A stretch of 62,864 bases of DNA from Gordonia sp. UBA5067 (GTDB lineage Bacteria > Actinomycetota > Actinomycetes > Mycobacteriales > Mycobacteriaceae), in contig NZ_DIAX01000002.1 of the NCBI RefSeq assembly GCF_002414845.1, positions 19,750 through 82,613 on the forward strand, in the 5' to 3' direction. Every line of letters begins with the position of its first letter. Position 1 is the first letter of the stretch. Both the position numbers and the translations under genes were made by a program. The notes under the pieces are model-generated. The model was given only the letters and a program-made list of their open reading frames with translations, did no database searches and had not been told where the DNA came from. Positions 1 to 62,864 of the stretch are shown here, one piece after another.

Positions 1-895
1 CCTCGTTCATCATGTGGAACATGTAGGTCAGGCCGCGGTGCTCCTCGCCGACGAGGTAGCCGACCGCGCCGGTGCCGCCGGTGACCGGATGGGTGCCGTC
101 GCCGAAGTTCAGCAGCGTGTTGCTGGTGCCGCGGTTGCCCATCTTGTGGTTGAGGCCGACGAGGGCGACGTCGTTGCGGGTCCCGTCGGGCAGGAGTTTC
201 GGCACGATGAACAGCGAGATTCCCTTGACACCGGGACCGCCGCCGGGAGTCTTCGCGAGGACGAGGTGGACGATGTTGTCGGTGAGTTCGTGCTCGCCGC
301 CGGAGATCCACATCTTGGTGCCGCTGATCCGGTAGGTGCCGTCGCCGACGGGCAGCGCCTTGGTGGTGATGTCGGCCAGCGAGGAACCGGCTTGTGGCTC
401 AGACAGGCACATCGTGCCGGAGAAGTCCCCGCGCAGCATGGGGCGGACCCAGGTGTCGATTTGCTCCGGCGATCCGTGCGCGGCGAGCAGGTTGGCATTG
501 GCGGTGGTGAGTAAGGCGTACGACGAGGTGCCCGGGTTCGCGGCCTGGAACCATGCCATCGATGCGCGGCTGATCGTCGTCGGCAGGTCGAGACCACCGA
601 GGCTCTCGGGGAATGCGGCCGCGATGAGGTCGGCCGCCGCGTAGGCGTCGAGCGCGGTCTTGACGTCGTCGATCAGTTCGACGCGGCCGTCGTCGCCAAG
701 GCGGGGCGGGCTTTGGTCGCCGGCCTTGTTGTGCGGCGCGAAGAGCTTGCCGGCCATCTCCGAAGATAGGTCGAGGACGCCGTCGAATGTGTCGCGGGAG
801 TGTGCGGAGAACCTGTCACGGTCGGTCAGCGACGTGATGTCGAGCCACTCGTAGAGCAGGAAGTCAAGGTCCCGACGGGACAGCAGATGTGCCAC
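1..895 (-). CDS. acyl-CoA dehydrogenase, N-terminal part (runs off the left edge)
   Basis: FAD-dependent dehydrogenase that introduces the alpha-beta double bond into an acyl-CoA thioester. About 298 residues are visible. The N-terminus has the extended form of the long ACAD class (AHLLSRRDLDFLLYEW), followed by the ACAD middle-domain signatures MCLSEPQAGSS and ISGTKMWISGGEHEL, and NHKMGNRGTS, where the substrate and flavin pocket forms. The reading frame is open to the window edge, so the catalytic-base region and C-terminus lie outside. The start is the GTG at 895-893, four bases after the stop of the upstream membrane-protein gene, so the two are probably co-transcribed. The family is certain; the acyl-chain preference cannot be judged from this fragment. 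Confidence 0.9.
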   Translation of the reverse strand, partial: MAHLLSRRDLDFLLYEWLDITSLTDRDRFSAHSRDTFDGVLDLSSEMAGKLFAPHNKAGDQSPPRLGDDGRVELIDDVKTALDAYAAADLIAAAFPESLGGLDLPTTISRASMAWFQAANPGTSSYALLTTANANLLAAHGSPEQIDTWVRPMLRGDFSGTMCLSEPQAGSSLADITTKALPVGDGTYRISGTKMWISGGEHELTDNIVHLVLAKTPGGGPGVKGISLFIVPKLLPDGTRNDVALVGLNHKMGNRGTSNTLLNFGDGTHPVTGGTGAVGYLVGEEHRGLTYMFHMMNE

Positions 896-899
896 CCAA

Positions 900-1514
900 T
901 CACTCTAACGCCGTGCTCGGCCGCAGTCCGCAGTCGCGTAGTTCGACGGCCGCCAGCGAACGGATTACCGGTGTATTGCGGTCGCGCCAATCGCCGGCTG
1001 GGTCGTCGGAGATGGCGCTGAGGACGTTGAGCGGCTGCGTCGCGATGGCCCGCAGGGCGAGCAGGTCGATGCCCGCCTCGGTGTTCCGCAGGCGCACGTG
1101 CGTGCTGGCCCGGCGCAGGAAACGCAGGCGCAGCGGAAGGTACATCGACCCCATCATGACGATCGGAACGATCGCCACCGCGACCGCCAACCACCACGCG
1201 AAGGTATGCACCGCCTCGGCCTGCGAACGCCCGGCGTCGGCGATCGCGTCGGCGGCGCCGCCGGCACCGCCGAACGGCTTGGCGAGCTTGTCGCCGATCA
1301 TCGGCACGTTATCGGCGCTCGTGCCGGCATCGCGCAGCTTCTCGCCCATGGTCGTGGCCGCGCTCTCGATCTTGTGCCCTGGCACCGCGAGCGCCATGGT
1401 CACGTCATAGACCTTGGTGGCCAACCAGATTGAGAAGGCCGTCCAGGCCAACAGCCACAGGTCGCCGAGGACCTGGCGTGAGCGGCGGATCGGGGTGTCC
1501 GCGTAGAGCTTCAT
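900..1514 (-). CDS. two-helix transmembrane protein, function unknown
   Basis: A 204-residue protein beginning MKLYADTPIRRSRQV at the ATG 1514-1512. It has one hydrophobic helix near residues 15-40 (LWLLAWTAFSIWLATKVYDV) and a second around 105-128 (FAWWLAVAVAIVPIVMMGSMYL). Between them is an Ala/Gly-rich, probably extracytoplasmic segment (GAGGAADAIADAGR). The cytoplasmic C-terminal region of about 75 residues is basic. I recognise no enzymatic motif; similar two-TM proteins are widespread in Actinobacteria without a function. It is packed between trpF (4 bp upstream) and the acyl-CoA dehydrogenase (4 bp downstream), so it looks like the middle gene of a three-gene transcript. Confidence 0.75.
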   Translation of the reverse strand: MKLYADTPIRRSRQVLGDLWLLAWTAFSIWLATKVYDVTMALAVPGHKIESAATTMGEKLRDAGTSADNVPMIGDKLAKPFGGAGGAADAIADAGRSQAEAVHTFAWWLAVAVAIVPIVMMGSMYLPLRLRFLRRASTHVRLRNTEAGIDLLALRAIATQPLNVLSAISDDPAGDWRDRNTPVIRSLAAVELRDCGLRPSTALE

Positions 1515-1518
1515 GCGG

Positions 1519-2127
1519 TCATGATGCCCCGCCCTGCCGGGCGGCGGCGATGAAGTCGTGGATCGCCCGGTGGTCTTTGACGCCGGGGGCGGATTCGACG
1601 CCCGAAGAGACGTCCACGCCCCACGGGTGGGCGGCGTTGATCGCATCGGCGACGTTGTCGGGGGTCAGCCCGCCAGCCAGAATCCATCGCCCGCCGGGGC
1701 GCGTCGCCAACTCGGCGGTGTCCCACCGCTGACCCGATCCCGGGCGGGCGGCGTCCAGAAGCAGCGCCTCCTCGCCGTAGGCGCCCACCGTCAACTCCGG
1801 GTCGTCGGCGAGCGAGGTGGCGCGCCACAGTCGGGCGATCCGCGACTGTGCGGCGGTGAAGTCGTCAGCGGTGTAGCGGCCGTGGAGTTGCAGCACGTCG
1901 ACGCCGAGGTCGGCGGCGAGGTCGGCGGCTGCCTTCGCCGGCTTGTCGTTGACGACGAGCACGGTGTCCGCCCCGCCGTCGACGGCAGCGAGGATCGCCC
2001 GGGCGACACGCATATCGATGGCTCGTGGAGAGGTGCGATTCATCACGATGCCGATCGCGTCGGTGCCGGCGGTGACCGCGACGAGCGCCGCCTCGACTGT
2101 CGTCAACCCGCAAACCTTCACATACAC
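1519..2127 (-). CDS. trpF: phosphoribosylanthranilate isomerase
   Basis: Catalyses the Amadori rearrangement of N-(5-phosphoribosyl)anthranilate to CdRP, the third step of tryptophan synthesis. The 202-residue TIM barrel carries the catalytic cysteine in KVCGLT near the N-terminus and the conserved GVDVSSGVE loop with the general-acid Asp, plus the phosphate-binding ILAGGL segment. Size is normal for TrpF. The start is the GTG at 2127-2125 (a second in-frame GTG is at 2123-2121). A TACGCT hexamer eight bases upstream of the first GTG would suit a leaderless transcript, which is common in this order; this is inference. trpF is away from any other trp gene here, as is usual in actinobacteria. 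Confidence 0.93.
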   Translation of the reverse strand: MYVKVCGLTTVEAALVAVTAGTDAIGIVMNRTSPRAIDMRVARAILAAVDGGADTVLVVNDKPAKAAADLAADLGVDVLQLHGRYTADDFTAAQSRIARLWRATSLADDPELTVGAYGEEALLLDAARPGSGQRWDTAELATRPGGRWILAGGLTPDNVADAINAAHPWGVDVSSGVESAPGVKDHRAIHDFIAAARQGGAS

Positions 2128-2188
2128 GAGACATAAGCGTAATCGTGTTGCCCTGACACAAGGATCGGACGCAGGCGATAATCGGCGA

Positions 2189-2587
2189 ATGGCAGATCGT
2201 GGATCGCGCGGTGATGGCTCGCGCACCGGCCGCGAGCGTTTGCGCAAGCTCACCCAGGCGGCGTTGAACGCGGACGAGACCGTCGACCAGGTCGAGGGGA
2301 TCCTCGGCGACATGGGAGAGGTGCTGGTCGGCCTCGGTGGAACGATCGGGACGCTGGAGGGAACCTTCACCACCTTCGACGCATCACTGGTCAACCTGTC
2401 GACCACGATGACTCGGGTCGACGGCATGGCCGACCAGGTCGAGGACTTGATGTCTCGCCTGGAGGCCATCGTGGCGCGGGTCGAGCGCATCGTCGGGATC
2501 GTGGACACTGCGCTGGCGCCGGTGAGCGCTGTCGAATCGGTCGGCCGCGGTGTCGCCAGCATGCTCGGGCTCGGCCGTCGCGCGTGA
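2189..2587 (+). CDS. small coiled-coil protein, function unknown
   Basis: 132 residues, starting MADRGSRG at the ATG 2189-2191. The N-terminus is basic; residues 25-110 are a heptad-like amphipathic stretch (TVDQVEGILGDMGEVLVGL, VDGMADQVEDLMSRLEAIV) with no cysteine, no signal peptide and no convincing membrane span. It ends in a basic GLGRRA tail. The composition suggests an oligomerising coiled coil, similar to small conserved mycobacterial proteins of unknown role. It lies divergent from trpF, and its stop overlaps the GTG of the downstream lipoprotein amidase by four bases (GTGA), which indicates translational coupling and possibly a shared envelope function. Confidence 0.75.
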   Translation: MADRGSRGDGSRTGRERLRKLTQAALNADETVDQVEGILGDMGEVLVGLGGTIGTLEGTFTTFDASLVNLSTTMTRVDGMADQVEDLMSRLEAIVARVERIVGIVDTALAPVSAVESVGRGVASMLGLGRRA

Positions 2588-3372
2588 GGCGGATGCGGGT
2601 AGCGCTGGCCGTCGGATGCTCGGCGCTGGCCGTCGCCGGCTGTGGCGGCGAGCCGGTCGGCTCCGCCACGTCACACGCCTCGCCCGGCTCGTCGAGCCTG
2701 CTGCCGTGCGCGCCGCGCGTTGTTGCCCTCGACCCCGGTCACAACCCGGTCCGGATCGGGTCGTTCGACGCGACGACCGGCGTCGCCCAGATCGACTACC
2801 CCAACGGCGCCGAGGACGGCAACGTGTTCGCCGTCGCGCAGCAGGTGGCCGCGACGCTGCGCGGACGCGGCTACCGGGTCGTACTGCTCAAGCGCTCCCC
2901 GCGGGAAAGCGTCAGCTACCGCGAGCGGGTCAGCCGCGCCGAGCAGGCCGGTGCGGCGATCGCCGTCAGCATCCACACCAGCCCGGGGGTCAACGCGGTC
3001 TTCCCGCAGCGGGTCGGCCTGTATCGCACCGGAATGGGCGCCGACGGCCAGCCGCGCCGGGTGGTATTCACCAATCCGGCGACGGCCGCGTCGAGTCAGC
3101 GCTACGCGGCGGCCATGGCGCAGGCGCGTTCGAAGGCTGAGGGCCATCGCGTGGTGGTGCGCGACAACGACTTCGGGGGCCGCGCCCCGCTGTGGGCGGG
3201 CAACATCCCCGTCGTCTCGCTGCTCGCGGTGAACACGCCGTGGGTGTACAACGAATTCGGCCCCGCCGGCGGATCCGGCGGTTCGACCCCGGTGCCGGCC
3301 GCAGCCCTCAGCGCGTACGCGCGGGGGATCAGCGACGGCGTCGCCACGGCGTTGCCGCGCAACTGCTCGTAA
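2584..3372 (+). CDS. exported lipoprotein N-acetylmuramoyl-L-alanine amidase (Amidase_3 type)
   Basis: Predicted zinc amidase cleaving the bond between N-acetylmuramate and L-Ala in peptidoglycan. The 262-residue product has a lipoprotein signal with lipobox LAVAGC (Cys20), then an Amidase_3 domain. Candidate zinc ligands are visible: His in LDPGHN, Glu in NGAEDGN and His in VSIHTS. The C-terminal part continues in the family pattern (REVVVRDNDF-like segment, then GNIPVVSLL). The start is the GTG 2584 overlapping the previous stop; an ATG at 2593 is an alternative (MRVALAVG) and gives a more typical signal peptide. A PstS gene follows after 186 bp, so this ends its transcription unit. Confidence 0.87.
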   Translation: MRRMRVALAVGCSALAVAGCGGEPVGSATSHASPGSSSLLPCAPRVVALDPGHNPVRIGSFDATTGVAQIDYPNGAEDGNVFAVAQQVAATLRGRGYRVVLLKRSPRESVSYRERVSRAEQAGAAIAVSIHTSPGVNAVFPQRVGLYRTGMGADGQPRRVVFTNPATAASSQRYAAAMAQARSKAEGHRVVVRDNDFGGRAPLWAGNIPVVSLLAVNTPWVYNEFGPAGGSGGSTPVPAAALSAYARGISDGVATALPRNCS

Positions 3373-3452
3373 CTGCGGGTCCGGGCAGGTCAGGGGCAAT
3401 TGTGCCCGCCCCGCCTCACGCGTGCAGAACCTTTGTGAATCGGACAGCCCCG

Positions 3453-3474
3453 GTTTGTGTGCCGTTCACCTCCA
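3453..3474 (+). promoter_or_regulatory. PHO-box-like 11-bp direct repeat upstream of pstS
   Basis: Two adjacent 11-bp units, GTTTGTGTGCC (3453-3463) and GTTCACCTCCA (3464-3474), resemble the G(T/G)TCA-type half sites bound in tandem by PhoP/RegX3-like regulators in actinobacteria. They lie about 85 bp before the pstS start. The second unit fits well and the first only loosely. Location before a pst operon is the main support. Confidence 0.4.
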
Positions 3475-3558
3475 GTCCCCGGATCGTCCATCCCCGACCC
3501 ATAGCGTCCGATCTCGACGAGCCCCAACAGTGGGCCGCCCAAGACCGGAGGACGATTC

Positions 3559-4620
3559 GTGAATATCCAGCGCAAGGGTGTCCGCGCGAGCGCGGCAGTG
3601 GCAGGAGTGGCAGCCGTCATGGCGGTGTCGGCATGCGGTGGTTCGGGTTCGACCACCATCACCGGCGAGGGATCGACCGCACAGCAGAAGGCGATGGAGC
3701 ACTTCAGCAAGGTCCTCACCGACAAGGGGGGTGCGGTCCTGGACTACACCGGCAGCGGGTCGGGCGACGGGATCAAGAAGTTCCTCGCCGGCGACGTTGA
3801 CTTCGCCGGATCGGATTCGCCACTCAAGGACGAAGAGGTCACCAAGGCCAAGGCGCGCTGTGGTGGCAACGACGCCTGGCACCTGCCGCTGGTCGCCGGG
3901 CCGGTCGCGCTCGCCTACAACCTCGAGGGCGTCGACGACCTGAAGTTGTCGCCCACGGTCATCGCGAAGATCTTCGATTCGAAGATCACCATGTGGAACG
4001 ACAAGGACATTGCCGCACTGAACCCCGGAGCCAAGCTCCCCGCGGCGAAGATCGTCCCGGTGCACCGCAGCGACAGCTCCGGTACCACCGACAACTTCCA
4101 GAAGTTCCTGCAGAACGCGGCGCCGCAGGCGTGGCCCCACCAGCACTCCAAGGAGTTCAAGGGCGCCGGCGGTTCGGCCGCGTCGAAGTCGACCGGTGTC
4201 GGTGACACGGTGAAGAAGACTGCTGGCGCGGTCACCTACGTCGAGTGGGGCTTCGCCACCGAGAACAACCTCGGCGTTGCCGCCGTCGACTTCGGCGCCG
4301 GTGCGGTCAAGCTGACCGCCGATTCGGCTGCCAAAGCCCTCGACGGCATCGAGTTCAAGACCCCGGGCTCCAAGGACCTCGTCGTCGACGCCGACGCGCT
4401 GTTCAAGTCGAAGGCGCCCGGCGCCTACCCGCTGATCCTCACGCCGTACTCGGTCGTGTGTAGCGCCGGCTACTCCAGCGCGAAGACCGCGCCGGCGATG
4501 CGTGAGGCATTCACGACCATCCTCAACGACGGTCAGACCGGCCTCGGCGAGCTGGGCTACGTGCCGCTGCCCGCCGGATACCAGGCCAAGATCAAGCCGA
4601 CGATCGACGCGCTGAAGTAG
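3559..4620 (+). CDS. pstS: phosphate ABC transporter substrate-binding lipoprotein PstS
   Basis: Captures inorganic phosphate outside the membrane and hands it to PstCA. 353 residues with a lipoprotein signal and lipobox AVSAC (Cys26). The mature protein has the PstS phosphate-binding elements ITGEGSTAQQ, YTGSGSGDGIKKF with FAGSDSPL, and HRSDSSGTTDNF, whose Ser, Asp, Arg and Thr side chains bind the oxyanion in the family. The start is GTG 3559. It is the first gene of pstS-pstC-pstA-pstB-phoU, all on the plus strand with 1-46 bp gaps, and the PHO-box-like repeat upstream suggests induction by phosphate limitation. Confidence 0.97.
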   Translation: MNIQRKGVRASAAVAGVAAVMAVSACGGSGSTTITGEGSTAQQKAMEHFSKVLTDKGGAVLDYTGSGSGDGIKKFLAGDVDFAGSDSPLKDEEVTKAKARCGGNDAWHLPLVAGPVALAYNLEGVDDLKLSPTVIAKIFDSKITMWNDKDIAALNPGAKLPAAKIVPVHRSDSSGTTDNFQKFLQNAAPQAWPHQHSKEFKGAGGSAASKSTGVGDTVKKTAGAVTYVEWGFATENNLGVAAVDFGAGAVKLTADSAAKALDGIEFKTPGSKDLVVDADALFKSKAPGAYPLILTPYSVVCSAGYSSAKTAPAMREAFTTILNDGQTGLGELGYVPLPAGYQAKIKPTIDALK

Positions 4621-4624
4621 CGAC

Positions 4625-5674
4625 GTGACTTCGCAACAAGACATGGCGACCTCCTCACCAGGGCGGCCGGCCGTAACCGATGACGCCGACGGGACTCCGT
4701 CGGCGTCATCGGGCGGGCAGCCCCCCTCGAAGCTCACCGGATCGGCGGTCAGCCGCCTGGGCGATGTGGTCTTCCGGCGACTCGCAACCGGGTCCGGAAT
4801 CCTCGTCACGCTGGTCATCGCGCTGATCGCGGCGTTCCTGATCATTCAGGCCGCGCCGTCACTCATCGACAACAAGGCAAATTTCTTCACCTATCAGGGC
4901 CGCTGGATCGTCGACGGCGGTGACCTGCAGTTCGGCATTCCGAAGCTCATCTATGCGACGCTGTTCGTCTCGGTCATCGCCCTCGTGATCGCCATGCCCA
5001 TCGCGCTGGGCATCTCGATCTTCCTAACCGAGTACGCACCCAAGCGCGTCGTCAGCCCGGTCACCTACCTGGTCGACCTACTGGCCGCGGTGCCCTCGAT
5101 CGTCTACGGTCTCTGGGGCATTCTGATCCTCGGACCGGCAATGGTGCCGGTGAATAACTGGCTGGTCAACAACCTGGGCTTTCTGCCGTTCTTCCAGGAA
5201 CCGAAGAGCAACGTGACCAACATGTCGACCGGTGGCACCCTGCTCACCGCCGGCATCGTGCTCGCCGTCATGATCCTGCCGATCATCACCGCGGTGACCC
5301 GCGAGGTGTTCACGCAGACGCCGGTCGCGCACCGCGAGGCAGCACTCGCCCTTGGTGCCACCAAGTGGGAGGTCGTGCGAACCGCGGTCATGCCGTTCGG
5401 GTTCTCCGGCTACATCAGCGGCTCGATGCTCGGGCTGGGCCGGGCCCTCGGCGAGACGATGGCGCTGTACCTGATCATCTCGAACACCGGCCCGATCGAT
5501 TTCAACCTGATGGAAAGCGGCGAGACCTTCGCGACGAAGATCGCGAACAATGCCGCCGAGTTCGACACCCCCGCGAAGACCGGCGCGTTCATCTCTGCCG
5601 GTCTGGCGCTGTTCGTGCTCACGTTCCTCGTCAACGCGTCGGCGCGAGCCATCGTCGGAAGAAGGCAGGCCTGA
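4625..5674 (+). CDS. pstC: phosphate ABC transporter permease PstC
   Basis: One of the two membrane subunits of the high-affinity phosphate importer. 349 residues. A long hydrophilic N-terminus (about 50 residues, Ser/Pro/Asp-rich) precedes six predicted helices, beginning with GILVTLVIALIAAFLIIQA. The periplasmic loop NKANFFTYQGRW, the scaffold segment VDLLAAVPSIVYGLWG and the EAA-loop-like [17 protein letters not shown], which contacts PstB, are all present. The start is GTG 4625, four bases after the pstS stop. The pstA start follows 1 bp after the stop. The protein is complete. Confidence 0.96.
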   Translation: MTSQQDMATSSPGRPAVTDDADGTPSASSGGQPPSKLTGSAVSRLGDVVFRRLATGSGILVTLVIALIAAFLIIQAAPSLIDNKANFFTYQGRWIVDGGDLQFGIPKLIYATLFVSVIALVIAMPIALGISIFLTEYAPKRVVSPVTYLVDLLAAVPSIVYGLWGILILGPAMVPVNNWLVNNLGFLPFFQEPKSNVTNMSTGGTLLTAGIVLAVMILPIITAVTREVFTQTPVAHREAALALGATKWEVVRTAVMPFGFSGYISGSMLGLGRALGETMALYLIISNTGPIDFNLMESGETFATKIANNAAEFDTPAKTGAFISAGLALFVLTFLVNASARAIVGRRQA

Positions 5675-5675
5675 C

Positions 5676-6578
5676 ATGACGACAGTCGAAACCACCGAGC
5701 TCGGCGACTCGGTCAAACCTCCCGGGTCCAGCTTCAAGCCGCTCAGCGGTCGCCGCAAGGTTGTGAACTCGACGGCCGAGGTTGCCGTGGTGGTGGCGGT
5801 GGTCATCGCCCTCATCCCGTTGGTGTGGCTGCTGGTCACCCTGGTCGCCAAGGGCATCGGCCCGATCCTCGACCCGGACTGGTGGGTACAGTCGGCGCGC
5901 TACGGCGGCGCGGCAAACGCGATCGTAGGCACCGTGGTGCAGACGCTGCTGGCGACGGTGATCTCGGTGCCGCTGGGCATCATGGTCGCGATCTACCTCG
6001 TCGAGTACAGCGACGGCACCTCGTTCCTGGCACGGGCCACGACCTTCATGGTCGACATCCTCTCCGGGGTGCCGTCGATCGTCGCCGCGCTCTTCGTGTA
6101 CGCGGTGTGGCGCACGACGCTGGGACTGCCGCGAATGGGCTTCCTCGTCGCCGTCGCACTGGTGCTGCTGATGATGCCGCTCGTGGTCCGCGCGACCGAG
6201 GAGATGCTGAAGATCGTGCCGCAGGACCTGCGCGAGGCGTCGTATGCGCTGGGTGTGCCGAAATGGAAGACGATCGTGCGGATCGTGCTTCCGACCGCAC
6301 TCTCGGGCATCGTCACCGGCGTGATGCTGGCTATCGCGCGCGTCATGGGAGAGTCCGCGCCGGTGCTGATCCTCGTCGGATCGACGAGGGCGATGAACTG
6401 GAATCCGTTTGCCGGCAACCAGGAATCGCTGCCGTTGATGATGGTGCAGCAATACGGCCAGGGACCGAGTGCCTTCGACAAGGTGTGGGGCGCCGCGCTC
6501 ACGCTGGTGATCCTGGTGGCGATCGCCTATGTCGGCGCCAAGGTTGTGTCCAAGGCTTTCGCGCCGAAGAAATCCTGA
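5676..6578 (+). CDS. pstA: phosphate ABC transporter permease PstA
   Basis: Second membrane subunit of the phosphate importer. 300 residues from the ATG at 5676 (MTTVETTELG); longer upstream extensions overlap pstC and lack family similarity. Features include a first helix around residues 35-58 (VVVAVVIALIPLVWLLVTLV), the conserved VDILSGVPSIVAALF and the EAA-type loop REASYALGVPKWKTIVRIVLP. A hydrophilic loop, DWWVQSARYGGAANAIVG, precedes the permease core. pstB follows after 37 bp with its own ribosome-binding site. Confidence 0.96.
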   Translation: MTTVETTELGDSVKPPGSSFKPLSGRRKVVNSTAEVAVVVAVVIALIPLVWLLVTLVAKGIGPILDPDWWVQSARYGGAANAIVGTVVQTLLATVISVPLGIMVAIYLVEYSDGTSFLARATTFMVDILSGVPSIVAALFVYAVWRTTLGLPRMGFLVAVALVLLMMPLVVRATEEMLKIVPQDLREASYALGVPKWKTIVRIVLPTALSGIVTGVMLAIARVMGESAPVLILVGSTRAMNWNPFAGNQESLPLMMVQQYGQGPSAFDKVWGAALTLVILVAIAYVGAKVVSKAFAPKKS

Positions 6579-6615
6579 TCCCCGAACTTCCCTTTTCTCT
6601 AAGGACTGAAACACC

Positions 6616-7392
6616 ATGGCCAAGCGCCTCGATATCTCCGATCTGAACGTCTACTACGGCAAGTTTCTGGCTGTGAAGGATGTTGCGCTCAAGGTTCCGC
6701 CGCGCAGCGTCACCGCCTTCATCGGCCCCTCGGGCTGCGGCAAGTCAACGGTGCTGCGCACCCTCAACCGCATGCACGAGGTGACCCCCGGCGCGTACGC
6801 GACCGGGCATGTCCTGCTCGACGGCGAGGACATCTACGGCAAGGCCATCGACCCGGTGGCCGTCCGCTCGACCATCGGCATGGTTTTCCAGCGGCCCAAC
6901 CCGTTCCCGACGATGTCGATCCGCGACAACGTCGTCGCCGGCCTCAAGCTCCAGGGTGAGCGCAGCGGCAAGAAGCTCGACGAGATCGCCGAGCGCAGCC
7001 TGCGCGGGGCGAACCTCTGGGAAGAGGTCAAGGACCGTCTCGACAAGCCCGGTGGCGGCTTGTCGGGTGGTCAGCAGCAACGCCTGTGCATCGCCCGTGC
7101 GATCGCGGTGGAGCCCGACGTGCTGCTGATGGACGAGCCTTGCTCGGCCCTCGACCCGATCTCCACCCTGGCTATCGAGGATCTGATTGGTGAGCTGAAA
7201 AAGGAATTCACCATCGTTATCGTCACGCACAACATGCAGCAGGCCGCTCGCGTGAGTGACAAGACCGCCTTCTTCAACCTGGAGGGCGTCGGCCAGCCGG
7301 GACAGCTGGTGGAGTTCAACGACACCGAGGCCGTGTTCTCCAATCCGGACAAGAAGGAAACCGAGGACTACATCTCGGGCCGGTTCGGTTAG
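6616..7392 (+). CDS. pstB: phosphate ABC transporter ATP-binding protein PstB
   Basis: ATPase that powers PstCA. 258 residues, the normal family size. Walker A is GPSGCGKST, the Q-loop is in VFQRPNPFP, the ABC signature is [14 protein letters not shown], Walker B is [12 protein letters not shown], and the switch His is in [13 protein letters not shown]. The family-typical ending [19 protein letters not shown] is present as [19 protein letters not shown]. The start is ATG 6616 with AAGGA upstream (ctaaggactg). It is followed 46 bp later by phoU, as in other pst operons. Confidence 0.97.
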
Positions 7393-7438
7393 TCGCTTCC
7401 ACCCACCACACCCACTTCAGGAAAGCAGGACTTATCCG

Positions 7439-8104
7439 ATGCGTACCGTTTACCACGAGCAATTGGCCGATTTGAACAGGACTCTCGGCGACATGTGCGA
7501 GCTGACCGGCGCCACGATGGAGCACGCCACCCAGGCGTTGCTGCAGGCCGACCTCGGCGTCGCCGAGCAGTTGCTCGCCGACCGTGAGCGCATGTCGGTG
7601 TTTGCCGCCGAGGCCGAGGACAAGGCCTTCAAGCTGCTGGCGCTGCAGGCGCCGGTGGCCGGCGAGCTCCGTGAGGTCGTCAGCGGTTTCCAGATCGCCG
7701 CCGACATCGACCGCATGTACGAGCTCGCTCTGCACGTCGCGAAAGTCGCGCGCCTGCGCCACCCCGAGCCGGCACTGCCGGAAGAGGTTCGCGGCTACTT
7801 CGCGGAGATGGGCCGGCTTGCGGTGCGGCTGGCGCACGGCGCCCACGGCGTCCTCGACACGCTTGACGCTGAGGCGGCGCTCGCTCTGGGCGCCGACGAC
7901 GACGCCATGGACGACTTGCACCGCCACCTGTTCAGCGTGTTGATGGACCGTGAGTGGCCGCACGGTGTCGCCGCCGCCGTCGATGTCACGCTGCTGGGCC
8001 GCTACTACGAGCGCTTCGCCGACCACGCGGTGGCCGTCGGTCGGCGCGTGGTGTTCCAGGCGACGGGCAAGACACCCGAGCAGCTCCTGCAGGCAGCGGA
8101 CTAG
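7439..8104 (+). CDS. phoU: phosphate-signalling accessory protein PhoU
   Basis: Cytoplasmic helical-bundle protein that links Pst transport state to the phosphate-sensing kinase and restrains phosphate uptake. 221 residues from ATG 7439, preceded by AGGAAAGCAGGA. Two PhoU repeats are visible, with the [17 protein letters not shown] and [20 protein letters not shown] segments matching the conserved E/DxxxD metal-binding motifs of the three-helix bundles. It is the last gene of the pst operon; a large hairpin follows the stop. No regX3/senX3 pair lies in this window. Confidence 0.94.
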
Positions 8105-8112
8105 CTGCCGCT

Positions 8113-8178
8113 CCACACACCGCCGTTTCGTCAGTGCCGCACCGATCGGTGCAGCACTGACGAAACGGCGCTGTGTGG
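8113..8178. repeat. long interrupted palindrome 3' of phoU, copy 1 of a dispersed hairpin
   Basis: The 17-bp arms at 8121-8137 (CGCCGTTTCGTCAGTGC) and 8154-8170 are perfect complements. They enclose a further perfect 14-bp palindrome, GCACCGATCGGTGC (8139-8152). With one mismatch the pairing continues outwards to 8113/8178 through CCACACA/TGTGTGG. It lies between convergent phoU (+) and the P450 gene (-), so it may terminate both strands, but it has no T-tract. A second copy of the same 50-bp length is at 45017-45066. Confidence 0.85.
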
Positions 8179-8202
8179 GTTCGAGTGGGTGGGTGGTCGA
8201 GC

Positions 8203-9645
8203 TCAGGTGATCGAGTCGGCGACGACGATTCCGCCGCGGCCGGGGATCATTGTGACGTTGCGATGCAGGGGTTTCTCCGGCGGTGCGCTGGTGGTGCGCA
8301 ACTCGACGCGGCGCAGGATCGCGCCGACGACGGTCCGCAGCTCGGCCATCGCCAGCGGTGCGCCCAGACAGCGCCGGATCCCGCCGCCGAACGGCATCAA
8401 CTCATAGGGGTTGATGCGGACGCCGAGGAACCTTGTCGGCTCGAACGCGAACGGCTGTGGGTAGAGGTCGTCGCGGTGGTGCAGCAGCAGGATGCTTATC
8501 AGAGCCACGACGTCCGGCCCGACGCGCGTGTCGCCCAGGTCGAACGGGGCCTTGAGTTCACGGGCGACGATGGGCACCACCGGTCGTGAGCGCATCGATT
8601 CGTTGATGAGCGCCTCAAGGTAGTCCTCGTCGTCGTGCCGGGCAGCGCGGCGGGCCAGGCGGTAGACACCCGGTGCGCGGGTCAGGCGCTCGAAGGTCCA
8701 CGCAACGGCGTTGGCCGTCGTTTCATGGCCGGCGAGGAGCAGGGTTATCAATTCATCCCGGATCTCGGTGTCCGACAACGGTTTTCCGTCGGTGTCGCGG
8801 GCGGTGAGGAGTAGCGACATGATGTCGTCACGGGTGTCGGCATCACCGTCGGTGCGCCGCTGCGCCAACACCCGGTACACAGTGCGGTCGACGGCGGTCA
8901 TCACGAGTTTGAGAAGGCCGATGGGTTCGGTGCGGCGCGCGTTGGCCAGCTGTGACACGGTCGCTATCGGCGTCGTCGACAACCGGAGGAATCGAAGGAT
9001 CGCGGTCCGCATGTCCCGCTCGGCTGCGGTGGTGTCGTGTGGATCGGGGAGACCGAAGATGGCCGACATGATGACGTCGAGGGTGATCCGCTGCGCGACT
9101 TCGGCCAGCGCAACGGGCTTCCCGACGGGCCATGCCGCCAGGCCGGCGTCGGTGGCCCGATCGATGCTGTCCTGATACCGTGCGACCGCCTTCCCGTGAA
9201 ACCGGGGGAGCAGGAGCGCCCGCTGTTGGCGGTGGCGGTCACCAACAGAGGTGAGGACTGATTCGCTTCCCACGATGGGCGCCAGTGGCGACTGGCGGGT
9301 CGCCGACGGGGCGATGGACTCGTCGGCGGTCATGATCGTCTTGATGTGGGCCGGGTCGAACACCACGACGACCGGCCCGGGACCGCCGGCGACGCGGTAG
9401 TGCAGGACGCCGCCGCCCGGCCGGCCGGCCGCGCGGGCGGCGTCGCGCAGCAGTAGATCGCCTTGACGGGTCACCAACTCCACCGATGTCGAGTACCCGC
9501 GCAGGGGGTGGAATCGCTTGGGGGCGACAAGGGCGACCGGGGCCGCGGTATCGGCGGGTGCGCCGATACCCGACCGAGCTCCTGGCGGTGCGAGATACCA
9601 GTGGCTGGTACCGATGGTGGGCGATGCGTTGATCGTGCTGGTCAT
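8203..9645 (-). CDS. cytochrome P450
   Basis: Haem-thiolate monooxygenase, 480 residues. The I-helix oxygen-binding motif AGHETT, the K-helix ExxR (ESMR) and the haem loop FGGGIRRCLGAPLA, with ligand Cys426, are intact. Thirty or more hydrophilic residues precede the first P450 helix and there is no membrane anchor. The start is chosen at ATG 9645 (MTSTINAS) because GGGAGG lies six bases upstream; an in-frame start at 9669 lacks such a site. No ferredoxin or reductase gene is adjacent, so redox partners are elsewhere. The substrate is unknown; in this lineage such enzymes often act on fatty acids, terpenes or sterols. Confidence 0.95.
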   Translation of the reverse strand: MTSTINASPTIGTSHWYLAPPGARSGIGAPADTAAPVALVAPKRFHPLRGYSTSVELVTRQGDLLLRDAARAAGRPGGGVLHYRVAGGPGPVVVVFDPAHIKTIMTADESIAPSATRQSPLAPIVGSESVLTSVGDRHRQQRALLLPRFHGKAVARYQDSIDRATDAGLAAWPVGKPVALAEVAQRITLDVIMSAIFGLPDPHDTTAAERDMRTAILRFLRLSTTPIATVSQLANARRTEPIGLLKLVMTAVDRTVYRVLAQRRTDGDADTRDDIMSLLLTARDTDGKPLSDTEIRDELITLLLAGHETTANAVAWTFERLTRAPGVYRLARRAARHDDEDYLEALINESMRSRPVVPIVARELKAPFDLGDTRVGPDVVALISILLLHHRDDLYPQPFAFEPTRFLGVRINPYELMPFGGGIRRCLGAPLAMAELRTVVGAILRRVELRTTSAPPEKPLHRNVTMIPGRGGIVVADSIT

Positions 9646-9719
9646 GGGAGCCTCCCGTGGATTCGACACTATTACGCGGCGCGCTGCTGCGGTGCCGCAT
9701 CGAGGGCGGGCCGGCGCCC

Positions 9720-9740
9720 GAGCGTTCTGCTAGAACGCTC
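9720..9740. repeat. 21-bp perfect palindrome over the glycosylase stop codon
   Basis: GAGCGTTCT (9720-9728), spacer gct, AGAACGCTC (9732-9740). It covers the stop codon of the minus-strand glycosylase gene and lies about 80 bp upstream of the P450 start. It could be a terminator stem without a T-tract or an operator for the P450 gene; the sequence does not decide. Confidence 0.5.
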
Positions 9741-10602
9741 GATAGTCCCGGACCGACATGCGCGGACCCCGTCGGGGCGGTCGGGTCCCGTGGCGCTCGC
9801 ACAGCCGGACGACGCGGCCACGCTGGCCCGCGAATGGGGCAAGCAGTTCGAGCATGCCAGCGTCGTCGACGGCTTCGCCGATCAACGTGTGGCCTACGAC
9901 CGCCGACAGGTGGTAGTCGCCGACGGGTACCGCATCGGGGTCGCCGAGGGCACGTCGGCGAACCTCCGCCGCGGTCCACGGGCCGATGCCGCGCAGCGTC
10001 TGTAGGTGATCGGCGCCCCGCTCGACGTCCATCTTCGACGCGCGCACGATGGTGCGCATGCGGACCGCTTCGGCGCCGCTGCGGTGCCACTCCCAGTCGG
10101 GGATGGTGGCCCAGTCGCGTCGTGGTGGCGGTACGCGCAGGGCATCGGCCGGCCCCGGGGCGGGTTCGCCGTACTGGCGCAACAGGTAGCGCCACGCGCG
10201 CCACGCTTCGGTCCCCACGACCTTTTGCTCCAGTACGGCCGGCACGAGGGCTTCCCACACGCGCTCGGATCTGCCGATGCGCAACCCGGTGGCCTGCTGC
10301 TGCAGGCGGGTGACCGCTGGGTGGTCGGTGGTCAGGGCCTCAGGCTGGTCTGCGGCGCCCAGGTAGTCGGGGAACTGGTCGAGCAACCAGGCGGCCCCCG
10401 GGCCCCACGCGCGCGCCTCGATACTGCCTGAGTCGGCCCGAAGGCGCAGCGTGCCGGGTCCGTCGGGGGTGTGCGTTGCGCGCCAGACTGTGCCGTCAGC
10501 GCCGATGCGCAGTGCCGGATCCCCGCTGCCGCGGCGGTGGACGGCGACGGTCGCGATGAGATCGAGGGTGAACGGTGGCGTCCAGGTTCGGGTGAGCATC
10601 AC
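9730..10602 (-). CDS. AlkA-like DNA-3-methyladenine glycosylase family protein
   Basis: Predicted base-excision repair glycosylase removing alkylated bases. 290 residues. The C-terminal half has the helix-hairpin-helix motif LQTLRGIGPWTAAEVRRRALG, followed by VPVGDYHL, whose Asp sits where the catalytic Asp of the HhH-GPD superfamily is expected. The N-terminal half (LTRTWTPPFTLDLIATVAVHRR) resembles the AlkA N-terminal fold. No iron-sulphur cysteine cluster is present, which argues against a Nth/MutY type. It abuts the LLM oxidoreductase (stop at 10603), so these are likely one transcript. Confidence 0.85.
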   Translation of the reverse strand: MMLTRTWTPPFTLDLIATVAVHRRGSGDPALRIGADGTVWRATHTPDGPGTLRLRADSGSIEARAWGPGAAWLLDQFPDYLGAADQPEALTTDHPAVTRLQQQATGLRIGRSERVWEALVPAVLEQKVVGTEAWRAWRYLLRQYGEPAPGPADALRVPPPRRDWATIPDWEWHRSGAEAVRMRTIVRASKMDVERGADHLQTLRGIGPWTAAEVRRRALGDPDAVPVGDYHLSAVVGHTLIGEAVDDAGMLELLAPFAGQRGRVVRLCERHGTRPPRRGPRMSVRDYRAF

Positions 10603-11550
10603 TCAACGAAGTTGTGGTGCGGCTTCTTCGGCGAAGAGGTCGAGGTGATCGAGGTCGGCGAGGTCGAGCACCTGCAGGTAGACCCGGGTCGCGCCGGTGT
10701 CGCGATACTTCGCGATGGCGGCCACAGTCTCGCTCACGGTGCCCGCGGCACCGTTGGCCCGCAACTCATCGGCGTCGCGACCGATGGCGGCGGCCCGGCG
10801 GCGGAACTCGTTGTCGTCGCGGCCGCAGCACAGCACCAGGCCGACGGATCGGGTGATGCTCGCCGGATCGCGGTCGATCTCCAGGCAGGCTCGATCGACG
10901 CGGCCGTATTGTCGTTTGACGACGTCGCGCGGTTGGAAGGCGACGTTGAACTCGGTGGCGAACCGCGCCGCAAGGGCCGGCGTGCGGGTCTTTCCCTGCC
11001 CGCCGATGATGATCGGTGGCGGTGACTGGACTGGTTTGGGCAGTCCAGGGGAATTGCTCAGGCGGTAGTGGTCGCCGTCGAAGGAGAATGTCTTCCCGGT
11101 GGGAGTCGTCCAGATCCCGGTGATGATCGCGAGTTGTTCCTCGAGACGGTCGAACCGCTCGCCGACGGATGGGAAGGGAATGCCGTAGGCGAGGTGTTCG
11201 GCGTCGAACCATCCGGCGCCTAAGCCGAGTTCGACTCGCCCACCGCTCATGTGGTCGACCTGGGCCACCGAGATCGCTAGTGGTCCGGGCAGCCGGAAGG
11301 TGGCCGACGTGACGAGAGTGCCGAGCCTTACCCGAGAGGTGTCGCGGGCGAGTGCGGCAAGGGTGAGCCAGGCGTCTGTCGGGCCGGGCAATCCGGTGGC
11401 ATCGCCCATCTTCAGGTAGTGGTCGGAGCGGAAGAAGCCGTCGAAGCCGAGTCGCTCGGTCCGTTGTGCGACGGCCAGGAGGTCGTCGTAGCTGGCGCCT
11501 TGCTGGGGTTCGGTGAAGATGCGGAAGTCCACGTCGTCCACGGTAGCCAT
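10603..11550 (-). CDS. LLM-class (luciferase-like) F420-dependent oxidoreductase
   Basis: Flavin/F420-dependent TIM-barrel oxidoreductase of the bacterial luciferase superfamily. 315 residues from ATG 11550 (MATVDDVDFRIF). Family features are GFDGFFRSDHYL, VRLGTLVTSATFRLPGPLA, the conserved GRVELGLGAGWFDAEHLAYG and the late PPIIIGGQGKTRTPALAARF. It belongs to the subgroup with the GWxxxEH signature, usually F420-linked in mycobacteria and relatives. The substrate is not predictable. It is sandwiched between a GNAT gene (23 bp upstream) and the glycosylase (directly adjacent). Confidence 0.9.
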   Translation of the reverse strand: MATVDDVDFRIFTEPQQGASYDDLLAVAQRTERLGFDGFFRSDHYLKMGDATGLPGPTDAWLTLAALARDTSRVRLGTLVTSATFRLPGPLAISVAQVDHMSGGRVELGLGAGWFDAEHLAYGIPFPSVGERFDRLEEQLAIITGIWTTPTGKTFSFDGDHYRLSNSPGLPKPVQSPPPIIIGGQGKTRTPALAARFATEFNVAFQPRDVVKRQYGRVDRACLEIDRDPASITRSVGLVLCCGRDDNEFRRRAAAIGRDADELRANGAAGTVSETVAAIAKYRDTGATRVYLQVLDLADLDHLDLFAEEAAPQLR

Positions 11551-11573
11551 TTCAGGGCGGCGGTGCGTGTGGG

Positions 11574-12140
11574 TTATGCCGCGCGGTACATGGGCCAGAT
11601 GGCCGGGCCGTTCAGGGGCAGGACGACCTCGTCGACGATGGTGAATCCGTAGCGTTCGTAGAGGGGGATGTTGGTCCGGTTCGAGCTCTCCAGGTAGGCG
11701 GCGCCGCTGATCTGAGACAGCCGGTGCTCGAGCAGGGCGCTGCCGATTCCGCGGCCCTGTTCGATTGCGCCGATCGTGGAGAGATACCAGTGCGGTTCCT
11801 TGGGGCGCAGTTTGGGAAACAACTCTTCGACGATGGCTCCGCGCCGGATTCGGGTGCGGAAGATGGAGAGCGCTTTCGTGGTGTCTTTCCACCTGTTGAC
11901 CGTGGGCCGGTAGCCCGGCGGATCCCACATGGCGGCGCCGAGCGGCCGCCCGGCCTCGTCGACGTAGAAGTCCGAACTCGTTGGCGCGCGGTGGTAGTTG
12001 CCCACGAATCGAAATAGCGCGTCGTCACGCCGGCGATTCTCGCCCATGAGCCAGCGGATCATCGGGTCATCACGAAACGCGTGTGACAACAACTGGCAGG
12101 CGGCGTCGTGATTGGCGTCATCGACGGGCACGATCGGCAT
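11574..12140 (-). CDS. GNAT-family N-acetyltransferase
   Basis: Probable acetyl-CoA-dependent acyltransferase, 188 residues. The acetyl-CoA pyrophosphate loop is seen in IEQGRGIGSALLEHRL (Q/RxxGxG/A motif), preceded by the beta-strand WYLSTIGAI and followed by the family ending LYERYGFTIVDEVVLP. The N-terminal RDDPMIRWLMGE and the aromatic-rich FRFVGNYHRA resemble GNATs near drug- and lipid-modifying genes in actinobacteria. The acceptor is unknown. It is the first gene of the minus-strand group running down to the P450. Confidence 0.88.
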   Translation of the reverse strand: MPIVPVDDANHDAACQLLSHAFRDDPMIRWLMGENRRRDDALFRFVGNYHRAPTSSDFYVDEAGRPLGAAMWDPPGYRPTVNRWKDTTKALSIFRTRIRRGAIVEELFPKLRPKEPHWYLSTIGAIEQGRGIGSALLEHRLSQISGAAYLESSNRTNIPLYERYGFTIVDEVVLPLNGPAIWPMYRAA

Positions 12141-12317
12141 GCCCCCACGCTAGTTGGCGTTGCCGTCCCCGCGCGGGGACTACCAGGTGGTCACCGTTGG
12201 ATTGGGTTATTTGGGTCACGTAGGTCATTGCCTCATCACAGCCTGACCACACCGCGCAAGGTGTCGACCGTCATCGACGGCCGGCCCCGATTGGCGTCGG
12301 CAACGGAATGCCGATAG

Positions 12318-13181
12318 ATGTGGGATATGAGCGATTCCGCAAAATCCTCGTCGAAGCCAACTGGGTCGAAGCCAACTGGGTCGAAGTCAACTGGGTCGAA
12401 GTCAACTGGGTCGAAGTCAGCTGGGCCGAGACCGGATGGGTGGACACCGGATGGCCAGACGTCGCGCAAGCGGCTCATCGTCATTGTGCTGGTCGTGGTT
12501 GCAGTGTTCGCCGCGTTGGTGCTTGTCGCACAGATGACGTCGAGGCGCGCGCCGGAAGGCTCGACTTCGGCGCCGACGAACGCGACTGCGCAGGCGTCGG
12601 CGGCGCCACTGGGCCCGCGGCCCGACGAACTGCAGATGGTACGCCGCGACCCGAAGGATCCGATGGCGATGGGTGACATCAACGCCCCGGTCGTGTTGGT
12701 GCAGTGGACCGACCTTCGGTGCCCGTTCTGTGCGGTCTTCAATCGTGAACTGCTGCCGGTGATCGACAAGGAGTACATCCAGACCGGGAAGGTGCGATTG
12801 GAGGTCACCGACATTGCATTCTTCGGGGCGCAGTCGGAGAAGGCAGGTGCGGCCGCCCTGGCCGCCGCCCAGCAGGGCAAGTACTTCGAGTTCATCAAAG
12901 TCGTGTATGCCGCCGCGCCGGAGAAGGGGCACCCCGATCTGCCGCGCGAAAAGCTGATCGACTTCGCCAGAAAGGCCGGGGTGCCCGATATTGCGCGCTT
13001 CGAGAGGGCCCTCGACGATGACGCCCTGGTCACGTCGGTGCAGGCCGCCACCGCGACGGCGCAGCAGTTGACGGTGTCGAGCGTGCCGTTCTTCGTCGCC
13101 GGGCGGTCGGCGCTGGCCGGTGCACAGCCGATCGAGACCTTCCGCAAGTATCTCGACGACGCAGTCAAGCAGGCCGGCTGA
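12318..13181 (+). CDS. membrane-anchored DsbA-like thiol-disulfide oxidoreductase
   Basis: Extracytoplasmic thioredoxin-fold protein, 287 residues. The order is: a low-complexity N-terminus made of SKSTG units (about residues 10-40), one membrane helix around 52-75 (LIVIVLVVVAVFAALVLVAQM), then a DsbA-like domain with active site CPFC (Cys135/Cys138) after VLVQWTDLR. The cis-Pro loop is SSVPFF. The start is ATG 12318 or ATG 12327 (MSDSAK). It is two bases from the CcdA-like gene downstream. The pair suggests disulfide exchange across the membrane, perhaps for exported proteins or cytochrome maturation; this is inference from context. Confidence 0.9.
   Translation: MWDMSDSAKSSSKPTGSKPTGSKSTGSKSTGSKSAGPRPDGWTPDGQTSRKRLIVIVLVVVAVFAALVLVAQMTSRRAPEGSTSAPTNATAQASAAPLGPRPDELQMVRRDPKDPMAMGDINAPVVLVQWTDLRCPFCAVFNRELLPVIDKEYIQTGKVRLEVTDIAFFGAQSEKAGAAALAAAQQGKYFEFIKVVYAAAPEKGHPDLPREKLIDFARKAGVPDIARFERALDDDALVTSVQAATATAQQLTVSSVPFFVAGRSALAGAQPIETFRKYLDDAVKQAG
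12351..12425 (+). repeat. five tandem 15-bp repeats inside the DsbA-like gene
   Basis: Units of the form TCGAAGYCAACTGGG at 12351, 12366, 12381, 12396 and 12411, with one or two differences between copies and a decayed sixth unit at 12426-12440. The unit length is a multiple of three, so each copy adds a Ser-Lys-(Pro/Ser)-Thr-Gly pentapeptide to the cytoplasmic tail without breaking the frame. Copy number could vary between strains by slippage. Confidence 0.95.
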
Positions 13182-13183
13182 CG

Positions 13184-13987
13184 GTGGAACTCGGCCTTCT
13201 CGGTGCCTTCCTCGGCGGCATCCTCACCTTGCTCAGTCCGTGCTCGGTCATGCTGCTCCCGGCGTTCTTCTCCTATGCCTTCACCAGTCCGGGCGCACTT
13301 CTCGCGCGAACTGGAGTCTTCTACCTCGGCCTCATCACGACGCTGGTCCCGCTCGGCATCCTCGCCGGCACGCTGGGATCGTTCGTGAACGAGCACCGCG
13401 CGACGTTCGTCGCCGTTGCCGCGTGGGCCGTTATCGCACTCGGCGTCGTGATGCTCGCCGGTATTGCCATCCCGATGCCCACGACGACTATCCCCTCCGC
13501 CGGCACGGCGACGGCAGCGGTCTATGCCCTCGGCACGGTGTACGGACTGGCCGGCGTCTGCGCCGGCCCGCTGCTCGGCGCGGCGCTGACCTACGCGGCA
13601 CTCGGCGGCAATGCGGCTCTCGGCGGCATCACCCTGTTGGTCTTCGCCGCGGGCATGGTGGTGCCGCTGCTCATCCTGGCCTTCGCGTGGGACCGGTTCC
13701 CGCTGGTGCGGCGGCTCGTACGCCCGCGCGAGGTAGCGATCGGACGCTGGCGCAACACGTGGACGATGATCGTTGGCGGGGTGCTGACCATTGCCGTCGG
13801 CGTCGTGCTGTTGCTCACCGACGGCACCGCCTCGCTCGGTGGAATCGTCGGCGCGACCGACCAGTTCCGGCTGGAGTCATGGATTATGCGGACGACCTCG
13901 AGCGTGTCCAACGCGGCGGTAGTCACGATTACCGTGCTCGTTCTCGTCGGCGGGTGGGTGGCGGCGCGGTTTCGGCGCCGCGGATAG
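13184..13987 (+). CDS. CcdA/DsbD-like transmembrane thiol electron carrier
   Basis: 267-residue polytopic membrane protein with six to seven predicted helices. The two redox cysteines of the CcdA family are present: LTLLSPCSVMLLPAF in helix 1 and YGLAGVCAGPLLGAA in helix 4, each followed by the conserved Pro. It would pass reducing equivalents from cytoplasmic thioredoxin to the outside. The start is GTG 13184, two bases after the stop of the DsbA-like gene, its likely partner. No cytochrome c biogenesis genes (ResB/ResC) are adjacent, so the electron acceptor is probably the neighbouring CPFC protein. Confidence 0.9.
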   Translation: MELGLLGAFLGGILTLLSPCSVMLLPAFFSYAFTSPGALLARTGVFYLGLITTLVPLGILAGTLGSFVNEHRATFVAVAAWAVIALGVVMLAGIAIPMPTTTIPSAGTATAAVYALGTVYGLAGVCAGPLLGAALTYAALGGNAALGGITLLVFAAGMVVPLLILAFAWDRFPLVRRLVRPREVAIGRWRNTWTMIVGGVLTIAVGVVLLLTDGTASLGGIVGATDQFRLESWIMRTTSSVSNAAVVTITVLVLVGGWVAARFRRRG

Positions 13988-14082
13988 TGCCCGCCAGCGC
14001 TGTCCGGGGCCAGCCTGCGCGACGACGATTGCGCCCGGCCGCAATGGCGGACCCGGCCGGAAGACTCTGACAGAAGACCCGA

Positions 14083-14568
14083 TTAGGACGAGCGGAGCGG
14101 CCCGGCGGCGAGGTCGGGCGCGGCGGGGTTCCCGTCGAGTAGCCGGCTCGTCCGTCGGGTCACCCGCCAGCCGTCCGTGGTGCGGGCCAGGGCCCAATGG
14201 TTCGCGGTGGCGCGAGCGAGGTGGTGGCGATTGTCGCGATGCGCGACGAGCAGGGAATAGCCCACCGCAACTGCGACGTCGCCGTCCACGCGCACGTGCA
14301 CCGGCCCCTGAAAGTGCGCGCAGCCGCCGGCGATGAGGTGCTGATGGGGACCGGAGCGGACCATTTCGGCCACCGCCGCCGCGCCATTCATCAGGTAGGC
14401 ATCGACCTCGTAGACGCCGTCGTCGGTCCACAGACCCGCGACGTCGTCAGCGGCCCCGGCATCTACGAGCGGGCCGTAGGAGGCGATAAGGCCGACGATC
14501 TCCCGTTCATCCTCCAGCAGTCGCAGGCGCGCCTCCAGGGCGGCGAGCCGGTCGTCGAACCCGGCCAT
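14083..14568 (-). CDS. SnoaL/NTF2-like fold protein
   Basis: 161 residues. A leading coiled helix (FDDRLAALEARLRLLEDEREIV) is followed by the alpha+beta cone pattern of SnoaL-like proteins (IASYGPLVDAGAADDVAGLW, DDGVYEVD, MNGAAAVAEMV, CAHFQGPVHVRVDGDVAVAVGYS). Such proteins are isomerases, dehydratases or binding proteins acting on small hydrophobic substrates. The ATG at 14568 overlaps the stop of the LLM gene upstream by one base, so it is the third gene of an SDR-LLM-SnoaL transcript. The region between it and the convergent CcdA-like gene (13988-14082) holds no feature I can name. Confidence 0.85.
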   Translation of the reverse strand: MAGFDDRLAALEARLRLLEDEREIVGLIASYGPLVDAGAADDVAGLWTDDGVYEVDAYLMNGAAAVAEMVRSGPHQHLIAGGCAHFQGPVHVRVDGDVAVAVGYSLLVAHRDNRHHLARATANHWALARTTDGWRVTRRTSRLLDGNPAAPDLAAGPLRSS

Positions 14569-15431
14569 CAGGGCCGTCCAACAGCCGGCCCGGCGAGGCC
14601 GGCCAAGGTGTGCAGTTGCTGGACGTATTCCTCGACGGACCCGGCCCGCAGTGCGACGTTGACGACCGTGGCGCCGGCGTCGGCCAGGGAAGCCAGCGTT
14701 CGCACCACCGCGTCGGGATCGGCGGCGGGGTCGAGGGGCGGGGCGGGCAGGACGACGTCGAAGCCGGTCGGGAGTTTCACCGAGTCCAGCAGCTCCCGCA
14801 GTTGGTGGCGGGCAAGGCCAAATGGTGCCCAGCCGTCACCGAGTTCCACCGCGCGTCGCAGGGAACGACGGGTCCGGCCCCCGATCCACAGTGGTACGCG
14901 TTGTTGCGACGGCTGCGGATCGACCACCAGTGCGTCGAAGCGGTAGTACTCGCCGTCGTAGTGGGGGATCGCCGTACCCCAGGCGGCGCGCAACGCCCGC
15001 AGCGCGTCGTCGGCCCGGGCGCCGCGCTCGTCGAACGGCGCGTCGAGCAGGTCGAATTCCTCCCGTAGGGAGCCGACGCCCAGACCCAGTGTGAGGCGCC
15101 CATTGCTGATCCGGTCGAGCGTGCCGTAGCGCTTCGCGATCTCCAGCGGATGGTGGTAGCCGAGTACGAGGACATGGGTGAGGAAACGGATCCGGTCGGT
15201 TTGACCGGCGAGAAACCCGAAGGTGGACAACGGGTCCCAGTAGGTGCCGCCGCGCGCCGCAGCCATGTCGACGGGAATCGCGATGTGTTCGCTGCACGTC
15301 AGATGCTCGTAGCCGAGTTTGTCGGCGGCCATTGCGACCCGTACCAGTTCCGCGGGTCCGGCCGCTGCTTCCCACGGCGAGTGGGCGCGCGGGACGCGCG
15401 TGACGATCGGCGTGACGAGACCGAGGCGCAT
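14568..15431 (-). CDS. LLM-class F420-dependent oxidoreductase
   Basis: 287-residue luciferase-like TIM-barrel oxidoreductase. Motifs are GYEHLTCSEHIAIP, RIRFLTHVLVLGYHHPLEIAKRYGTLDRISNGRLTLG (shown in two overlapping blocks of the family), LGLGVGSLREEFDLL, and RVPLWIGGRTRRSLRRAV. It has the N-terminal LGLVTPIVT strand typical of the F420-linked subgroup (TIGR03619-like). It lies between an SDR gene (1 bp upstream) and a SnoaL-like gene (overlapping downstream). That context suggests a small catabolic or detoxification unit acting on a ketone, alcohol or ring substrate. Confidence 0.87.
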   Translation of the reverse strand: MRLGLVTPIVTRVPRAHSPWEAAAGPAELVRVAMAADKLGYEHLTCSEHIAIPVDMAAARGGTYWDPLSTFGFLAGQTDRIRFLTHVLVLGYHHPLEIAKRYGTLDRISNGRLTLGLGVGSLREEFDLLDAPFDERGARADDALRALRAAWGTAIPHYDGEYYRFDALVVDPQPSQQRVPLWIGGRTRRSLRRAVELGDGWAPFGLARHQLRELLDSVKLPTGFDVVLPAPPLDPAADPDAVVRTLASLADAGATVVNVALRAGSVEEYVQQLHTLAGLAGPAVGRP

Positions 15432-15432
15432 G

Positions 15433-16272
15433 TCAGTCTTCCGTGGGGCGGGGGGCCGGCGGCCGGTCGCGGTAGACGAACTTCGCCACCTGCAGATAAG
15501 AGACCCGCTCGGCGAGCGTGGTGCTGAAGCGCCGAAGGAAGTCGTAGAGGTGGGCGTCCTTGCCGATCACGACGCGCCCGCGGCCCTTGAGTGTCGCCTC
15601 GATTATCAGGTGCGCCGCCTTATCGGCCGGCATGGCGAAGGCCTTTGCGACGGCTTCGGGGGTCCCGAGGGTTCTGGCGCTCTCGCGGACCAGTTCGGTC
15701 CAGATGGTTCCGGGTAACACCGTGGTGGCGGTGACCTTCGATTTGGCATTCCGCAGATCTTGGGCCAGGCCGTAGCCGAACTGTGCGACGGCCGCCTTCG
15801 ACGCACCGTAGGTCGCGGCACCGGGGACCGGCACGAGCGCGGCCAGACTGGAGGTGATCAGGATGACCCCGCCGTCGGGGCGCTCCTCGAGCACCGGCAG
15901 AAAGGCCCGGATGAGCGAGACTGTCCCGTAGAAGTTCACGTCGAGGATCTGGTGGAGCCGAGCGTCGGGGATGGAGTCGGTGGTCTCGAAGTTCTGCGCG
16001 ATGCCGGCAATGCTGAACAGTCCGTCGACCTGGCCGTGAGCGGCGGCAACGGCAGCGGGGAAGGCGCGGCACGCGTCCTCGTCGCCGACGTTCAGCACGT
16101 GGGTGGAGAGCCGGTCACCGGCCGCCGCTTCGGCGGCCAGGCCGGCTAGGCCGTCGGCGTTGAGGTCGGCTGCGGCGACCTCCCCGCCACGCGCGAGGAG
16201 TTCGAGTGCGACACACCTGCCGATGCCGCTACCGGCGCCGGTGACCGCGAAGACTTTTCCCGTGACCCGCAT
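15433..16272 (-). CDS. SDR-family oxidoreductase
   Basis: Short-chain dehydrogenase, 279 residues from ATG 16272 (MRVTGKVFAVTG). The nucleotide-binding TGAGSGIGR, the NAG-equivalent FSIAGIAQN, the catalytic Ser in ITSSLAAL, the YxxxK motif YGASKAAV and the PGTIWTELV segment are all present. Asp in AAADLNADG after the second strand points to NAD(H) preference. The C-terminal extension beyond 250 residues (YDFLRRFSTTLAERVSYLQ) resembles SDRs from steroid and lipid catabolism clusters of mycobacteria and Gordonia. It is divergent from the NirK fusion gene across 217 bp. Confidence 0.92.
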   Translation of the reverse strand: MRVTGKVFAVTGAGSGIGRCVALELLARGGEVAAADLNADGLAGLAAEAAAGDRLSTHVLNVGDEDACRAFPAAVAAAHGQVDGLFSIAGIAQNFETTDSIPDARLHQILDVNFYGTVSLIRAFLPVLEERPDGGVILITSSLAALVPVPGAATYGASKAAVAQFGYGLAQDLRNAKSKVTATTVLPGTIWTELVRESARTLGTPEAVAKAFAMPADKAAHLIIEATLKGRGRVVIGKDAHLYDFLRRFSTTLAERVSYLQVAKFVYRDRPPAPRPTED

Positions 16273-16429
16273 TGTTGCTCCGAATGATGTGGTGCCGATG
16301 ATGATTGGAGTGCTAACCCGGACTGTAGCCGACCCGGTGGCGACACTCGGGGCGAGTAGTTCGGTACGGCACCGCCTTGGCGACGGATTCCACTGCGGTA
16401 AACGAACTGTCGAGCTGCGACGATGCGCC

Positions 16430-16459
16430 GATGTGAGACACATCTCGTCCCAGGTCTCA
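16430..16459. promoter_or_regulatory. candidate operator(s) before the NirK fusion gene
   Basis: Two overlapping inverted repeats: GATGTG-aga-CACATC (16430-16444) and TGAGAC (16434-16439) with GTCTCA (16454-16459) 14 bp apart. They lie 30-60 bp before the GTG start of the nitrite-reductase fusion and within the divergent region shared with the SDR gene. I cannot assign them to a regulator; the 6-3-6 repeat does not match an FNR or NsrR consensus well. Confidence 0.35.
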
Positions 16460-16489
16460 GATAACCCGGTTGTCACTACCATTGATCAC

Positions 16490-19111
16490 GTGAGGATCCG
16501 ACGACCGAACCGCCCCAAAAGTTGGCACCGAAGTGCTGGGCTGCCGATCCGGGTCTGGATGCTTCTGCTGATCCTCGTCGGCTTCGCGCATTGGGCGATT
16601 CCCGACTCACGCTGGTTGTTGGTGCACATGTTCACCATCGGACTGGTGGCCAACTCGATCCTGCTGTGGTCGCAGACGCTGGGGGAGCGCTTCCTGGGCT
16701 ACCACCTGCCCGAGACCCGGCATCGCTTGCAACTGGTGCGGATCTACACCCTCAACGCTGGACTGGTCGTCACCATCGGCGGCGTGCAGCTGGCCCGCTG
16801 GCCGGTCACACTGGTTGGTGCGGTGCTCATCGGCGCGGTCGTCGCGTGGCATGCGGTGGCGATGGCGCTGTTGATTGTCGAGGCGCAGCGGCACCGGGTG
16901 GCTGCTGGTGAGGGTCGCGCAGAGCATGCGGCCAGCGTGTGGTTCTTCGTCGCCTCGGCGGTGTTTCTGCCCGTCGGCGCCGGTTTTGGTGTGGCCCTGG
17001 CTTATGGGTTCGCCGATCCGACCCAGGCCGGATTCCTTGTCGCCCACCAGGCGGTCAACATTCTCGGCTTCCTCGGGCTGGCCGCGGCGGGCGTCCTGAC
17101 CGTGATGTTCCCGCGGCTGCTCGGCGACGATCAGGCGACCGCCCGGCGCCGGCCGGCCGCCCTCGCTGTGCTGATCGGCGGGATCACGGTGATTTGCGGC
17201 GGCGCGTTGAGCGACCGTCCGGCGATTGCGGCAGTCGGGGTGGCGGTGTACGCCATCGGCTGGATCGTCGTCGCCGCACCGTTCGTCAAGGCGATCGCAC
17301 GACGTCTGCCGGACACGTACGCGTCGGCGTCGATCGTTGCGGCACTGCTGTGGTTGTTCGTCTCCCTGGCCCTGTACGGCGACACGCTGATCAGCGGCCC
17401 GTTCGTGGTCGAGCGGATCACGTTGCTGACCGTGCCTTTCCTGGCGGGATTCGCCGGGCAATTGCTGATCGGGGTGATGAGTCATCTGCTGCCGACGATG
17501 ATGGGCGGCGGCCAGATCACTGCGGCGGGGTCCGCTCAGATGAACCGCTGGTGGCTGTGGCGCGTGCTGGTGATCAATGGCGGGTTGATGCTGTGGCTGC
17601 TGCCCGACCTCGACAGTTGGGTCAAGGTCGCGTTGTCGTCGCTGGTGATGCTCGCCTACATCATGTTCTTCCCCATCATGATGAGTGCCGGCATCAGTGC
17701 GGTGAGGGTTCGCCGCGCACTAGCCGCGGATCCGCCGACGGTGGCGCAGCGTGCCGGGCAGACGGTTCCGGGTCGCCCGCAACTGGCCCTGCAGGGTGTT
17801 GCGGCGGCCAGTGCGATCGCCTTGGTCGTGGCCGTCGGCACCGCGATGGGCGGCGGGATGACCGGGGCGGTCGAGGACGCGTCCGCCGGCGCGACACCGA
17901 CCGGGCAGACGACCACGGTCAACATCGACGCGGTACACATGCGATTCACCCCGGACACGGCTACGGTTCCGGCAGGAAACCGGCTGGTCATCCGAGTTAC
18001 CAATCGGGACACCATGATTCACGATCTCGTACTGGCCACGGGGAAGTCGACCGGGCGGATAGTTCCGGGAGCCGTCGGCGTGATCGACGCTGGGATCATC
18101 GGCAAGCCGGTCGAGGGATGGTGCTCGATCGTCGGACATCGCCAGCAGGGCATGGTGTTTCACGTGCAGGTGCCCGGTGGTCCGAACCACCATGACATGG
18201 GTGAGATGAACTCGTCGGCCAGCGGTCCCGCGGCCGTCGTCGATCTGATGAAGCATCCCGCGCCGAGTTTCGCCGCGCGCGATGCGCGGCTGGCGCCCGC
18301 GCCACCAGCGAACGTGCACCGCTACACCTTCGAGGCCACCGAGGGTCCGGGCGAGGTGGCCCCCGGGGTGCGGCAGACCGTGTGGACCTACAACGGCGCG
18401 GTGATGGGGCCGACGCTGCGCGGAAAGCTGGGCGACGTCTTTGAGATCACCCTGGTCAACAAGGGCACGATGGCGCATTCGGTCGATTTCCACGCGGGCA
18501 TGGTGTCGCCCGATGTCAACATGCGCGACATCAATCCCGGCGAGTCGCTCGTGTACCGGTTCCGCGCCGAGCACACCGGGATCTGGCTCTACCACTGCGC
18601 GACCATGCCGATGGCGGTGCATCTGGCCGCGGGGATGTTCGGCGCGGTGATCATCGATCCACCGGGACTCGCGCCGGTCACTGCGGAATACCTGGTGACA
18701 CAGTCGGAGTGGTACCTCGGCCCCGATGGTGGACCGATCGACGCGGACAAGGTCGCCAGGGGTGCACCGGATCTGGTGATGTTCAACGGCTACGCCGATC
18801 AGTACGTGTACCGCCCGCTACGCGCGAAGGTCGGCGACCGGATCCGCATGTGGGTACTCGACGCCGGGCCCAATGAACCGCTGTCCTTCCATGTGATCGG
18901 GACCCAGTTCGACACCGTCTATCAGGAGGGTGCCTATTCGCTGCGTCCCGACGATTCGCTGCGCGGCGGCGCGCAGGTACTCGGGCTGCTTCCGGCGGAG
19001 GGCGGGTTCGTCGAGCTGACCTTCCTCGAGCCGGGAACTTATACCTTCCTGAACCACCGCATGTTCGCCGGCGATCGCGGCGCGATGGGCAAGATAGTCG
19101 TCGAAAAGTAG
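16490..19111 (+). CDS. nirK: membrane-cupredoxin-copper nitrite reductase (NirK) fusion
   Basis: 873-residue three-part protein. Residues 1-430 form a polytopic domain of about ten or more helices with membrane histidines (LLVHMFTIG, VAHQAVNILG, VMSHLLP), reminiscent of NnrS or haem-copper-type domains. Residues 475-565 are a cupredoxin with a full type-1 copper set: His511 (MIHDL), Cys545, His550, Met555 (WCSIVGHRQQGM). Residues 600-873 are a NirK-type two-domain oxidase: HSVDFH gives His663 (T1), catalytic Asp666 and His668 (T2); LYHC gives His702 (T2) and Cys703 (T1); His711 and Met716 complete T1; His801 and His856 match the catalytic and third T2 His. It should reduce nitrite to NO, with electrons possibly relayed from the membrane through the cupredoxin. 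The GTG 16490 start is the most consistent with the first helix. Confidence 0.88.
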   Translation: MRIRRPNRPKSWHRSAGLPIRVWMLLLILVGFAHWAIPDSRWLLVHMFTIGLVANSILLWSQTLGERFLGYHLPETRHRLQLVRIYTLNAGLVVTIGGVQLARWPVTLVGAVLIGAVVAWHAVAMALLIVEAQRHRVAAGEGRAEHAASVWFFVASAVFLPVGAGFGVALAYGFADPTQAGFLVAHQAVNILGFLGLAAAGVLTVMFPRLLGDDQATARRRPAALAVLIGGITVICGGALSDRPAIAAVGVAVYAIGWIVVAAPFVKAIARRLPDTYASASIVAALLWLFVSLALYGDTLISGPFVVERITLLTVPFLAGFAGQLLIGVMSHLLPTMMGGGQITAAGSAQMNRWWLWRVLVINGGLMLWLLPDLDSWVKVALSSLVMLAYIMFFPIMMSAGISAVRVRRALAADPPTVAQRAGQTVPGRPQLALQGVAAASAIALVVAVGTAMGGGMTGAVEDASAGATPTGQTTTVNIDAVHMRFTPDTATVPAGNRLVIRVTNRDTMIHDLVLATGKSTGRIVPGAVGVIDAGIIGKPVEGWCSIVGHRQQGMVFHVQVPGGPNHHDMGEMNSSASGPAAVVDLMKHPAPSFAARDARLAPAPPANVHRYTFEATEGPGEVAPGVRQTVWTYNGAVMGPTLRGKLGDVFEITLVNKGTMAHSVDFHAGMVSPDVNMRDINPGESLVYRFRAEHTGIWLYHCATMPMAVHLAAGMFGAVIIDPPGLAPVTAEYLVTQSEWYLGPDGGPIDADKVARGAPDLVMFNGYADQYVYRPLRAKVGDRIRMWVLDAGPNEPLSFHVIGTQFDTVYQEGAYSLRPDDSLRGGAQVLGLLPAEGGFVELTFLEPGTYTFLNHRMFAGDRGAMGKIVVEK

Positions 19112-19255
19112 GGTTGCGGCTAGCGCGGCCGAATTGGGACTTTGGTCCTGGTCGATTCTGGCGACCGCGTTGGGAATGTCCGCTTCCGTGCGAACGGTTG
19201 TGAAGCCACATAGGGTGGTCGGCGGAGTATCCAATTACGAGCTAAGGGAAAGCGT

Positions 19256-20293
19256 ATGTGTACAGGAATTCGGATCAAGTCCAAGACCGGTGACTACTTC
19301 TGGGGTCGGACGATGGACTTGTCCTTCCCGATGTTCGGCGACGACACGGGAATGCCCGCGGCGATGAATAATTTGGTCGTCGTCACGACGGTGCCGGCGG
19401 GTATCGAGGTGCCCAGCGAGGCGACGCCGTGGACGAGCAAGTACACCACCATCGGGATGGGTGTGAAGAACACTCCGGTCCTGTTCGACGGCATCAACGA
19501 GAAGGGGTTGGCCGGCGACACCCAGGTCCTCATGGAGGCCGACTACGGATCGGCGGCCGACATCGCCGCCCGCAAGCAGACGGCGCTGCTGGCCGAAGAG
19601 TTCGTTACCTTCGTTTTGACCCAGTACTCGACGGTCGCCGAGATCAAGGCCGACTACGAGAAGTTCGCCCTCGTCAACGAGCCGTACAAGGCGCTCGGGC
19701 AGTCGATCTCGATGACGCTGCACTTCTCGTTCGTCGATCCGACGGGTGATGGCATCGTGCTGGAGCCGGTCAACGACGGTGCGTTCAAGATGTACGACTT
19801 CATCGGTGCGATGACCAACAGCCCCGAGTACGACTGGCACCTGATCAACGTTCGCAACTACATCCACCTGACCAACATCGACCCGAACGGTCCGGCGACC
19901 TTGCCCACCGGGTACAAGTTGGAGCCCATTGAGGGTGGTACCGGCTTCGGCATGTTCGGTCTGCCGGGCGACTACACCGCGCCGTCGCGCATGGTTCGGG
20001 CACTGAACCTGTCGAGCTACCTGCGGCCGTTCGACAGTGCCGAGGGCATCGACCAGCTCTACGCAGCCTTCCGCACGGTGATCGTTCCCCCGGGTCTGGA
20101 GCACTCCGGCGACAACAACCCGATGAGCGACTATTCGCAGTACTGGGTCGGCTACGACCTCACCAACCAAACGTTGTACATCCAGTCCGCGGTTGGCCTC
20201 GCCATCTCGTCGAAGAAGCTCGACGCGGGTGCCGCCAAGGAGATCACCTATCAGGAAGTCGACTTGACGGACAACGTCAAGGTCCTCGCCTGA
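19256..20293 (+). CDS. choloylglycine hydrolase-family (Ntn) linear amide hydrolase
   Basis: 345-residue Ntn-hydrolase of the bile salt hydrolase/penicillin V acylase family. Cys2 directly after the initiator Met is the expected nucleophile (MCTGIRI); the conserved Arg and Asp of the pocket follow in GRTMDLSF. A third signature, NxxGLAGDT-like, appears as DGINEKGLAGDTQVL, with an FVDPTGDGIVLEP strand and NSPEYDWHLINVRNY later on. There is no signal peptide, so it is cytoplasmic. Actinobacterial members may hydrolyse N-acyl amides such as acyl-homoserine lactones or act on beta-lactams; the real substrate is unknown. The 144-bp gap before it carries the promoter; AAGGGAAAG precedes the ATG. 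Confidence 0.9.
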   Translation: MCTGIRIKSKTGDYFWGRTMDLSFPMFGDDTGMPAAMNNLVVVTTVPAGIEVPSEATPWTSKYTTIGMGVKNTPVLFDGINEKGLAGDTQVLMEADYGSAADIAARKQTALLAEEFVTFVLTQYSTVAEIKADYEKFALVNEPYKALGQSISMTLHFSFVDPTGDGIVLEPVNDGAFKMYDFIGAMTNSPEYDWHLINVRNYIHLTNIDPNGPATLPTGYKLEPIEGGTGFGMFGLPGDYTAPSRMVRALNLSSYLRPFDSAEGIDQLYAAFRTVIVPPGLEHSGDNNPMSDYSQYWVGYDLTNQTLYIQSAVGLAISSKKLDAGAAKEITYQEVDLTDNVKVLA

Positions 20294-20318
20294 GGGTTGC
20301 CACTCCTGAATGCACTGA

Positions 20319-20365
20319 CAACGGTGCAGTTTGAGACCAGCTATTGGTCCCAAACTGCACCGTTG
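20319..20365. terminator. long hairpin between convergent genes
   Basis: 21-base arms at 20319-20339 and 20345-20365 (start CAACGGTGCAG) pair with one mismatch around a 5-base loop. It lies 26 bp after the stop of the choloylglycine-hydrolase-like gene and before the minus-strand tRNA gene, so it could end transcription from both directions. There is no long T-tract; only GTTGTTCT follows on the plus strand. Confidence 0.7.
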
Positions 20366-20525
20366 TTCTGACGGGAGGCCCGAACGAGCTGATTCTCTCG
20401 CCGGTGCCGGACGGACAATATCGCGCGTTGAAGAAGACCATCCCCCGTCACCGCATCAGCTGAGTTCAGCTGCTTCTCGTTGGCTGCTCGGGCCGGCCGC
20501 CGGCCGGAGACCGGCAGGGATGTCA

Positions 20526-20602
20526 TGGTGCCCCCAGTCGGACTCGAACCGACACTGGGCGGATTTTAAGTCCGCTGCCTCTGCCAATTGGGCTATAGGG
20601 GC
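20526..20602 (-). tRNA. tRNA-Leu (anticodon UAA), short variable loop
   Basis: 77 nt with an encoded CCA. The acceptor stem is GCCCCTA/TGGGGGC, the D loop has the GG pair, the anticodon stem is GCGGA/TCCGC with loop CTTAAAA (anticodon TAA, reading UUA), and the T arm is GTCGG-TTCGAGT-CCGAC with discriminator A. The variable region is only five bases (CCAGT), unlike the long variable arm of ordinary bacterial tRNA-Leu. The 5' end overlaps the last ten bases of the co-directional pirin gene. Confidence 0.9.
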
Positions 20603-21339
20603 GCGACTGATGACAATACCGGCTGGGCGTGCATCTCCCAGAACAGCAGTTCCGTCGCGTCGACGGCGATGACCTCGGTGGCCCGGGTGCCGGAGAAGCG
20701 GGCGGCATCGCCGGCGACGAGTGCGGTGTCTGCTCCGGTCAGGGCGAGGTGGCCGGTGGGCACGTAGAGATGGCCGAACGGCGCGGCGGGCAGTTCGCAT
20801 CGCCCGCCGGGAGCCAAGCGCGCGATGTGCAGCGAGGAATAGCGATTGGCCAGGGAGACGGCGCCGGCGACTCCCGGGCGCCCCGATGCCGCCAGGACTA
20901 GTCGCCCGTCTGCCAGGTCGTCGGTGAGATCGACTTCGGCGTAGCCGGGCGTCAAGCCGGGGGTGTCCGTGGCGACCCACATCTGCACCACTCGCGACGG
21001 GGTGTGCGAAGCGCGCGGCATTGCATTGCGCTCACTGTGCGCGATTCCGGTGCCCGCGGTCATCCGCTGGATCTGGCCGGGGCGCAGGACGGAGGCATTC
21101 CCGTGGGAGTCGCGGTGCTCGACGGCCCCATCGATGACCCACGTCAGGATCTCGACATCGGCGTGGCGATGGCGGTCGAGGCCTTCGCCGGGATCGATCG
21201 TGTCGTCGTTGTTGACCAGCAAGACGCCGTGGGCGTTGCCGGCCAGGTCATAGTTCCCGGTGGCGGGAAAAGACTGCCACGAGTCGAGCCACTCGTTGCT
21301 CCAGTGATGGCGGTCGGGTCCGGGGTAGACGGTAATCAT
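20593..21339 (-). CDS. pirin-like bicupin (YhaK type)
   Basis: 248 residues from ATG 21339 (MITVYPGPDRHHW). The N-terminal cupin has the pirin metal motif DRHRHADVEILTWVIDG and the second ligand region GTGIAHSERNAM; the C-terminal cupin is degenerate (LAPGGRCELP). It is most like the short E. coli YhaK group, quercetinase-like or redox-sensing proteins whose physiological role is unclear. Its ATG overlaps the MarR stop by four bases (ATGA), so the two are translationally coupled. The stop codon lies inside the downstream tRNA-Leu gene, which may therefore be processed from the same transcript. Confidence 0.88.
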   Translation of the reverse strand: MITVYPGPDRHHWSNEWLDSWQSFPATGNYDLAGNAHGVLLVNNDDTIDPGEGLDRHRHADVEILTWVIDGAVEHRDSHGNASVLRPGQIQRMTAGTGIAHSERNAMPRASHTPSRVVQMWVATDTPGLTPGYAEVDLTDDLADGRLVLAASGRPGVAGAVSLANRYSSLHIARLAPGGRCELPAAPFGHLYVPTGHLALTGADTALVAGDAARFSGTRATEVIAVDATELLFWEMHAQPVLSSVAPL

Positions 21340-21782
21340 TGCGTGTTCTCCGCCGTGTTCAGTCGTGCCAGAATCGCCAGCAACGCGGTCCCGTCGGCCG
21401 GTGTCAGCTTGTCGACGAAGAGCCGTTCGACGACGGCCAGGTGGTCGTCGGCGGCGTTGCGCAGTGCGCCGCGGCCGGTGTCGGTGAGGCAGGCGAAGTT
21501 CCCGCGACGATCGGTGTCGTCGCGCTCGCGGCGGACCAGTCCGGTGCGCCCGAGTTTGTCGATCTGATAGGACAGGCGCGACGAGGAGAACACCATGGCG
21601 TCGGCGATCTCGCTCATCCGCAGGCGTTGCTGCGGCGCGTGGGAGAGCAGCAGCAAGACCTGGTAGTCGGCGAGTGTGAGTCCGTGCTGCCGGCGCAGAT
21701 CCTCGTCGAGCCGGGTTTGGATCTGCGCCGACGTTTCGATGAACGGCTGCCACGCCGCCCATCGGGGGTCGACCCTGCTCAT
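21336..21782 (-). CDS. MarR-family transcriptional regulator
   Basis: 148-residue dimeric winged-helix repressor. The segment LTLADYQVLLLLSHAPQQRLRMSEIADAM is followed by the recognition helix SSSRLSYQIDKLGRTGLV and the wing RRERDDTDRRGNFACLTDTGRG. There is no cysteine in the N-terminal helix, so it is not an obvious OhrR-type peroxide sensor. It is flanked by two pirin genes, 6 bp after the first and overlapping the second. The 18-bp palindrome upstream of the first gene is its likely operator, giving autoregulation of the whole unit. Confidence 0.92.
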   Translation of the reverse strand: MSRVDPRWAAWQPFIETSAQIQTRLDEDLRRQHGLTLADYQVLLLLSHAPQQRLRMSEIADAMVFSSSRLSYQIDKLGRTGLVRRERDDTDRRGNFACLTDTGRGALRNAADDHLAVVERLFVDKLTPADGTALLAILARLNTAENTQ

Positions 21783-21787
21783 CTGGC

Positions 21788-22759
21788 TCAGCGCACCGTG
21801 TGCGGCATGATCGCGTCCGGCGGGATCTGCCCGAGCCGCCCGGCCTGGTAGTCCTCAAGGGCGTCGATCAATTGCTGGCGGGTGTTCATCACGAACGGCC
21901 CGTAGGCGACGACAGGTTCCCGAATGGGCTGCCCGCCCAGCAGGAGCACCTCGAGGGACGGCCGGTTCGAATCCTGCCCGGCGTCGGCTGCGACGCTGAT
22001 CGCGTCGCCCGCACCCAGGACGGCGAGTTGGCCCTGGTGGATCGGCCGCCGCTCGGCGCCGACCGTGCCGTGCCCGGACAGCACATAGACCAGGGCGTTG
22101 AAGTCGGGCCGCCAGGGCACGGTCACGCCCGCTCCCGGTTCGATGGTGGCGTGGGCGAAGGTGATCGGCGTATGGGTGGCGCCGGGTCCGGCATGTCCGT
22201 CGATCTCACCGGCAATCACGCGGATCAGTGCACCGCCGTCGGGGGAGGTGACCAGCGCCAGGCCCTGTCCCTCCAAGTTCTGGTACTTGGGGGTGAGGAA
22301 CTTGTCGGCGGCCGGCAGGTTCACCCAGAGTTGGATGCCGTGGAACAGGCCGCCGGACTCCACGAGTTCGGCGGGCGGCGTCTCGATGTGCAGGATGCCC
22401 GAGCCGGCGGTCATCCACTGGGTGGCGCCGTTCTCGATCAGCCCGCCTCCGCCGGTGGAGTCTTGGTGCTGGAATCGGCCGTCGATCATGTAGGTGACGG
22501 TTTCAAAGCCGCGATGCGGGTGCCACGACGTGCCGCGCGGCTCACCCGGCTCGTAGTCCACCTCGCCCATCTGGTCCATGTGGATGAAGGGGTCGAGGTC
22601 GGCGGTGCTTACGCCGGCGAAGGCGCGGACGACCGGAAAGCCCTCGCCCTCGTAGCCGCGCGGACCGGTGGTGAGCGATGTGACGGTGCGTTCGACCGTT
22701 TCCAGGCCCGGTTCCCGCAGCCGGGGCAGGGTCAGGGTGTCGGCGGTGATAGCTGGCAT
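21788..22759 (-). CDS. pirin-family protein
   Basis: 323-residue two-cupin protein. The metal site motif of the N-terminal domain is complete: SWHPHRGFETVTYMIDG with HQDSTG, then GSGILHIETP supplying the last His and Glu. The C-terminal cupin (IEPGAGVTVPWRPDFNALVYVLSG) and a C-terminal tail QLIDALEDYQAGRLGQIP typical of pirins follow. Bacterial pirins are quercetin dioxygenase-like or modulate metabolic enzymes; the function here is not assignable. It is the first gene of the pirin-MarR-pirin unit. ATG 22759 is preceded by AAGGAG. Confidence 0.92.
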   Translation of the reverse strand: MPAITADTLTLPRLREPGLETVERTVTSLTTGPRGYEGEGFPVVRAFAGVSTADLDPFIHMDQMGEVDYEPGEPRGTSWHPHRGFETVTYMIDGRFQHQDSTGGGGLIENGATQWMTAGSGILHIETPPAELVESGGLFHGIQLWVNLPAADKFLTPKYQNLEGQGLALVTSPDGGALIRVIAGEIDGHAGPGATHTPITFAHATIEPGAGVTVPWRPDFNALVYVLSGHGTVGAERRPIHQGQLAVLGAGDAISVAADAGQDSNRPSLEVLLLGGQPIREPVVAYGPFVMNTRQQLIDALEDYQAGRLGQIPPDAIMPHTVR

Positions 22760-22788
22760 GTCCGATCTCCTTATTTGTGTCCGAATAA

Positions 22789-22806
22789 TAGTTCAAATTT
22801 GAGCTA
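22789..22806. promoter_or_regulatory. palindromic operator for the MarR-pirin unit
   Basis: TAGTTCAAA/TTTGAGCTA, 18 bp with 8 of 9 positions symmetric, lies 30 bp upstream of the first pirin start. The TTCAAA/TTTGA(A) core and length are typical of MarR operators, and the regulator gene is in the same unit. Confidence 0.65.
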
Positions 22807-22883
22807 TCTGTTCGTGTAACCCCGGGGCGGCGCGGGATATTCCGGATTCGGACTCAGGGTCCCCTCAGCGCAGATGCGCGACG

Positions 22884-23558
22884 GTGGACCGCGTGGAGAT
22901 TCGATACGACAAACGCAGTGCGGCCGGAGCCGCGCTACTCGGGCTGACCCTTCTCGGCGCCGTCCTGGTGGCGATCCACCCCGGCCCGTTCCAGGTGGAC
23001 AGTGCGGTGCTGCACGGCTTGATCGGTACCCGCAGTCCTGCGCTCACCGGAATCGTCGACGACGTGAGCCGGTTGCTGAGTCCGGTCGCGATGGCCGGTT
23101 GGACCGCGCTGATCGTCGTGGCGCTCATCGTTCGCGACCGATCGGTGCGCCGCGCGCTACCCGTCGCCGGGGCTGTCGCCATCGCCGCCGGCCTGGACAC
23201 CATGATCAAACTTGCGGTCACCCGCCCCCGGCCACCGGCGGTGCTGCAGGTCGGCTCGCCCGAGTCGACGTACTCGTATCCGTCCGGACATGTGTGCGGC
23301 ACGACGGTGCTGGTGATGACGTTGCTCGCCGTCACGGTCGCGGGCCTGCCCCGGGCCCGTGCGCTGGCTGCGACGGTGCTGGCCGTCGCCGTGATCGTGC
23401 TGTGCGCCTGGACCCGCCTCTACCTGGGCGCGCACTGGCTCAGTGACGTGACGGGCGGTGCGCTACTCGGCCTCTCCGCGGCGTTGGCGGTACCGCCGCT
23501 GCTCGACGTGGTCCTGCGCCGCGTCGGCGAGCGCATCGATGTGAAGGGACTGTTATGA
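22884..23558 (+). CDS. PAP2-family membrane phosphatase
   Basis: 224 residues, about five to six helices. The three phosphatase motifs are complete: KLAVTRPRP (KxxxxxxRP), YPSGHV (PSGH) and TRLYLGAHWLSDV (xRxxxxxHxxxD), so it should dephosphorylate a lipid phosphate such as phosphatidate or a polyprenyl pyrophosphate at the outer membrane face. The start is GTG 22884 (GTG 22893 is an alternative). It is the first of three coupled genes leading into the histidine kinase, with stop and start overlapping as ATGA at 23555-23558. Confidence 0.92.
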   Translation: MDRVEIRYDKRSAAGAALLGLTLLGAVLVAIHPGPFQVDSAVLHGLIGTRSPALTGIVDDVSRLLSPVAMAGWTALIVVALIVRDRSVRRALPVAGAVAIAAGLDTMIKLAVTRPRPPAVLQVGSPESTYSYPSGHVCGTTVLVMTLLAVTVAGLPRARALAATVLAVAVIVLCAWTRLYLGAHWLSDVTGGALLGLSAALAVPPLLDVVLRRVGERIDVKGLL

Positions 23559-24358
23559 GCCACTCGGTAGGGCGGGACAACTCGCCCGCGGTAGCCCTGT
23601 TCAGCAAGGTTCCCGAGGTCACCGCCTTCTTCTGGATCATCAAGGTCCTCGCGACGACCGTCGGCGAGACGGCCGCTGACTACCTCAACATGAATCTCGG
23701 TCTGGGCCTGCAGATGACCACGCTGGTCACCGTCGCCGTCCTGGCGGTGGTGATGACTGTGCAGTTTCGCTCCGACCGGTACCTCCCGGTCGTGTATTGG
23801 GCCGCGGTCCTGCTGATCAGCGTCACCGGCACGCTCATCACCGACAACCTCACCGATGTGCTCCGGGTTCCGCTGGCCGTGTCGACAGCGGTCTTCGCAG
23901 TCGCCCTGGTCGCGGTCTTCACGGCCTGGTACCGAGTCGAGGGAACCCTGTCGATCCACTCCATCCGCACCCCGCGGCGCGAAATCTTCTACTGGTCGGC
24001 GATCCTGGTCACCTTTGCGCTGGGGACCGCTGCCGGCGATCTCATCGCCGAGAAGATGAACCTGGGTTACACCAGATCGCTGATCATGTTCGTCGTCGTG
24101 ATCGTCGTCATCGCCGGGGCCCACCTCGGAGTCGGGCTGAATGCGGTGTCGGCCTTCTGGGCGGCCTACATCGTGACCCGGCCACTCGGCGCCTCGATGG
24201 GCGACCTGCTGACGCAGCCGGGCGACAAGGGCGGCCTCGGTATGAACGCGACGGCCGTCAACCTCGTCTTCCTCGCGGTCATCGTCGTTCTGGTCGGATA
24301 CTTGACGGTCAGCCGCGCCGATCGCATCGAGAATGACAGTCGTGCACTAGCGTCGTGA
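23555..24358 (+). CDS. DUF347/COG4705-type multi-pass membrane protein
   Basis: 267 residues with about eight helices arranged as internal repeats. The repeat signature reads VPEVTAFFWIIKVLATTVGET, then WYRVEGTLSIHSI, YWSAILVTFALGTAAGDLI, and VTRPLGASMGDLL near the C-terminus. This matches the COG4705 membrane proteins, whose function is uncharacterised (some have been linked to metal or stress responses). Acidic residues inside the helices (GETAAD, AAGDL, GDLL) suggest an ion-conducting path, which is inference. It overlaps both its neighbours by four bases and is therefore tightly coupled to the kinase gene. Confidence 0.85.
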   Translation: MSHSVGRDNSPAVALFSKVPEVTAFFWIIKVLATTVGETAADYLNMNLGLGLQMTTLVTVAVLAVVMTVQFRSDRYLPVVYWAAVLLISVTGTLITDNLTDVLRVPLAVSTAVFAVALVAVFTAWYRVEGTLSIHSIRTPRREIFYWSAILVTFALGTAAGDLIAEKMNLGYTRSLIMFVVVIVVIAGAHLGVGLNAVSAFWAAYIVTRPLGASMGDLLTQPGDKGGLGMNATAVNLVFLAVIVVLVGYLTVSRADRIENDSRALAS

Positions 24359-25767
24359 TCGTGCAGCGATTTCACCGCACGCGCGAGAGTGTCCGACCCG
24401 TCCGAGTGCGGCTGACGCTACTGGCGACCGCGCTGGTCACTGCCGCGCTGGCCGTTGCCGCGCTGGCGATGGTGCTTGTCTTGCACCGCATCCTGCTCGG
24501 TGCCGCGGACGCTGCGACCCAGGCCAGAGCGGATCAGATCAGGGCCGCGATCGCCTCCGAGGGGGTCGGGGGCGTCGACGGCACGCTGCTCGCCCAGGCC
24601 CACAACGTCGACGTCATCCAGATTATCGACGCCAGCGGTCGCGTTAGGTTGGTGAACAACAAGAGGTACTCGAGCCCGCTCAGCGGTCCGGTGCTGCCCG
24701 GGCGGCTTCGGCTCGTCCACGGTGCGCACGCCGGGGACCCGGATGTCGAGTACCGGACCAGTGCCATCGGGGTGGCCACGCCGGAGGGCGATCTCACCGT
24801 CGCGGTGGGTGCGGCGGAGGCTCCCATCAACCGGCTGGTGGTGACGGTCGCCATCCTGTGTTGCATCGTGTTCCCACTCATTGTGATCGGTATGGCCGTG
24901 CTGACCTACGTCTTCGTCGGACGGGCCCTGGCCCCGGTCGACGACATCCGTCGGCGCGTCGACGAGATCTCTGGTGGCGACCTGAGCCGGCGGGTTCCGG
25001 TTCCCGCGACCGGCGACGAGATCGCGACCTTGGCGACCACCATGAATCAGATGCTCGGCCGCATCGATCGGACCCGACAGCAGCAGGTCCGCTTTGTCAA
25101 CGATGCGTCACATGAGCTGAACAGTCCGCTGACGACGCTGGTCGGGTTGCTCGATCTCGCCGACGCGAAAGGTCAGCCCATCGACCCGGAGACGGTGGGG
25201 TCGGTGATGCTGCCCGATGCGCTGCGGTTGCAGCAGATGGTCGCCGACCTGTTGCTGCTCGCCCGCGCCGACGAGAGTGGCATCGTGCTGCGCCGGGCCC
25301 CCGTCGACCTTGATGATGTCGTCGGCGCCGAGGTCGCCCGACTGGAGGCGCTCACCGACCTTGAGGTCGAGGCGCGAATCGTGTCGGCCCGGATTGACGC
25401 CGACCAGGAGAAGGTGACCCGCGCACTGCGCAACCTCGCCGACAACGCGGTCCGGCACGCCACCGGGCGGGTCGCCATCGACATGGTCCGCACCGGTGAT
25501 GGCATGGTCGAGGTGACCGTTCTGGACGACGGGCCGGGCATTCCCGACGCAGACAAGGGCCGCGTCACCGAGCGTTTCGTCCGTCTGGATGATGCCCGCG
25601 GCCGGGCGACCGGCGGTTCGGGGCTCGGGCTGTCCATCGTCGACGAGATCATTCGTGCGCACGGCGGGGAGCTCGTCGTCGGCGATGCCCCCGGCAGGGG
25701 GGCGGCCATCGGGTTCCGGCTGCCGCTGGACGGGGCCGCTCAGCCGCCGTCGGCCGAGAGCCGGTAG
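24355..25767 (+). CDS. membrane sensor histidine kinase
   Basis: 470 residues. Helix 1 is near residues 23-47 and helix 2 near 160-190 (VVTVAILCCIVFPLIVIGM), with a sensor loop of about 110 residues between. A HAMP domain (ALAPVDDIRRRVDEISGGDL), the H-box NDASHELNSPLTTL with His253, the N-box NLADNAVRHA, and the G boxes DDGPGIP and GGSGLGLS follow. The second position after the H-box Glu is Asn instead of the more common Arg (HELNSP for HELRSP). GTG 24355 overlaps the upstream stop. It is convergent with the response regulator gene, and the two 3' ends overlap by 28 bp. Confidence 0.95.
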   Translation: MIVQRFHRTRESVRPVRVRLTLLATALVTAALAVAALAMVLVLHRILLGAADAATQARADQIRAAIASEGVGGVDGTLLAQAHNVDVIQIIDASGRVRLVNNKRYSSPLSGPVLPGRLRLVHGAHAGDPDVEYRTSAIGVATPEGDLTVAVGAAEAPINRLVVTVAILCCIVFPLIVIGMAVLTYVFVGRALAPVDDIRRRVDEISGGDLSRRVPVPATGDEIATLATTMNQMLGRIDRTRQQQVRFVNDASHELNSPLTTLVGLLDLADAKGQPIDPETVGSVMLPDALRLQQMVADLLLLARADESGIVLRRAPVDLDDVVGAEVARLEALTDLEVEARIVSARIDADQEKVTRALRNLADNAVRHATGRVAIDMVRTGDGMVEVTVLDDGPGIPDADKGRVTERFVRLDDARGRATGGSGLGLSIVDEIIRAHGGELVVGDAPGRGAAIGFRLPLDGAAQPPSAESR

Positions 25768-26417
25768 CCGACGCCGCGGACGGTTTCGATGGCCTTGCGG
25801 TCAAAGGGCTGATCGATCCGGCGGCGCAGATAGCTGATGTAGACCTCGACGACGTTCTCATCGCCGTGGAAATTGATGTCCCAGACGCCATCGAGGATCT
25901 CGGTCTTCGTGACCACTTCGCCCTTGTGGCGCAGCAGGTAGGCGAGTAGGGAGAACTCGCGCGGGGTGAGCGTCAGCGCGGTATCGCCGCGTTTGGCGAT
26001 GTGTGCCGCCGGATCGAGGGTCAGGTCGCCCGCGGCGAGGACGGCGGGCCGTTCCGGGGCCGTGCGCCGAGCCAGGGCGCGCAGGCGCGCGGTCAGAACG
26101 ACAAAGGAGAACGGCTTCGTCAGATAGTCGTCGGCGCCGAAGTCGAAGGCGTCGGCCTGGTCGTACTCGCCGTCCTTGGCGGTGAGCATCAGGATCGGTG
26201 TCCACACTTGGGCGGCCCGGAGATCGCGCACAATCTCGTAGCCGTTGCGGCCCGGCAGCATGATGTCCAGGACAATGATGTCGAAGGTCTCGGACATACC
26301 CTTTTCCCAGCCGTCGTTGCCGGTGTGCACGACGTCGACGACCCAACCCTCGGCCACCATCATCCGCCGCACCGTCTCGGCGACGTTGTGGTCGTCCTCG
26401 ACCAGAAGAATCCGCAT
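25740..26417 (-). CDS. OmpR-family response regulator
   Basis: 225 residues from ATG 26417. The receiver domain has the acidic pair in LVEDD, phosphoacceptor Asp51 (IIVLDIMLPG), Thr in MLTAKD and Lys in LTKPF. The C-terminal winged helix reads LTPREFSLLAYLLRHKGEVVTKTEIL with VEVYISYLRRRID. It is presumably the partner of the convergent kinase at 24355-25767, because the two overlap at their 3' ends and no other kinase is near. Upstream on the same strand is a small exported protein, and 26867-26885 carries a tandem site of the kind this family binds. Confidence 0.95.
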   Translation of the reverse strand: MRILLVEDDHNVAETVRRMMVAEGWVVDVVHTGNDGWEKGMSETFDIIVLDIMLPGRNGYEIVRDLRAAQVWTPILMLTAKDGEYDQADAFDFGADDYLTKPFSFVVLTARLRALARRTAPERPAVLAAGDLTLDPAAHIAKRGDTALTLTPREFSLLAYLLRHKGEVVTKTEILDGVWDINFHGDENVVEVYISYLRRRIDQPFDRKAIETVRGVGYRLSADGG

Positions 26418-26517
26418 GTCCTTCAGCGTGCCCGCCGGGTGCTGTGAAGTGCCTGAGCCCACGCCGACGCCGACGGACGTGGTGGCGTCCCCCGGCGTCG
26501 GCGGCATGGCGTGGCGA

Positions 26518-26754
26518 TCAGTCTGGGACATCGCCGGGCTCGGGAATGTCGGGCTGCCCGGGGACGTCCGGGCGGTTGTGGTCGGGGCGGACGTGATGGG
26601 AGCCCTGATCGACGTTGTAGGCGTGCGAGGCCGGCGCCTGGTGGGAAACCACCGCGTGCGTGATGCCGAACCCGGCACCGGTGCCGAGCACCGCGGCAAT
26701 ACCGATGCCAGACACCAGGCGTCGGGTCCGCCGGCTGATCTTTTTGGTGACCAT
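26518..26754 (-). CDS. small membrane-anchored or exported protein
   Basis: 78 residues: a basic start (MVTKKISRRTRRLV), one hydrophobic segment at about 14-35 (SGIGIAAVLGTGAGFGITHAV), and an exported tail of about 40 residues rich in His, Pro and Asp (SHHVRPDHNRPDVPG, ending EPGDVPD). I know no family for it. It precedes the response regulator on the same strand (100 bp gap). The His/Asp-rich tail could bind metal or protons and act as input or target of the two-component system; this is inference. GC codon use matches its neighbours. Confidence 0.65.
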   Translation of the reverse strand: MVTKKISRRTRRLVSGIGIAAVLGTGAGFGITHAVVSHQAPASHAYNVDQGSHHVRPDHNRPDVPGQPDIPEPGDVPD

Positions 26755-26866
26755 GATTGAGGTCCTCACTCTCTCGTTTCCTGGAACAGACCGCCGCAGC
26801 GGCGATCTGGATTCAGGTTGCGCCTGCTCTGCTGTGGGGACTCTGAACCGAACTGAAAGAGCGGCG

Positions 26867-26885
26867 TTAAGGTTTTCTTAAGGTT
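26867..26885. promoter_or_regulatory. OmpR-type tandem direct repeat in a divergent promoter region
   Basis: TTAAGGTT occurs at 26867-26874 and again at 26878-26885, an 11-bp period (one helical turn) as used by OmpR/PhoB-family dimers. It lies between the small exported protein gene (-) and the secreted esterase gene (+), 22 bp before the latter's start and about 110 bp before the former's. The adjacent response regulator is the obvious candidate. Confidence 0.6.
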
Positions 26886-26906
26886 CGTCACGGCAAGATA
26901 ACGGGC

Positions 26907-27764
26907 GTGAAACGAATCACCGTTCTGCTGATGGCGTTAGGTGTGGTCGCTGCTGTGGTTGGCGTGCCGGCCGCTTCGGCCGCGCCGACCGCGTCGGGCG
27001 TGCAGTTGAACGGCGCACTTCGCGTTGCCTATCCTGTGGCCAACGCCGATCCGGGGCAGAACTACGGCGACCTCTACCTGCCGCGGCGCGGGCTGACCGG
27101 CCCGGCTCCGCTTGTCGTCCTCTATCACGGCGGGGGCTGGGACCGCAGCGTGAGCCTGGCCGGGCTGGGGAGCATGGCGCGCGACCTGGCCGCGCGCGGG
27201 TACGCGGTGTACAACGTCGAGTATCGCCGGGTGGGGTCCGGCGGCGGGTGGCCGACTACCCTCACCGATGTCTCGGCGGCGGCGACGTTCGCCACCTCGC
27301 TGGGAAACATCTTCCCGCAGGTGGGGCGCTCGGTGATCCTCGTCGGGCACAGCTCGGGCGGTCAGCTCGCCGTATGGGCCGCCCAGCACGCGGCGGTCCG
27401 GCCGGCCGCCTCCGTCGCCATTGCGGCACCATTGGCCCTCACCACGGCGGCGCACAGCGGCGACGCCAACGTCGACGCACTGCTGGGCGGGTCGCCCGCA
27501 CAGTTCCCGCAGCGCTACGCGATGGCAGATCCGGCCGCGCAGGCCTGTCCCGCCGTACCGATCGTCGCCATCCATGGGACGGCCGACCGAGTGGTGCCGA
27601 TTACCAATGCCCGGGACTTTCGGGCGCGGCCGCGGTGTCCGTCGGCTCGAGTCAGCCTGGTCGAGGTACCCGGCGCGACGCATCTCTCCCTGATTCGTCC
27701 CGGCGCGGTCGGCTATGGCCAGACACTGGCGACCATTTCTGCGACTGTCGCCGGGGTGCGCTGA
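26907..27764 (+). CDS. secreted alpha/beta-hydrolase (BD-FAE/esterase type)
   Basis: 285 residues with a Sec signal peptide cleaved after PAASAA (about residue 27). The mature enzyme has the oxyanion-hole motif YHGGGW, the nucleophile elbow GHSSGG, a charge-relay Asp in HGTADRVVP and a His in PGATHLSL. This is the pattern of carboxylesterases related to kynurenine formamidase and acetyl-xylan-type esterases. The HGGGW motif places it in the HSL-like set, acting on short acyl esters outside the cell. GTG 26907 starts the gene, and a regulator-type direct repeat lies just upstream. Confidence 0.9.
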   Translation: MKRITVLLMALGVVAAVVGVPAASAAPTASGVQLNGALRVAYPVANADPGQNYGDLYLPRRGLTGPAPLVVLYHGGGWDRSVSLAGLGSMARDLAARGYAVYNVEYRRVGSGGGWPTTLTDVSAAATFATSLGNIFPQVGRSVILVGHSSGGQLAVWAAQHAAVRPAASVAIAAPLALTTAAHSGDANVDALLGGSPAQFPQRYAMADPAAQACPAVPIVAIHGTADRVVPITNARDFRARPRCPSARVSLVEVPGATHLSLIRPGAVGYGQTLATISATVAGVR

Positions 27765-27865
27765 CACGATCGACGAGGTGGAAGGTGGCAACGGTGACCA
27801 CGAGGCGCGCCACCTGCGTGGAACCGTCCCACCGCCGATGGTTGGCACAGCGTCCCCGCCGGCCG

Positions 27866-28981
27866 CTACGGTGCCACCGCGCCCCAATCGGCGAAGCCCG
27901 ACGGATCGTGACGACCGAAGCTGGCGTGCTCGAACATTCCCCAGCCCTCCTGCTGCGTCCCGTCGGCCTCGCGGCACACCGCGTGTCCGACGTGGTCGAT
28001 GACGCCGAACGGGATGCGCCCGGCCACGGCCGGATCGGTCACGTCATAGGTGACGCGCTCGACGAAACCTGCCCCCTTCCACTGGCCGTGGCCCCAGTCG
28101 GGGTCGCCGCCGTAGCCGCCGCCCACGTGTAGCGCCGTCCCCAGGTGCGCGTCAACCTCGATGGTGACCGGCGACCCGTCGGCGGCGGTGGCCTCGATTG
28201 TCGCTCCGGTGGGCAGGCGGGTGCCCGGCCGATAGTGGATCCGTACGCGGGGCCAGCCGAGTTGCTCGACGCGGCCGTCGCGCCACACCCGGGTGCAGTC
28301 GTTGAGCGTGCGGAACCCCGACGGCGATTCCTGGATGATGAGCACCATTCCGAAGTCGTCGAAGGCCATCGGCATATAGAGCCACCACATGCCCTCGAAG
28401 GGCGGGTCGGCCGGCCGCCCGGGTGGCTCGGCTTCGCCGATCGGCCGAATGCCCCACGAGCGGTCGCGCGTGCCGATCCAGGTAGCCGGGTCGACGCTGA
28501 TGGTCTCGCCGTCGACGATGATCCGTCCGGACCACGAGCCGACCTGCGCGAAACGCTGGGCGTCAAGGGTGACTCGCGTGCCCTGGCGCATGAGATGTCG
28601 CTGCTCTTGAACGACGTCGAACAGACCCGTCCAGGTCAGGTCCAGCGCGATCCCCTCGGTCTCGTCGAGGGTCACGCGCAAGGACTTGAGCGGTTCGGCG
28701 ACCTCGATCGCCAGGGTGCCGACATGTTGGTGTAACCGGTCGCCGTCCATCGCGTCCGATAGGCGCACCGCGGTCTGTACCTCCCCTCGGCGCACCAGCA
28801 CGAAGGCGTCTTTCACACCGAGGACGGGGTAGTACCCGACGCCCATGATGACGAAAACGTCACCGGTTCGGTCATGCGCGCACAGATAGGAGCGATCGTA
28901 GAAGTTGCGGTCCGACGACGCCGGCCAGGCGATCGGCAGGGGAGCCTGGTGGATGGGGAACTCGTCGGCGGGGGTGATCAT
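27866..28981 (-). CDS. uncharacterised beta-rich protein (DUF7064/DUF7065-like)
   Basis: 371 residues, no signal peptide and no membrane helix. It begins MITPADEFPIHQAPLPIAW, is rich in Trp and beta-strand patterns (DRSYLCAHD, FVIMGVGYYPVLGVKDAFVLV, GTRDRSWGIRP, WWLYMPMAFDDFGM), and resembles lipocalin-like or carotenoid 1,2-hydratase-like two-barrel proteins annotated DUF7064/7065 in mycobacteria and Gordonia; that name is from memory. The conserved DRSWG with MWWLYM suggests a hydrophobic ligand pocket. Its ATG overlaps the stop of the APH-like kinase gene by four bases, so the two probably act together. Function unknown. Confidence 0.75.
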   Translation of the reverse strand: MITPADEFPIHQAPLPIAWPASSDRNFYDRSYLCAHDRTGDVFVIMGVGYYPVLGVKDAFVLVRRGEVQTAVRLSDAMDGDRLHQHVGTLAIEVAEPLKSLRVTLDETEGIALDLTWTGLFDVVQEQRHLMRQGTRVTLDAQRFAQVGSWSGRIIVDGETISVDPATWIGTRDRSWGIRPIGEAEPPGRPADPPFEGMWWLYMPMAFDDFGMVLIIQESPSGFRTLNDCTRVWRDGRVEQLGWPRVRIHYRPGTRLPTGATIEATAADGSPVTIEVDAHLGTALHVGGGYGGDPDWGHGQWKGAGFVERVTYDVTDPAVAGRIPFGVIDHVGHAVCREADGTQQEGWGMFEHASFGRHDPSGFADWGAVAP

Positions 28982-30126
28982 CGGTTCTCTCCTACTCCAT
29001 CCCAGTATGTTCCTGCGATCATTGCGGCGAGGGTGGCCTGGTTGAGGATCTTGTCGTCGGGATTGGCGGGCTCGTCCGCTTGGCCGAAGTCGATCGCGCG
29101 GGTCTGGATGCGGAACAGGATCATCGCGTAGTAGAGCGTCGCGTAGGTGAGATAGAAGTCCATGTCGTGCAGGCGCGCACCGGCGGCCTGCTCGTAGTCG
29201 CGCTCGACGTCGGCGCGCCGCCAAAAAGCGGGCAGCCCGGCGACCCCCGCCAGCTGCGCGATGTCCTGGAAGAAGCGGTGCAGCGCAATACCCCATGCGA
29301 CGTCGAGTTCACGGGGGGCGCGGGTGGCCATCTCCCAGTCGAGGACGGCGGCGGGGACGAAGTCCTGGTAGATCACGTTGCCGATGCGGGCATCCCCCCA
29401 ACAGAGCACCTCGTCCTGGGTGGCCGGGAGGTTCTCGTGCACCCACGCGAGGGCGCGTTCGAGCAGCGGCGAACCGGGACAGTCGCGGGTCGTCCACCGG
29501 TAGAACTCGGTGAGCCGCCGGACGTGCGCGGCGAGAGGGGATTCTCCCGCGCGGGGGGCGGGTAGCAGGTCGACGGGAATGGGCGCGGCGTGGATGGCGG
29601 CCAGCGTGTGCACCGTCTGGTGCTGCAGCCGCCGGCGATCCTGCTCGTCGGCCTCGGTCAACCATGATCCGAAGGTGTACGGCAGCACGTCGGGCGGGAT
29701 GTCGCCGTCGACGCGGCCCATCACGATGAATGGCGCACCGATGATGTCGGTGCCGGGCTCGCTCCAATACAGCGGCGGCACGGGCGCGGTCGTCCGCTGC
29801 CCGACGTACGCCATGAGCCGGAACTGGTTGTCCAGATCGTAGGAAGCAAAGAGGGGGTCGTTGTTCGGGTCGGGGGCCACCCGGGCGACCAGGGGGTGCG
29901 GCGCGCCACCCCACTGCGCGTCGACGATGACCGTTTCACTTGACATGCCGTTGCCGTCGGGCAGGTGAATCCCGGTAACGGTGACCGGTGAGCCCGCCTT
30001 GTCGGTGAGCCAGGCGGCCAGTGCGGGTGCGATGGCCTTGACGTCGAGCCGCGATGCCGAGGGTTTGGCGAGTTCGGCGGAGTTCTCCGGGACGGCGCCG
30101 TCGGGGAGGTCGGGATGCTCGGGCAT
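28978..30126 (-). CDS. APH-family phosphotransferase
   Basis: 382 residues from ATG 30126 (MPEHPDLPDG). Protein-kinase-like fold of the aminoglycoside phosphotransferase/choline kinase superfamily. The catalytic loop is LCWGDARIGNVIY, where the usual HGD is replaced by WGD but the catalytic Asp and Asn are kept. It is followed by the metal-binding VLDWEMATRAPRELDVAW. The nucleotide lobe shows SSETVIVDAQW and PLVARVAPD. Members near acyl-CoA dehydrogenases are common in mycobacteria; acyl or sterol intermediates have been suggested as substrates. It is coupled to the downstream DUF7064-like gene and divergent from the mmpL gene. Confidence 0.85.
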   Translation of the reverse strand: MPEHPDLPDGAVPENSAELAKPSASRLDVKAIAPALAAWLTDKAGSPVTVTGIHLPDGNGMSSETVIVDAQWGGAPHPLVARVAPDPNNDPLFASYDLDNQFRLMAYVGQRTTAPVPPLYWSEPGTDIIGAPFIVMGRVDGDIPPDVLPYTFGSWLTEADEQDRRRLQHQTVHTLAAIHAAPIPVDLLPAPRAGESPLAAHVRRLTEFYRWTTRDCPGSPLLERALAWVHENLPATQDEVLCWGDARIGNVIYQDFVPAAVLDWEMATRAPRELDVAWGIALHRFFQDIAQLAGVAGLPAFWRRADVERDYEQAAGARLHDMDFYLTYATLYYAMILFRIQTRAIDFGQADEPANPDDKILNQATLAAMIAGTYWDGVGENR

Positions 30127-30224
30127 TCTTTGAGTCGAACACGTTCGGCGTTCGAATCGGGGCGGAACGGACGGGTTGCCCTGAACGCGGCGCGGACCGA
30201 GGGTTGACCAAGGTTGGTTTCGCA

Positions 30225-30237
30225 CGTTAACTTAACG
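30225..30237. promoter_or_regulatory. candidate operator upstream of the MmpL/TetR unit
   Basis: CGTTAA-c-TTAACG, a 13-bp perfect palindrome, lies 27 bp before the GTG of the MMPL transporter. Its position and the TetR gene directly after the transporter make it a reasonable autoregulatory site. It is short, and a TTAAC-type element could also be part of the promoter. Confidence 0.4.
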
Positions 30238-30263
30238 CCACTAACAAATCGCTGGAGGATCAC

Positions 30264-32468
30264 GTGGAACGCCTGACCCGCACGGTGCTCGCCGCGCCGA
30301 AAACCATTCTCATCGGCGCCTTCGTGCTGCTCGTGCTCTTCGGCGTCTACGGCGGCGGCGTCGCCGGACACCTGCTCTCCGGCGGGTTCGAGGATCCGCA
30401 TTCGGAGTCCGCGCAGGCGGCGAAAATACTCGAGAACGAGTTCGAGCGGGGCGGCATCCAAGTCATCTTCAAACTCGACGCGCCCAACCGGGACGTCACC
30501 GCCGACCCCGTCGTCGCCCGCGTCGGTCAGCGACTGGTGACCGATCTCAAAGAGTTCGACTTCGTTCAGCAGCCGATCCTCTCCATCTGGTCCGATCCAG
30601 CCGCCGCGAAGAACCTCGTCAGCACGGACAAGTCGTCGACGCTGATCGTCGTCCCACTCGCCGGGGGCGAGAACGTGGCGCCCGGGCACGCCGAGGATCT
30701 GGCCGACCGATTCGCCGGTGAGACCGACGGCGTGCGGATCACCGCCACCGGGCAGGGCAAGGTATTCGCCGATACGAACAAACAGGTCTCCAAAGATCTC
30801 TTTCTCGCCGAATCGATCGCGATTCCGATCAGTTTCGTCGCGCTGGTCCTCATCTTCGGCGGCATCATCGCCGCCGCCCTGCCGCTAGCGGTGGGCATTT
30901 TCGCCATCGCGGGCACACTGGCGCTGCTACGACTGTTCGCCCTCTTCAGCGACGTGTCGATCTTCGCAATGAACTTGGCCACAGCGATGGGCCTGGCACT
31001 GGCCATCGACTACACACTGCTGATCATCACCCGCTATCGCGAGGAGGTCGCCCGCGGCGGGTCGCGTGAATCGGCCATCTACCGCGCCATGGCCACCGCT
31101 GGGCGCACCGTCACGTTCTCGGCGATCACCGTCGGCCTCTCGCTGTCGGGGCTGTTGCTGTTCCCGCAGTACTTCCTTCGCTCCTTCGCTTATGCCGGCC
31201 TGGCCGTCGTCGTGGTCGCGCTGCTCGGCTCGCTGGTGATCACCCCCGCGCTGCTCGCGGTGCTCGGCGACCGGATCGACTCCGGGGACCTGCGCAAACC
31301 GGTGCGGCGGTTGTTTGGCCGGCCCGAACACGGCTTCATACCCGTCGAACAGACCTGGTGGTACCGCTTCGTGCAGTGGGTATTGCGGCGAGCGGTGCCC
31401 ATCGCGCTCATCGCCACGGCCGTGCTGATGGTCCTGGGTGCACCGTTCCTGTCGATCAAACTCGGCTTTCCCGACGACCGGATCCTGCCCACCTCCCACT
31501 CCTCGCGCGTGGCGATGGACGAGATTCGTGCGGACTACCCGCGAAAGCTTGGCGGCGAGGTCACCGTCGTCGTGAGCGGGTCGTCGGACCGGGTCGTCGA
31601 CGACTACGCGGCCCGACTGTCCGCGGTGCCCGGCGTCGATGCCGTGACCAGTCCCGACGGGGTGTTCGCACAGGGCCGACCGATCGCGCCGCGCCAATCG
31701 GAGGATCGTAGCGGTGATCATCGGGTTCTCACCGTCGTCAGTAACACCGATCCGCTCGATGAGGCGGGCAAGGCGCTGCTGGCCGGCCTGCGTGCCGTGC
31801 CCAAACCCGCTGACACCGATGTCAAGTTCGCCGGGATCGCCGCATCGACCGAGGACACCGTGGCCTCGATCTACCGGCACCTGCCGTGGGTGCTGCTGTG
31901 GATCGCCGTCGCCACCTTCGTCCTGCTATTCCTGTTCACCGGCAGCGTGGTGCTGCCGGTGAAGGCGCTGGTGCTGAACATGCTGTCCCTCTCGGCGACA
32001 TTCGGGGCAATCGTCTGGATCTTCCAGGAGGGCAATGCCGGTGCGCTGGGCACCACCGCGACTGGGTTCATCACCGCGACCATGCCCATTCTGATGTTCT
32101 GCGTCGCATTCGGTTTGTCGATGGACTATGAGGTTTTCCTCCTCGGCAGGATCCGCGAAGAGTGGCTCAAGTCGGGCAAGACGCGCGCCGACAGCGATCA
32201 CGCGGTGGCCTTCGGCCTCGCCAGCACCGGCCGCGTCATCACTGCGGCGGCACTGTTGATGGCCATCGTCTTCGCCGCGATGATCGCCTCGCAGGTTTCG
32301 TTCATGCGCATGTTCGGCTTGGGGCTGACCATCGCGGTCCTCATGGACGCGACCCTGATCCGGATGCTGCTCGTCCCGGCATTCATGCGGCTGGCCGGGC
32401 GCGCCAATTGGTGGGCGCCGGCGCCGCTGCGCCGGCTGCACGATCGAATCGGGTTGTCCGAATCGTGA
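30264..32468 (+). CDS. MMPL-family RND transporter
   Basis: 734-residue inner-membrane exporter with two copies of a six-helix unit. Helix 1 is at residues 15-35. A porter loop of about 130 residues (DPHSESAQAAKILENEF, GGIQVIFKLD) follows, then helices 2-6 with the conserved charged GLALAIDYTLLIITRYREE. A second helix-loop repeat ends with FGLSMDYEVFLLGRIREEW. The two DY motifs are the proton-relay Asp-Tyr pairs of MmpL proteins. GTG 30264 has GGAGG seven bases before it. A TetR gene follows by 10 bp. Likely cargo is lipid or hydrophobic toxin; no lipid-synthesis gene is adjacent. Confidence 0.93.
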   Translation: MERLTRTVLAAPKTILIGAFVLLVLFGVYGGGVAGHLLSGGFEDPHSESAQAAKILENEFERGGIQVIFKLDAPNRDVTADPVVARVGQRLVTDLKEFDFVQQPILSIWSDPAAAKNLVSTDKSSTLIVVPLAGGENVAPGHAEDLADRFAGETDGVRITATGQGKVFADTNKQVSKDLFLAESIAIPISFVALVLIFGGIIAAALPLAVGIFAIAGTLALLRLFALFSDVSIFAMNLATAMGLALAIDYTLLIITRYREEVARGGSRESAIYRAMATAGRTVTFSAITVGLSLSGLLLFPQYFLRSFAYAGLAVVVVALLGSLVITPALLAVLGDRIDSGDLRKPVRRLFGRPEHGFIPVEQTWWYRFVQWVLRRAVPIALIATAVLMVLGAPFLSIKLGFPDDRILPTSHSSRVAMDEIRADYPRKLGGEVTVVVSGSSDRVVDDYAARLSAVPGVDAVTSPDGVFAQGRPIAPRQSEDRSGDHRVLTVVSNTDPLDEAGKALLAGLRAVPKPADTDVKFAGIAASTEDTVASIYRHLPWVLLWIAVATFVLLFLFTGSVVLPVKALVLNMLSLSATFGAIVWIFQEGNAGALGTTATGFITATMPILMFCVAFGLSMDYEVFLLGRIREEWLKSGKTRADSDHAVAFGLASTGRVITAAALLMAIVFAAMIASQVSFMRMFGLGLTIAVLMDATLIRMLLVPAFMRLAGRANWWAPAPLRRLHDRIGLSES

Positions 32469-32478
32469 GGCGGCAGTC

Positions 32479-33186
32479 GTGATGGCGTGCCGCGCCCGAT
32501 CCCCGCGCGGATCGGGGGAGCAGTTACGCGGCGAGATCATTGATGCCGCCGCCGTGTTACTCGAGGAGCACGACAATGTCGACGCGGTGTCGATCCGGGC
32601 GGTCGCCGACGCCGTCGGAGTGAGCCCGCCGGCGATCTATCTGCACTTCACCCACAAGAATGCGCTGCTGGACGCGGTGTGCGGACGCTACTTCGATCAC
32701 CTCGACGAGGCAATGGCCGACGCGGAGGCCGGAAAGTCCCATCCGCTCGACCGGATGCTGGCACTCGGCCGGGCCTACGTCCGGTTCGCCATCGACCATC
32801 CGGCGGCCTACCGATTCGCCTTCGGCCACACCGGCGGGGAGGGCACCCCGGTGGTCGACGAAGCATTGCGCACCGCGGCATTCCGGCGACTCGCCGACGG
32901 TGTGGGCGGGCTCGTCGAGATTGGCTGGTACCCCAATCCGGCACCGGCTGCCGACTCGCATGCGCACACCCTGCGGATGGCGCTGGAGTTGTGGACGGTG
33001 GCCCACGGCGCCGCGTCGCTGATGATCGCCAAGCCCGATCTACCCTGGGGTGATGACCTTCAAGTCGCCGAGTCGGTCATGCGTGCGAGTTGTCTCGGCG
33101 GCAGCGTGATGTCGTTGATCGGCGATAATGCTCCAGGTGCCGACGTCGAGCGGTTCGTCGCGGGCCTGCCTCCGACGCCGCAATAG
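32479..33186 (+). CDS. TetR-family regulator, linked to the MmpL gene
   Basis: 235 residues. The N-terminal helix-turn-helix is recognisable (REIIDAAAVLLEEHDNVDAVSIRAVADAVGVSPPAIYLHFTHKNALL, seen in two consecutive blocks). The C-terminal ligand domain (HPLDRMLALGRAYVRFAIDHPAAYRFAFGH) belongs to the TetR_C group with an FAxDHPAxYxxMF-like motif. It starts at GTG 32479 and is co-directional with the MMPL gene, so it is likely a self-controlling repressor of the exporter. Its end is 96 bp before the BI-1 gene start. Confidence 0.92.
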   Translation: MMACRARSPRGSGEQLRGEIIDAAAVLLEEHDNVDAVSIRAVADAVGVSPPAIYLHFTHKNALLDAVCGRYFDHLDEAMADAEAGKSHPLDRMLALGRAYVRFAIDHPAAYRFAFGHTGGEGTPVVDEALRTAAFRRLADGVGGLVEIGWYPNPAPAADSHAHTLRMALELWTVAHGAASLMIAKPDLPWGDDLQVAESVMRASCLGGSVMSLIGDNAPGADVERFVAGLPPTPQ

Positions 33187-33282
33187 TCAAGAAAAGGTAA
33201 AGTTGGAACCGATCGGCGTCGCCGAGCGTTACAAGCAATGATAGAGCCACCAAAGTCCTCCCCAACCATGAAGGAGCATGCT

Positions 33283-34143
33283 GTGCGAGAGTCCAGCAAT
33301 CCCGTGATGCGCGGCGTCGTCCGCGATAACGAGAAGTCGGCGCCATACGCCGGCTTCGGGCAGATGGTGCCCGGCGCACAGAGCGTCATCCTCGACTCGG
33401 CCGGCCAGCCGCAGTACGCGCCGGCCCAGGCCGGACGCACCATGACCATTGACGATGTCGTCGCCAAGACCGGTATCACCCTGGCCGTGCTGGCCGGTTT
33501 CGCTGTCGCCGCATACGCGGCCATCCAGGCGAACACCGGTTTGGCGATGCCGCTGTGGGGCATCGGCATGGTCGGCGGCCTCGTCCTCGTCCTCGTCGCG
33601 TCCTTCGGCCGCAAGCAGGACAACCCGGCCATTGTGTTGGGATACGCCGCCTTCGAGGGCCTCTTCGTCGGCGCCATCTCGCACATCTTCGCCAACTGGA
33701 ACATCGGCGGCGGTGTTGCCGAGGGCGGCACCAACGCGGGTGCGCTCATCGGCCAGGCCGTACTGGCCACCTTCGGCGTGTTTTTCGGGATGCTCGTCGT
33801 GTACAAGACCGGCGCCATCCGGGTGACACCGCGGTTCACCCGCATGCTCGTCGCCGGCATGATCGGCGTCGTCGTCCTCATGCTCGGCAACCTGGTCATC
33901 GGCCTGTTCACCCATTCGGCCGGCATCCTGCGCGACGGCGGACCGATCGCCATCATCTTCTCCCTGGTGTGCATCGGCCTGGCGGCGTTCAGCTTCCTGA
34001 TCGACTTCGACCAGGCTGACCGCCTTATCCACGCCGGCGCTCCGGCGAAGGCGGCCTGGGGCGTGGCCCTCGGCCTGACCGTCACCCTGGTCTGGCTGTA
34101 CATCGAGATCCTGCGCCTGCTGAGCTACTTCCAGCGCAACTGA
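33283..34143 (+). CDS. Bax inhibitor-1/YccA-family membrane protein
   Basis: 286 residues, seven helices. The start at GTG 33283 (VRESSNPVMRGV) has AAGGAG nine bases upstream; the longer in-frame reading from 33238 has no support. The cytoplasmic N-terminus SSNPVMRGV and the helices TGITLAVLAGFAVAAYAA through WLYIEILRLLSYFQ are characteristic of the actinobacterial YccA-like proteins, such as Rv1072 of M. tuberculosis. The C-terminal pH-sensing Asp pair of BI-1 calcium-leak channels may correspond to FLIDFDQAD. It begins the block conserved with mycobacteria. Confidence 0.92.
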   Translation: MRESSNPVMRGVVRDNEKSAPYAGFGQMVPGAQSVILDSAGQPQYAPAQAGRTMTIDDVVAKTGITLAVLAGFAVAAYAAIQANTGLAMPLWGIGMVGGLVLVLVASFGRKQDNPAIVLGYAAFEGLFVGAISHIFANWNIGGGVAEGGTNAGALIGQAVLATFGVFFGMLVVYKTGAIRVTPRFTRMLVAGMIGVVVLMLGNLVIGLFTHSAGILRDGGPIAIIFSLVCIGLAAFSFLIDFDQADRLIHAGAPAKAAWGVALGLTVTLVWLYIEILRLLSYFQRN

Positions 34144-34150
34144 CGCGCAC

Positions 34151-34195
34151 CAACAGCAGCGGCCCCGAGGATTGCCTCGGGGCCGCTGCTTGTTG
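34151..34195. terminator. bidirectional hairpin terminator
   Basis: AGCAGCGGCCCCGAGG (34155-34170) pairs perfectly with 34175-34190 around the loop attg. On the plus strand it is followed by TGTTGT, and on the minus strand by TGTTG. It lies between convergent BI-1 (+) and thiolase (-) genes, 8 bp after one stop and 6 bp before the other. Confidence 0.85.
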
Positions 34196-34200
34196 TCCGA

Positions 34201-35424
34201 TCAGCTCAAGCGCTCGAGCACCATCGCCATGCCCTGCCCGCCGCCGACGCACATCGTCTCGATGCCGAAGGTGCCGTCGTGGGTCTGCAGGTTGTTCAGC
34301 AGGGTGGTGGTGATGCGGGCACCGGTCATGCCGAACGGGTGGCCCAGTGCGATCGCACCACCGGAGACGTTGAGCTTGTCGTGGTCGATGCCCAGTTGGT
34401 CGGCCGAGCCGAGAACCTGCACGGCAAACGCCTCGTTGATCTCGACAAGATCGATGTCGGCGATCGTCTTACCCGCGATCCGCAGGACTTTGCGGACCGC
34501 TTCGATCGGGCCCAGGCCCATGATCTCGGGCGAGAGGCCGGTGGCCGCGGTGGCGACGATGCGCGCCAGCGGCGTCAGGCCCAGCTCTTTGGCCTTGGTG
34601 TCGCTCATGATGACCAGTGCGGCGGCGCCGTCGTTGAGCGGGCAGGCATTGCCGGCGGTCACGGTGCCGTCCGGCCGGAATACCGGCTTCAGCCCGCTGA
34701 GCTTCTCGTAGGTGGTGCCGGCGCGCGGCCCGTCGTCGGCGGTCACCGTGGTGCCGTCGGCAAGGGTGACCGGGTCGATCTCGCGGGCGTAGAAGCCGCT
34801 GGCGATCGCAGCCTCGGTGCGGTTCTGACTGAGCACTGCCCACCGGTCCTGGTCCTCGCGCGAGATGCCGGTGAACGCGGCGACATTCTCGGCGGTCTGG
34901 CCCATCGGGATGTACACGTCGGGCAGGAAAGCATCGTTGCGGGGATCGTGCCAGGTCCCGGCACCGCCCAGCGCGGCCTTCTCCGTGCGGGCCTGTGCCT
35001 CGTCGAACTCGGGGTTCTTCGAGTTCGGCAGGCCGTCAGCGGCCCCGGAGATGCCGAATGACGAGACGCTCTCGACCCCGCCGGAGATGATCACGTCGGC
35101 CTCGCCGGCCTTGATGGCGTGCATGGCCATGCGGGTGGTCTGCAACGACGACGAGCAGTACCGGTTGACGGTCACGCCCGGTACGTGGTCGAGGCCGAGT
35201 TCGACCGCCACGACCCGGGCGATGTTGTAGCCGCCCTGGCCGCCCGGCTGACCGATGCCCCAGTGGATATCCTCGATGTCGGCGACGTCGAGCTGCGGGA
35301 CCTTGCCGAGCGCGGCGGCCACCATCTGGCGGCTGAGTTCGTCGGGACGGACGTCTTTGAGGGACCCCTTACCGGCGCGGCCGATGGGGGAGCGGGCATG
35401 GGCGACGATGACTGCTTCAGGCAT
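34201..35424 (-). CDS. acetyl-CoA C-acyltransferase (thiolase, FadA3-like)
   Basis: Thiolase, 407 residues from ATG 35424 (MPEAVIVAHARSPIG). It cleaves 3-ketoacyl-CoA with CoA, or condenses acyl-CoAs. Catalytic Cys90 is in NRYCSSSLQT, the His motif is GGAIALGHPFGMTGAR, and the second Cys is in METMCVGGGQGMAM. The Asn-Glu-Ala-Phe loop INEAFAVQVLG is present. Gene order places it as the counterpart of M. tuberculosis fadA3 (Rv1074c), an identification from memory. Convergent with the BI-1 gene, it sits 24 bp downstream of the GDSL gene's stop. Confidence 0.95.
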   Translation of the reverse strand: MPEAVIVAHARSPIGRAGKGSLKDVRPDELSRQMVAAALGKVPQLDVADIEDIHWGIGQPGGQGGYNIARVVAVELGLDHVPGVTVNRYCSSSLQTTRMAMHAIKAGEADVIISGGVESVSSFGISGAADGLPNSKNPEFDEAQARTEKAALGGAGTWHDPRNDAFLPDVYIPMGQTAENVAAFTGISREDQDRWAVLSQNRTEAAIASGFYAREIDPVTLADGTTVTADDGPRAGTTYEKLSGLKPVFRPDGTVTAGNACPLNDGAAALVIMSDTKAKELGLTPLARIVATAATGLSPEIMGLGPIEAVRKVLRIAGKTIADIDLVEINEAFAVQVLGSADQLGIDHDKLNVSGGAIALGHPFGMTGARITTTLLNNLQTHDGTFGIETMCVGGGQGMAMVLERLS

Positions 35425-35447
35425 GTCGGTCACATTACCCCGAGGCG

Positions 35448-36389
35448 CTATCGGGCGAATGCGGACGGCAGCAACCGCCTCAACCGGTTGACCAAGCGGC
35501 GCGACTCGGCGACCTCGGACACCTCCGGCGGGTTCGGCAGCGGCCCGCCCCACTCGCCGACGGCGTCGAGGACCTCGGGCAGCAGGATGCTCGCGGCGAG
35601 TGCATAGCCCGCCGCCGAGGGGTGATAGTTGTCGGTTGAGAACATGTGCTCGGGTCGCGCGAGGAACTCTTTGGCGAGGACGTCGGCCAGGGGTACCCCG
35701 CGTCCTCCGTGGCCGCGTACCGCGGAGCGCTGAGCGGTGGCCAGCCGCAGGCTGTACTGGCGGATCACCCAGCGCAACGGCTGCGGGATGGCGGTGATGA
35801 CGCCGAGGTCGGGGCAGGTGCCGACGACGACTTTGGCGCCGGCGTCGACGAGGAGCTGTACCGCCTGGCCCAGCCGGCGGGCCGATGCCCGCACCCGGTT
35901 CACCGCGGTGACGTCGTTGGCGCCGATCAAGATCACCGCGACGTCGGGGCGGGACTTCGCGATCAGCGACGCATCGATTTGCGCGGCCAGGCCTTTCGAA
36001 GTGGCCCCGACGATCGCCTTGTTGCTGTAACGGACCGTCTTACCGGTCTCGCGGACCAGGTTGCGGACGAGCTGCACGCCCGGTGTCTCTTCGGCGGTAT
36101 CCACCCCCAGGCCCGCAGCGGTCGAATCCCCGTACACCCCGAGATGGAGGTCGACGTCCATGCCGCGGGTGTAGGGAATCGGCCCCTGACCGTCGGGGAG
36201 GTAGACGCCGTCGCCGTTGGGCGCGTTGTCGGTGCGGTGCGGGATGATCTGACGGGCGTGCGCCGCCTGCGAGTTCAGATAGCTGTAGGCGGCATACGAC
36301 GCGGCGGCGCTAGCACCGGCGGCCACGACCGTCGCACCGACGTCGCGGAGGAGCCGGTCGGCCTTCTCATCGGAATCAGCTGACGGCAC
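35448..36389 (-). CDS. exported SGNH/GDSL hydrolase (Rv1075c-like)
   Basis: About 313 residues. One membrane or signal helix (VGATVVAAGASAAASYAAYSYL) anchors or exports the enzyme. The SGNH blocks are visible: GVYGDSTAAGLG with the catalytic Ser, the Gly in ATSKGLAAQI, IGANDVT with Asn, and DNYHPSAAGY with Asp and His. It is the likely orthologue of M. tuberculosis Rv1075c, an exported esterase. The start is uncertain: GTG 36389 is chosen, since extension to 36491 would overlap the divergent cbs start. Distance to cbs is then 88 bp, sharing a promoter region. Confidence 0.88.
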   Translation of the reverse strand: MPSADSDEKADRLLRDVGATVVAAGASAAASYAAYSYLNSQAAHARQIIPHRTDNAPNGDGVYLPDGQGPIPYTRGMDVDLHLGVYGDSTAAGLGVDTAEETPGVQLVRNLVRETGKTVRYSNKAIVGATSKGLAAQIDASLIAKSRPDVAVILIGANDVTAVNRVRASARRLGQAVQLLVDAGAKVVVGTCPDLGVITAIPQPLRWVIRQYSLRLATAQRSAVRGHGGRGVPLADVLAKEFLARPEHMFSTDNYHPSAAGYALAASILLPEVLDAVGEWGGPLPNPPEVSEVAESRRLVNRLRRLLPSAFAR

Positions 36390-36477
36390 GGGTTGAACAC
36401 TACTGTGTTCGGCCCGTGCGGACCGGGAACCACGGGGCCGGTGTGCCCAGTGGCCAATCGGGTGCGACGATAGAAGT

Positions 36478-37887
36478 ATGCGCATCGCCAATCATGTGAT
36501 CGACCTGGTCGGCAACACGCCGCTGGTCAAGCTCAACTCGGTGGTCGAACCGGGGTCGGGAACCGTCGCCGCCAAGATCGAGTACCTCAACCCCGGCGGC
36601 AGTTCCAAAGACCGCATCGCGGTCAAGATGGTCGACGCCGCCGAAGAGGCGGGACTGCTCAAGCCAGGCGGGACCATCGTCGAACCGACGTCGGGCAATA
36701 CCGGCATCGGTCTTGCCCTGGTGGCCCAGCAGCGCGGATACAAGTGCGTGTTCGTGTGCCCGGACAAGGTCGGCGAGGACAAGCGCAACGTGCTGCGTGC
36801 CTACGGCGCCGAGGTCGTCGTGTGCCCCACCGCGGTCCCGCCGGAACACCCGGACAGCTACTACAACGTTTCCGACCGCCTCGCCCGCGAGATCCCGGGG
36901 GCGTGGAAGCCGAACCAGTACGTCAACCCGGCCGGCCCGGCGAGCCACTATGAGACGACCGGACCGGAGATCTGGCGCGACACCGACGGAAAGATCACCC
37001 ACTTCGTGGCCGGCGTCGGCACGGGCGGCACGATCACCGGTACCGGCCGCTACCTCAAAGAGGTGTCCGGCGGCGCGGTCAAGGTGGTCGGCGTCGACCC
37101 CGAGGGATCGGTGTACTCGGGTGGATCCGGACGGCCCTACCTCGTGGAAGGGGTGGGCGAGGACTTTTGGCCGCAGGCCTACGACCCGAGCGTCCCCGAC
37201 GAGATTATCGCGGTCTCCGACGCCGACTCCTTCGAGATGACCCGGCGCCTGGCCCGTGAAGAGGGCCTGCTCGTCGGTGGCTCCTGCGGGATGGCGGTCG
37301 TGGCAGCGCTGCAGGTCGCCAAGCGCGAGGGACCCGACGCGCTGGTCGTCGTGCTGTTGCCCGACGGTGGTCGCGGCTACCTGGGGAAGATCTTCAACGA
37401 TGAGTGGATGAGTAGTTACGGGTTCCTCCGTTCGACCCTCGACGGCCGCGATGCTGCCGAGCCGACCGTCGGTGACGTGCTGCGCGACAAGTCCGGGGCC
37501 CTGCCCGACCTCGTGCACACGCACCCGTCGGAGACGTTGCGCGATGCCATCGAGATCTTGCGCGAGTATGGCGTCTCGCAGATGCCCGTCGTCGGTGCCG
37601 AACCGCCGATCATGGCCGGCGAGATCGCCGGTGCCGTGACCGAGCGCGACCTGCTCTCGGCGGTGTTCTCCGGTGCGGCCAGCCTCGCCGATCCGGTCTC
37701 GAAGTTCATGGGGGAGTCGTTCCCGCTGATCGGCTCCGGCGAACCGGTTTCCGCCGCGACCAACGAGCTCGGCAAGTCCGATGCGCTGATGGTCGTCGAG
37801 GACGGCAAGCCGATCGGTGTGATCACCCGCCACGACCTGCTGGCCTTTGTGACCAAGCACCCCATCGCCGGAGGAAGCCATGACTGA
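36478..37887 (+). CDS. cbs: cystathionine beta-synthase
   Basis: Condenses serine and homocysteine to cystathionine (PLP-dependent). 469 residues. The catalytic domain has GNTPLVKLN, the PLP lysine Lys44 in GGSSKDRIAV, the substrate loop TSGNTGIG and the phosphate-binding GTGGTITG. Two CBS domains follow (about 335-460, including VGDVLRDKSGALPDLVHTHP and VSKFMGESFPLIGSGEPV), regulatory as in human and mycobacterial CBS. There is no N-terminal haem-binding extension. The start is ATG 36478. The stop overlaps the metB start by eight bases, so transsulfuration is encoded as a translationally coupled pair. Confidence 0.95.
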   Translation: MRIANHVIDLVGNTPLVKLNSVVEPGSGTVAAKIEYLNPGGSSKDRIAVKMVDAAEEAGLLKPGGTIVEPTSGNTGIGLALVAQQRGYKCVFVCPDKVGEDKRNVLRAYGAEVVVCPTAVPPEHPDSYYNVSDRLAREIPGAWKPNQYVNPAGPASHYETTGPEIWRDTDGKITHFVAGVGTGGTITGTGRYLKEVSGGAVKVVGVDPEGSVYSGGSGRPYLVEGVGEDFWPQAYDPSVPDEIIAVSDADSFEMTRRLAREEGLLVGGSCGMAVVAALQVAKREGPDALVVVLLPDGGRGYLGKIFNDEWMSSYGFLRSTLDGRDAAEPTVGDVLRDKSGALPDLVHTHPSETLRDAIEILREYGVSQMPVVGAEPPIMAGEIAGAVTERDLLSAVFSGAASLADPVSKFMGESFPLIGSGEPVSAATNELGKSDALMVVEDGKPIGVITRHDLLAFVTKHPIAGGSHD

Positions 37888-39037
37888 TCGAGACATTGCG
37901 GGACAGGGTTTCTCGACCCGCGCGATCCACGCCGGGTACGAGCCGGACCCGCAGACCGGTGCGGTCAACGTGCCGATCTACGCCAGTTCGACGTTCGCCC
38001 AGGACGGCGTCGGCGGTATGCGCGACGGCTTTGAGTATGCGCGCACCGGCAACCCGACGCGCCGTGCGCTGGAAGCCAACATGGCGGCGCTCGAGGGCGG
38101 ACGGTACGGGCGCGCCTTCGCATCGGGGATGGCCGCGACCGATGCGACGCTGCGCGCGATGCTGCGCCCCGGGGATCATCTGGTCATCCCCAACGATGCC
38201 TACGGCGGAACGTTCCGGCTCATCGACAAGGTGTTCGGCCAGTGGGGGATCACCTACTCGGTGGCCGCCGTCAACGACGTCGACGCGGTGCGCGCCGCGA
38301 TCACCCCGCAGACCAAGCTGGTGTGGGTCGAAACGCCGACCAATCCGCTGCTCAACATCGGCGACATCGAGGCAATTGCTGCGGTGGCCCATGACGGTGG
38401 CGCAAAGCTGGTGGTGGACAACACATTTGCGTCGTCCTACCTGCAGCAGCCGCTGAGTCTCGGCGCCGACATCGTGCTGCACTCGACGACGAAGTACCTC
38501 GGCGGCCACTCTGATGTCGTCGGCGGCATCCTGGTCACCGACTCCGCCGAGACCGACGAGGCGATCGCCTTCCTGCAGAACGGCGCGGGGGCGGTGCCCG
38601 GCCCGTTCGACGTGTACCTGACACTGCGCGGCATCAAGACGCTCGCCGTGCGGATGGACCGGCACAGCGACAACGCCGAGAAGGTTGTCGAGTTCCTCGG
38701 CACACACGCCAAGATCGAGAAGGTGCTCTACCCGGGGCTGCCCGATCATCCCGGCCACGCCTTCGCCGCCAAGCAGATGAAGCGCTACGGCGGCATGGTG
38801 TCGGTGCTGGTGGCCGGTGGCCGTGCCGCCGCCCAGGACCTGTGCGCCCGCACGACGGTGTTCACGCTGGCCGAGTCGCTCGGCGGCATCGAGTCGCTGA
38901 TCGAGCATCCGGCTGCGATGACCCACGCGTCGACGGCAGGGTCGCTACTGGAGGTCCCCGACAATCTGGTCCGACTGTCGGTGGGCATCGAGGATGCCGA
39001 CGACCTCATCGGCGACCTGGACCGCGCGTTGTCCTAA
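37880..39037 (+). CDS. metB: cystathionine gamma-synthase
   Basis: PLP enzyme of the Cys/Met metabolism family, 385 residues, joining a homoserine ester and cysteine to cystathionine (some members also have gamma-lyase activity). It has GFSTRAIHAGYEPD, YARTGNPTRRALE, the PLP lysine Lys205 in HSTTKYLGGHSD and the late SLGGIESLIEHPAAMTHAS motif. The start is ATG 37880, overlapping the end of cbs; with Cbs it can run the pathway in either direction. The order cbs-metB matches M. tuberculosis Rv1077 and Rv1079. It is followed by two imperfect 21-bp repeats and the convergent SRPBCC gene. Confidence 0.93.
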   Translation: MTDRDIAGQGFSTRAIHAGYEPDPQTGAVNVPIYASSTFAQDGVGGMRDGFEYARTGNPTRRALEANMAALEGGRYGRAFASGMAATDATLRAMLRPGDHLVIPNDAYGGTFRLIDKVFGQWGITYSVAAVNDVDAVRAAITPQTKLVWVETPTNPLLNIGDIEAIAAVAHDGGAKLVVDNTFASSYLQQPLSLGADIVLHSTTKYLGGHSDVVGGILVTDSAETDEAIAFLQNGAGAVPGPFDVYLTLRGIKTLAVRMDRHSDNAEKVVEFLGTHAKIEKVLYPGLPDHPGHAFAAKQMKRYGGMVSVLVAGGRAAAQDLCARTTVFTLAESLGGIESLIEHPAAMTHASTAGSLLEVPDNLVRLSVGIEDADDLIGDLDRALS

Positions 39038-39047
39038 GCCCGGCGGC

Positions 39048-39089
39048 CTCGCCGACTGTGCCCGGATTCTCGCCGGCTGTGCCCGGTGC
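39048..39089 (+). repeat. two imperfect 21-bp tandem repeats after metB
   Basis: Unit 39048-39068 (CTCGCCGACTGTGCCCGGA..) is repeated at 39069-39089 with 17 of 21 identical positions. They fill the short space between the metB stop and the convergent SRPBCC stop. The role is unknown; there is no strong hairpin. Confidence 0.7.
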
Positions 39090-39091
39090 GG

Positions 39092-39586
39092 CTAGCCGCC
39101 GAAGTGGCGGACGGTATCCCTCTTGACGGATCCGAAGGCCAGCGCAGCAACCCTCGACGAGATGGGGGCGGGCAGGGCGACTCCGCCCATCTGCAGCGCG
39201 AACTTCCACACGATGCGGGTGCCACCGCCGTCGGCGGGGGTCACTGCCGTGTATTCGCCGAAGTGCTTCAGACCGGGCACCGTGGCGTCCCTGCCGTAGA
39301 AGGCGTGCCGGTAGCGGTGCGCGGCGGGGTCTTCATCCCAGATGAAGAACTGCTCGTGCACGGTGACTCCGCCGAGCAGCACCGCGGTACGCGTGGTCAT
39401 CGCGCCGTGCGGCTCGGGACTGGTGTAGGTCACCCTGGTGAGTGCCCGGCACCAGTCCAGCGTGTTCTGCCGGGCGAACTCCGACCAGACGTGGTCGGGC
39501 GCTGCCGGGACGGTGACGTCGATGACGTATCGCGTCGGGGCGTCGTCGAAGAAGGACTCGGTGATCGGGGCCAATGCGAACGGCAT
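39092..39586 (-). CDS. SRPBCC-family (START-like) protein
   Basis: 164 residues with the polyketide cyclase/dehydrase-like pattern: the start YVIDVTVPAAPDHVWSEFA (helix-grip strand with a conserved W), then LTRVTYTS, RYRHAFYGRD, and a final beta-helix VWKFALQMGGVALPAPISSRVAAL. The cavity in these proteins binds lipids or other hydrophobic molecules. It is convergent with metB, and divergent from the lipoprotein amidohydrolase by 80 bp. Function unknown. Confidence 0.82.
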   Translation of the reverse strand: MPFALAPITESFFDDAPTRYVIDVTVPAAPDHVWSEFARQNTLDWCRALTRVTYTSPEPHGAMTTRTAVLLGGVTVHEQFFIWDEDPAAHRYRHAFYGRDATVPGLKHFGEYTAVTPADGGGTRIVWKFALQMGGVALPAPISSRVAALAFGSVKRDTVRHFGG

Positions 39587-39666
39587 GGATCCGAGTGTAT
39601 TGCCGTCGACCGTCGTGGTTCGGCGTAGGGTGCAGCGATCGTCGCATCACGTTTCTGGAGGCAGGC

Positions 39667-41610
39667 ATGCTGACGCGCGCTCGGGTTCTGGGAATGCTCT
39701 TTGCGGCAACACTTCTCGGTGTCGTTGCCGGATGTGGCTCGGAGACCGGCCCGAGCGGGCACGATGCGGCATCGACCGTCTACCTGGGCACGATTCTGAC
39801 TGTCGACGCCAAGAACTCGGTCGCGCAGGCAGTCTCGGTCAACGACGCCGGACACATCGTGAAGATCGGAACTGAACGCCATGTCCGGGCAGGCCTGCCC
39901 GCAGACGTCACGACGGTGCGGCTCGATCCCGGTCAGGTGCTGATGCCGGGATTCGTCGAGCCGCACATGCACCTGGGGGCGACCATCCTTCAGGACCTCA
40001 TGGGCACGCACAACATCGCACCCTGCCTGCCGCCGCCATTCGAGACCCGCGATGGCGTCGAGTGTGGAAAGCTCGCCGACGTCGCGTCGGCTTTGCAGTC
40101 GATGGCCATCGCCCCGGCCGCGGGGAATGCGCCCGAGTTCATCTTCGGGATGAACCTGGACCCCTCGCGCCAGCAGTTCATCCCCGGTCGATGCGGCACC
40201 AGCGGACCGGCGACGTTCACGCAGCGGCCGAAGGGCTTCCTCGATGCCTGTGTGAGCAAGGACCGTCCGGTCCTCATTCTCGACCAGTCGGGCCACCTCG
40301 CCTACGCCAACGACAAGGCGTTTGCCGCGGTTTGCGGCGGCCAACCGAAATGTGCGGTTCCCGGCGCGGTTACCCAGAACGGCGGCGGATGGGTGACTGA
40401 CGCCAGTGGCGAATTCACCGGTGAGCTGCAGGAAGCCGCCGGGTACGCCCCGTTTCTGGCGGCCATGGCGAAGAGCAATATTGCGGGGGCAAGCGCCTCA
40501 GATCCGGCGAAGCTGTTCACCGAGAACCGGCCCGAGGTGATGAAGTCGATCGAGAAGTTGCGCGCCGCCGGACTCACCACGATCACCGACGGTGGTGTTC
40601 AGGGCCGAAACCAGCTCACCGCCGACCAGTTGCTGGCCGATAGCAAGGACTTCCCGTTGCGCGTCACCGGAGCGGTCACCTTTGACACCGCGGCACGGGA
40701 CGGGATCCAGTCGACCGGACCCGGCTGCGACCCGACCGTCGACCGCGGGTGCGTGCTGCCGCACTGGCTGGGCGCCGGCGGCATCAAGCTGTGGATCGAC
40801 GGTTCCACCCAGGGGTGCACGGGCAAGCTGGCCCCGCCCGTCGCCTACCGGAGCGGCGGCCACTGTGACACCGGCGGCGAAGGTCGTGCCGACGTCGCGG
40901 GTCCCGACGCGATCGTCGCAGACCTCAAACAGTATTGGCTGGCCGGCAACTGGCGGATTCAGCTGCACGCCAACGGCAACGGGGCCAACAGGTGGGCGCT
41001 GGAAGCGCTCGCCAGGTTGCAGTTGCAGAAGAAGGCGACCGAACCGGTCCTGCTGATCCACCACACCGTCGGCGACGAGTCGGTGTCGGCGGATCTGGCC
41101 AAACTGCGCCGCGGCGACTACGAGGTCGGCGGAAAGAAGGTGCCCGCGCTCGACGTGCGCGTCACCCACCTCATCGGACATGTCGCGTACTGGGGAGATG
41201 CTTTCCAGGCGATGTTGAGTTCTGGCGCCGCGCAGAACATCGATCCGATCGGCTACGACCGTGAGTACGGCATACCGTGGTCGTTGCACAGCGACTCGAT
41301 GGTTACGCCCGCTCGCCCGCTCTGGTATATCCAGCAGGCCGTGACCCGGCAGACCTGGGCATACCCGGACTTCACGATGAGCTACGTGCTGGGCCCCCAG
41401 CATCGGGCGACCATCGCCGAAGCCCTGCGTGCGGTGACGATCGAGCCGGCCACCCAGCACGGACTGCAGAAATGGGTCGGGTCACTCGAGCCGGGCAAGG
41501 TCGCCGACTTCGTGGTCCTGGGCGCCAATCCCTTGGCGACCGCGCCGGAGAAGGTGGGGGCCATTCCCGTGGTCAACACCTACCTGGGTGGCTCACCCAC
41601 CAAGAAGTAG
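39667..41610 (+). CDS. exported lipoprotein amidohydrolase (YtcJ-like, amidohydrolase 3)
   Basis: 647 residues, lipoprotein signal with lipobox VVAGC (Cys23). The amidohydrolase superfamily barrel contains the metal motif EPHMHLG, the carboxylated-lysine strand GGIKLWIDGS, downstream His in QLHANGNG and IGHVAYWG, and the catalytic Asp in LHSDSM. The C-terminal small beta domain is VGSLEPGKVADFVVLGANPL. Ten or so cysteines (CLPPPF, RCGTSG, CAVPGA, CDPTVDRGC) suggest disulfides in the extracytoplasmic protein. The substrate may be an N-acyl or formamide compound; none can be assigned. ATG 39667 follows TGGAGG. Confidence 0.9.
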   Translation: MLTRARVLGMLFAATLLGVVAGCGSETGPSGHDAASTVYLGTILTVDAKNSVAQAVSVNDAGHIVKIGTERHVRAGLPADVTTVRLDPGQVLMPGFVEPHMHLGATILQDLMGTHNIAPCLPPPFETRDGVECGKLADVASALQSMAIAPAAGNAPEFIFGMNLDPSRQQFIPGRCGTSGPATFTQRPKGFLDACVSKDRPVLILDQSGHLAYANDKAFAAVCGGQPKCAVPGAVTQNGGGWVTDASGEFTGELQEAAGYAPFLAAMAKSNIAGASASDPAKLFTENRPEVMKSIEKLRAAGLTTITDGGVQGRNQLTADQLLADSKDFPLRVTGAVTFDTAARDGIQSTGPGCDPTVDRGCVLPHWLGAGGIKLWIDGSTQGCTGKLAPPVAYRSGGHCDTGGEGRADVAGPDAIVADLKQYWLAGNWRIQLHANGNGANRWALEALARLQLQKKATEPVLLIHHTVGDESVSADLAKLRRGDYEVGGKKVPALDVRVTHLIGHVAYWGDAFQAMLSSGAAQNIDPIGYDREYGIPWSLHSDSMVTPARPLWYIQQAVTRQTWAYPDFTMSYVLGPQHRATIAEALRAVTIEPATQHGLQKWVGSLEPGKVADFVVLGANPLATAPEKVGAIPVVNTYLGGSPTKK

Positions 41611-41620
41611 TCACGACCAG

Positions 41621-42250
41621 TCAGTTCAGCGGGAGGCCGCGCTCGAGGAGGTCGAGTGCGGCCAACAGCCGGGGCAACGCGTCGTCGGTTTCGATCCGTT
41701 CGCCGGAGGTGGCGATGTGGAACATGACGCCGCTGACCGCGGCGACGAATACTCGAAGGCGGAGATCGTCGATCGGCACACCCGCGTAGTCCGCGATGAA
41801 CTGGGTGGCCTCGGTGATCACCCGCTCGGTCTCGAGTTGGTGGGCGAACCGAAGTTCCGGGTCGCCGTTGATGACGGCCATCCGGTCGTAGTTCGACGCC
41901 CATTCATCAGCGACTCCGATGGCGAAGAGATCGGCGATCATGTGGCGCACAAGGTCGAAATGGTTGAGTCCGGGCGGGATGAGGCGCAGGGAGGCCTCGC
42001 GCTGCTCCTGGAGATCGTCGCCGATGATGACCTGTTCTTTCGACTGGAAATAGCGAAAGAACGTCGTGTGCGACACCCCCGCGGCCTGGGCGATTTGCTC
42101 CACCGTCGTCGACGAATAGCCTTGTCGCGCAAACAGTTCCATGGCTGCCGTGCGAATGGCGGTGCGGGTGCGGGCCTTTTTCAGGGCCCGCACCCCGCCG
42201 GTGCCGGTCACGTTCGGGCCGAGTCCGCGCCCGTCGGTATGCGTGGACAT
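41621..42250 (-). CDS. TetR-family regulator of the adjacent MMPL gene
   Basis: 209 residues. The N-terminal DNA-binding domain is TAIRTAAMELFARQGYSSTTV followed by EQIAQAAGVSHTTFFRYFQSKEQVI. The C-terminal ligand domain has the pattern of TetR proteins with the MftR_C-like LPPGLNHFDLV start. It follows the MMPL gene by two bases on the same strand and so is made from the same message. A perfect-armed palindrome directly before that operon is its probable operator. It is convergent with the lipoprotein amidohydrolase, 10 bp between stops. Confidence 0.92.
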   Translation of the reverse strand: MSTHTDGRGLGPNVTGTGGVRALKKARTRTAIRTAAMELFARQGYSSTTVEQIAQAAGVSHTTFFRYFQSKEQVIIGDDLQEQREASLRLIPPGLNHFDLVRHMIADLFAIGVADEWASNYDRMAVINGDPELRFAHQLETERVITEATQFIADYAGVPIDDLRLRVFVAAVSGVMFHIATSGERIETDDALPRLLAALDLLERGLPLN

Positions 42251-42252
42251 GA

Positions 42253-44475
42253 CTAGGCCGGTGCGGGCTCGAGCCCCCGGTTGCGAACCGCTTCGCCCTC
42301 GATGTCGAAGTTGAAGACGAGCTTGTCCAGCCAGCTGGGCAACCCCCAGGCGCGGTCGCCGAGGAGCGCGATCGCGGCAGGTACCACTGTCATGCGGATG
42401 ATGAACGCGTCAAAGAAGATGGCGATCGCCATGGCGAAGCCCATCATCTTGGCCATGGTGTCCGGTGCCAGCATGAACGCGGAGAAGACGCTGATCATGA
42501 TGATCGCCGCCGACGTCACCACCCGCGCGCCGTGTCGGTAGCCGGCGATGATCGCGTCCTTGGCGCTCATGCCGTGGATGTACTCTTCGCGCATTCGGGT
42601 CACGAGGAACACCTGATAGTCCATGGCCAGGCCGAAGACGACGCCGATCAGGAAGATCGGCAAGAACGACAGGATCGGCTTGGTGTGGTCGATGAGGCCC
42701 AGTGCGCCCTCCTGGAAGAACAACACGGTGGCACCGAAGGTTGCCAGCACCGAGAAGATGAACCCGAGCGTCCCGATCAGCGGCACCCACACGGACCGGA
42801 AGACGCCGATCATGATCAGGAACGCGAGCCCGACCACCACGAGCAAGTAGGGGATCAAGGCCCTGTCGAGCTTGGCGGTCAGGTCCGACATGATCGCGGT
42901 CTGTCCGCCGACGTGAATTTCGGCGTTCTGCTTGGCGATGTCGGGGCTGGTGGCACGGATGCGTTCCACGAGGTCGTGGGTCTGTGGAGACGACGCGGAA
43001 CTGGTCGGGGTGACCAGGATGAGTGCGGTGTTCGCACCCTCGTTGGGGTTGGGTCCCGTGCCGTTGCCGATCCACCTGACAGTGGTCGGGGCGGCGACGT
43101 CGGCCAAGCCCTGGATCTGCTTGACGGCGGCGTCCGCGGCAGCAGTCACCGAGCCGTTGCCGGCATGGACGACGACGAAGAGGTCGGCGCCGGTACCTTC
43201 ACCGAAACCTTGTTTGAGCAGCGTCTGTGCGGCGACCTCGTCGTCGGAGACGGTGTCCATGCCCAGTTCCATCCGGCTCATCGGGATCGCGGCGAGCGAC
43301 AGGATCAACAGTCCGCCGACGATGAACGGGATGGGGCGCTTGACGATGGTCCGCCCATACCGCACGCCGAGGGTGTCGGCGGTGGCCGATTCCTCGGCAT
43401 GGCGGATCCACGGGATCTTGGGGGTGAAGGCGAATCGGCCGACGGCGCCCAGGAGAGCCGGGATCAGCGTAAGGCCGGCGAGCACGGCGACGGCGACGGC
43501 GATGGCGGCGCCCAGGCCCATCTGGGTGATCAACGGAATACCGATGACCATCAGCGCAGCGACAGCCACGATGACGGTGAGGCCGGCGAAGACCACGGCT
43601 GAGCCCGCAGTGCCGACGGCGCGTCCGGCCGCATCCGCAGGATCGCCCCCTCTGCTGCGCTCGGTCCGGTAGCGCGAGACGATGAACAGGGCGTAGTCGA
43701 TGGAAACCGCGATGCCGAGCATCGTCACGATGGCGGTCGCGGTCTGGTTCACGCTGACGAACTTGGCCGACACCATGAGCAGCATCATGGTGAGACCGAC
43801 ACCGACCATGCCGGTGATCAGCGGGATGAACGCGGCGACGATGGCGCCGAAGGCGATGATCATCACGACGAAGGCGATGGCGAAGCCCATCATCTCGGCC
43901 TTGCCCGGCTGTTCTTGGGCTTGCATCACGCCCATCGTCGCTTCCACCTGTAGGCCGTGGCCTCGATGTTTGGCGAGGATGTCGGTGAGCGCCTGCTTGT
44001 TCTCGGGTTTGAGGTCCATGATGCTGGTCGACTGGTGAACCGAGATCAGTCCGACGCGTCCATGGTCGCCCAACACCTTGGGTGCGATCGCGGGTATGGC
44101 CTGCGCGGCGATGACCGGGTTGACGATCGCCTTCTTGTCGGCGACGTCAGGCAGGTTCTGCAGGTCGGCCACCAGAGCGTTGATCGCGTCGGTGTGGTTG
44201 GCCAGCGTGTCGTCGGGGCCGTTCTTCTTGTCCGTGCCGATGACGACCAGGGTGTTGGCCTCGGTCTGCGACTTGGTCAGATCGGGGAAATACTCCTGCA
44301 TCTGGGACATGGCGACACCGCCGTCGGTGCCGGGTAGATCGAAGTCCTTGGAGAACTTCGGCTGCAGGCCGCTGATGAGACCGGCGAGAATGGCCAGCGC
44401 CGCGACCCAGGCGCCGATCACCCACCATTTGTGGCGGAACGAGAAGCGTCCGAGGCTGAACAAGTATGACGACAT
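42253..44475 (-). CDS. MMPL-family RND transporter
   Basis: 740 residues, twelve helices in two units. The first helix is KWWVIGAWVAALAILAGLI and the porter loops are PKFSKDFDLPGTDG and LGMDTVSDDEVAAQTLLKQ. The proton-relay motifs are GIAVSIDYALFIVSRYRTE and FGLAMDYQVFLVTRMREEY. It is more like the actinorhodin/YdfJ-type MMPL proteins than mycobacterial MmpL3, so it may export hydrophobic small molecules as well as lipids. ATG 44475 lies five bases from the palindromic operator. The downstream TetR gene is two bases away. Confidence 0.95.
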   Translation of the reverse strand: MSSYLFSLGRFSFRHKWWVIGAWVAALAILAGLISGLQPKFSKDFDLPGTDGGVAMSQMQEYFPDLTKSQTEANTLVVIGTDKKNGPDDTLANHTDAINALVADLQNLPDVADKKAIVNPVIAAQAIPAIAPKVLGDHGRVGLISVHQSTSIMDLKPENKQALTDILAKHRGHGLQVEATMGVMQAQEQPGKAEMMGFAIAFVVMIIAFGAIVAAFIPLITGMVGVGLTMMLLMVSAKFVSVNQTATAIVTMLGIAVSIDYALFIVSRYRTERSRGGDPADAAGRAVGTAGSAVVFAGLTVIVAVAALMVIGIPLITQMGLGAAIAVAVAVLAGLTLIPALLGAVGRFAFTPKIPWIRHAEESATADTLGVRYGRTIVKRPIPFIVGGLLILSLAAIPMSRMELGMDTVSDDEVAAQTLLKQGFGEGTGADLFVVVHAGNGSVTAAADAAVKQIQGLADVAAPTTVRWIGNGTGPNPNEGANTALILVTPTSSASSPQTHDLVERIRATSPDIAKQNAEIHVGGQTAIMSDLTAKLDRALIPYLLVVVGLAFLIMIGVFRSVWVPLIGTLGFIFSVLATFGATVLFFQEGALGLIDHTKPILSFLPIFLIGVVFGLAMDYQVFLVTRMREEYIHGMSAKDAIIAGYRHGARVVTSAAIIMISVFSAFMLAPDTMAKMMGFAMAIAIFFDAFIIRMTVVPAAIALLGDRAWGLPSWLDKLVFNFDIEGEAVRNRGLEPAPA

Positions 44476-44480
44476 GTCTT

Positions 44481-44501
44481 AAGTGTTACTGACTAACACT
44501 T
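44481..44501. promoter_or_regulatory. TetR-type operator at the MMPL/TetR promoter
   Basis: AAGTGTTA (44481-44488), spacer CTGAC, TAACACTT (44494-44501): 8-bp perfect arms. It sits directly before the ATG (44475) of the minus-strand MMPL gene, where binding would block initiation. Length and spacing suit a TetR dimer. Confidence 0.75.
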
Positions 44502-44627
44502 TTTCGTGCAACCGGTGCGAGCCGGTGGGTGGTGAGCATCACGCCGATCGTGCCCAGATTTCCGCCGACGGTGCCCGCACATCTTGGTGTGCTGACAATG
44601 TGATGTGGCTAAACAAGATTTGAACGC

Positions 44628-44993
44628 GTGCCCAGACGAGTCCGCGGAGCCCTCGATTGGGGGTCCTACGCGAACTCGTTCGCCTTTCGGCTGGTACAGG
44701 TCAGACGGCAACGAGGTCTCTCACAGGAGACCTTGGCGCATGAAGCCGGCCTGCATCGCAACCAGGTCTCCAATTTGGAACGGGCGCGCAGCAATCGCGA
44801 GCCGTTCATCTCCGATCCACAGTTGTCGACGGTCTATCGGCTCGCCGCCGCGCTGGGCGTCCCGCCCGCCGTATTGCTGCCCGACGTCGAATCGATGCTG
44901 CCCGAGCAGTCGCCGGAGCTCACCGACGGATCGCGGGTCGAGGCGGAGCTGGGCGAGCGGCTCGCGGGCAAACCCGGCGATGACGAGGTCTAG
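44628..44993 (+). CDS. XRE-family helix-turn-helix protein
   Basis: 121 residues from GTG 44628. HTH_3 domain: SFAFRLVQVRRQRGLSQETLAHEAGLHRNQVSNLERARSNRE (read as two blocks), followed by PQLSTVYRLAAALGVPPAVLL and an acidic tail (LPEQSPELTDGSRVEAELGERL). No sensor domain, so probably a small regulator; it is not paired with a toxin gene. The 17-residue N-terminal part (RGALDWGSYAN) matches XRE proteins found beside MMPL clusters in Gordonia only in a general way. It lies divergent from the MMPL gene and is followed by hairpin copy 2. Confidence 0.87.
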   Translation: MPRRVRGALDWGSYANSFAFRLVQVRRQRGLSQETLAHEAGLHRNQVSNLERARSNREPFISDPQLSTVYRLAAALGVPPAVLLPDVESMLPEQSPELTDGSRVEAELGERLAGKPGDDEV

Positions 44994-45016
44994 CGACTCC
45001 GTCCACACCCGCCCAC

Positions 45017-45066
45017 CACTGTTTCGTCGATCCGCCACCGATCGGGGTGGGCTCGACGAAACGGCG
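45017..45066. repeat. dispersed 50-bp hairpin, copy 2
   Basis: Same 50-bp length as copy 1 (8121-8170) and identical in three blocks: GTTTCGTC, ACCGATCGG and GACGAAACGGCG. Outer arms GTTTCGTCGA (45021-45030) and TCGACGAAAC (45053-45062) pair perfectly; inner CCACC/GGTGG pairs at 45035-45039/45046-45050. It lies between the XRE gene (+) and greA (-). Arm positions that differ from copy 1 mostly change on both sides. Confidence 0.85.
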
Positions 45067-45095
45067 AGGGAACGAGGCCGGTCAGACGGGGTCGG

Positions 45096-45581
45096 TCAGC
45101 CGTGGTAAGGCTCTGCCTTGACCAGCGTCACCTTCACCTGGGCGCCGGAGGGCACCGAGTACTTGCAGGTATCGCCGACCTTGGCGTTGATCAGGGCCGC
45201 GCCGAGCGGGGAACTGGGCGAGTAGATCTCCAGCCCATCGGCGCCACTGTCCTCTCGGGTGGCGATCAGGAATGTTTCGGTGTCGGACTCGTCGCCGTCG
45301 TAGTACACGGTCACGACCGAGCCGGGGAGTGCGACACCTGATTGCGTCGGCGCCTCACCGACCTTCGCGTTGTTCAACAATTCCTGCAGCTGGCGGATGC
45401 GCGCCTCCTGCTGGCCCTGCTCCTCACGCGCGGCGTGGTAGCCGCCGTTCTCCTTGAGGTCGCCCTCTTCCCGGCGCTCGTTGATCTCGGCGGCGATGAC
45501 CGGACGGTTGGCGATCAGGGTGTCCAACTCGACCTTGAGGCGGTCGTGCGACTCCTGCGTCAGCCAGGTGGTGTCGGTCAT
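45096..45581 (-). CDS. greA: transcription elongation factor GreA
   Basis: 161 residues, the normal size. It stimulates RNA cleavage by backtracked RNA polymerase. The coiled-coil finger carries the acidic tip [15 protein letters not shown] with the Asp and Glu that chelate the catalytic magnesium, and the C-terminal FKBP-like domain includes [20 protein letters not shown]. The start is ATG 45581 with AAGGAG upstream. It is the counterpart of Rv1080c in the conserved gene block. Its own 5' region (to 45738) holds a hairpin, and no other gene is co-transcribed for certain. Confidence 0.96.
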
Positions 45582-45669
45582 GGGTACTCCTTCTTCTGGT
45601 CCGAATTCCGCGCAGCCCGCCTCATTGATGTGGGTCCGCGGAGTGGACTCTGTCCTAAATGCAACTGAA

Positions 45670-45694
45670 CACGGCCCCGCGTGTTGGGGCCGTG
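45670..45694 (-). terminator. hairpin between yhhQ and greA
   Basis: CACGGCCCC (45670-45678) pairs with GGGGCCGTG (45686-45694) around a 7-base loop. It lies 45 bp after the yhhQ stop on the minus strand and before the greA start, so it can end the DUF4307-yhhQ transcript. On the minus strand it is followed by TTCAGTTGC, not a strong T-tract. Confidence 0.65.
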
Positions 45695-45738
45695 CTGCTC
45701 ATCGAGCCTACCAGTCGTTGTGTTGTGAGGCACAACCG

Positions 45739-46503
45739 TTATCTGTTCGTTGCCGACAGTTCGGTTGGGCCGTACGTCGGCTCCTTGCGCTTGAGCCATC
45801 CGCACACCGCATACGTGACCGGCATGACGACAACCTCGACGAGAACCTTCCAGACGAATCCGACGACCGTGTATGACGCGAACGACGAAAAGGTGGTGAA
45901 GCCCAGGGCGGGGGCGGCGATCGCGCAGAACACAATGGTGTCGGCAGCCTCGCCGACCACCGTCGAACCGAGCAGGCGCGCCCATAACCGGTGCTCACCG
46001 GAGCGTTCCTTCATCCGCACCAGGACATAGGAGTTCAGGAATTCGCCGACGAGATAGCCGGCCAGACCGGCGAGAAGGATCTGTGGGATCACGCCGGAGA
46101 CGGTGTGGAAGGCAGTCTGCAGTTCGTGGGTCTGGGCCTCGGTCACCGGGTCCGACATCGGCAAGTGGTCGGCCAGCCAAAGGCTCGCCGACGCGACCAG
46201 CAGGATCGCGAAGCCAAGGGCGATGACGCGTCGCATCGCGCGGAACCCGTACACCTCGCTGATGACGTCGCCGAGTACGTAGGCCAATGGGAACAGGAAG
46301 AATGCTCCATCGGTCGGCAGGCCGTTGACGTGCAGTGGGCCCACATCGAAGGTGAGCCACGACCCGAAGAACACGGCTGGGCGCGACGCCGTGACATTGC
46401 TGATCAGCATCACGCCGACGAACAGGCCGACGAGCACGGGGAAATAACGGCTCCCGGTCGCGGCGAAGTAGGCGCGGTGGGGCCGGGCGGCGGTCTCGGT
46501 CAC
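45739..46503 (-). CDS. queuosine precursor transporter (YhhQ/VUT family)
   Basis: 254 residues, six to seven helices. The VUT family pattern is clear: LVGLFVGVMLISNVTASRPAVFF, FFLFPLAYVLGDVISEVYGFRAMRRVI (seen across helix 2-3), AGLAGYLVGEFLNSYVLVRMKERS, and GSTVVGEAADTIVFCAIA. It takes up preQ0/preQ1 or related deazapurines for tRNA queuosine. The start codon GTG 46503 overlaps the DUF4307 stop by four bases. No preQ1 riboswitch is seen, as expected for a downstream coupled gene. No tgt or que gene lies in the window. Confidence 0.92.
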   Translation of the reverse strand: MTETAARPHRAYFAATGSRYFPVLVGLFVGVMLISNVTASRPAVFFGSWLTFDVGPLHVNGLPTDGAFFLFPLAYVLGDVISEVYGFRAMRRVIALGFAILLVASASLWLADHLPMSDPVTEAQTHELQTAFHTVSGVIPQILLAGLAGYLVGEFLNSYVLVRMKERSGEHRLWARLLGSTVVGEAADTIVFCAIAAPALGFTTFSSFASYTVVGFVWKVLVEVVVMPVTYAVCGWLKRKEPTYGPTELSATNR

Positions 46504-46949
46504 CTGTCGTCGTCTCGCGAGGTGAGGTAAGGCGGCACCGTCGGCCCGCAGCCGAAGACCTCGCCGGTCACCGGGCGAGCCGAGGTGTGCACGGTGGCGC
46601 GGACGCCGACTCGGGGCGCGGTTCCCGCCTCGACCAGGACTTCGCGCCGGCCGACCTCACTGCCGTCTTTGGCTCGGGCCCGGATCACGCAGGACACCGG
46701 TAGCGCCGGATCCGACCGGCTGACGGTGAATTGGACGTCGACTGTGTTGGGGCCGGTGATGAAGTAGCCCGTGCCCTCGCCGGAGACGTCCGGACTTCCG
46801 AACTTCTGGAAGCCGAGGACGGCCAGCGCCACACCCGCTGCCACGACCACCCCCGTCAGCACCAGGAACCATTGGCGCCGCGATACCGACGATCGCTGGG
46901 CCGGGTAGGTGGCGCGGGGTCCGTATGCGCCCCCGTCGGATGCGTTCAC
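46500..46949 (-). CDS. DUF4307 membrane protein (Rv1081c-like)
   Basis: 149 residues: a Ser/Arg-rich cytoplasmic N-terminus, one helix (residues 27-48, [21 protein letters not shown]), then a beta-rich extracytoplasmic domain ([33 protein letters not shown]). Two cysteines (VSCVI and FGCGP) may pair. It matches the DUF4307 proteins found next to mca in mycobacteria. The gene is divergent from mca with 23 bp between their starts and is coupled to the queuosine transporter downstream. Confidence 0.88.
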
Positions 46950-46972
46950 CCGTCAATACCTACCATGAACGC

Positions 46973-47833
46973 ATGGCCAGACTGATGGCGGTTCACGCGC
47001 ATCCCGATGATGAATCCAGCAAGGGCGCGGCGACGATCGCGCGCTACGCGGCCGAAGGCCACGACGTCCTCGTCGTCACATTGACCGGTGGCGAGCGCGG
47101 CGACATCTTGAATCCGGCGATGGATCGGCCGGGAATCTTGGAGAATCTTCCACAGGTGCGTCGCGACGAGATGGCCGAGGCGGCCGCAGCACTCGGCGTC
47201 TCGCAAACCTGGCTCGGCTTTGTCGACTCCGGACTTCCCCAGGGTGATCCGCTGCCGCCGGTGCCGGAAGGATCGTTCGCAACGGTGCCGCTGGAGGAGT
47301 CGACCGAGGCGCTGGTGCGCGTGGTCCGCGACTTTCGGCCGCACGTGATGGTCACCTACGACGAGCACGGCGGCTATCCCCATCCCGACCACATCCGATG
47401 CCACGAGGTTTCGGTGGCCGCCTACGAGGAGGCTGGGGATCCCGGCGCCTTCCCCGGCACCGGCGATCCGTGGACCATTAGCAAGCTGTACTACACCCAC
47501 GGATTCATCCGCGACCGAATCTTGCGCTTCTCCGAAGAGTTCGACCGCCACGGGCGGGACAGTCCGTTCAAGGAGTGGCTGGAGAAATGGGATCGCAATG
47601 GTGGCGACATGATGGGCCGGGTCACCTCCCAGATCGTTTGTGCGGACTATTTCGGGCAGCGCGACGACGCATTGCGGGCGCACGCCACGCAGATAGATCC
47701 GAATGGGTTTTTCTTCGCAGTACCCTTGGAGTGGCAGCAGCGCTTGTGGCCGACCGAAGAGTTCGAGTTGGCGCAGACACGGGTGACGACGTCGATCCCT
47801 GAGACCGACCTGTTCACCGGGATCGAGGAGTGA
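46973..47833 (+). CDS. mca: mycothiol S-conjugate amidase
   Basis: Zinc hydrolase that splits mycothiol-xenobiotic conjugates to release a mercapturic acid and the GlcN-Ins half for recycling. 286 residues, like Mca of M. tuberculosis (Rv1082). The LmbE/PIG-L fold has [11 protein letters not shown] (zinc ligands His10 and Asp13) and [13 protein letters not shown] (His140). The C-terminal part includes [20 protein letters not shown] and [10 protein letters not shown], which distinguish it from MshB. ATG 46973 is chosen since it fits the family N-terminus. Its presence shows the cell uses mycothiol. Confidence 0.95.
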
Positions 47834-48168
47834 TGAGTCCGACGATCGCGATCGTTGCATCGAATCTGACGGAGTTGCTCGCCGTGCCGGTGGACACCAC
47901 CAAGGGCCCCGAGTTCGGCAAGGCCTCCCCGTTGGGGCTATTGGTGATCCTTGTCCTGCTGGCGGGAACGGCCTTGCTGATCCGTTCGATGAATTCGCAA
48001 CTCCGCAAGCTCCCCGAGTCGTTCGACGCCGACCACCCCGGGCCCGACCAGGCCTTCGACGAGGGCACCGACGACGTCGGTGCCACTCATGACGGTGCCA
48101 CTGATGACGGCGCCGGCGGCGTCGATGCGACCGGCGGCCCGACACATTCCCCGTCGTCGGAGAAGTAG
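47833..48168 (+). CDS. small single-helix membrane protein (Rv1083-like)
   Basis: 111 residues from ATG 47833, overlapping the mca stop by one base. A short extracytoplasmic N-terminus, one helix (PLGLLVILVLLAGTALLIRSM, about residues 32-52), and an acidic cytoplasmic tail of some 55 residues (FDADHPGPDQAFDEGTDD) rich in Asp, Gly and Thr with imperfect DDGAT/THDGATDD repeats. The same small gene follows mca in mycobacteria (Rv1083). Function unknown; its conservation next to mca suggests a link with envelope or thiol metabolism, which is inference. Confidence 0.82.
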   Translation: MSPTIAIVASNLTELLAVPVDTTKGPEFGKASPLGLLVILVLLAGTALLIRSMNSQLRKLPESFDADHPGPDQAFDEGTDDVGATHDGATDDGAGGVDATGGPTHSPSSEK

Positions 48169-48177
48169 TCGGCCGCG

Positions 48178-50175
48178 ATGGTCAACCGACTCGTCGATGC
48201 GACGAGCCCCTACCTGCGTCAGCACGCGGACAATCCCGTCGACTGGTGGGAGTGGTGCCCCCAGGCCTTCGTCGAGGCGGCGCGCCGGGACGTGCCGGTC
48301 CTGCTATCGGTCGGGTATGCGGCCTGCCACTGGTGCCATGTGATGGCCCATGAGACGTTCGACAATCCTGTGCTGGCCGCACAGATGAACGATGGGTTCG
48401 TGTGCATCAAGGTCGACCGCGAGGAGCGCCCCGACATCGACGCGGTCTACCTGGGCGCGACGATCGCGATGACCGGTCAGGGCGGCTGGCCGATGACGTG
48501 CTTCCTGACCGCAGCGGCCGAGCCCTTTTACTGCGGCACCTACTTTCCACCGCGGCCACGGCACGGGCAGCCCGGTTTCGGTGAGTTGTTGACCGCGATT
48601 TCGCAGACGTGGAATGAGCGCCCTGACGAGGTCGGCAGGGTGGCCGAGCAGGTGCGCGGCCAGCTGACCCAGGCGGCTGCCGGATTGCCCGCCGCGACGA
48701 CCTCCGTCGACGCCGGTTTGGCCAGGGTTGCGGTCGCCGCATTGATCGCCGACGAGGATCGCGTCCACGGCGGGCTCGGGCGCGCCCCGAAGTTTCCGCC
48801 GTCGTCGACGATGCTCGCGCTGCTGCGCCACGACGAACGGGTGGGATCGCCGGCGGCGGTCGACGTCGTCGTGCGGGCCGCGGAGGCGATGGCGCGCGGG
48901 GGGATCTACGACCAACTGGCCGGCGGGTTCGCGCGCTACGCCGTCGACGAGGCGTGGGTGGTGCCGCATTTCGAGAAGATGCTGTACGACAACGCGCTGC
49001 TGCTGCGCTGTTACGCGCAACTCGCGCGGCGCGATAGCCAGGGCCTGGCCGGACGGGTGTGTGAGCAGACCGTCGCGTTTCTCGACGAGGCGCTGGGCAC
49101 GCCCGGTGGCGGGTTCGCGTCATCCCTGGATGCGGATGCCGGCGGCGTGGAGGGTGCGACCTATGTGTGGACCCCGGCGCAGCTGATCGACATTCTCGGC
49201 CCCGTCGACGGCGCTTGGGCGGCGGCGGTGTTCGGGGTGACGACGATCGGGACCTTCGAGGCGGGGGAGTCCACCCTGCAGCTTGCGCATGATCCCGACG
49301 ACCCCGAGAGATTCGGCCGGGTGGTCGCCGCGCTGCGCACCGCGCGCGACCGCCGGCCGCAGCCGGCCCGCGATGACAAGGTCGTCACGGTGTGGAATGC
49401 GCTCGCGATCACCGCGCTGGTCGAGGCTGGGGTCGGACTGAACCGGCCCGAGTGGGTGGTGCGGGCCGCTCGCTGTGCCGACGTGCTGCTGGACGGGCAC
49501 CTCGTCGGCGGGGAGGTGCGCCGGGTGTCGCTGAACGGCACCGTCGGCACGCCGGCCGGTATGCTCGACGACCACGCGGCCCTCGTCGTCGCGCTGCTCT
49601 CCCTGTTTTGTGCGACTGGTGAAGATCGCTGGTGTGTAGCGGCAATCGGCGTGCTGGACCGAGCCATCGACAGCTTCGCCGATGTCGCCGAACCCGGCTC
49701 GTGGTTCGATGCACCCGCCGGCGGCGGGCTCATCGTGCGCCCGCGCGACCCGGCTGACGGCGCCACGCCGGCGGGCGCGTCGCTGATGGCCGAGGCCCTG
49801 CTGATGGCGTCGATGCTGTCCGGTCCCGACACCGCCGGTGGGTACGCGGAGTTGGGCGCCCAGACACTGGCGCGCGCGGCGGTGCTGTTGGCGAAGGCGC
49901 CGCGTGCCGCCGGACATTGGCTCGCGGTGGTCGAGGCCCAGCTGGCCGGACCGATGCATGTGACCGCGTCGTCGGCGGCGAAGCTCGCCCTTGCCCGTCG
50001 GCTCGCCCCGGGCTGCGCCGTCGTGACCGCGGCCGCCGCAGTCGGCCTCGCTGCCGATGAGCTTGCCGATCAGCCCGCCGACACCGTTCTCGTCTGCCGG
50101 GGAACGACCTGCTCGCTGCCGTTGGCCGATCCCGACGAGATCCGGCGTGAGTTCGGCAATTTTCGTCCGTCCTAG
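48178..50175 (+). CDS. DUF255 thioredoxin-domain protein (YyaL/Rv1084-like)
   Basis: 665 residues. The N-terminal thioredoxin-like domain has the motif ACHWCHVM in place of CxxC (Cys-His-Trp-Cys), within the family context NRLVDATSPYLRQHADNPVDWW and GQGGWPMTCFLT. It is followed by a long (alpha/alpha)6-type catalytic-like region with FHTVD-like RYAVDEAWVVPHFEKMLYDNALLLR and LDADAGGVEGATYVW. These proteins are sometimes called spermatogenesis-associated 20-like; their substrate is unknown. Orthologue of Rv1084 by position. It ends 56 bp before the aroG leader ORF. Confidence 0.92.
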   Translation: MVNRLVDATSPYLRQHADNPVDWWEWCPQAFVEAARRDVPVLLSVGYAACHWCHVMAHETFDNPVLAAQMNDGFVCIKVDREERPDIDAVYLGATIAMTGQGGWPMTCFLTAAAEPFYCGTYFPPRPRHGQPGFGELLTAISQTWNERPDEVGRVAEQVRGQLTQAAAGLPAATTSVDAGLARVAVAALIADEDRVHGGLGRAPKFPPSSTMLALLRHDERVGSPAAVDVVVRAAEAMARGGIYDQLAGGFARYAVDEAWVVPHFEKMLYDNALLLRCYAQLARRDSQGLAGRVCEQTVAFLDEALGTPGGGFASSLDADAGGVEGATYVWTPAQLIDILGPVDGAWAAAVFGVTTIGTFEAGESTLQLAHDPDDPERFGRVVAALRTARDRRPQPARDDKVVTVWNALAITALVEAGVGLNRPEWVVRAARCADVLLDGHLVGGEVRRVSLNGTVGTPAGMLDDHAALVVALLSLFCATGEDRWCVAAIGVLDRAIDSFADVAEPGSWFDAPAGGGLIVRPRDPADGATPAGASLMAEALLMASMLSGPDTAGGYAELGAQTLARAAVLLAKAPRAAGHWLAVVEAQLAGPMHVTASSAAKLALARRLAPGCAVVTAAAAVGLAADELADQPADTVLVCRGTTCSLPLADPDEIRREFGNFRPS

Positions 50176-50231
50176 GGGTCGGTGTGGCCACGATGTCCTC
50201 AGTTACCCCGACCGGAGATGATTTTGGTACG

Positions 50232-50309
50232 GTGAGCGACGTGAACAACACCGTGCGCGCCTATTGGCGCTTTACCGTGGCTCTGGGTGAGCCCGCGGTG
50301 AAGCGCTAG
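50232..50309 (+). CDS. aromatic leader peptide of aroG
   Basis: 25-codon ORF GTG...TAG upstream of aroG. It contains the run Tyr-Trp-Arg-Phe at 50262-50273 (TAT TGG CGC TTT), with all three aromatic amino acids in four codons. A GTG at 50241 is an alternative start (MNNTVRAYWRF...). A G-rich region (CCGGAGAT) 14-20 bases upstream can serve as ribosome-binding site. It is followed by hairpins and a terminator before aroG, so it appears to be the leader peptide of an attenuator and not a free protein. Confidence 0.8.
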   Translation: MSDVNNTVRAYWRFTVALGEPAVKR

Positions 50310-50330
50310 TTTCGCACGCACGTCCACATC

Positions 50331-50385
50331 CGGAGCCCCAAGCAGCGACCATTTTGGTTGCTGCTTCCTTGTTTTCAGGGCTCCG
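50331..50385 (+). terminator. attenuator terminator hairpin upstream of aroG
   Basis: AAGCAGCGACCA (50340-50351) pairs with TGGTTGCTGCTT (50355-50366) around a 3-base loop, followed by CCTTGTTTT (50367-50375), a good T-rich end. An outer pair CGGAGCCC/GGGCTCCG (50331-50338/50378-50385) may extend it. Alternative pairing: 50279-50285 (GGCTCTG) with 50331-50337, and the earlier hairpin 50274-50299 right after the Phe codon. These are the elements expected for ribosome-controlled attenuation by charged aromatic tRNAs. Confidence 0.78.
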
Positions 50386-50425
50386 ACGCGGGGCCCGAAC
50401 CGGTACCCACGCGAGAGGCAATCAA

Positions 50426-51493
50426 GTGACCACCACCCCCGACCTGCATGCGCACCCGTCGACGTCGGATCGGCGCATCCGGGCATTCCGATCGATCCCG
50501 ACGCCGGACGCGCTGCGCAGCGAACTGCCGTTGACGGCACGCCGGGCCATTGCCGTCTCCCGTGACCGGGAGGAGATCGCCGACATTCTGGCCGGGCGCG
50601 ACGACCGACTGCTCGTCGTCGTCGGGCCGTGCTCAATCCACGATCCGCTTGCCGCGATCGACTACGCGCGGCAGCTCGCGCCGCTGGCCGATGGGTACGC
50701 CGATCGTCTCAAAATCGTCATGCGGGTGTACTTCGAGAAGCCGCGCACCACCATCGGGTGGAAAGGGCTGATCAACGATCCGGGCATGGACGGCACCTTC
50801 GACGTCGAGCGCGGCCTGCGGACCGCCCGGGCACTGCTGCTCGACATCATCGACCTCGGATTGCCCGTCGGTTGCGAGTTCCTCGAGCCGAACAGCCCCC
50901 AGTACATCGCCGACGCGGTGGCCTGGGGTGCCATCGGTGCCCGGACCACCGAGTCGCAGGTGCATCGGCAGCTGGCCTCGGGTTTGTCGATGCCGATCGG
51001 GTTCAAGAACGGTACCGACGGCAACGTCCAGGTCGCCGTCGACGGGGTGAAGGCGGCCGCATCGGAGCACGTGTTCTTCGGACTCGATGATTTCGGCAAC
51101 GGCGTCGTCGTGGAGACGGCGGGCAACAACGACTGCCACGTCATCCTGCGCGGCGGGACCGGCGGGCCGAACTACGACGCCGGCTCCGTCGCCGGCGCGG
51201 CGGGCGTGCTGGGCAAGGCGGGACTGCCGGCGCGGGTGATGATCGACGCCTCGCATGCGAACTCGGGGAAAGACCACCTGCGGCAAGCGGTGGTGGCCAC
51301 GGAGATCGCCGACCTGGTGTCGGCCGGTGCGCCGGTCAGCGGGGTCATGCTGGAGAGCTTCCTCGTCGGCGGAGCGCAGTCGCCGGACGCACAAGACCTC
51401 GTGTACGGCCAGTCGGTCACCGACAAGTGCATGGCCTGGGATGCGACCGAGGAGGTGCTGCACACGCTCGCGGCGGCGGGCACCCACCGCTGA
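50426..51493 (+). CDS. aroG: 3-deoxy-7-phosphoheptulonate synthase, class I (AroG/AroF type)
   Basis: First enzyme of the shikimate pathway, joining PEP and erythrose 4-phosphate. 355 residues from GTG 50426 (VTTTPDLHAHP); extension upstream would read into the leader hairpins. Class I-alpha motifs are VVVGPCSIHDP, VYFEKPRTTIGWKGLINDPGMDG (two blocks), GARTTESQVHRQLASGLS, IGFKNGTDG, and the metal/PEP site segments ILRGGTGGPNYD and IDASHANSGKD. Whether it is inhibited by Tyr or Phe cannot be read here. Expression is likely set by the attenuator upstream. It interrupts the mycobacterial gene order between Rv1084 and hemolysin III. Confidence 0.94.
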   Translation: MTTTPDLHAHPSTSDRRIRAFRSIPTPDALRSELPLTARRAIAVSRDREEIADILAGRDDRLLVVVGPCSIHDPLAAIDYARQLAPLADGYADRLKIVMRVYFEKPRTTIGWKGLINDPGMDGTFDVERGLRTARALLLDIIDLGLPVGCEFLEPNSPQYIADAVAWGAIGARTTESQVHRQLASGLSMPIGFKNGTDGNVQVAVDGVKAAASEHVFFGLDDFGNGVVVETAGNNDCHVILRGGTGGPNYDAGSVAGAAGVLGKAGLPARVMIDASHANSGKDHLRQAVVATEIADLVSAGAPVSGVMLESFLVGGAQSPDAQDLVYGQSVTDKCMAWDATEEVLHTLAAAGTHR

Positions 51494-51512
51494 CGGGGAC
51501 TGCGGCGCAGCA

Positions 51513-52166
51513 TCAACCAGCCGGCGGCGGCTGGGTGGTGAAGTACTTGGCCAGGTGGTTAGCGCGCAGTTCCGGGGGGAGCGGGGCCGTCGTCTCGCAA
51601 TAGGTGACCGCGGGTTCGGTCAGGACCAGTCCGGTTGCGGGGGAGCAGCGGCGGATATCGCTGGTGCCGACGATCTTCCCGGTCACCAGCCAGGTGCGAA
51701 AGCCGCAGTCGCGCGCCGCGGCCACCGATCCGCCGCGGTCGCCGCCCACCGGATAGCAGCGGCCGGGGTGCAGGACGGGCGCCGCACACATGACTCCCCA
51801 CGCGGACATGTGCTGGAAGCCGCGGCCGTTGCTCGACGTCGCCCGGATCCGGCCGGGCATCCTCAGATCCTTGGTGCCATCCGCGCAGGTCACCTCATCG
51901 AGGGTTGGCGTGTCCAGGTGGTGCGAGATCACCGTGTAATTGGCCCGTGGGTCGTCGCACGGGACGGTCGGTGTTCGGGGCGCCGGGGTCCCTCGGCCGG
52001 ACATCAACTGGTGCAACGGGCCGTAGGCCATCCGCTCGACGCAGGTGCCGATGGCGGCGTCGTCCCAGAACGTGCCACTGCGGTGGTGCACGTACCAGAG
52101 GCGTCCCCCGACGATCAGCGCCGCGACCAGCAGCACCGCGCCCAAGCGCTGCCATCGCGGATCCAT
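51513..52166 (-). CDS. exported or membrane-anchored Cys-rich protein, function unknown
   Basis: 217 residues. One N-terminal hydrophobic helix (residues 7-27, LGAVLLVAALIVGGRLWYV) acts as anchor or uncleaved signal. The outside portion contains about eight cysteines (GTCVERM, VPCDDP, VTCADG, VMCAAP, GRCYPV, DCGFRT, RRCSPA, TYCETT), so it is probably disulfide-bonded. I recognise no domain. It sits convergent with aroG (19 bp between stops) and just downstream of the PepSY gene on the same strand, with which it likely forms a unit. Confidence 0.75.
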   Translation of the reverse strand: MDPRWQRLGAVLLVAALIVGGRLWYVHHRSGTFWDDAAIGTCVERMAYGPLHQLMSGRGTPAPRTPTVPCDDPRANYTVISHHLDTPTLDEVTCADGTKDLRMPGRIRATSSNGRGFQHMSAWGVMCAAPVLHPGRCYPVGGDRGGSVAAARDCGFRTWLVTGKIVGTSDIRRCSPATGLVLTEPAVTYCETTAPLPPELRANHLAKYFTTQPPPAG

Positions 52167-52175
52167 GCGCTCAGC

Positions 52176-53564
52176 CTACGTCTGCACGACAACCGACTCC
52201 TGCTGCGGTTCGGGGGTGCTGCGCCGGCCGATCATCGTGTCGAGAGCGAGAAACACCAGCAGCGGAAGGCCGAGCAGCGGGACGAACCAGCCGACGAGTA
52301 GCACGCCGGCGAGCAGTGCCGCGTACGCGATCCGGGTGGCCGGCGTTGCGCTCGCGGCGATACTGCGCCAGGTACTGCGGCTCGGTGCGTCACCCGGCTG
52401 CGTGCCGGGACCGCGCCGCCACCACATGAGATAGCCGCGGACGATGACGGTCAGGAGCAGGATCGCGAGGGCGAACAATGCGAGGGCACTGGCCAGGCCG
52501 AACAGGATGCCCATGTGCAGCTGGATCGCCCAGTCGGTCAGCTTGGCCGGGAGCGACCAGTCGGAGAACGGCAGCCGCGCCGTCACCGCCATGGTGTTCG
52601 GGTCGACGGCGATGGCGTCGACCGAGAACCGCCAGGGCTGTCGGGTCTGCGTGATCGTGACCGCACCGTCGGGTCCGGTGGGCAACGCCACCTCCACCCG
52701 GCCGTCGAGTCCCTGCTCGCGGGCCACGACCAGCAGGTCGTCGAGCCGGGAATCGAGGGCCAGTGGCGAGATTGCTGCGCTGCCACCCGATTCATGGTGG
52801 TGTGCGGTCGGCAGCGTGGTCGGCAGGGTGGGCCGCTCCCAGTCCAATGCAGTGCGCAGCTCGGCGATGTTGGCCCCGGCATAGCGCGACCAGGTGAGTC
52901 CGGTCGCGGACAGGAAGACCAAGCCGACGACGAGCCACACGCCGACCGCGCCGTGCCAGCTCAGCGTCCGGCTGCGCTTGGTGCCGCTGCGCTCTACGGC
53001 GGCGACCCGCCACCACGATGTACCGCCGGCGCGACGGCGGGTGCGGAACCGGTCGACCCACAACGCCAAGCCGCCCAGCGCGACCACCCAGAGCCACGAT
53101 GCGGCGAGTTCGCTGTAGAGGCGGCCGGGTTCGCCGAGGTGCAGGGTGCGGTGCAGCTGGGAGAGCCAGGCGCGCAGCGGCAGCGCGCCGTTGCTGCCGT
53201 AGGTGACGGTTTCGCCGAGGACCGCGGCCGACACCGGGTCGACGAACAGGGTGCGGCGCTCGGATTCGCCGAGGCTGGTGTCGGTGACATACACCCGGGT
53301 CGTCTCACCCGGTGCGGCAGCGGGTTCGATCGCCGTCACCGCGGCACCGGGGTGCTGCCCGCGCGCGCTGGCGACTTGCTGGGCGACACTGCGTGCCGGT
53401 CCGTCGGAGTCGGTGTGCAGCAGGTGGCGGTAGACGACGCGTTCCGCGGTGGGGGCCACCGCGTAGAGGCCACCGGTGATGGTGGCGATGATCAGGAAAG
53501 GTGCGACCAGGATGCCGGCATAGAAGTGCAGGCGACGGATCATGGGCAGGAGTGGACGGACCAC
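52176..53564 (-). CDS. PepSY-associated transmembrane protein
   Basis: About 462 residues, four main helices (LHFYAGILVAPFLIIATITGGLYAV first, then WLWVVALGGLALWV, AVGVWLVVGLVFLSATGLTW, and two near the C-terminus). The extracytoplasmic loops contain PepSY-like segments (QVASARGQHPGAAVTAIEPAA; VYVTDTSLGESERRTLFVDPVSAAVLGE). A conserved His pattern (RRLHFYAG, QLHRTLHLGEPGRLYSE, LSWHGAVG, IQLHMGILFG) resembles the ferric-reductase or haem-binding PepSY_TM family tied to iron or copper handling. The start is GTG 53564; the ATG 53543 is an alternative. It is downstream of a membrane gene on the same strand. Confidence 0.87.
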   Translation of the reverse strand: MVRPLLPMIRRLHFYAGILVAPFLIIATITGGLYAVAPTAERVVYRHLLHTDSDGPARSVAQQVASARGQHPGAAVTAIEPAAAPGETTRVYVTDTSLGESERRTLFVDPVSAAVLGETVTYGSNGALPLRAWLSQLHRTLHLGEPGRLYSELAASWLWVVALGGLALWVDRFRTRRRAGGTSWWRVAAVERSGTKRSRTLSWHGAVGVWLVVGLVFLSATGLTWSRYAGANIAELRTALDWERPTLPTTLPTAHHHESGGSAAISPLALDSRLDDLLVVAREQGLDGRVEVALPTGPDGAVTITQTRQPWRFSVDAIAVDPNTMAVTARLPFSDWSLPAKLTDWAIQLHMGILFGLASALALFALAILLLTVIVRGYLMWWRRGPGTQPGDAPSRSTWRSIAASATPATRIAYAALLAGVLLVGWFVPLLGLPLLVFLALDTMIGRRSTPEPQQESVVVQT

Positions 53565-53644
53565 GGTGACGACTCGATTCGGTAAGGGGCGCACACCGGC
53601 CGGGCCGCCACGATGGTGGTCGGCGAGATTGTGGTGCGCTGGAT

Positions 53645-54193
53645 TCAGGGGTGGACGGCTGCGGCGTGCACCGGGGGACCGCGCCTGATGTGTTGTCCGG
53701 CGGCGTCCCGGTTGCTGATGCGTGGGGCGTCGGACAGGACCAGTGCCCACAGGCGGGCCCCGGGGCGTACGAGTCGTGTTCGGGTGCGCAGAAGTCGGTG
53801 CAGCAGGGCCAGGGCGCGCCGGGCGGCCCGATCGGCGGCGTCGACCACGGCGACCCCCAGCACAAGGGCGACGAGATGCCCGGCGATCATCGTCGATGTC
53901 GGCGCTGGTATCGGATGCGCTGAGCCGATGGACAGGGTCAGGTGGCCCACTGCCTGCGATGCGGCGAGGATGGCCGTCAGCCGGCACAGCGTGGGCCGGC
54001 GCGAGGTGCTGGCCACCGCGCCGAGGACACCACAAATAGCGGTGACGAAGACCAGGCTGCCGATGCTGGGAATGTCGGCCGGCATGGCAACGGTGTGGCC
54101 CGCGATCGCGGCGGACGCCGCGAACGCTCCGACGGCCACGCCGCGCACGGTTCCCCGGACGCGATCGGTCCCCGGGGCTGCGACGGCCAGCAT
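53645..54193 (-). CDS. four-helix membrane protein near the PepSY gene
   Basis: 182 residues. Helices at about 20-35, 44-62, 75-90 and 102-120 (AFAASAAIAGHTVAM, IGSLVFVTAICGVLGAVAST, LTAILAASQAVGHLTL, MIAGHLVALVLGVAVV) carry His residues in the membrane (AGHTVAM, VGHLTL, AGHLVAL). A His-rich basic tail follows (RDAAGQHIRRGPPVHAAAVHP). Similar small proteins stand beside PepSY_TM and copper-related genes in actinobacteria, which makes metal uptake or haem handling plausible; this is inference. It is probably the first gene of a three-gene minus-strand unit (this gene, PepSY, exported protein), with 80 bp before the PepSY start. Confidence 0.72.
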   Translation of the reverse strand: MLAVAAPGTDRVRGTVRGVAVGAFAASAAIAGHTVAMPADIPSIGSLVFVTAICGVLGAVASTSRRPTLCRLTAILAASQAVGHLTLSIGSAHPIPAPTSTMIAGHLVALVLGVAVVDAADRAARRALALLHRLLRTRTRLVRPGARLWALVLSDAPRISNRDAAGQHIRRGPPVHAAAVHP

Positions 54194-54253
54194 GCGATGA
54201 GTCTAAAGCGGCGCCGACGGGCATTGCCCGGCAGGCTCACGGCCCGGCCGGGG

Positions 54254-54928
54254 TCAGCGCAGGAGCAGCAGCCAGATCGCCGTGTAGTGCGCCAGCGCCG
54301 CGATCACCGTGCACGCGTGGAACACTTCGTGATGGCCGAAGGTCTGCGGCCACGGGTTCGGCCAGCGAACCGCGTAGAGGATTCCCCCGACGCTGTACAG
54401 CAGGCCGCCGACGGCCAGCAGCGAGATGATCAGCCATCCCGAGTATTCGATCAGGCTGGTCGCCTTGATGATGATGACCCAGCCGAGGCCGATGTAGAGG
54501 GCGACGCCGAGCCAGCGCGGTGCATCGGGCCAGGCGACCTTCAGTGCCATGCCGGTCAGCGCCCCACCCCACACGATGCCTAGCACCCACCAGCGCGTGG
54601 GCGCGGGCAGGGCGAGGTAGGAGAACGGCGTGTAGGAGCCGGCGATGAACAGGAAGATCATCGAATGGTCGGCCCGCTTCATCAGCCGTTCGGCACGCGG
54701 TGACTTCCATTTGTGGCGGTGATAGGTCGCGCTGACCGTGAAGAGGCCGAAGGCGGTGAATCCGTAGACCAGACACGCCAGGGCGGCTCCGATGCCCTTG
54801 AGGTGCGTGGCGCCGGCGACGAGGGTGATGACGGCAAGGGTCGACACCCAGGCCGAGTATTGGTGGATCACGCCGCGCAGCCGCGGCTTGAACTCCAGCT
54901 GCATCGGTGCGGGGATCTCGGGGATCAT
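54254..54928 (-). CDS. hemolysin III/PAQR-like membrane protein
   Basis: 224 residues from ATG 54928 (MIPEIPAPM). Seven helices in the HlyIII/PAQR arrangement: FKPRLRGVIHQYSAWVSTLA, a YHRHKW turn, RLMKRADHSMIFLFIAGSYTPF, LYSVGGILYAVRWPNP and FGHHEVFHACTVIAALAHY. The Ser, Asp and His residues of the zinc-hydrolase site (SATYHR, RADHSMI, HHEVFH) are conserved. Orthologue of Rv1085c by position. Such proteins are membrane hydrolases acting on lipids, not proven hemolysins. It is divergent from the prenyl synthase gene across 80 bp. Confidence 0.92.
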   Translation of the reverse strand: MIPEIPAPMQLEFKPRLRGVIHQYSAWVSTLAVITLVAGATHLKGIGAALACLVYGFTAFGLFTVSATYHRHKWKSPRAERLMKRADHSMIFLFIAGSYTPFSYLALPAPTRWWVLGIVWGGALTGMALKVAWPDAPRWLGVALYIGLGWVIIIKATSLIEYSGWLIISLLAVGGLLYSVGGILYAVRWPNPWPQTFGHHEVFHACTVIAALAHYTAIWLLLLR

Positions 54929-55008
54929 GAACCTACGGTAGCGTAGGTTGTCTCGCGCTCCGCGTCTTTCGTGTTGGGTATCACTGGCGGCGCGTACGCT
55001 GAACAACG

Positions 55009-55794
55009 ATGAAAATCATTCCGGACACCCTGCGTACTCCGATGTACGCGGTCTATGAACGACGGCTCACGCAGCTGTTGGACCGGAGTCGGCTGCCCAG
55101 ACATGTGGCGATCATTTGCGATGGCAACCGGCGCTGGGCTCGCGAGGCGGGGTTCGAGGATGTCAGCCACGGTCACCGGGTGGGTGCGGCGCGCATCGCG
55201 GACATGCTGTCCTGGTGCGACGAGCTCGGCATCGGCACCGTCACCATCTACCTGCTCTCGACGGAGAACCTCGCTCGCCCCTCCGAGGAACTCGACGCGC
55301 TGATGGAGATCGTGCCGGATATCGTCGACGAGATCTCGGCGCCAGAGCGCGGCTGGCGGGTGCGTCTCGTGGGCAACATCGACCAGTTGCCCGCTGTCGC
55401 GGCGCAGCGGCTGAAGACGGCGGCCGACCGGACCGTCCGCCACGATGACCGGCTCAACGTGAACGTCGCGGTCGGCTATGGCGGGCGTCAGGAGATTGTC
55501 GACGCGGTGCGCGATCTCCTCGCCGAGCACATCGCCAAGGGCGAGTCCGACGACGACCTGGTTGAGGCCGTCACCGTCGATGCGATCGACCGCAACCTCT
55601 ACACGAAGGGGCAGCCGGATCCCGATTTGGTCATTCGCACCTCGGGCGAACAGCGGTTGTCGGGCTTCCTGCTGTGGCAGAGCGCCTATTCGGAGATCTG
55701 GTTCACCGACGCGTACTGGCCGGAGTTCCGCCGGGTCGACTTCCTGCGGGCCTTGCGCGACTTCGGCGCGCGGAATCGCCGATTCGGCCGTTAA
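55009..55794 (+). CDS. short-chain cis-isoprenyl diphosphate synthase (UppS family, Rv1086-like)
   Basis: 261-residue cis-prenyltransferase. The motif HVAIICDGNRRWAREAG (catalytic Asp38), the central HGHRVGAARIADMLSWC, YLLSTENLARPSEEL, NVAVGYGGRQEIVDA and the C-terminal LVIRTSGEQRLSGFLLWQSAYSE with FTDAYWPEF are all present. By position it corresponds to the M. tuberculosis short-chain Z-FPP synthase Rv1086, which feeds decaprenyl phosphate synthesis, and not to the long-chain Rv2361c enzyme; chain length is not certain from sequence alone. The start is ATG 55009. The CYTH gene follows by 35 bp. Confidence 0.93.
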   Translation: MKIIPDTLRTPMYAVYERRLTQLLDRSRLPRHVAIICDGNRRWAREAGFEDVSHGHRVGAARIADMLSWCDELGIGTVTIYLLSTENLARPSEELDALMEIVPDIVDEISAPERGWRVRLVGNIDQLPAVAAQRLKTAADRTVRHDDRLNVNVAVGYGGRQEIVDAVRDLLAEHIAKGESDDDLVEAVTVDAIDRNLYTKGQPDPDLVIRTSGEQRLSGFLLWQSAYSEIWFTDAYWPEFRRVDFLRALRDFGARNRRFGR

Positions 55795-55829
55795 CCGCGA
55801 ATCGGCTGGTAGTCACATAGATTGGGCCT

Positions 55830-56492
55830 ATGTACGACGACGCCGACGCGTGCGAGGCAACTGCTGGACTCGGCGATTTCGAGTTCGAGCGCAAATTCCT
55901 GCTGCGCGAGTTGCCTGCTGCGGCGGCCAGCGACCCCTCGCCGACCCTGATCGTGCAGGCCTACGTCTTTGCCGACGACGGGTTCGCGGTGCGGGTGCGC
56001 ATCAGTGGACCGGTTGACTCGATCGACCTGGATGCGCCGCCGCGGCGGTTGGCGCAGACGCTGACCGAGCGCCCCGATTCCCTGGGCACGCTCGGCGCGA
56101 AGGGGCCGGCGGTGGCGGGCACGCGCTATGAGGCCGAGCGTCAGATCGATGCCTTGGTCGCCGGCTCTATCGCGGCCAGGTCGTTGGCGCTGATCGCGAA
56201 GGTCCGGTACTCGATCTGGCTGGGCGAGGACGGGTGGGTCGTCGACCGGTTCTTGGCCGACAATGCGCCGCTTCTGGTCGGCGAGGTCGAACGGGCGCGG
56301 CCGGTCACCGATCTGGCGATTCCCGATTTCTGTGTCACCGAGGTGTCGGAGGATGCGCGCTTCGGCAACGAGTATCTCGCACATCATCCGTTTCCCGCCT
56401 GGGCCGACGAGTTTGCCGACGAGTATCGGCTACTCGGCCCGGGCTTCATGCAGACGCTGGGTGAAAACCGCTTCGACGGTGAACCCCGCTGA
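55830..56492 (+). CDS. CYTH-domain protein
   Basis: 220 residues. The N-terminal ExExK signature of CYTH phosphohydrolases is present (FEFERKFLL), followed by basic and acidic strand residues lining the tunnel (VRVRISG, TRYEAERQI, AKVRYSIWL, WVVDRFLADN, LLVGEVERA). The family includes thiamine triphosphatase and inorganic triphosphatase, which hydrolyse triphosphates with divalent metal. It is not the longer class IV adenylyl cyclase fusion type. It follows the prenyl synthase on the same strand; the substrate remains unknown. Confidence 0.85.
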   Translation: MYDDADACEATAGLGDFEFERKFLLRELPAAAASDPSPTLIVQAYVFADDGFAVRVRISGPVDSIDLDAPPRRLAQTLTERPDSLGTLGAKGPAVAGTRYEAERQIDALVAGSIAARSLALIAKVRYSIWLGEDGWVVDRFLADNAPLLVGEVERARPVTDLAIPDFCVTEVSEDARFGNEYLAHHPFPAWADEFADEYRLLGPGFMQTLGENRFDGEPR

Positions 56493-56566
56493 GCGGAGGG
56501 GGAGTCCGGGCCGGTGAGTGGATCGCAGATCCACTCCGGGCCGGCCAACGGCCGCTCGATGACGCC

Positions 56567-57130
56567 CTAGCGTGCTGCTAGCGCCGCGTCGATGTGGTCC
56601 AGCAACGGATCTGCCGTGGTGGCCGTCAGCCATCTCCGGTAGCCGAACTCGACGACGGCCAGCACGGTCGTGACCAGGACGCCGGCCCGCAGGTCGTCGG
56701 GATCGGTGAGGTGCAGGCGTTCGGCGGTAATCGCCATGAGTCGTGCCCGATCGTCGTCGTCAATCATTCGAACGCGGTCGAGGATGCCCGGTACGTCGGC
56801 GATAATCTCGCGCCACCGCGATGGAGCGGTGTCACGGATTGACTGCGTTTGCTCGCGGATCGCCGAGATCAGGTCTGCCTCCGGCGACGAGGTTTGGGTG
56901 GTGCGGAATCTTTCGACGATGGCCGCACTGCTGGCCCTGATCGGGCGCAGCAGCAGGTCCTCTTTGGTCGGGACGTGGCGGTAGTACGTGCTGGCCGACA
57001 CCCCGGCGGCAGCAGCGATCTGGTCGGTGGTGACCGCGTCGTACCCGTGTTCGGTGAACAGGCTTAGCGCGGCGATATCGATCGCCCGGCGCACGTGTTC
57101 ACGCTGTCGTGCGCGCAGGGGGGAACTCAT
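56567..57130 (-). CDS. TetR-family regulator, divergent from kstD
   Basis: 187 residues from ATG 57130. The DNA-binding domain is RRAIDIAALSLFTEHGYDAVTTDQIAAAAGVSASTYYRHVPTKEDLL (read in two blocks). The C-terminal domain has a TetR_C pattern with IVERFRTTQ and VEFGYRRWL. It is not clearly KstR or KstR2, which have different C-terminal domains. Its gene and the dehydrogenase gene are transcribed away from each other, 54 bp apart, and share the palindrome at 57169-57183, so it probably controls both. Confidence 0.92.
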   Translation of the reverse strand: MSSPLRARQREHVRRAIDIAALSLFTEHGYDAVTTDQIAAAAGVSASTYYRHVPTKEDLLLRPIRASSAAIVERFRTTQTSSPEADLISAIREQTQSIRDTAPSRWREIIADVPGILDRVRMIDDDDRARLMAITAERLHLTDPDDLRAGVLVTTVLAVVEFGYRRWLTATTADPLLDHIDAALAAR

Positions 57131-57168
57131 CGCCTCACTCTGACACAGAGCGCGACCAACCCTTAATG

Positions 57169-57183
57169 TGATAGTAACTGTCA
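57169..57183. promoter_or_regulatory. operator between TetR and the dehydrogenase
   Basis: TGATAGT-a-ACTGTCA, 15 bp with one mismatch between arms. It ends one base before the ATG of the dehydrogenase (57185), where repressor binding would block expression, and is 39 bp upstream of the TetR start. The sequence does not match the KstR (TnnAACnnGTTnnA) pattern, which suggests a different regulon. Confidence 0.65.
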
Positions 57184-57184
57184 T

Positions 57185-58861
57185 ATGGAACGAAACTATC
57201 AAAATGGTGATGTGGTGCAAGAAGTTGACGTGGTAGTTGTCGGGTCTGGCGCGGCCGGGATGGCGGCCGCGATCACCGCGGCCCGCAGTGGACTCGACGT
57301 GGCCCTGGTGGAGAAGTCGTCACGGTGGGGTGGATCGACGGCCCGGTCGGGCGGCGGGATCTGGATCCCGGGCAACGACGAGCTCGTGGCGAATGCGGGT
57401 GCGGACACCCTCGACGACGCGCGTCGCTACCTGCACGCATTGGCCGGCGGGGACGTCGATGAACGCCGGATCGATACATTTGTCGATCGCGGAGCCGAAG
57501 CCCTGCGGGCGCTGTGTGACTGGGCGCCGCTGCGGCTGATGTGGGTCAAGGGGTATTCGGACTACCTGCCGGAGAAGCCCGGCGGACGGGCGGCCGGCCG
57601 ATCGGTGGAACCGCGGCCGTTCGACGTGCGTGCGCTGGGCGACGACTACGCCACGATGGAGCCGTTCTACACCAAGACACCACTCAATGTTGTGGTGGCA
57701 CAAGGGGATTACAAATGGTTGAGCACCGGAATGCGTCATTGGCGCGGCCCGCAGCGGATGGTCAAGATCGGTGCCCGCACGATGCTGGCGAAGCTACGCG
57801 GACAGCGCCTCGTCGGCATGGGTGGGGCGCTGGTTGCCGCGCTGATGGTCGGAATGCGTGACGCTGGCGTGGACATTCGGCTGGGGTGCGGGATGGCCGA
57901 GCTGATCGTCGACGATGACCGGGTGACCGGCGTGCTACTCGACGATGGGACGCGGCTGACCGCCCGTCGCGGAGTGATCCTCGGGAGTGGCGGCTTCGAT
58001 CACAATGCGGCGATGCGCACGCGCTACCACCGACCGCCGGCAGGTGCGGACCTTTCGCTGGGCGCGGCGTCGAATACCGGTGACGGGATCGTTGCGGCCA
58101 CGAAACTCGGTGCTGCGGTCGACCTGATGGATGATGCCTGGTGGGCACCGTCCATCCCGCTGCCAAGTGGTCCATGGTTTGCGCTCGCCGAGCGCTCGCT
58201 GCCTCGCAGCATCATCGTCAACGATCGCGGCGCCCGGTTCATGAACGAGTCGTTGCCGTATGTGGAGGCCACCCATGCAATGTTCGGTGGGCCGAATGGC
58301 AGCGGGCAGGGTCCGGCACAGAATCTGCCGGCCTGGCTGATCTTCGATCAGGGCTATCGCGATCGATACCTGTTCGCCGGACGCGCGGCGAAGGCGCCGC
58401 TGCCCAAGCGTTGGTTCGACAGTGGTGCGCTCATCCGGGCCGACTCGGTGACCGAACTCGCCGCGCGGCTGGCGCTGCCCGACGGTGCGCTCGAGGCGAC
58501 GATCGACCGGTTCAACGTTGCGGCCAGAGGCGGCGTCGACGACGAGTTCGGCCGTGGTGAGTCGGCGTATGACCATTACTACGGTGACATCACCAACAAG
58601 CCGAATCCGAGTCTTGGGGAGCTCGTGCGCCCGCCCTTCTACGCGGCCTCGATCGTGCCCGCGGACTTGGGCACCAAAGGTGGGGTCATCACCGACGAAC
58701 GGGCCCGGGTCCTGCGCTCCGACGGTTCGCCGATCGTGGGACTCTATGCGGCGGGCAACGTCTCGTCGGCGGTGATGGGCCACACCTACGCCGGTCCGGG
58801 CGCAACGATCGGACCGGCCCTGGTCTTCGGGTATCTGGCCGCGTGCGATCTCGTCGGATGA
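57185..58861 (+). CDS. kstD: FAD-dependent 3-ketosteroid-delta1-dehydrogenase-like
   Basis: 558 residues, Rossmann-type FAD binding (VVVVGSGAAGMAAAITA). The KstD signature residues are in place: Tyr in GYSDYLPEKPGG, Tyr in MNESLPYVE, and Tyr535/Gly539 in GHTYAGPGATIGP, which in the solved enzyme place the catalytic Tyr and the carbonyl-binding glycine. It introduces a 1,2-double bond into the A ring of 3-ketosteroids. There is no kshA/hsa gene nearby, so it may belong to a side route. The start is ATG 57185; GTG 57212 is an alternative. Upstream TetR and operator suggest ligand induction. Confidence 0.9.
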   Translation: MERNYQNGDVVQEVDVVVVGSGAAGMAAAITAARSGLDVALVEKSSRWGGSTARSGGGIWIPGNDELVANAGADTLDDARRYLHALAGGDVDERRIDTFVDRGAEALRALCDWAPLRLMWVKGYSDYLPEKPGGRAAGRSVEPRPFDVRALGDDYATMEPFYTKTPLNVVVAQGDYKWLSTGMRHWRGPQRMVKIGARTMLAKLRGQRLVGMGGALVAALMVGMRDAGVDIRLGCGMAELIVDDDRVTGVLLDDGTRLTARRGVILGSGGFDHNAAMRTRYHRPPAGADLSLGAASNTGDGIVAATKLGAAVDLMDDAWWAPSIPLPSGPWFALAERSLPRSIIVNDRGARFMNESLPYVEATHAMFGGPNGSGQGPAQNLPAWLIFDQGYRDRYLFAGRAAKAPLPKRWFDSGALIRADSVTELAARLALPDGALEATIDRFNVAARGGVDDEFGRGESAYDHYYGDITNKPNPSLGELVRPPFYAASIVPADLGTKGGVITDERARVLRSDGSPIVGLYAAGNVSSAVMGHTYAGPGATIGPALVFGYLAACDLVG

Positions 58862-59019
58862 GTGCGGTGGCCCGGGCCGAGGTTGCAGATGTGGCGCGAT
58901 TTCCCGAGCCGAGATGCTGGGTGAAGAACGTCGCTGCGTGAAGAATGTCATCTTGTCTAACCGGGCCTGCGAATCAAGACTGAATACGTGGATCAGGTTG
59001 GCTGCGAAGGAGGAGTGTC

Positions 59020-59775
59020 ATGAAGGTCGTGGTCGTCGGGGCCAGCGGAACGATGGGCAAATACGTCAGTGACCGGCTCGAGCAGCGGGACGTTGAGGTT
59101 GTCCGTGCACATCGGGGCAGCGGGGTCGACGCGCAGTCCGGAACGGGGCTCGCCGACGCGCTCGCCGGCGCGGAGATGGTGGTGGACTGTCTCAACGTGA
59201 CGACGCAGTCGGCGCGGACGGCGAAGACGTTTTTCAGTACCGCGGCCGGCAACATTGCCGACGCCGCCACCGCGGCCGGGGCCCGGGTGGTCTGTCTATC
59301 GATCTGCAACGCGGCGGATCCGGCGGTCAATCGTCGAATGGGCTACTACCAGGGCAAGGCTGCGCAGGAAGCGGTCTATCGGGACCGGCTCGACGACCGG
59401 TTGACGATCGTGCGCACCACCCAATGGTTCGAGTTGGCGGACACGGTGAGCAAGCAGCTGGCGCTCGGACCGGTCGCGGTGATGCCGCACATGATGACGG
59501 CACCGCTGGCCGCCGCCGACGGCGCCGAGGTGATCGTCGAGCAGGTGCTGCAGCCGGGTCCGGCGGTCCTCGAGGTGCGCGGACCGCGGCAACTCGACCT
59601 CGTCGAGGTGGCGCGAGCCCTCTGGGCGGCGCGCGGAGAGCATCGGATCGTCGTGCCGATCCGGTTCGGGGGCGCGGCGATGCGCAACGGCGGCCTGATT
59701 CCCGACCACCCCGATGTCACCACCGGGACGACGCTGGATCAGTGGCTCACAGCTTCCGCAGGCGCACCCGATTGA
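59020..59775 (+). CDS. NmrA-like NAD(P)-binding protein
   Basis: 251 residues with an N-terminal Rossmann fold ([14 protein letters not shown], GxxGxxG type). The segment [19 protein letters not shown] and the [16 protein letters not shown] motif (YxxGK) relate it to atypical SDRs of the NmrA/HSCARG class, which sense NADPH or act as oxidoreductases. A lost catalytic Ser makes catalysis uncertain. ATG 59020 is preceded by AAGGAGG. The 158-bp gap upstream shows nothing but a possible promoter. The 3' end overlaps the convergent coaA end by 29 bp. Confidence 0.86.
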
Positions 59776-60685
59776 TCGAGTGATCGGTGTCCTTGCGCAG
59801 GACGAGGTCGGCGCGGGGACGGGTCGGGAGGATGTTGTCCACCAGGTTCGGCCGGTTGATCGAGGTCCAGATGTCGCGAGCGGCAGCGGTTGCCTGCACA
59901 TCGTTGAGTCCGGCATAGGAGTGGAAGTGTGAATTGGGGTCGGCGAAGGAGGTGGTCCGCATCTGCAGGAAGCGCGAGACGTACCACTTCTCGATGTCGA
60001 CGGTCTTCGCATCGACATAGACCGAGAAGTCGAACAGATCCGAGATCTGCAATGTTCGGCCGGTCTGCAGCACGTTCAACCCCTCGATGATGAGGATGTC
60101 GGGCTGGCGGACGTAGTGCCGCACATCGGGGACGATGTCGTAGGTCAGGTGCGAGTACACCGGCGCGGTGACCTCGCGGGCCCCGGATTTGACCTCGGTG
60201 ACGAAGCGCAGCAGGCCGCGGCGGTCGTAGGACTCCGGGAAACCCTTGCGGTGCATGATTCCGCGCCGTTCGAGCTCGCGCGTCGGGTAGAGAAATCCGT
60301 CGGTGGTGACCAGATCGACCTTCGGGTGGGTGTCCCAGCGGGCCAGCAGCGTGGCCAGCAGGCGGGCGGTGGTCGACTTGCCGACTGCGACGCTGCCAGC
60401 GATCCCGATGACGAACGGCACCTGGCGCGAGGTCTGCAGTTCGCCGAGGAACGTCGATGTCGCGGCGTAGAGGCGTTGCCGGGCGGCAACGCGCAAATGG
60501 ATGAGGCGGGACAGCGGGAGGTAGACGTCGGCAACCTCGGCGAGGTCGAGTCGCTCGCCGATACCCGCGATTGTGTCGAGTTCACCCTGGGTCAGCACCA
60601 TCGGCATCGCCTCGCGCAATTCGCGCCATTGCCTGCGGTCGAGCTCCAGGTACAAGCTGGGGTCGCGCCCCGAGGTTCGTTTCAC
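59747..60685 (-). CDS. coaA: pantothenate kinase, type I
   Basis: Phosphorylates pantothenate, the first step of coenzyme A synthesis. 312 residues from GTG 60685, the same length as M. tuberculosis CoaA (Rv1092c); a GTG at 60778 would add 31 poorly conserved residues. The P-loop GSVAVGKST (about 97-105), the pantothenate motif [37 protein letters not shown], and [12 protein letters not shown] are complete, and the C-terminal [17 protein letters not shown] closely matches the family. It is convergent and overlapping with the NmrA-like gene, and divergent from the DUF885-type peptidase. Confidence 0.95.
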
Positions 60686-60798
60686 CCGCGGCCCCGGTCG
60701 GGTCGGGTCCGCGCTCTTCGCTGCGTGATACCGGACGGCATTGGACAAGCCTATTTCCCCCGCGCCGACACCCGCCACGCGGGAGGGGCGATTGTGGA

Positions 60799-62022
60799 AT
60801 GCTCGGCACCGTGAACGTCCACGACGACGACGAGATCGTCACCGAATACCTGCGCATTGGCCTGGCCTTCGACCTCCTCGAAGAAGGATTCGTCGACGCC
60901 TACACCGGCGACCCCGGGCTACGCGCGCAGGTCCGTGACGAGGGCGTCCCGGACCCGGTGGTGCTGGGCCGTCGCGCCGCCCAGTTGCGCGATCGACTGC
61001 CCGCCGGTCTGACGCCGGCGCGGGCCGCCTTCGTCTCCTCGCACCTGCGGGCGCTGGAGTGCTCCGCCGCCCGGTTCGCCGGCGAGGACGTCGGATTCGT
61101 CGACGAGGTGAGTGCCTACTTCGACGTCGACATCATGCCGCAGGATCCCGACGCCTATCGCCGGTCGCATCGAGAGTTGGCCGACGCCCTCGGCGTCGCC
61201 GACGACCCGGAAACGCTGCGCGGTGCCTACCGCAGCTATCAACGGGCCAACGAGATCCCCGCCGAACGGCTGGGCGACTGCGTGCGGGCGTTCGCGTCGG
61301 CCCTGCGCGACGAGGTGCGCAAGACGGTGGACCTGCCGGTCACCGAGACGGTGGAGTTCGAAATCGTCGCCGACCAACCGTGGTCCGGATTTAACTACTA
61401 CCTCGGCGACTACACCTCGCGGGTCGCGATCAACACCGATGTGCCCCAACACCTGTCGTCGCTGCCCCACCTGATCGCGCACGAGGCCTATCCCGGCCAC
61501 CACACCGAGCACTGCCGCAAGGAGGAAATCCTCGTCGGCGGCGGCCAGCGCGAGCAGACCATCTTCCTGGTCAATACGCCGCAGTGCCTGATGGCCGAGG
61601 GACTCGCCGATCATGCGTTGCGCGCTGCCCTTGGGCCGGACTGGCCGCACTGGGCGGCGGCGGTCTACGCCGACCTCGGCCTGCGATTCGACGCGCAGCG
61701 GGCGGCGGCGGTGGGCGAGGCGACCGCCGGGTTGCTCGCGGTGCGCCAGGACGCCGCGCTCATGCTGCACGATCGCCATGCCGATGCCGTCGAGGTCACG
61801 CAGTTCCTCGCCCGATGGCTCCTGGTCAGTGAGGATCGTGCCCGGCAGATGCTGCGCTTCCTCACCTCGCCGCTGTGGCGCGCATACATCAGCACCTACG
61901 TCGAGGGGTACCGACTACTCGGGGAGTGGCTCGATGCCGGTGCCGACCGGCCGGTGCGATTCGCCCGGCTCCTCGACGAGCCGCTGACCCCGGCGCGGCT
62001 GCGGGCGGAGTTGTCCCACTAA
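60799..62022 (+). CDS. DUF885-type metallopeptidase-like protein
   Basis: 407 residues, all-helical. The zinc-binding motif is HEAYPGHH (His228, His234, His235) with a downstream Glu in [11 protein letters not shown], as in the DUF885/thermolysin-like dipeptidyl carboxypeptidase group. The start is ATG 60799 ([12 protein letters not shown]) with GGGAGGGG at good spacing; a GTG at 60811 also fits. There is no signal peptide. It lies between divergent coaA and glyA and resembles cytoplasmic actinobacterial DUF885 proteins, which process small peptides or are uncharacterised. Length is shorter than the 550-600 residues usual for full DUF885. Confidence 0.88.
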
Positions 62023-62032
62023 ACTCGCCGGT

Positions 62033-62864
62033 ATGGCTGAGGCGAATGAGGCAACGTCGGTGAATGCGATGTCCCTGGCGGAGCTCGATCCCGATGTCGC
62101 CGCGGCGATGAACGGCGAGCTTACCCGGCAGCGCGACACCCTGGAGATGATCGCGTCGGAGAATTTTGTGCCGCGCGCGGTGCTCCAGGCGCAGGGCAGT
62201 GTGCTGACTAACAAATATGCCGAGGGCTATCCGGGACGCCGCTACTACGGCGGGTGCGAGTACGTCGACGTCGTCGAGGACATTGCGCGCGACCGGGCCA
62301 AAGAGTTGTTCGGCGCCGAATTCGCCAACGTGCAGCCGCATTCGGGGGCGCAGGCCAACGCCGCAGTGCTGATGTCGTTGATGGAGCCGGGGGAGACGCT
62401 GCTCGGTCTCGACCTCGCCCACGGTGGTCACCTCACGCACGGCATGCGGCTGAACTTCTCGGGCAAGCTCTACGAGAACGTCTTCTACGGCGTGAGCAAG
62501 GAAGACTTCCGCATCGACATGGACGCGGTGCGCAAGATCGCCCTCGATACCAGGCCGAAGGTCATCTGCGCCGGCTGGTCGGCGTACCCGCGGACTCTCG
62601 ACTTTGCCGCGTTCCGCGCCATCGCCGACGAGGTCGGCGCCTTCCTGTGGGTCGACATGGCCCACTTCGCCGGGCTGGTTGCGGCCGGGCTGCATCCCAA
62701 CCCGGTGCCGCATGCGGACGTCGTCTCGACGACTGTGCACAAGACGCTGGGCGGGCCACGCTCCGGGCTGATCCTGGCGAAGAAGGAATTCGGCAAGAAG
62801 CTCAACTCGGCGGTCTTCCCCGGCCAGCAGGGCGGACCGTTGATGCACGTGATCGCCGCCAAGG
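62033..62864 (+). CDS. glyA: serine hydroxymethyltransferase (5' part, runs off the right edge)
   Basis: Interconverts serine and glycine with transfer of a one-carbon unit to tetrahydrofolate. 277 codons are visible. The start ATG 62033 gives [18 protein letters not shown], then [13 protein letters not shown], the conserved [42 protein letters not shown], and the PLP lysine Lys237 in [13 protein letters not shown]. The frame is open to the edge and the last quarter is missing. It corresponds to glyA1 (Rv1093) next to coaA, and completes the mycobacterial-type block. Confidence 0.95.

What the first reader, a model, noticed from the sequence alone, without database searches (positions are those of the whole stretch)
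50232..50425. Aromatic amino acid attenuator with a Tyr-Trp-Arg-Phe leader peptide before aroG
The sequence shows a 25-codon ORF with TAT TGG CGC TTT, a hairpin starting directly after the Phe codon (50274-50299), and a U-tailed hairpin (50340-50375) before the aroG start. 50279-50285 can alternatively pair with 50331-50337. Established knowledge: ribosome-mediated attenuation couples scarcity of a charged tRNA to read-through. Here one leader reads all three aromatic tRNAs, so starvation for any one could open the pathway's first enzyme. Sensing three products in one leader is the unusual part.
Basis: partly seen in the sequence, partly recalled or inferred. Interest (0 to 1): 0.72.

Follow-up and report, generated by a model that had tools for sequence, protein, structure and literature searches.

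The report
Tyr-Trp-Phe leader-peptide attenuator before aroG
A tiny gene that reads tyrosine, tryptophan and phenylalanine codons sits in front of a bacterial gene for the first step of making these amino acids, and its wide conservation suggests it is a switch that turns the gene up when the cell runs short of them.

Summary
A short ORF with TAT TGG CGC TTT (Y-W-R-F) precedes a type I DAHP synthase (aroG), followed by two hairpins. YWRF is present in 57 of 57 Gordonia genomes examined and in relatives. The conserved start is GTG 50241 (22 codons), not 50232. All 126 distinct leaders have TANNNT 6-8 nt before a start, so the leader is probably leaderless. The alternative pairing 50279-50289/50327-50337 and the terminator-like hairpin 50340-50366 both covary.

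First, a modelled ribosome at Tyr or Trp frees the switch strand, but one at Phe covers part of it, so 'any of the three' is not supported. Second, the alternative pairing lies beside the terminator stem without overlapping it. What it excludes is an outer stem (50331-50338/50378-50385) around the terminator.

The element shares its switch and hairpin with the Corynebacterium glutamicum aroR-aroF attenuator (Phe-Tyr-Phe), in print since 2013-14. It is a new variant of a known kind. Mixed aromatic leaders before DAHP synthase look common, not unusual. How the switch reaches the output is the open point.

The parts
50228..50233 (+). -10 element TACGGT (TANNNT); predicted transcription start at or next to 50241
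   Evidence: TANNNT 6-8 nt before an in-frame start in 126 of 126 distinct leaders, 107 of them at exactly 7 nt; background 5.8% per position. Inferred promoter, no transcript data.
50241..50309 (+). leaderless leader ORF, 22 codons, MNNTVRAYWRFTVALGEPAVKR, stop TAG
50262..50273 (+). control codons TAT TGG CGC TTT (Tyr, Trp, Arg, Phe)
   Evidence: YWRF in 111 of 126 distinct leaders; first codon TAT in 123 of 126 and fourth codon TTT in 107 of 126, against TAT 68 of 314 Tyr codons and TTT 53 of 465 Phe codons in 37 long window ORFs
50263..50310 (+). hairpin 1:2 (5' arm 50263-50283, 3' arm 50289-50310), state without a stalled ribosome
   Evidence: minimum-energy fold; lower stem 79.1% of cells paired in 32 aligned leaders, mostly G-U changes
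50279..50289 (+). switch strand 1b, GGCTCTGGGTG, 17 nt after the start of the Tyr codon
   Evidence: 17 nt in 87 of 108 leaders, 20 in 20, 18 in 1
50327..50337 (+). region 3, CATCCGGAGCC, partner of 1b
   Evidence: 1b:3 better than shuffles (z < -2) in 108 of 108; covariation
50340..50366 (+). terminator-like hairpin P4 (12 bp)
   Evidence: 8 of 10 aligned pairs with changes on both sides in 32 leaders
50367..50376 (+). U-rich tract CCTTGTTTTC
   Evidence: sequence
50331..50338 (+). 5' strand of outer stem 3:5, overlaps region 3
   Evidence: minimum-energy fold; swap test
50378..50385 (+). region 5, GGGCTCCG, 3' strand of outer stem 3:5
   Evidence: own region 3 pairs better than swapped ones in 74 of 108
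50389..50396 (+). region 6, CGGGGCCC, alternative partner of region 5
   Evidence: 5 of 200 shuffles as good in the window; but 5:6 is in the best 5% in only 15 of 57 Gordonia
50413..50418 (+). aroG Shine-Dalgarno GAGAGG
   Evidence: sequence
50426..51493 (+). aroG, type I DAHP synthase, 355 aa, start GTG
   Evidence: PF00793, TIGR00034 488.5 bits against cut-off 173.2

Best explanation
This is a ribosome-sensing attenuator of the AroR type. Transcription starts at the leader start codon and a ribosome translates the leaderless 22-codon peptide. If Tyr-tRNA and Trp-tRNA are charged, the ribosome passes and leaves, hairpin 1:2 closes, region 3 is free to pair with region 5 around the terminator hairpin P4, and most transcripts end at P4. 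If the ribosome waits at the Tyr or Trp codon, it holds the base of hairpin 1:2 open, strand 1b pairs with region 3, stem 3:5 cannot form, and aroG is expressed more. Phe starvation should act weakly, because a ribosome at the Phe codon covers part of 1b. Shown here: the leader, its codons, the geometry, and the helices with their covariation. Inferred: the leaderless start, tRNA sensing, and termination at P4 as the output. Not explained: how 1b:3, which does not overlap P4, reduces termination there.
For: YWRF in 57 of 57 Gordonia genomes examined and 111 of 126 distinct leaders. TANNNT spacing in 126 of 126. 1b:3 better than shuffles in 108 of 108; 1b:3 plus P4 have 11 pairs changed on both sides against 3.1 in shuffles, 0 of 500 as high, in 32 picked leaders. 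Masking a ribosome at Tyr or Trp flips 1:2 to 1b:3 in the window. The same 1b, region 3 and P4 occur before Corynebacterium aroF, with RFYF leaders. A review reports that the C. glutamicum leader responds to Phe limitation (PMC11802643 passages).
Against: P4 forms on average in every modelled state (0.95, 0.94 and 0.96 for no ribosome, Tyr and Phe, n = 106), and no other segment tested pairs with its arms beyond chance. A ribosome resting at the stop codon would also allow 1b:3 (10.6 pairs in the window), so the off state needs ribosome release. Without a ribosome 1b:3 is already favoured in part of the set (mean 0.36), and also in the unmasked fold of the C. glutamicum-type leader L224. The lower stem of 1:2 shows no excess of pairs changed on both sides. 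The U tract is modest in Gordonia and poor in Dietzia and g47. No transcript data.
Confidence: 0.72

Rival explanations
1. Translational relay. The same leader works through a chain of exclusive helices, 1:2 or 1b:3, then 3:5 or 5:6, then 6 pairing with the Shine-Dalgarno region (7), so that stalling frees translation start of aroG.
For: Outside Gordonia and Dietzia, region 6 pairs with the start region better than 95% of shuffles in 22 of 33 leaders, and both 5:6 and 6:7 do so in 18 of 33. 3:5 is supported by the swap test.
Against: In Gordonia 9 of 57 pass and in Dietzia 2 of 9, and the window itself fails (190 of 200 shuffles as good). Mean predicted Shine-Dalgarno accessibility does not differ between states (0.51, 0.51, 0.53).
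Confidence: 0.15
2. The leader ORF is conserved only because RNA structure constrains it, and no tRNA is sensed.
For: The peptide tail (APGGA, MKR) is encoded by the arms of hairpin 1:2, and the Arg and Phe codons lie in its 5' arm.
Against: TAT and the first two bases of TGG lie outside the stem tested (though mostly paired in the window's own fold) yet are near invariant. Other clades keep aromatic codons in other orders, YFWF or RFYF. The frame is open with a start in 126 of 126.
Confidence: 0.08
3. P4 is a constitutive partial terminator and regulation is by Rho in the untranslated stretch after the leader stop codon.
For: 1b:3 and P4 do not exclude each other, and the U tract is poor in some clades.
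Against: No Rho signal was tested here. P4 covaries strongly, and its tail has a mean of 4 or more T in 8 in Gordonia, Williamsia, Mycobacterium, Tsukamurella and g36.
Confidence: 0.05

Closest known systems
aroR leader of aroF, Corynebacterium glutamicum (Neshat et al. 2014; not held, seen through PMC11802643, PMC7356990 and PMC4046766 passages)
   Same: Upstream of a type I DAHP synthase, aromatic codons shortly before GGCTCCGG, the same 1b:3 pairing, P4 with a U tract, TANNNT box 8 nt before the start (locus L224)
   Different: Control codons Phe-Tyr-Phe instead of Tyr-Trp-Arg-Phe. By the 14-17 nt spacing rule inferred here the window should read Tyr and Trp. No GGGC(A/T)CCGG region 5 seen by eye in L224.
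trp operon attenuator, Escherichia coli (recalled; mechanism summary in PMC1183508 passages)
   Same: Leader peptide, control codons at the base of hairpin 1:2, alternative helix upon stalling
   Different: In trp, region 3 is shared by antiterminator and terminator. Here region 3 lies beside the terminator stem and is shared with an outer stem.
Leaderless poly-cysteine ORFs of mycobacteria (Canestrari 2020; only the title seen, in the reference list of PMC13236596) and S. lividans leader peptides (PMC8079986 passages)
   Same: Leaderless short ORFs reading the end product in Actinobacteria
   Different: None of the eight S. lividans leaders listed in the passages precedes a DAHP synthase

Membership tests
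AroR-type DAHP synthase leader (C. glutamicum aroR-aroF) | Leader ORF with aromatic codons directly upstream of a type I DAHP synthase | tested here: met
AroR-type DAHP synthase leader (C. glutamicum aroR-aroF) | Same switch helix and P4 hairpin as in the Corynebacterium locus | tested here: met
   GGCTC(C/T)GG and CCGGAG plus P4 in the window, L180, L181 and L224, read by eye and in folds
AroR-type DAHP synthase leader (C. glutamicum aroR-aroF) | Expression rises when a cognate aromatic amino acid is limiting | not testable with these tools
   needs expression data
Classical trp-type transcription attenuator | Leader peptide with control codons for the pathway's product | tested here: met
Classical trp-type transcription attenuator | Intrinsic terminator before the structural gene | tested here: met
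   as a sequence feature only; covariation
Classical trp-type transcription attenuator | Antiterminator and terminator share a strand and exclude each other | tested here: not met
   gap 0-2 nt in 100 of 108; mean P4 0.94-0.96 in the three states
Translational attenuator (erm type) | Shine-Dalgarno sequestered when no ribosome stalls | tested here: not met
   window 190 of 200 shuffles as good; in the best 5% in 22 of 33 leaders outside Gordonia and Dietzia
Rfam riboswitch, T-box or leader family | Match to a curated RNA family | tested here: not met
   no cis-regulatory match at the leader (E up to 10; one chance microRNA match, E 7.8); none at the aroG leader of L033, L035, L201 or L224 at gathering scores

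The most novel reading that the evidence does not exclude
The leader is a spacing-coded two-slot sensor. The codons about 17 and 14 nt upstream of strand 1b set which tRNAs are read: Tyr and Trp in YWRF, Tyr and Phe in YFWF, Phe in RFYF. The signal then passes down a relay of exclusive helices whose last step has been swapped in evolution between a transcription terminator (Gordonia, Corynebacterium) and a start-site hairpin (other Mycobacteriales).
Probability: 0.22. Interest if true: 0.66.

Novelty: new variant of a known kind. Interest (0 to 1): 0.5.

Why it matters
If true, one short leader couples a pathway's common first step to several of its end products, and the identity of the sensed amino acids can be changed by moving codons in steps of three nucleotides. 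The natural YWRF, YWRFF, YFWF and RFYF leaders make that rule directly testable. It also poses a clear mechanistic question: how a switch helix that does not overlap the terminator stem can control it.

Tried and rejected
A pairing of the leader's link or 1a segment with either arm of P4, which would give a classical antiterminator: mean z between +0.21 and -0.84, z < -2 in 0-4% of 108 leaders; rejected.

Shine-Dalgarno sequestration in the window: rejected for the window, kept as a possibility for other clades.

A known Rfam element: none at the leader.

An aromatic leader before the type II DAHP synthase: none found in the two loci examined, L212 and L213, of 41 hits.

Codon usage was therefore taken from 37 long GC-rich ORFs of the window only. 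These were not checked to be genes.

Consensus folding of genus groups with RNAalifold: the variable stretch after P4 misaligns, so 3:5 was tested by duplex energies and swaps, not by columns.

Rows dropped. The 108 leaders are the 126 distinct ones minus 15 without the YWRF-type 1b and region 3 pattern (YFWF leaders, Catellatospora, Kribbella and Amycolatopsis, as listed) minus 3 without a P4 by the simple stem search (L042, L192, L193). One search used 106 of the 108, one search used 99. In one search two YFWF leaders (L198, L202) were skipped by failed patterns.

In one search, 127 of 133 distinct leaders passed a threshold of 9 of 11 pairs. Region 3 was picked there as the best match to each leader's own 1b, which favours own partners over shuffled ones, and a few picks (for example two with TGTCAGGGGCT) are probably wrong places. 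I lean instead.

The phylum pattern search matched 10 of 396 genomes and missed the window itself, because the window's 1b reads GGCTCTGG. It is not a measure of distribution.

The 14-17 nt spacing rule rests on one published response pattern (C. glutamicum) and on footprint assumptions. It is post hoc.

Full report
What is in the sequence. The ORF is present at 50232-50309 and reads VSDVNNTVRAYWRFTVALGEPAVKR. It is followed by aroG, GTG 50426 to 51493, a type I DAHP synthase (PF00793, 292.9 bits; TIGR00034, 488.5 bits against a cut-off of 173.2). The leader 50232-50426 folds at -100.2 kcal/mol against a mean of -71.3 (sd 4.1) for 200 dinucleotide shuffles, none as good. The minimum-energy fold has hairpin 1:2 at 50263-50310, the P4 hairpin at 50340-50366 and an outer stem 50331-50338/50378-50385 around P4. 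P4 followed by CCTTGTTTTC is the only terminator-like site in 50100-50500 (shuffle mean 0.3).

Conservation. Upstream regions were examined in 57 Gordonia genomes, the own one included (30, 19, 8), and all 57 carry YWRF (eleven loci had to be turned to the right strand first). For other genera of the family, one place per genome was fetched from the capped list (80 places, 8 of them the Gordonia just counted); 51 of the 301 genomes had no match to this aroG. Of 154 labelled actinobacterial loci, 132 (126 distinct) match one of the motif patterns: YWRF 111, YFWF 12, YWRY 1, YWHF 1, YYWF 1. The 22 without a match are four Corynebacterium, seven of genus g41 (three of these were read: YRWRRF, YRWRF and HSWRF), one Dietzia with YWFS, two of genus g45 (not read), one of another family with RWFTYF, and seven named loci such as Arthrobacter (NRWYAYF). 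The first codon is TAT in 123 of 126 and the fourth TTT in 107 of 126. In 37 long GC-rich window ORFs TAT is 68 of 314 Tyr codons and TTT 53 of 465 Phe codons. Low general usage of the regulatory codons is what theory predicts for sensitive attenuators (PMC1183508, passages).

Leaderless start. In 126 of 126 distinct leaders a TANNNT box lies 6-8 nt upstream of an in-frame ATG, GTG or TTG, at exactly 7 nt in 107; the background at arbitrary positions is 5.8%. For the window this gives TACGGT 50228-50233 and start GTG 50241. This is inference, without transcript data.

The switch. Strand 1b (50279-50289) pairs with region 3 (50327-50337). The pairing is better than shuffles (z < -2) in 108 of 108 leaders (how 126 became 108 is told under Tried and rejected). 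On an alignment of 32 leaders that I picked for diversity (A1), helices 1b:3 and P4 together have 96.1% of cells paired, 11 pairs changed on both sides (shuffles 3.1) and a covariation score of 0.216 (shuffles 0.096), with 0 of 500 shuffles reaching any of the five measures; slid versions pair 36-48% of cells. Eight of the ten P4 pairs and three of the eleven 1b:3 pairs change on both sides. The lower stem of 1:2 is 79.1% paired (shuffles 76.6), with mainly G-U changes, and its number of pairs changed on both sides does not exceed shuffles (2 against 2.2); it is the weaker helix. Swap tests: own 1b is better than 1b of other leaders in 90 of 108 and in 12 of 16 groups (worse in the two Mycobacterium groups and in the single Streptomyces and Isoptericola leaders), and own region 3 fits region 5 better in 74 of 108 and in 13 of 16 groups (worse in Tsukamurella, g47 and a two-member Mycobacterium group). 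These tests do not correct for relatedness.

Which codons can work. The Tyr codon starts 17 nt before 1b in 87 of 108 leaders, 20 nt in 20 (the YWRFF class) and 18 nt in one. With the ribosome masked to 10, 12 or 15 nt past the first base of its A-site codon, the mean number of 1b:3 pairs in 88 YWRF leaders is 11.0, 11.0, 11.0 at Tyr; 11.0, 11.0, 9.0 at Trp; 7.9, 5.6, 1.7 at Phe; and 5.3 without a ribosome. In the window these are 11, 11, 11; 11, 11, 9; 7.8, 4.9, 2.9; and 0.0. In YWRFF leaders (n = 20) the first Phe does better: 10.2, 8.2, 5.2. So Tyr and Trp are well placed and Phe is marginal. A ribosome at the stop codon also allows 1b:3 (10.6 pairs in the window), which speaks against a simple copy of the trp scheme.

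The known relative. A genome found by a primer sequence of the C. glutamicum aroR region (1 of 201 genomes of that genus, exact match) has the leader MFAARFYFMSGSGAFPRQLAVSRAT with the same 1b, region 3 and P4 followed by TTTTTTGTTT. Its aroF start differs in a few bases from the published primer, so it is C. glutamicum or a close relative. A review states that the AroR leader contains Phe-Tyr-Phe and that transcription rises on Phe limitation but is not affected by Tyr (PMC11802643, passages); an RNA-seq study listed the aroF leader in 2013 (PMC4046766, passages). In that leader the first Phe lies 15 nt and the Tyr 12 nt before 1b, which fits the spacing rule, but post hoc. In its fold 1b:3 and P4 form even without a masked ribosome, so the same output puzzle exists there. 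Neshat et al. 2014 itself is not held.

The output problem. Region 3 ends 0-2 nt before P4 in 100 of 108 leaders. Mean formation of P4 is 0.95 with no ribosome, 0.94 at Tyr and 0.96 at Phe (n = 106; L043 and L172 are exceptions with P4 near zero in some or all states), and nothing tested upstream pairs with its arms beyond chance. So 1b:3 (0.36, 0.85, 0.08) excludes the outer stem 3:5 (0.39, 0.10, 0.49), not the terminator core. Mean Shine-Dalgarno accessibility is the same in all states (0.51, 0.51, 0.53). Outside Gordonia and Dietzia a further helix pairs region 6 with the aroG start region better than 95% of shuffles in 22 of 33 leaders, against 9 of 57 in Gordonia and 2 of 9 in Dietzia (9 of 108 dropped for lack of a start or short spacing). 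The window fails this test (190 of 200 as good). For the window, termination at P4 is therefore the likelier output, by analogy with C. glutamicum, but how the switch acts on it is unexplained.

Is sensing three products unusual? Among 74 named DAHP-synthase loci (L038-L111 of the 80 kept, Actinobacteria included), 49 have an aromatic-rich frame within 450 nt upstream and 41 have all of Phe, Trp and Tyr in the cluster. Some of these are chance hits, since the search took the best of all frames and had no control. Searches of the held library listed no paper whose title, abstract start or opened passages describe a Tyr-Trp-Phe leader before DAHP synthase outside Corynebacterium; most listed papers were not opened. 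The 2005 survey of Actinobacteria reports no conserved structures for other amino acid pathways (PMC1262725, part 1 of 3 read). Subscription papers are mostly not held, so this is weak evidence of novelty.

Verdict. A real, well-conserved leader attenuator by its anatomy; of the aroR type, with a different codon set. A new variant of a known kind, with a testable spacing rule and an open question about its output.

Noticed in passing
L038-L111: Type I DAHP synthases of many Proteobacteria and other phyla have aromatic-rich short frames upstream (for example Xanthomonas FYFWYYGF, Bradyrhizobium SYFWYFSY); 49 of 74 loci, 41 with all three aromatics.
   Followed up: partly
L201:360-570: A cobalamin riboswitch (RF00174, 83.7 bits) lies close to the aroG leader, on the opposite strand, in a genome of genus g29 whose leader resembles those of named Rhodococcus loci.
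   Followed up: no
window 48178-50172: The gene just upstream of the leader is a DUF255/thioredoxin-like (Thioredox_DsbH) protein of 665 aa.
   Followed up: no
G000:C76:19402-20685: A second DAHP synthase, type II (PF01474), is present in this genome and in all 41 Gordonia genomes searched.
   Followed up: partly
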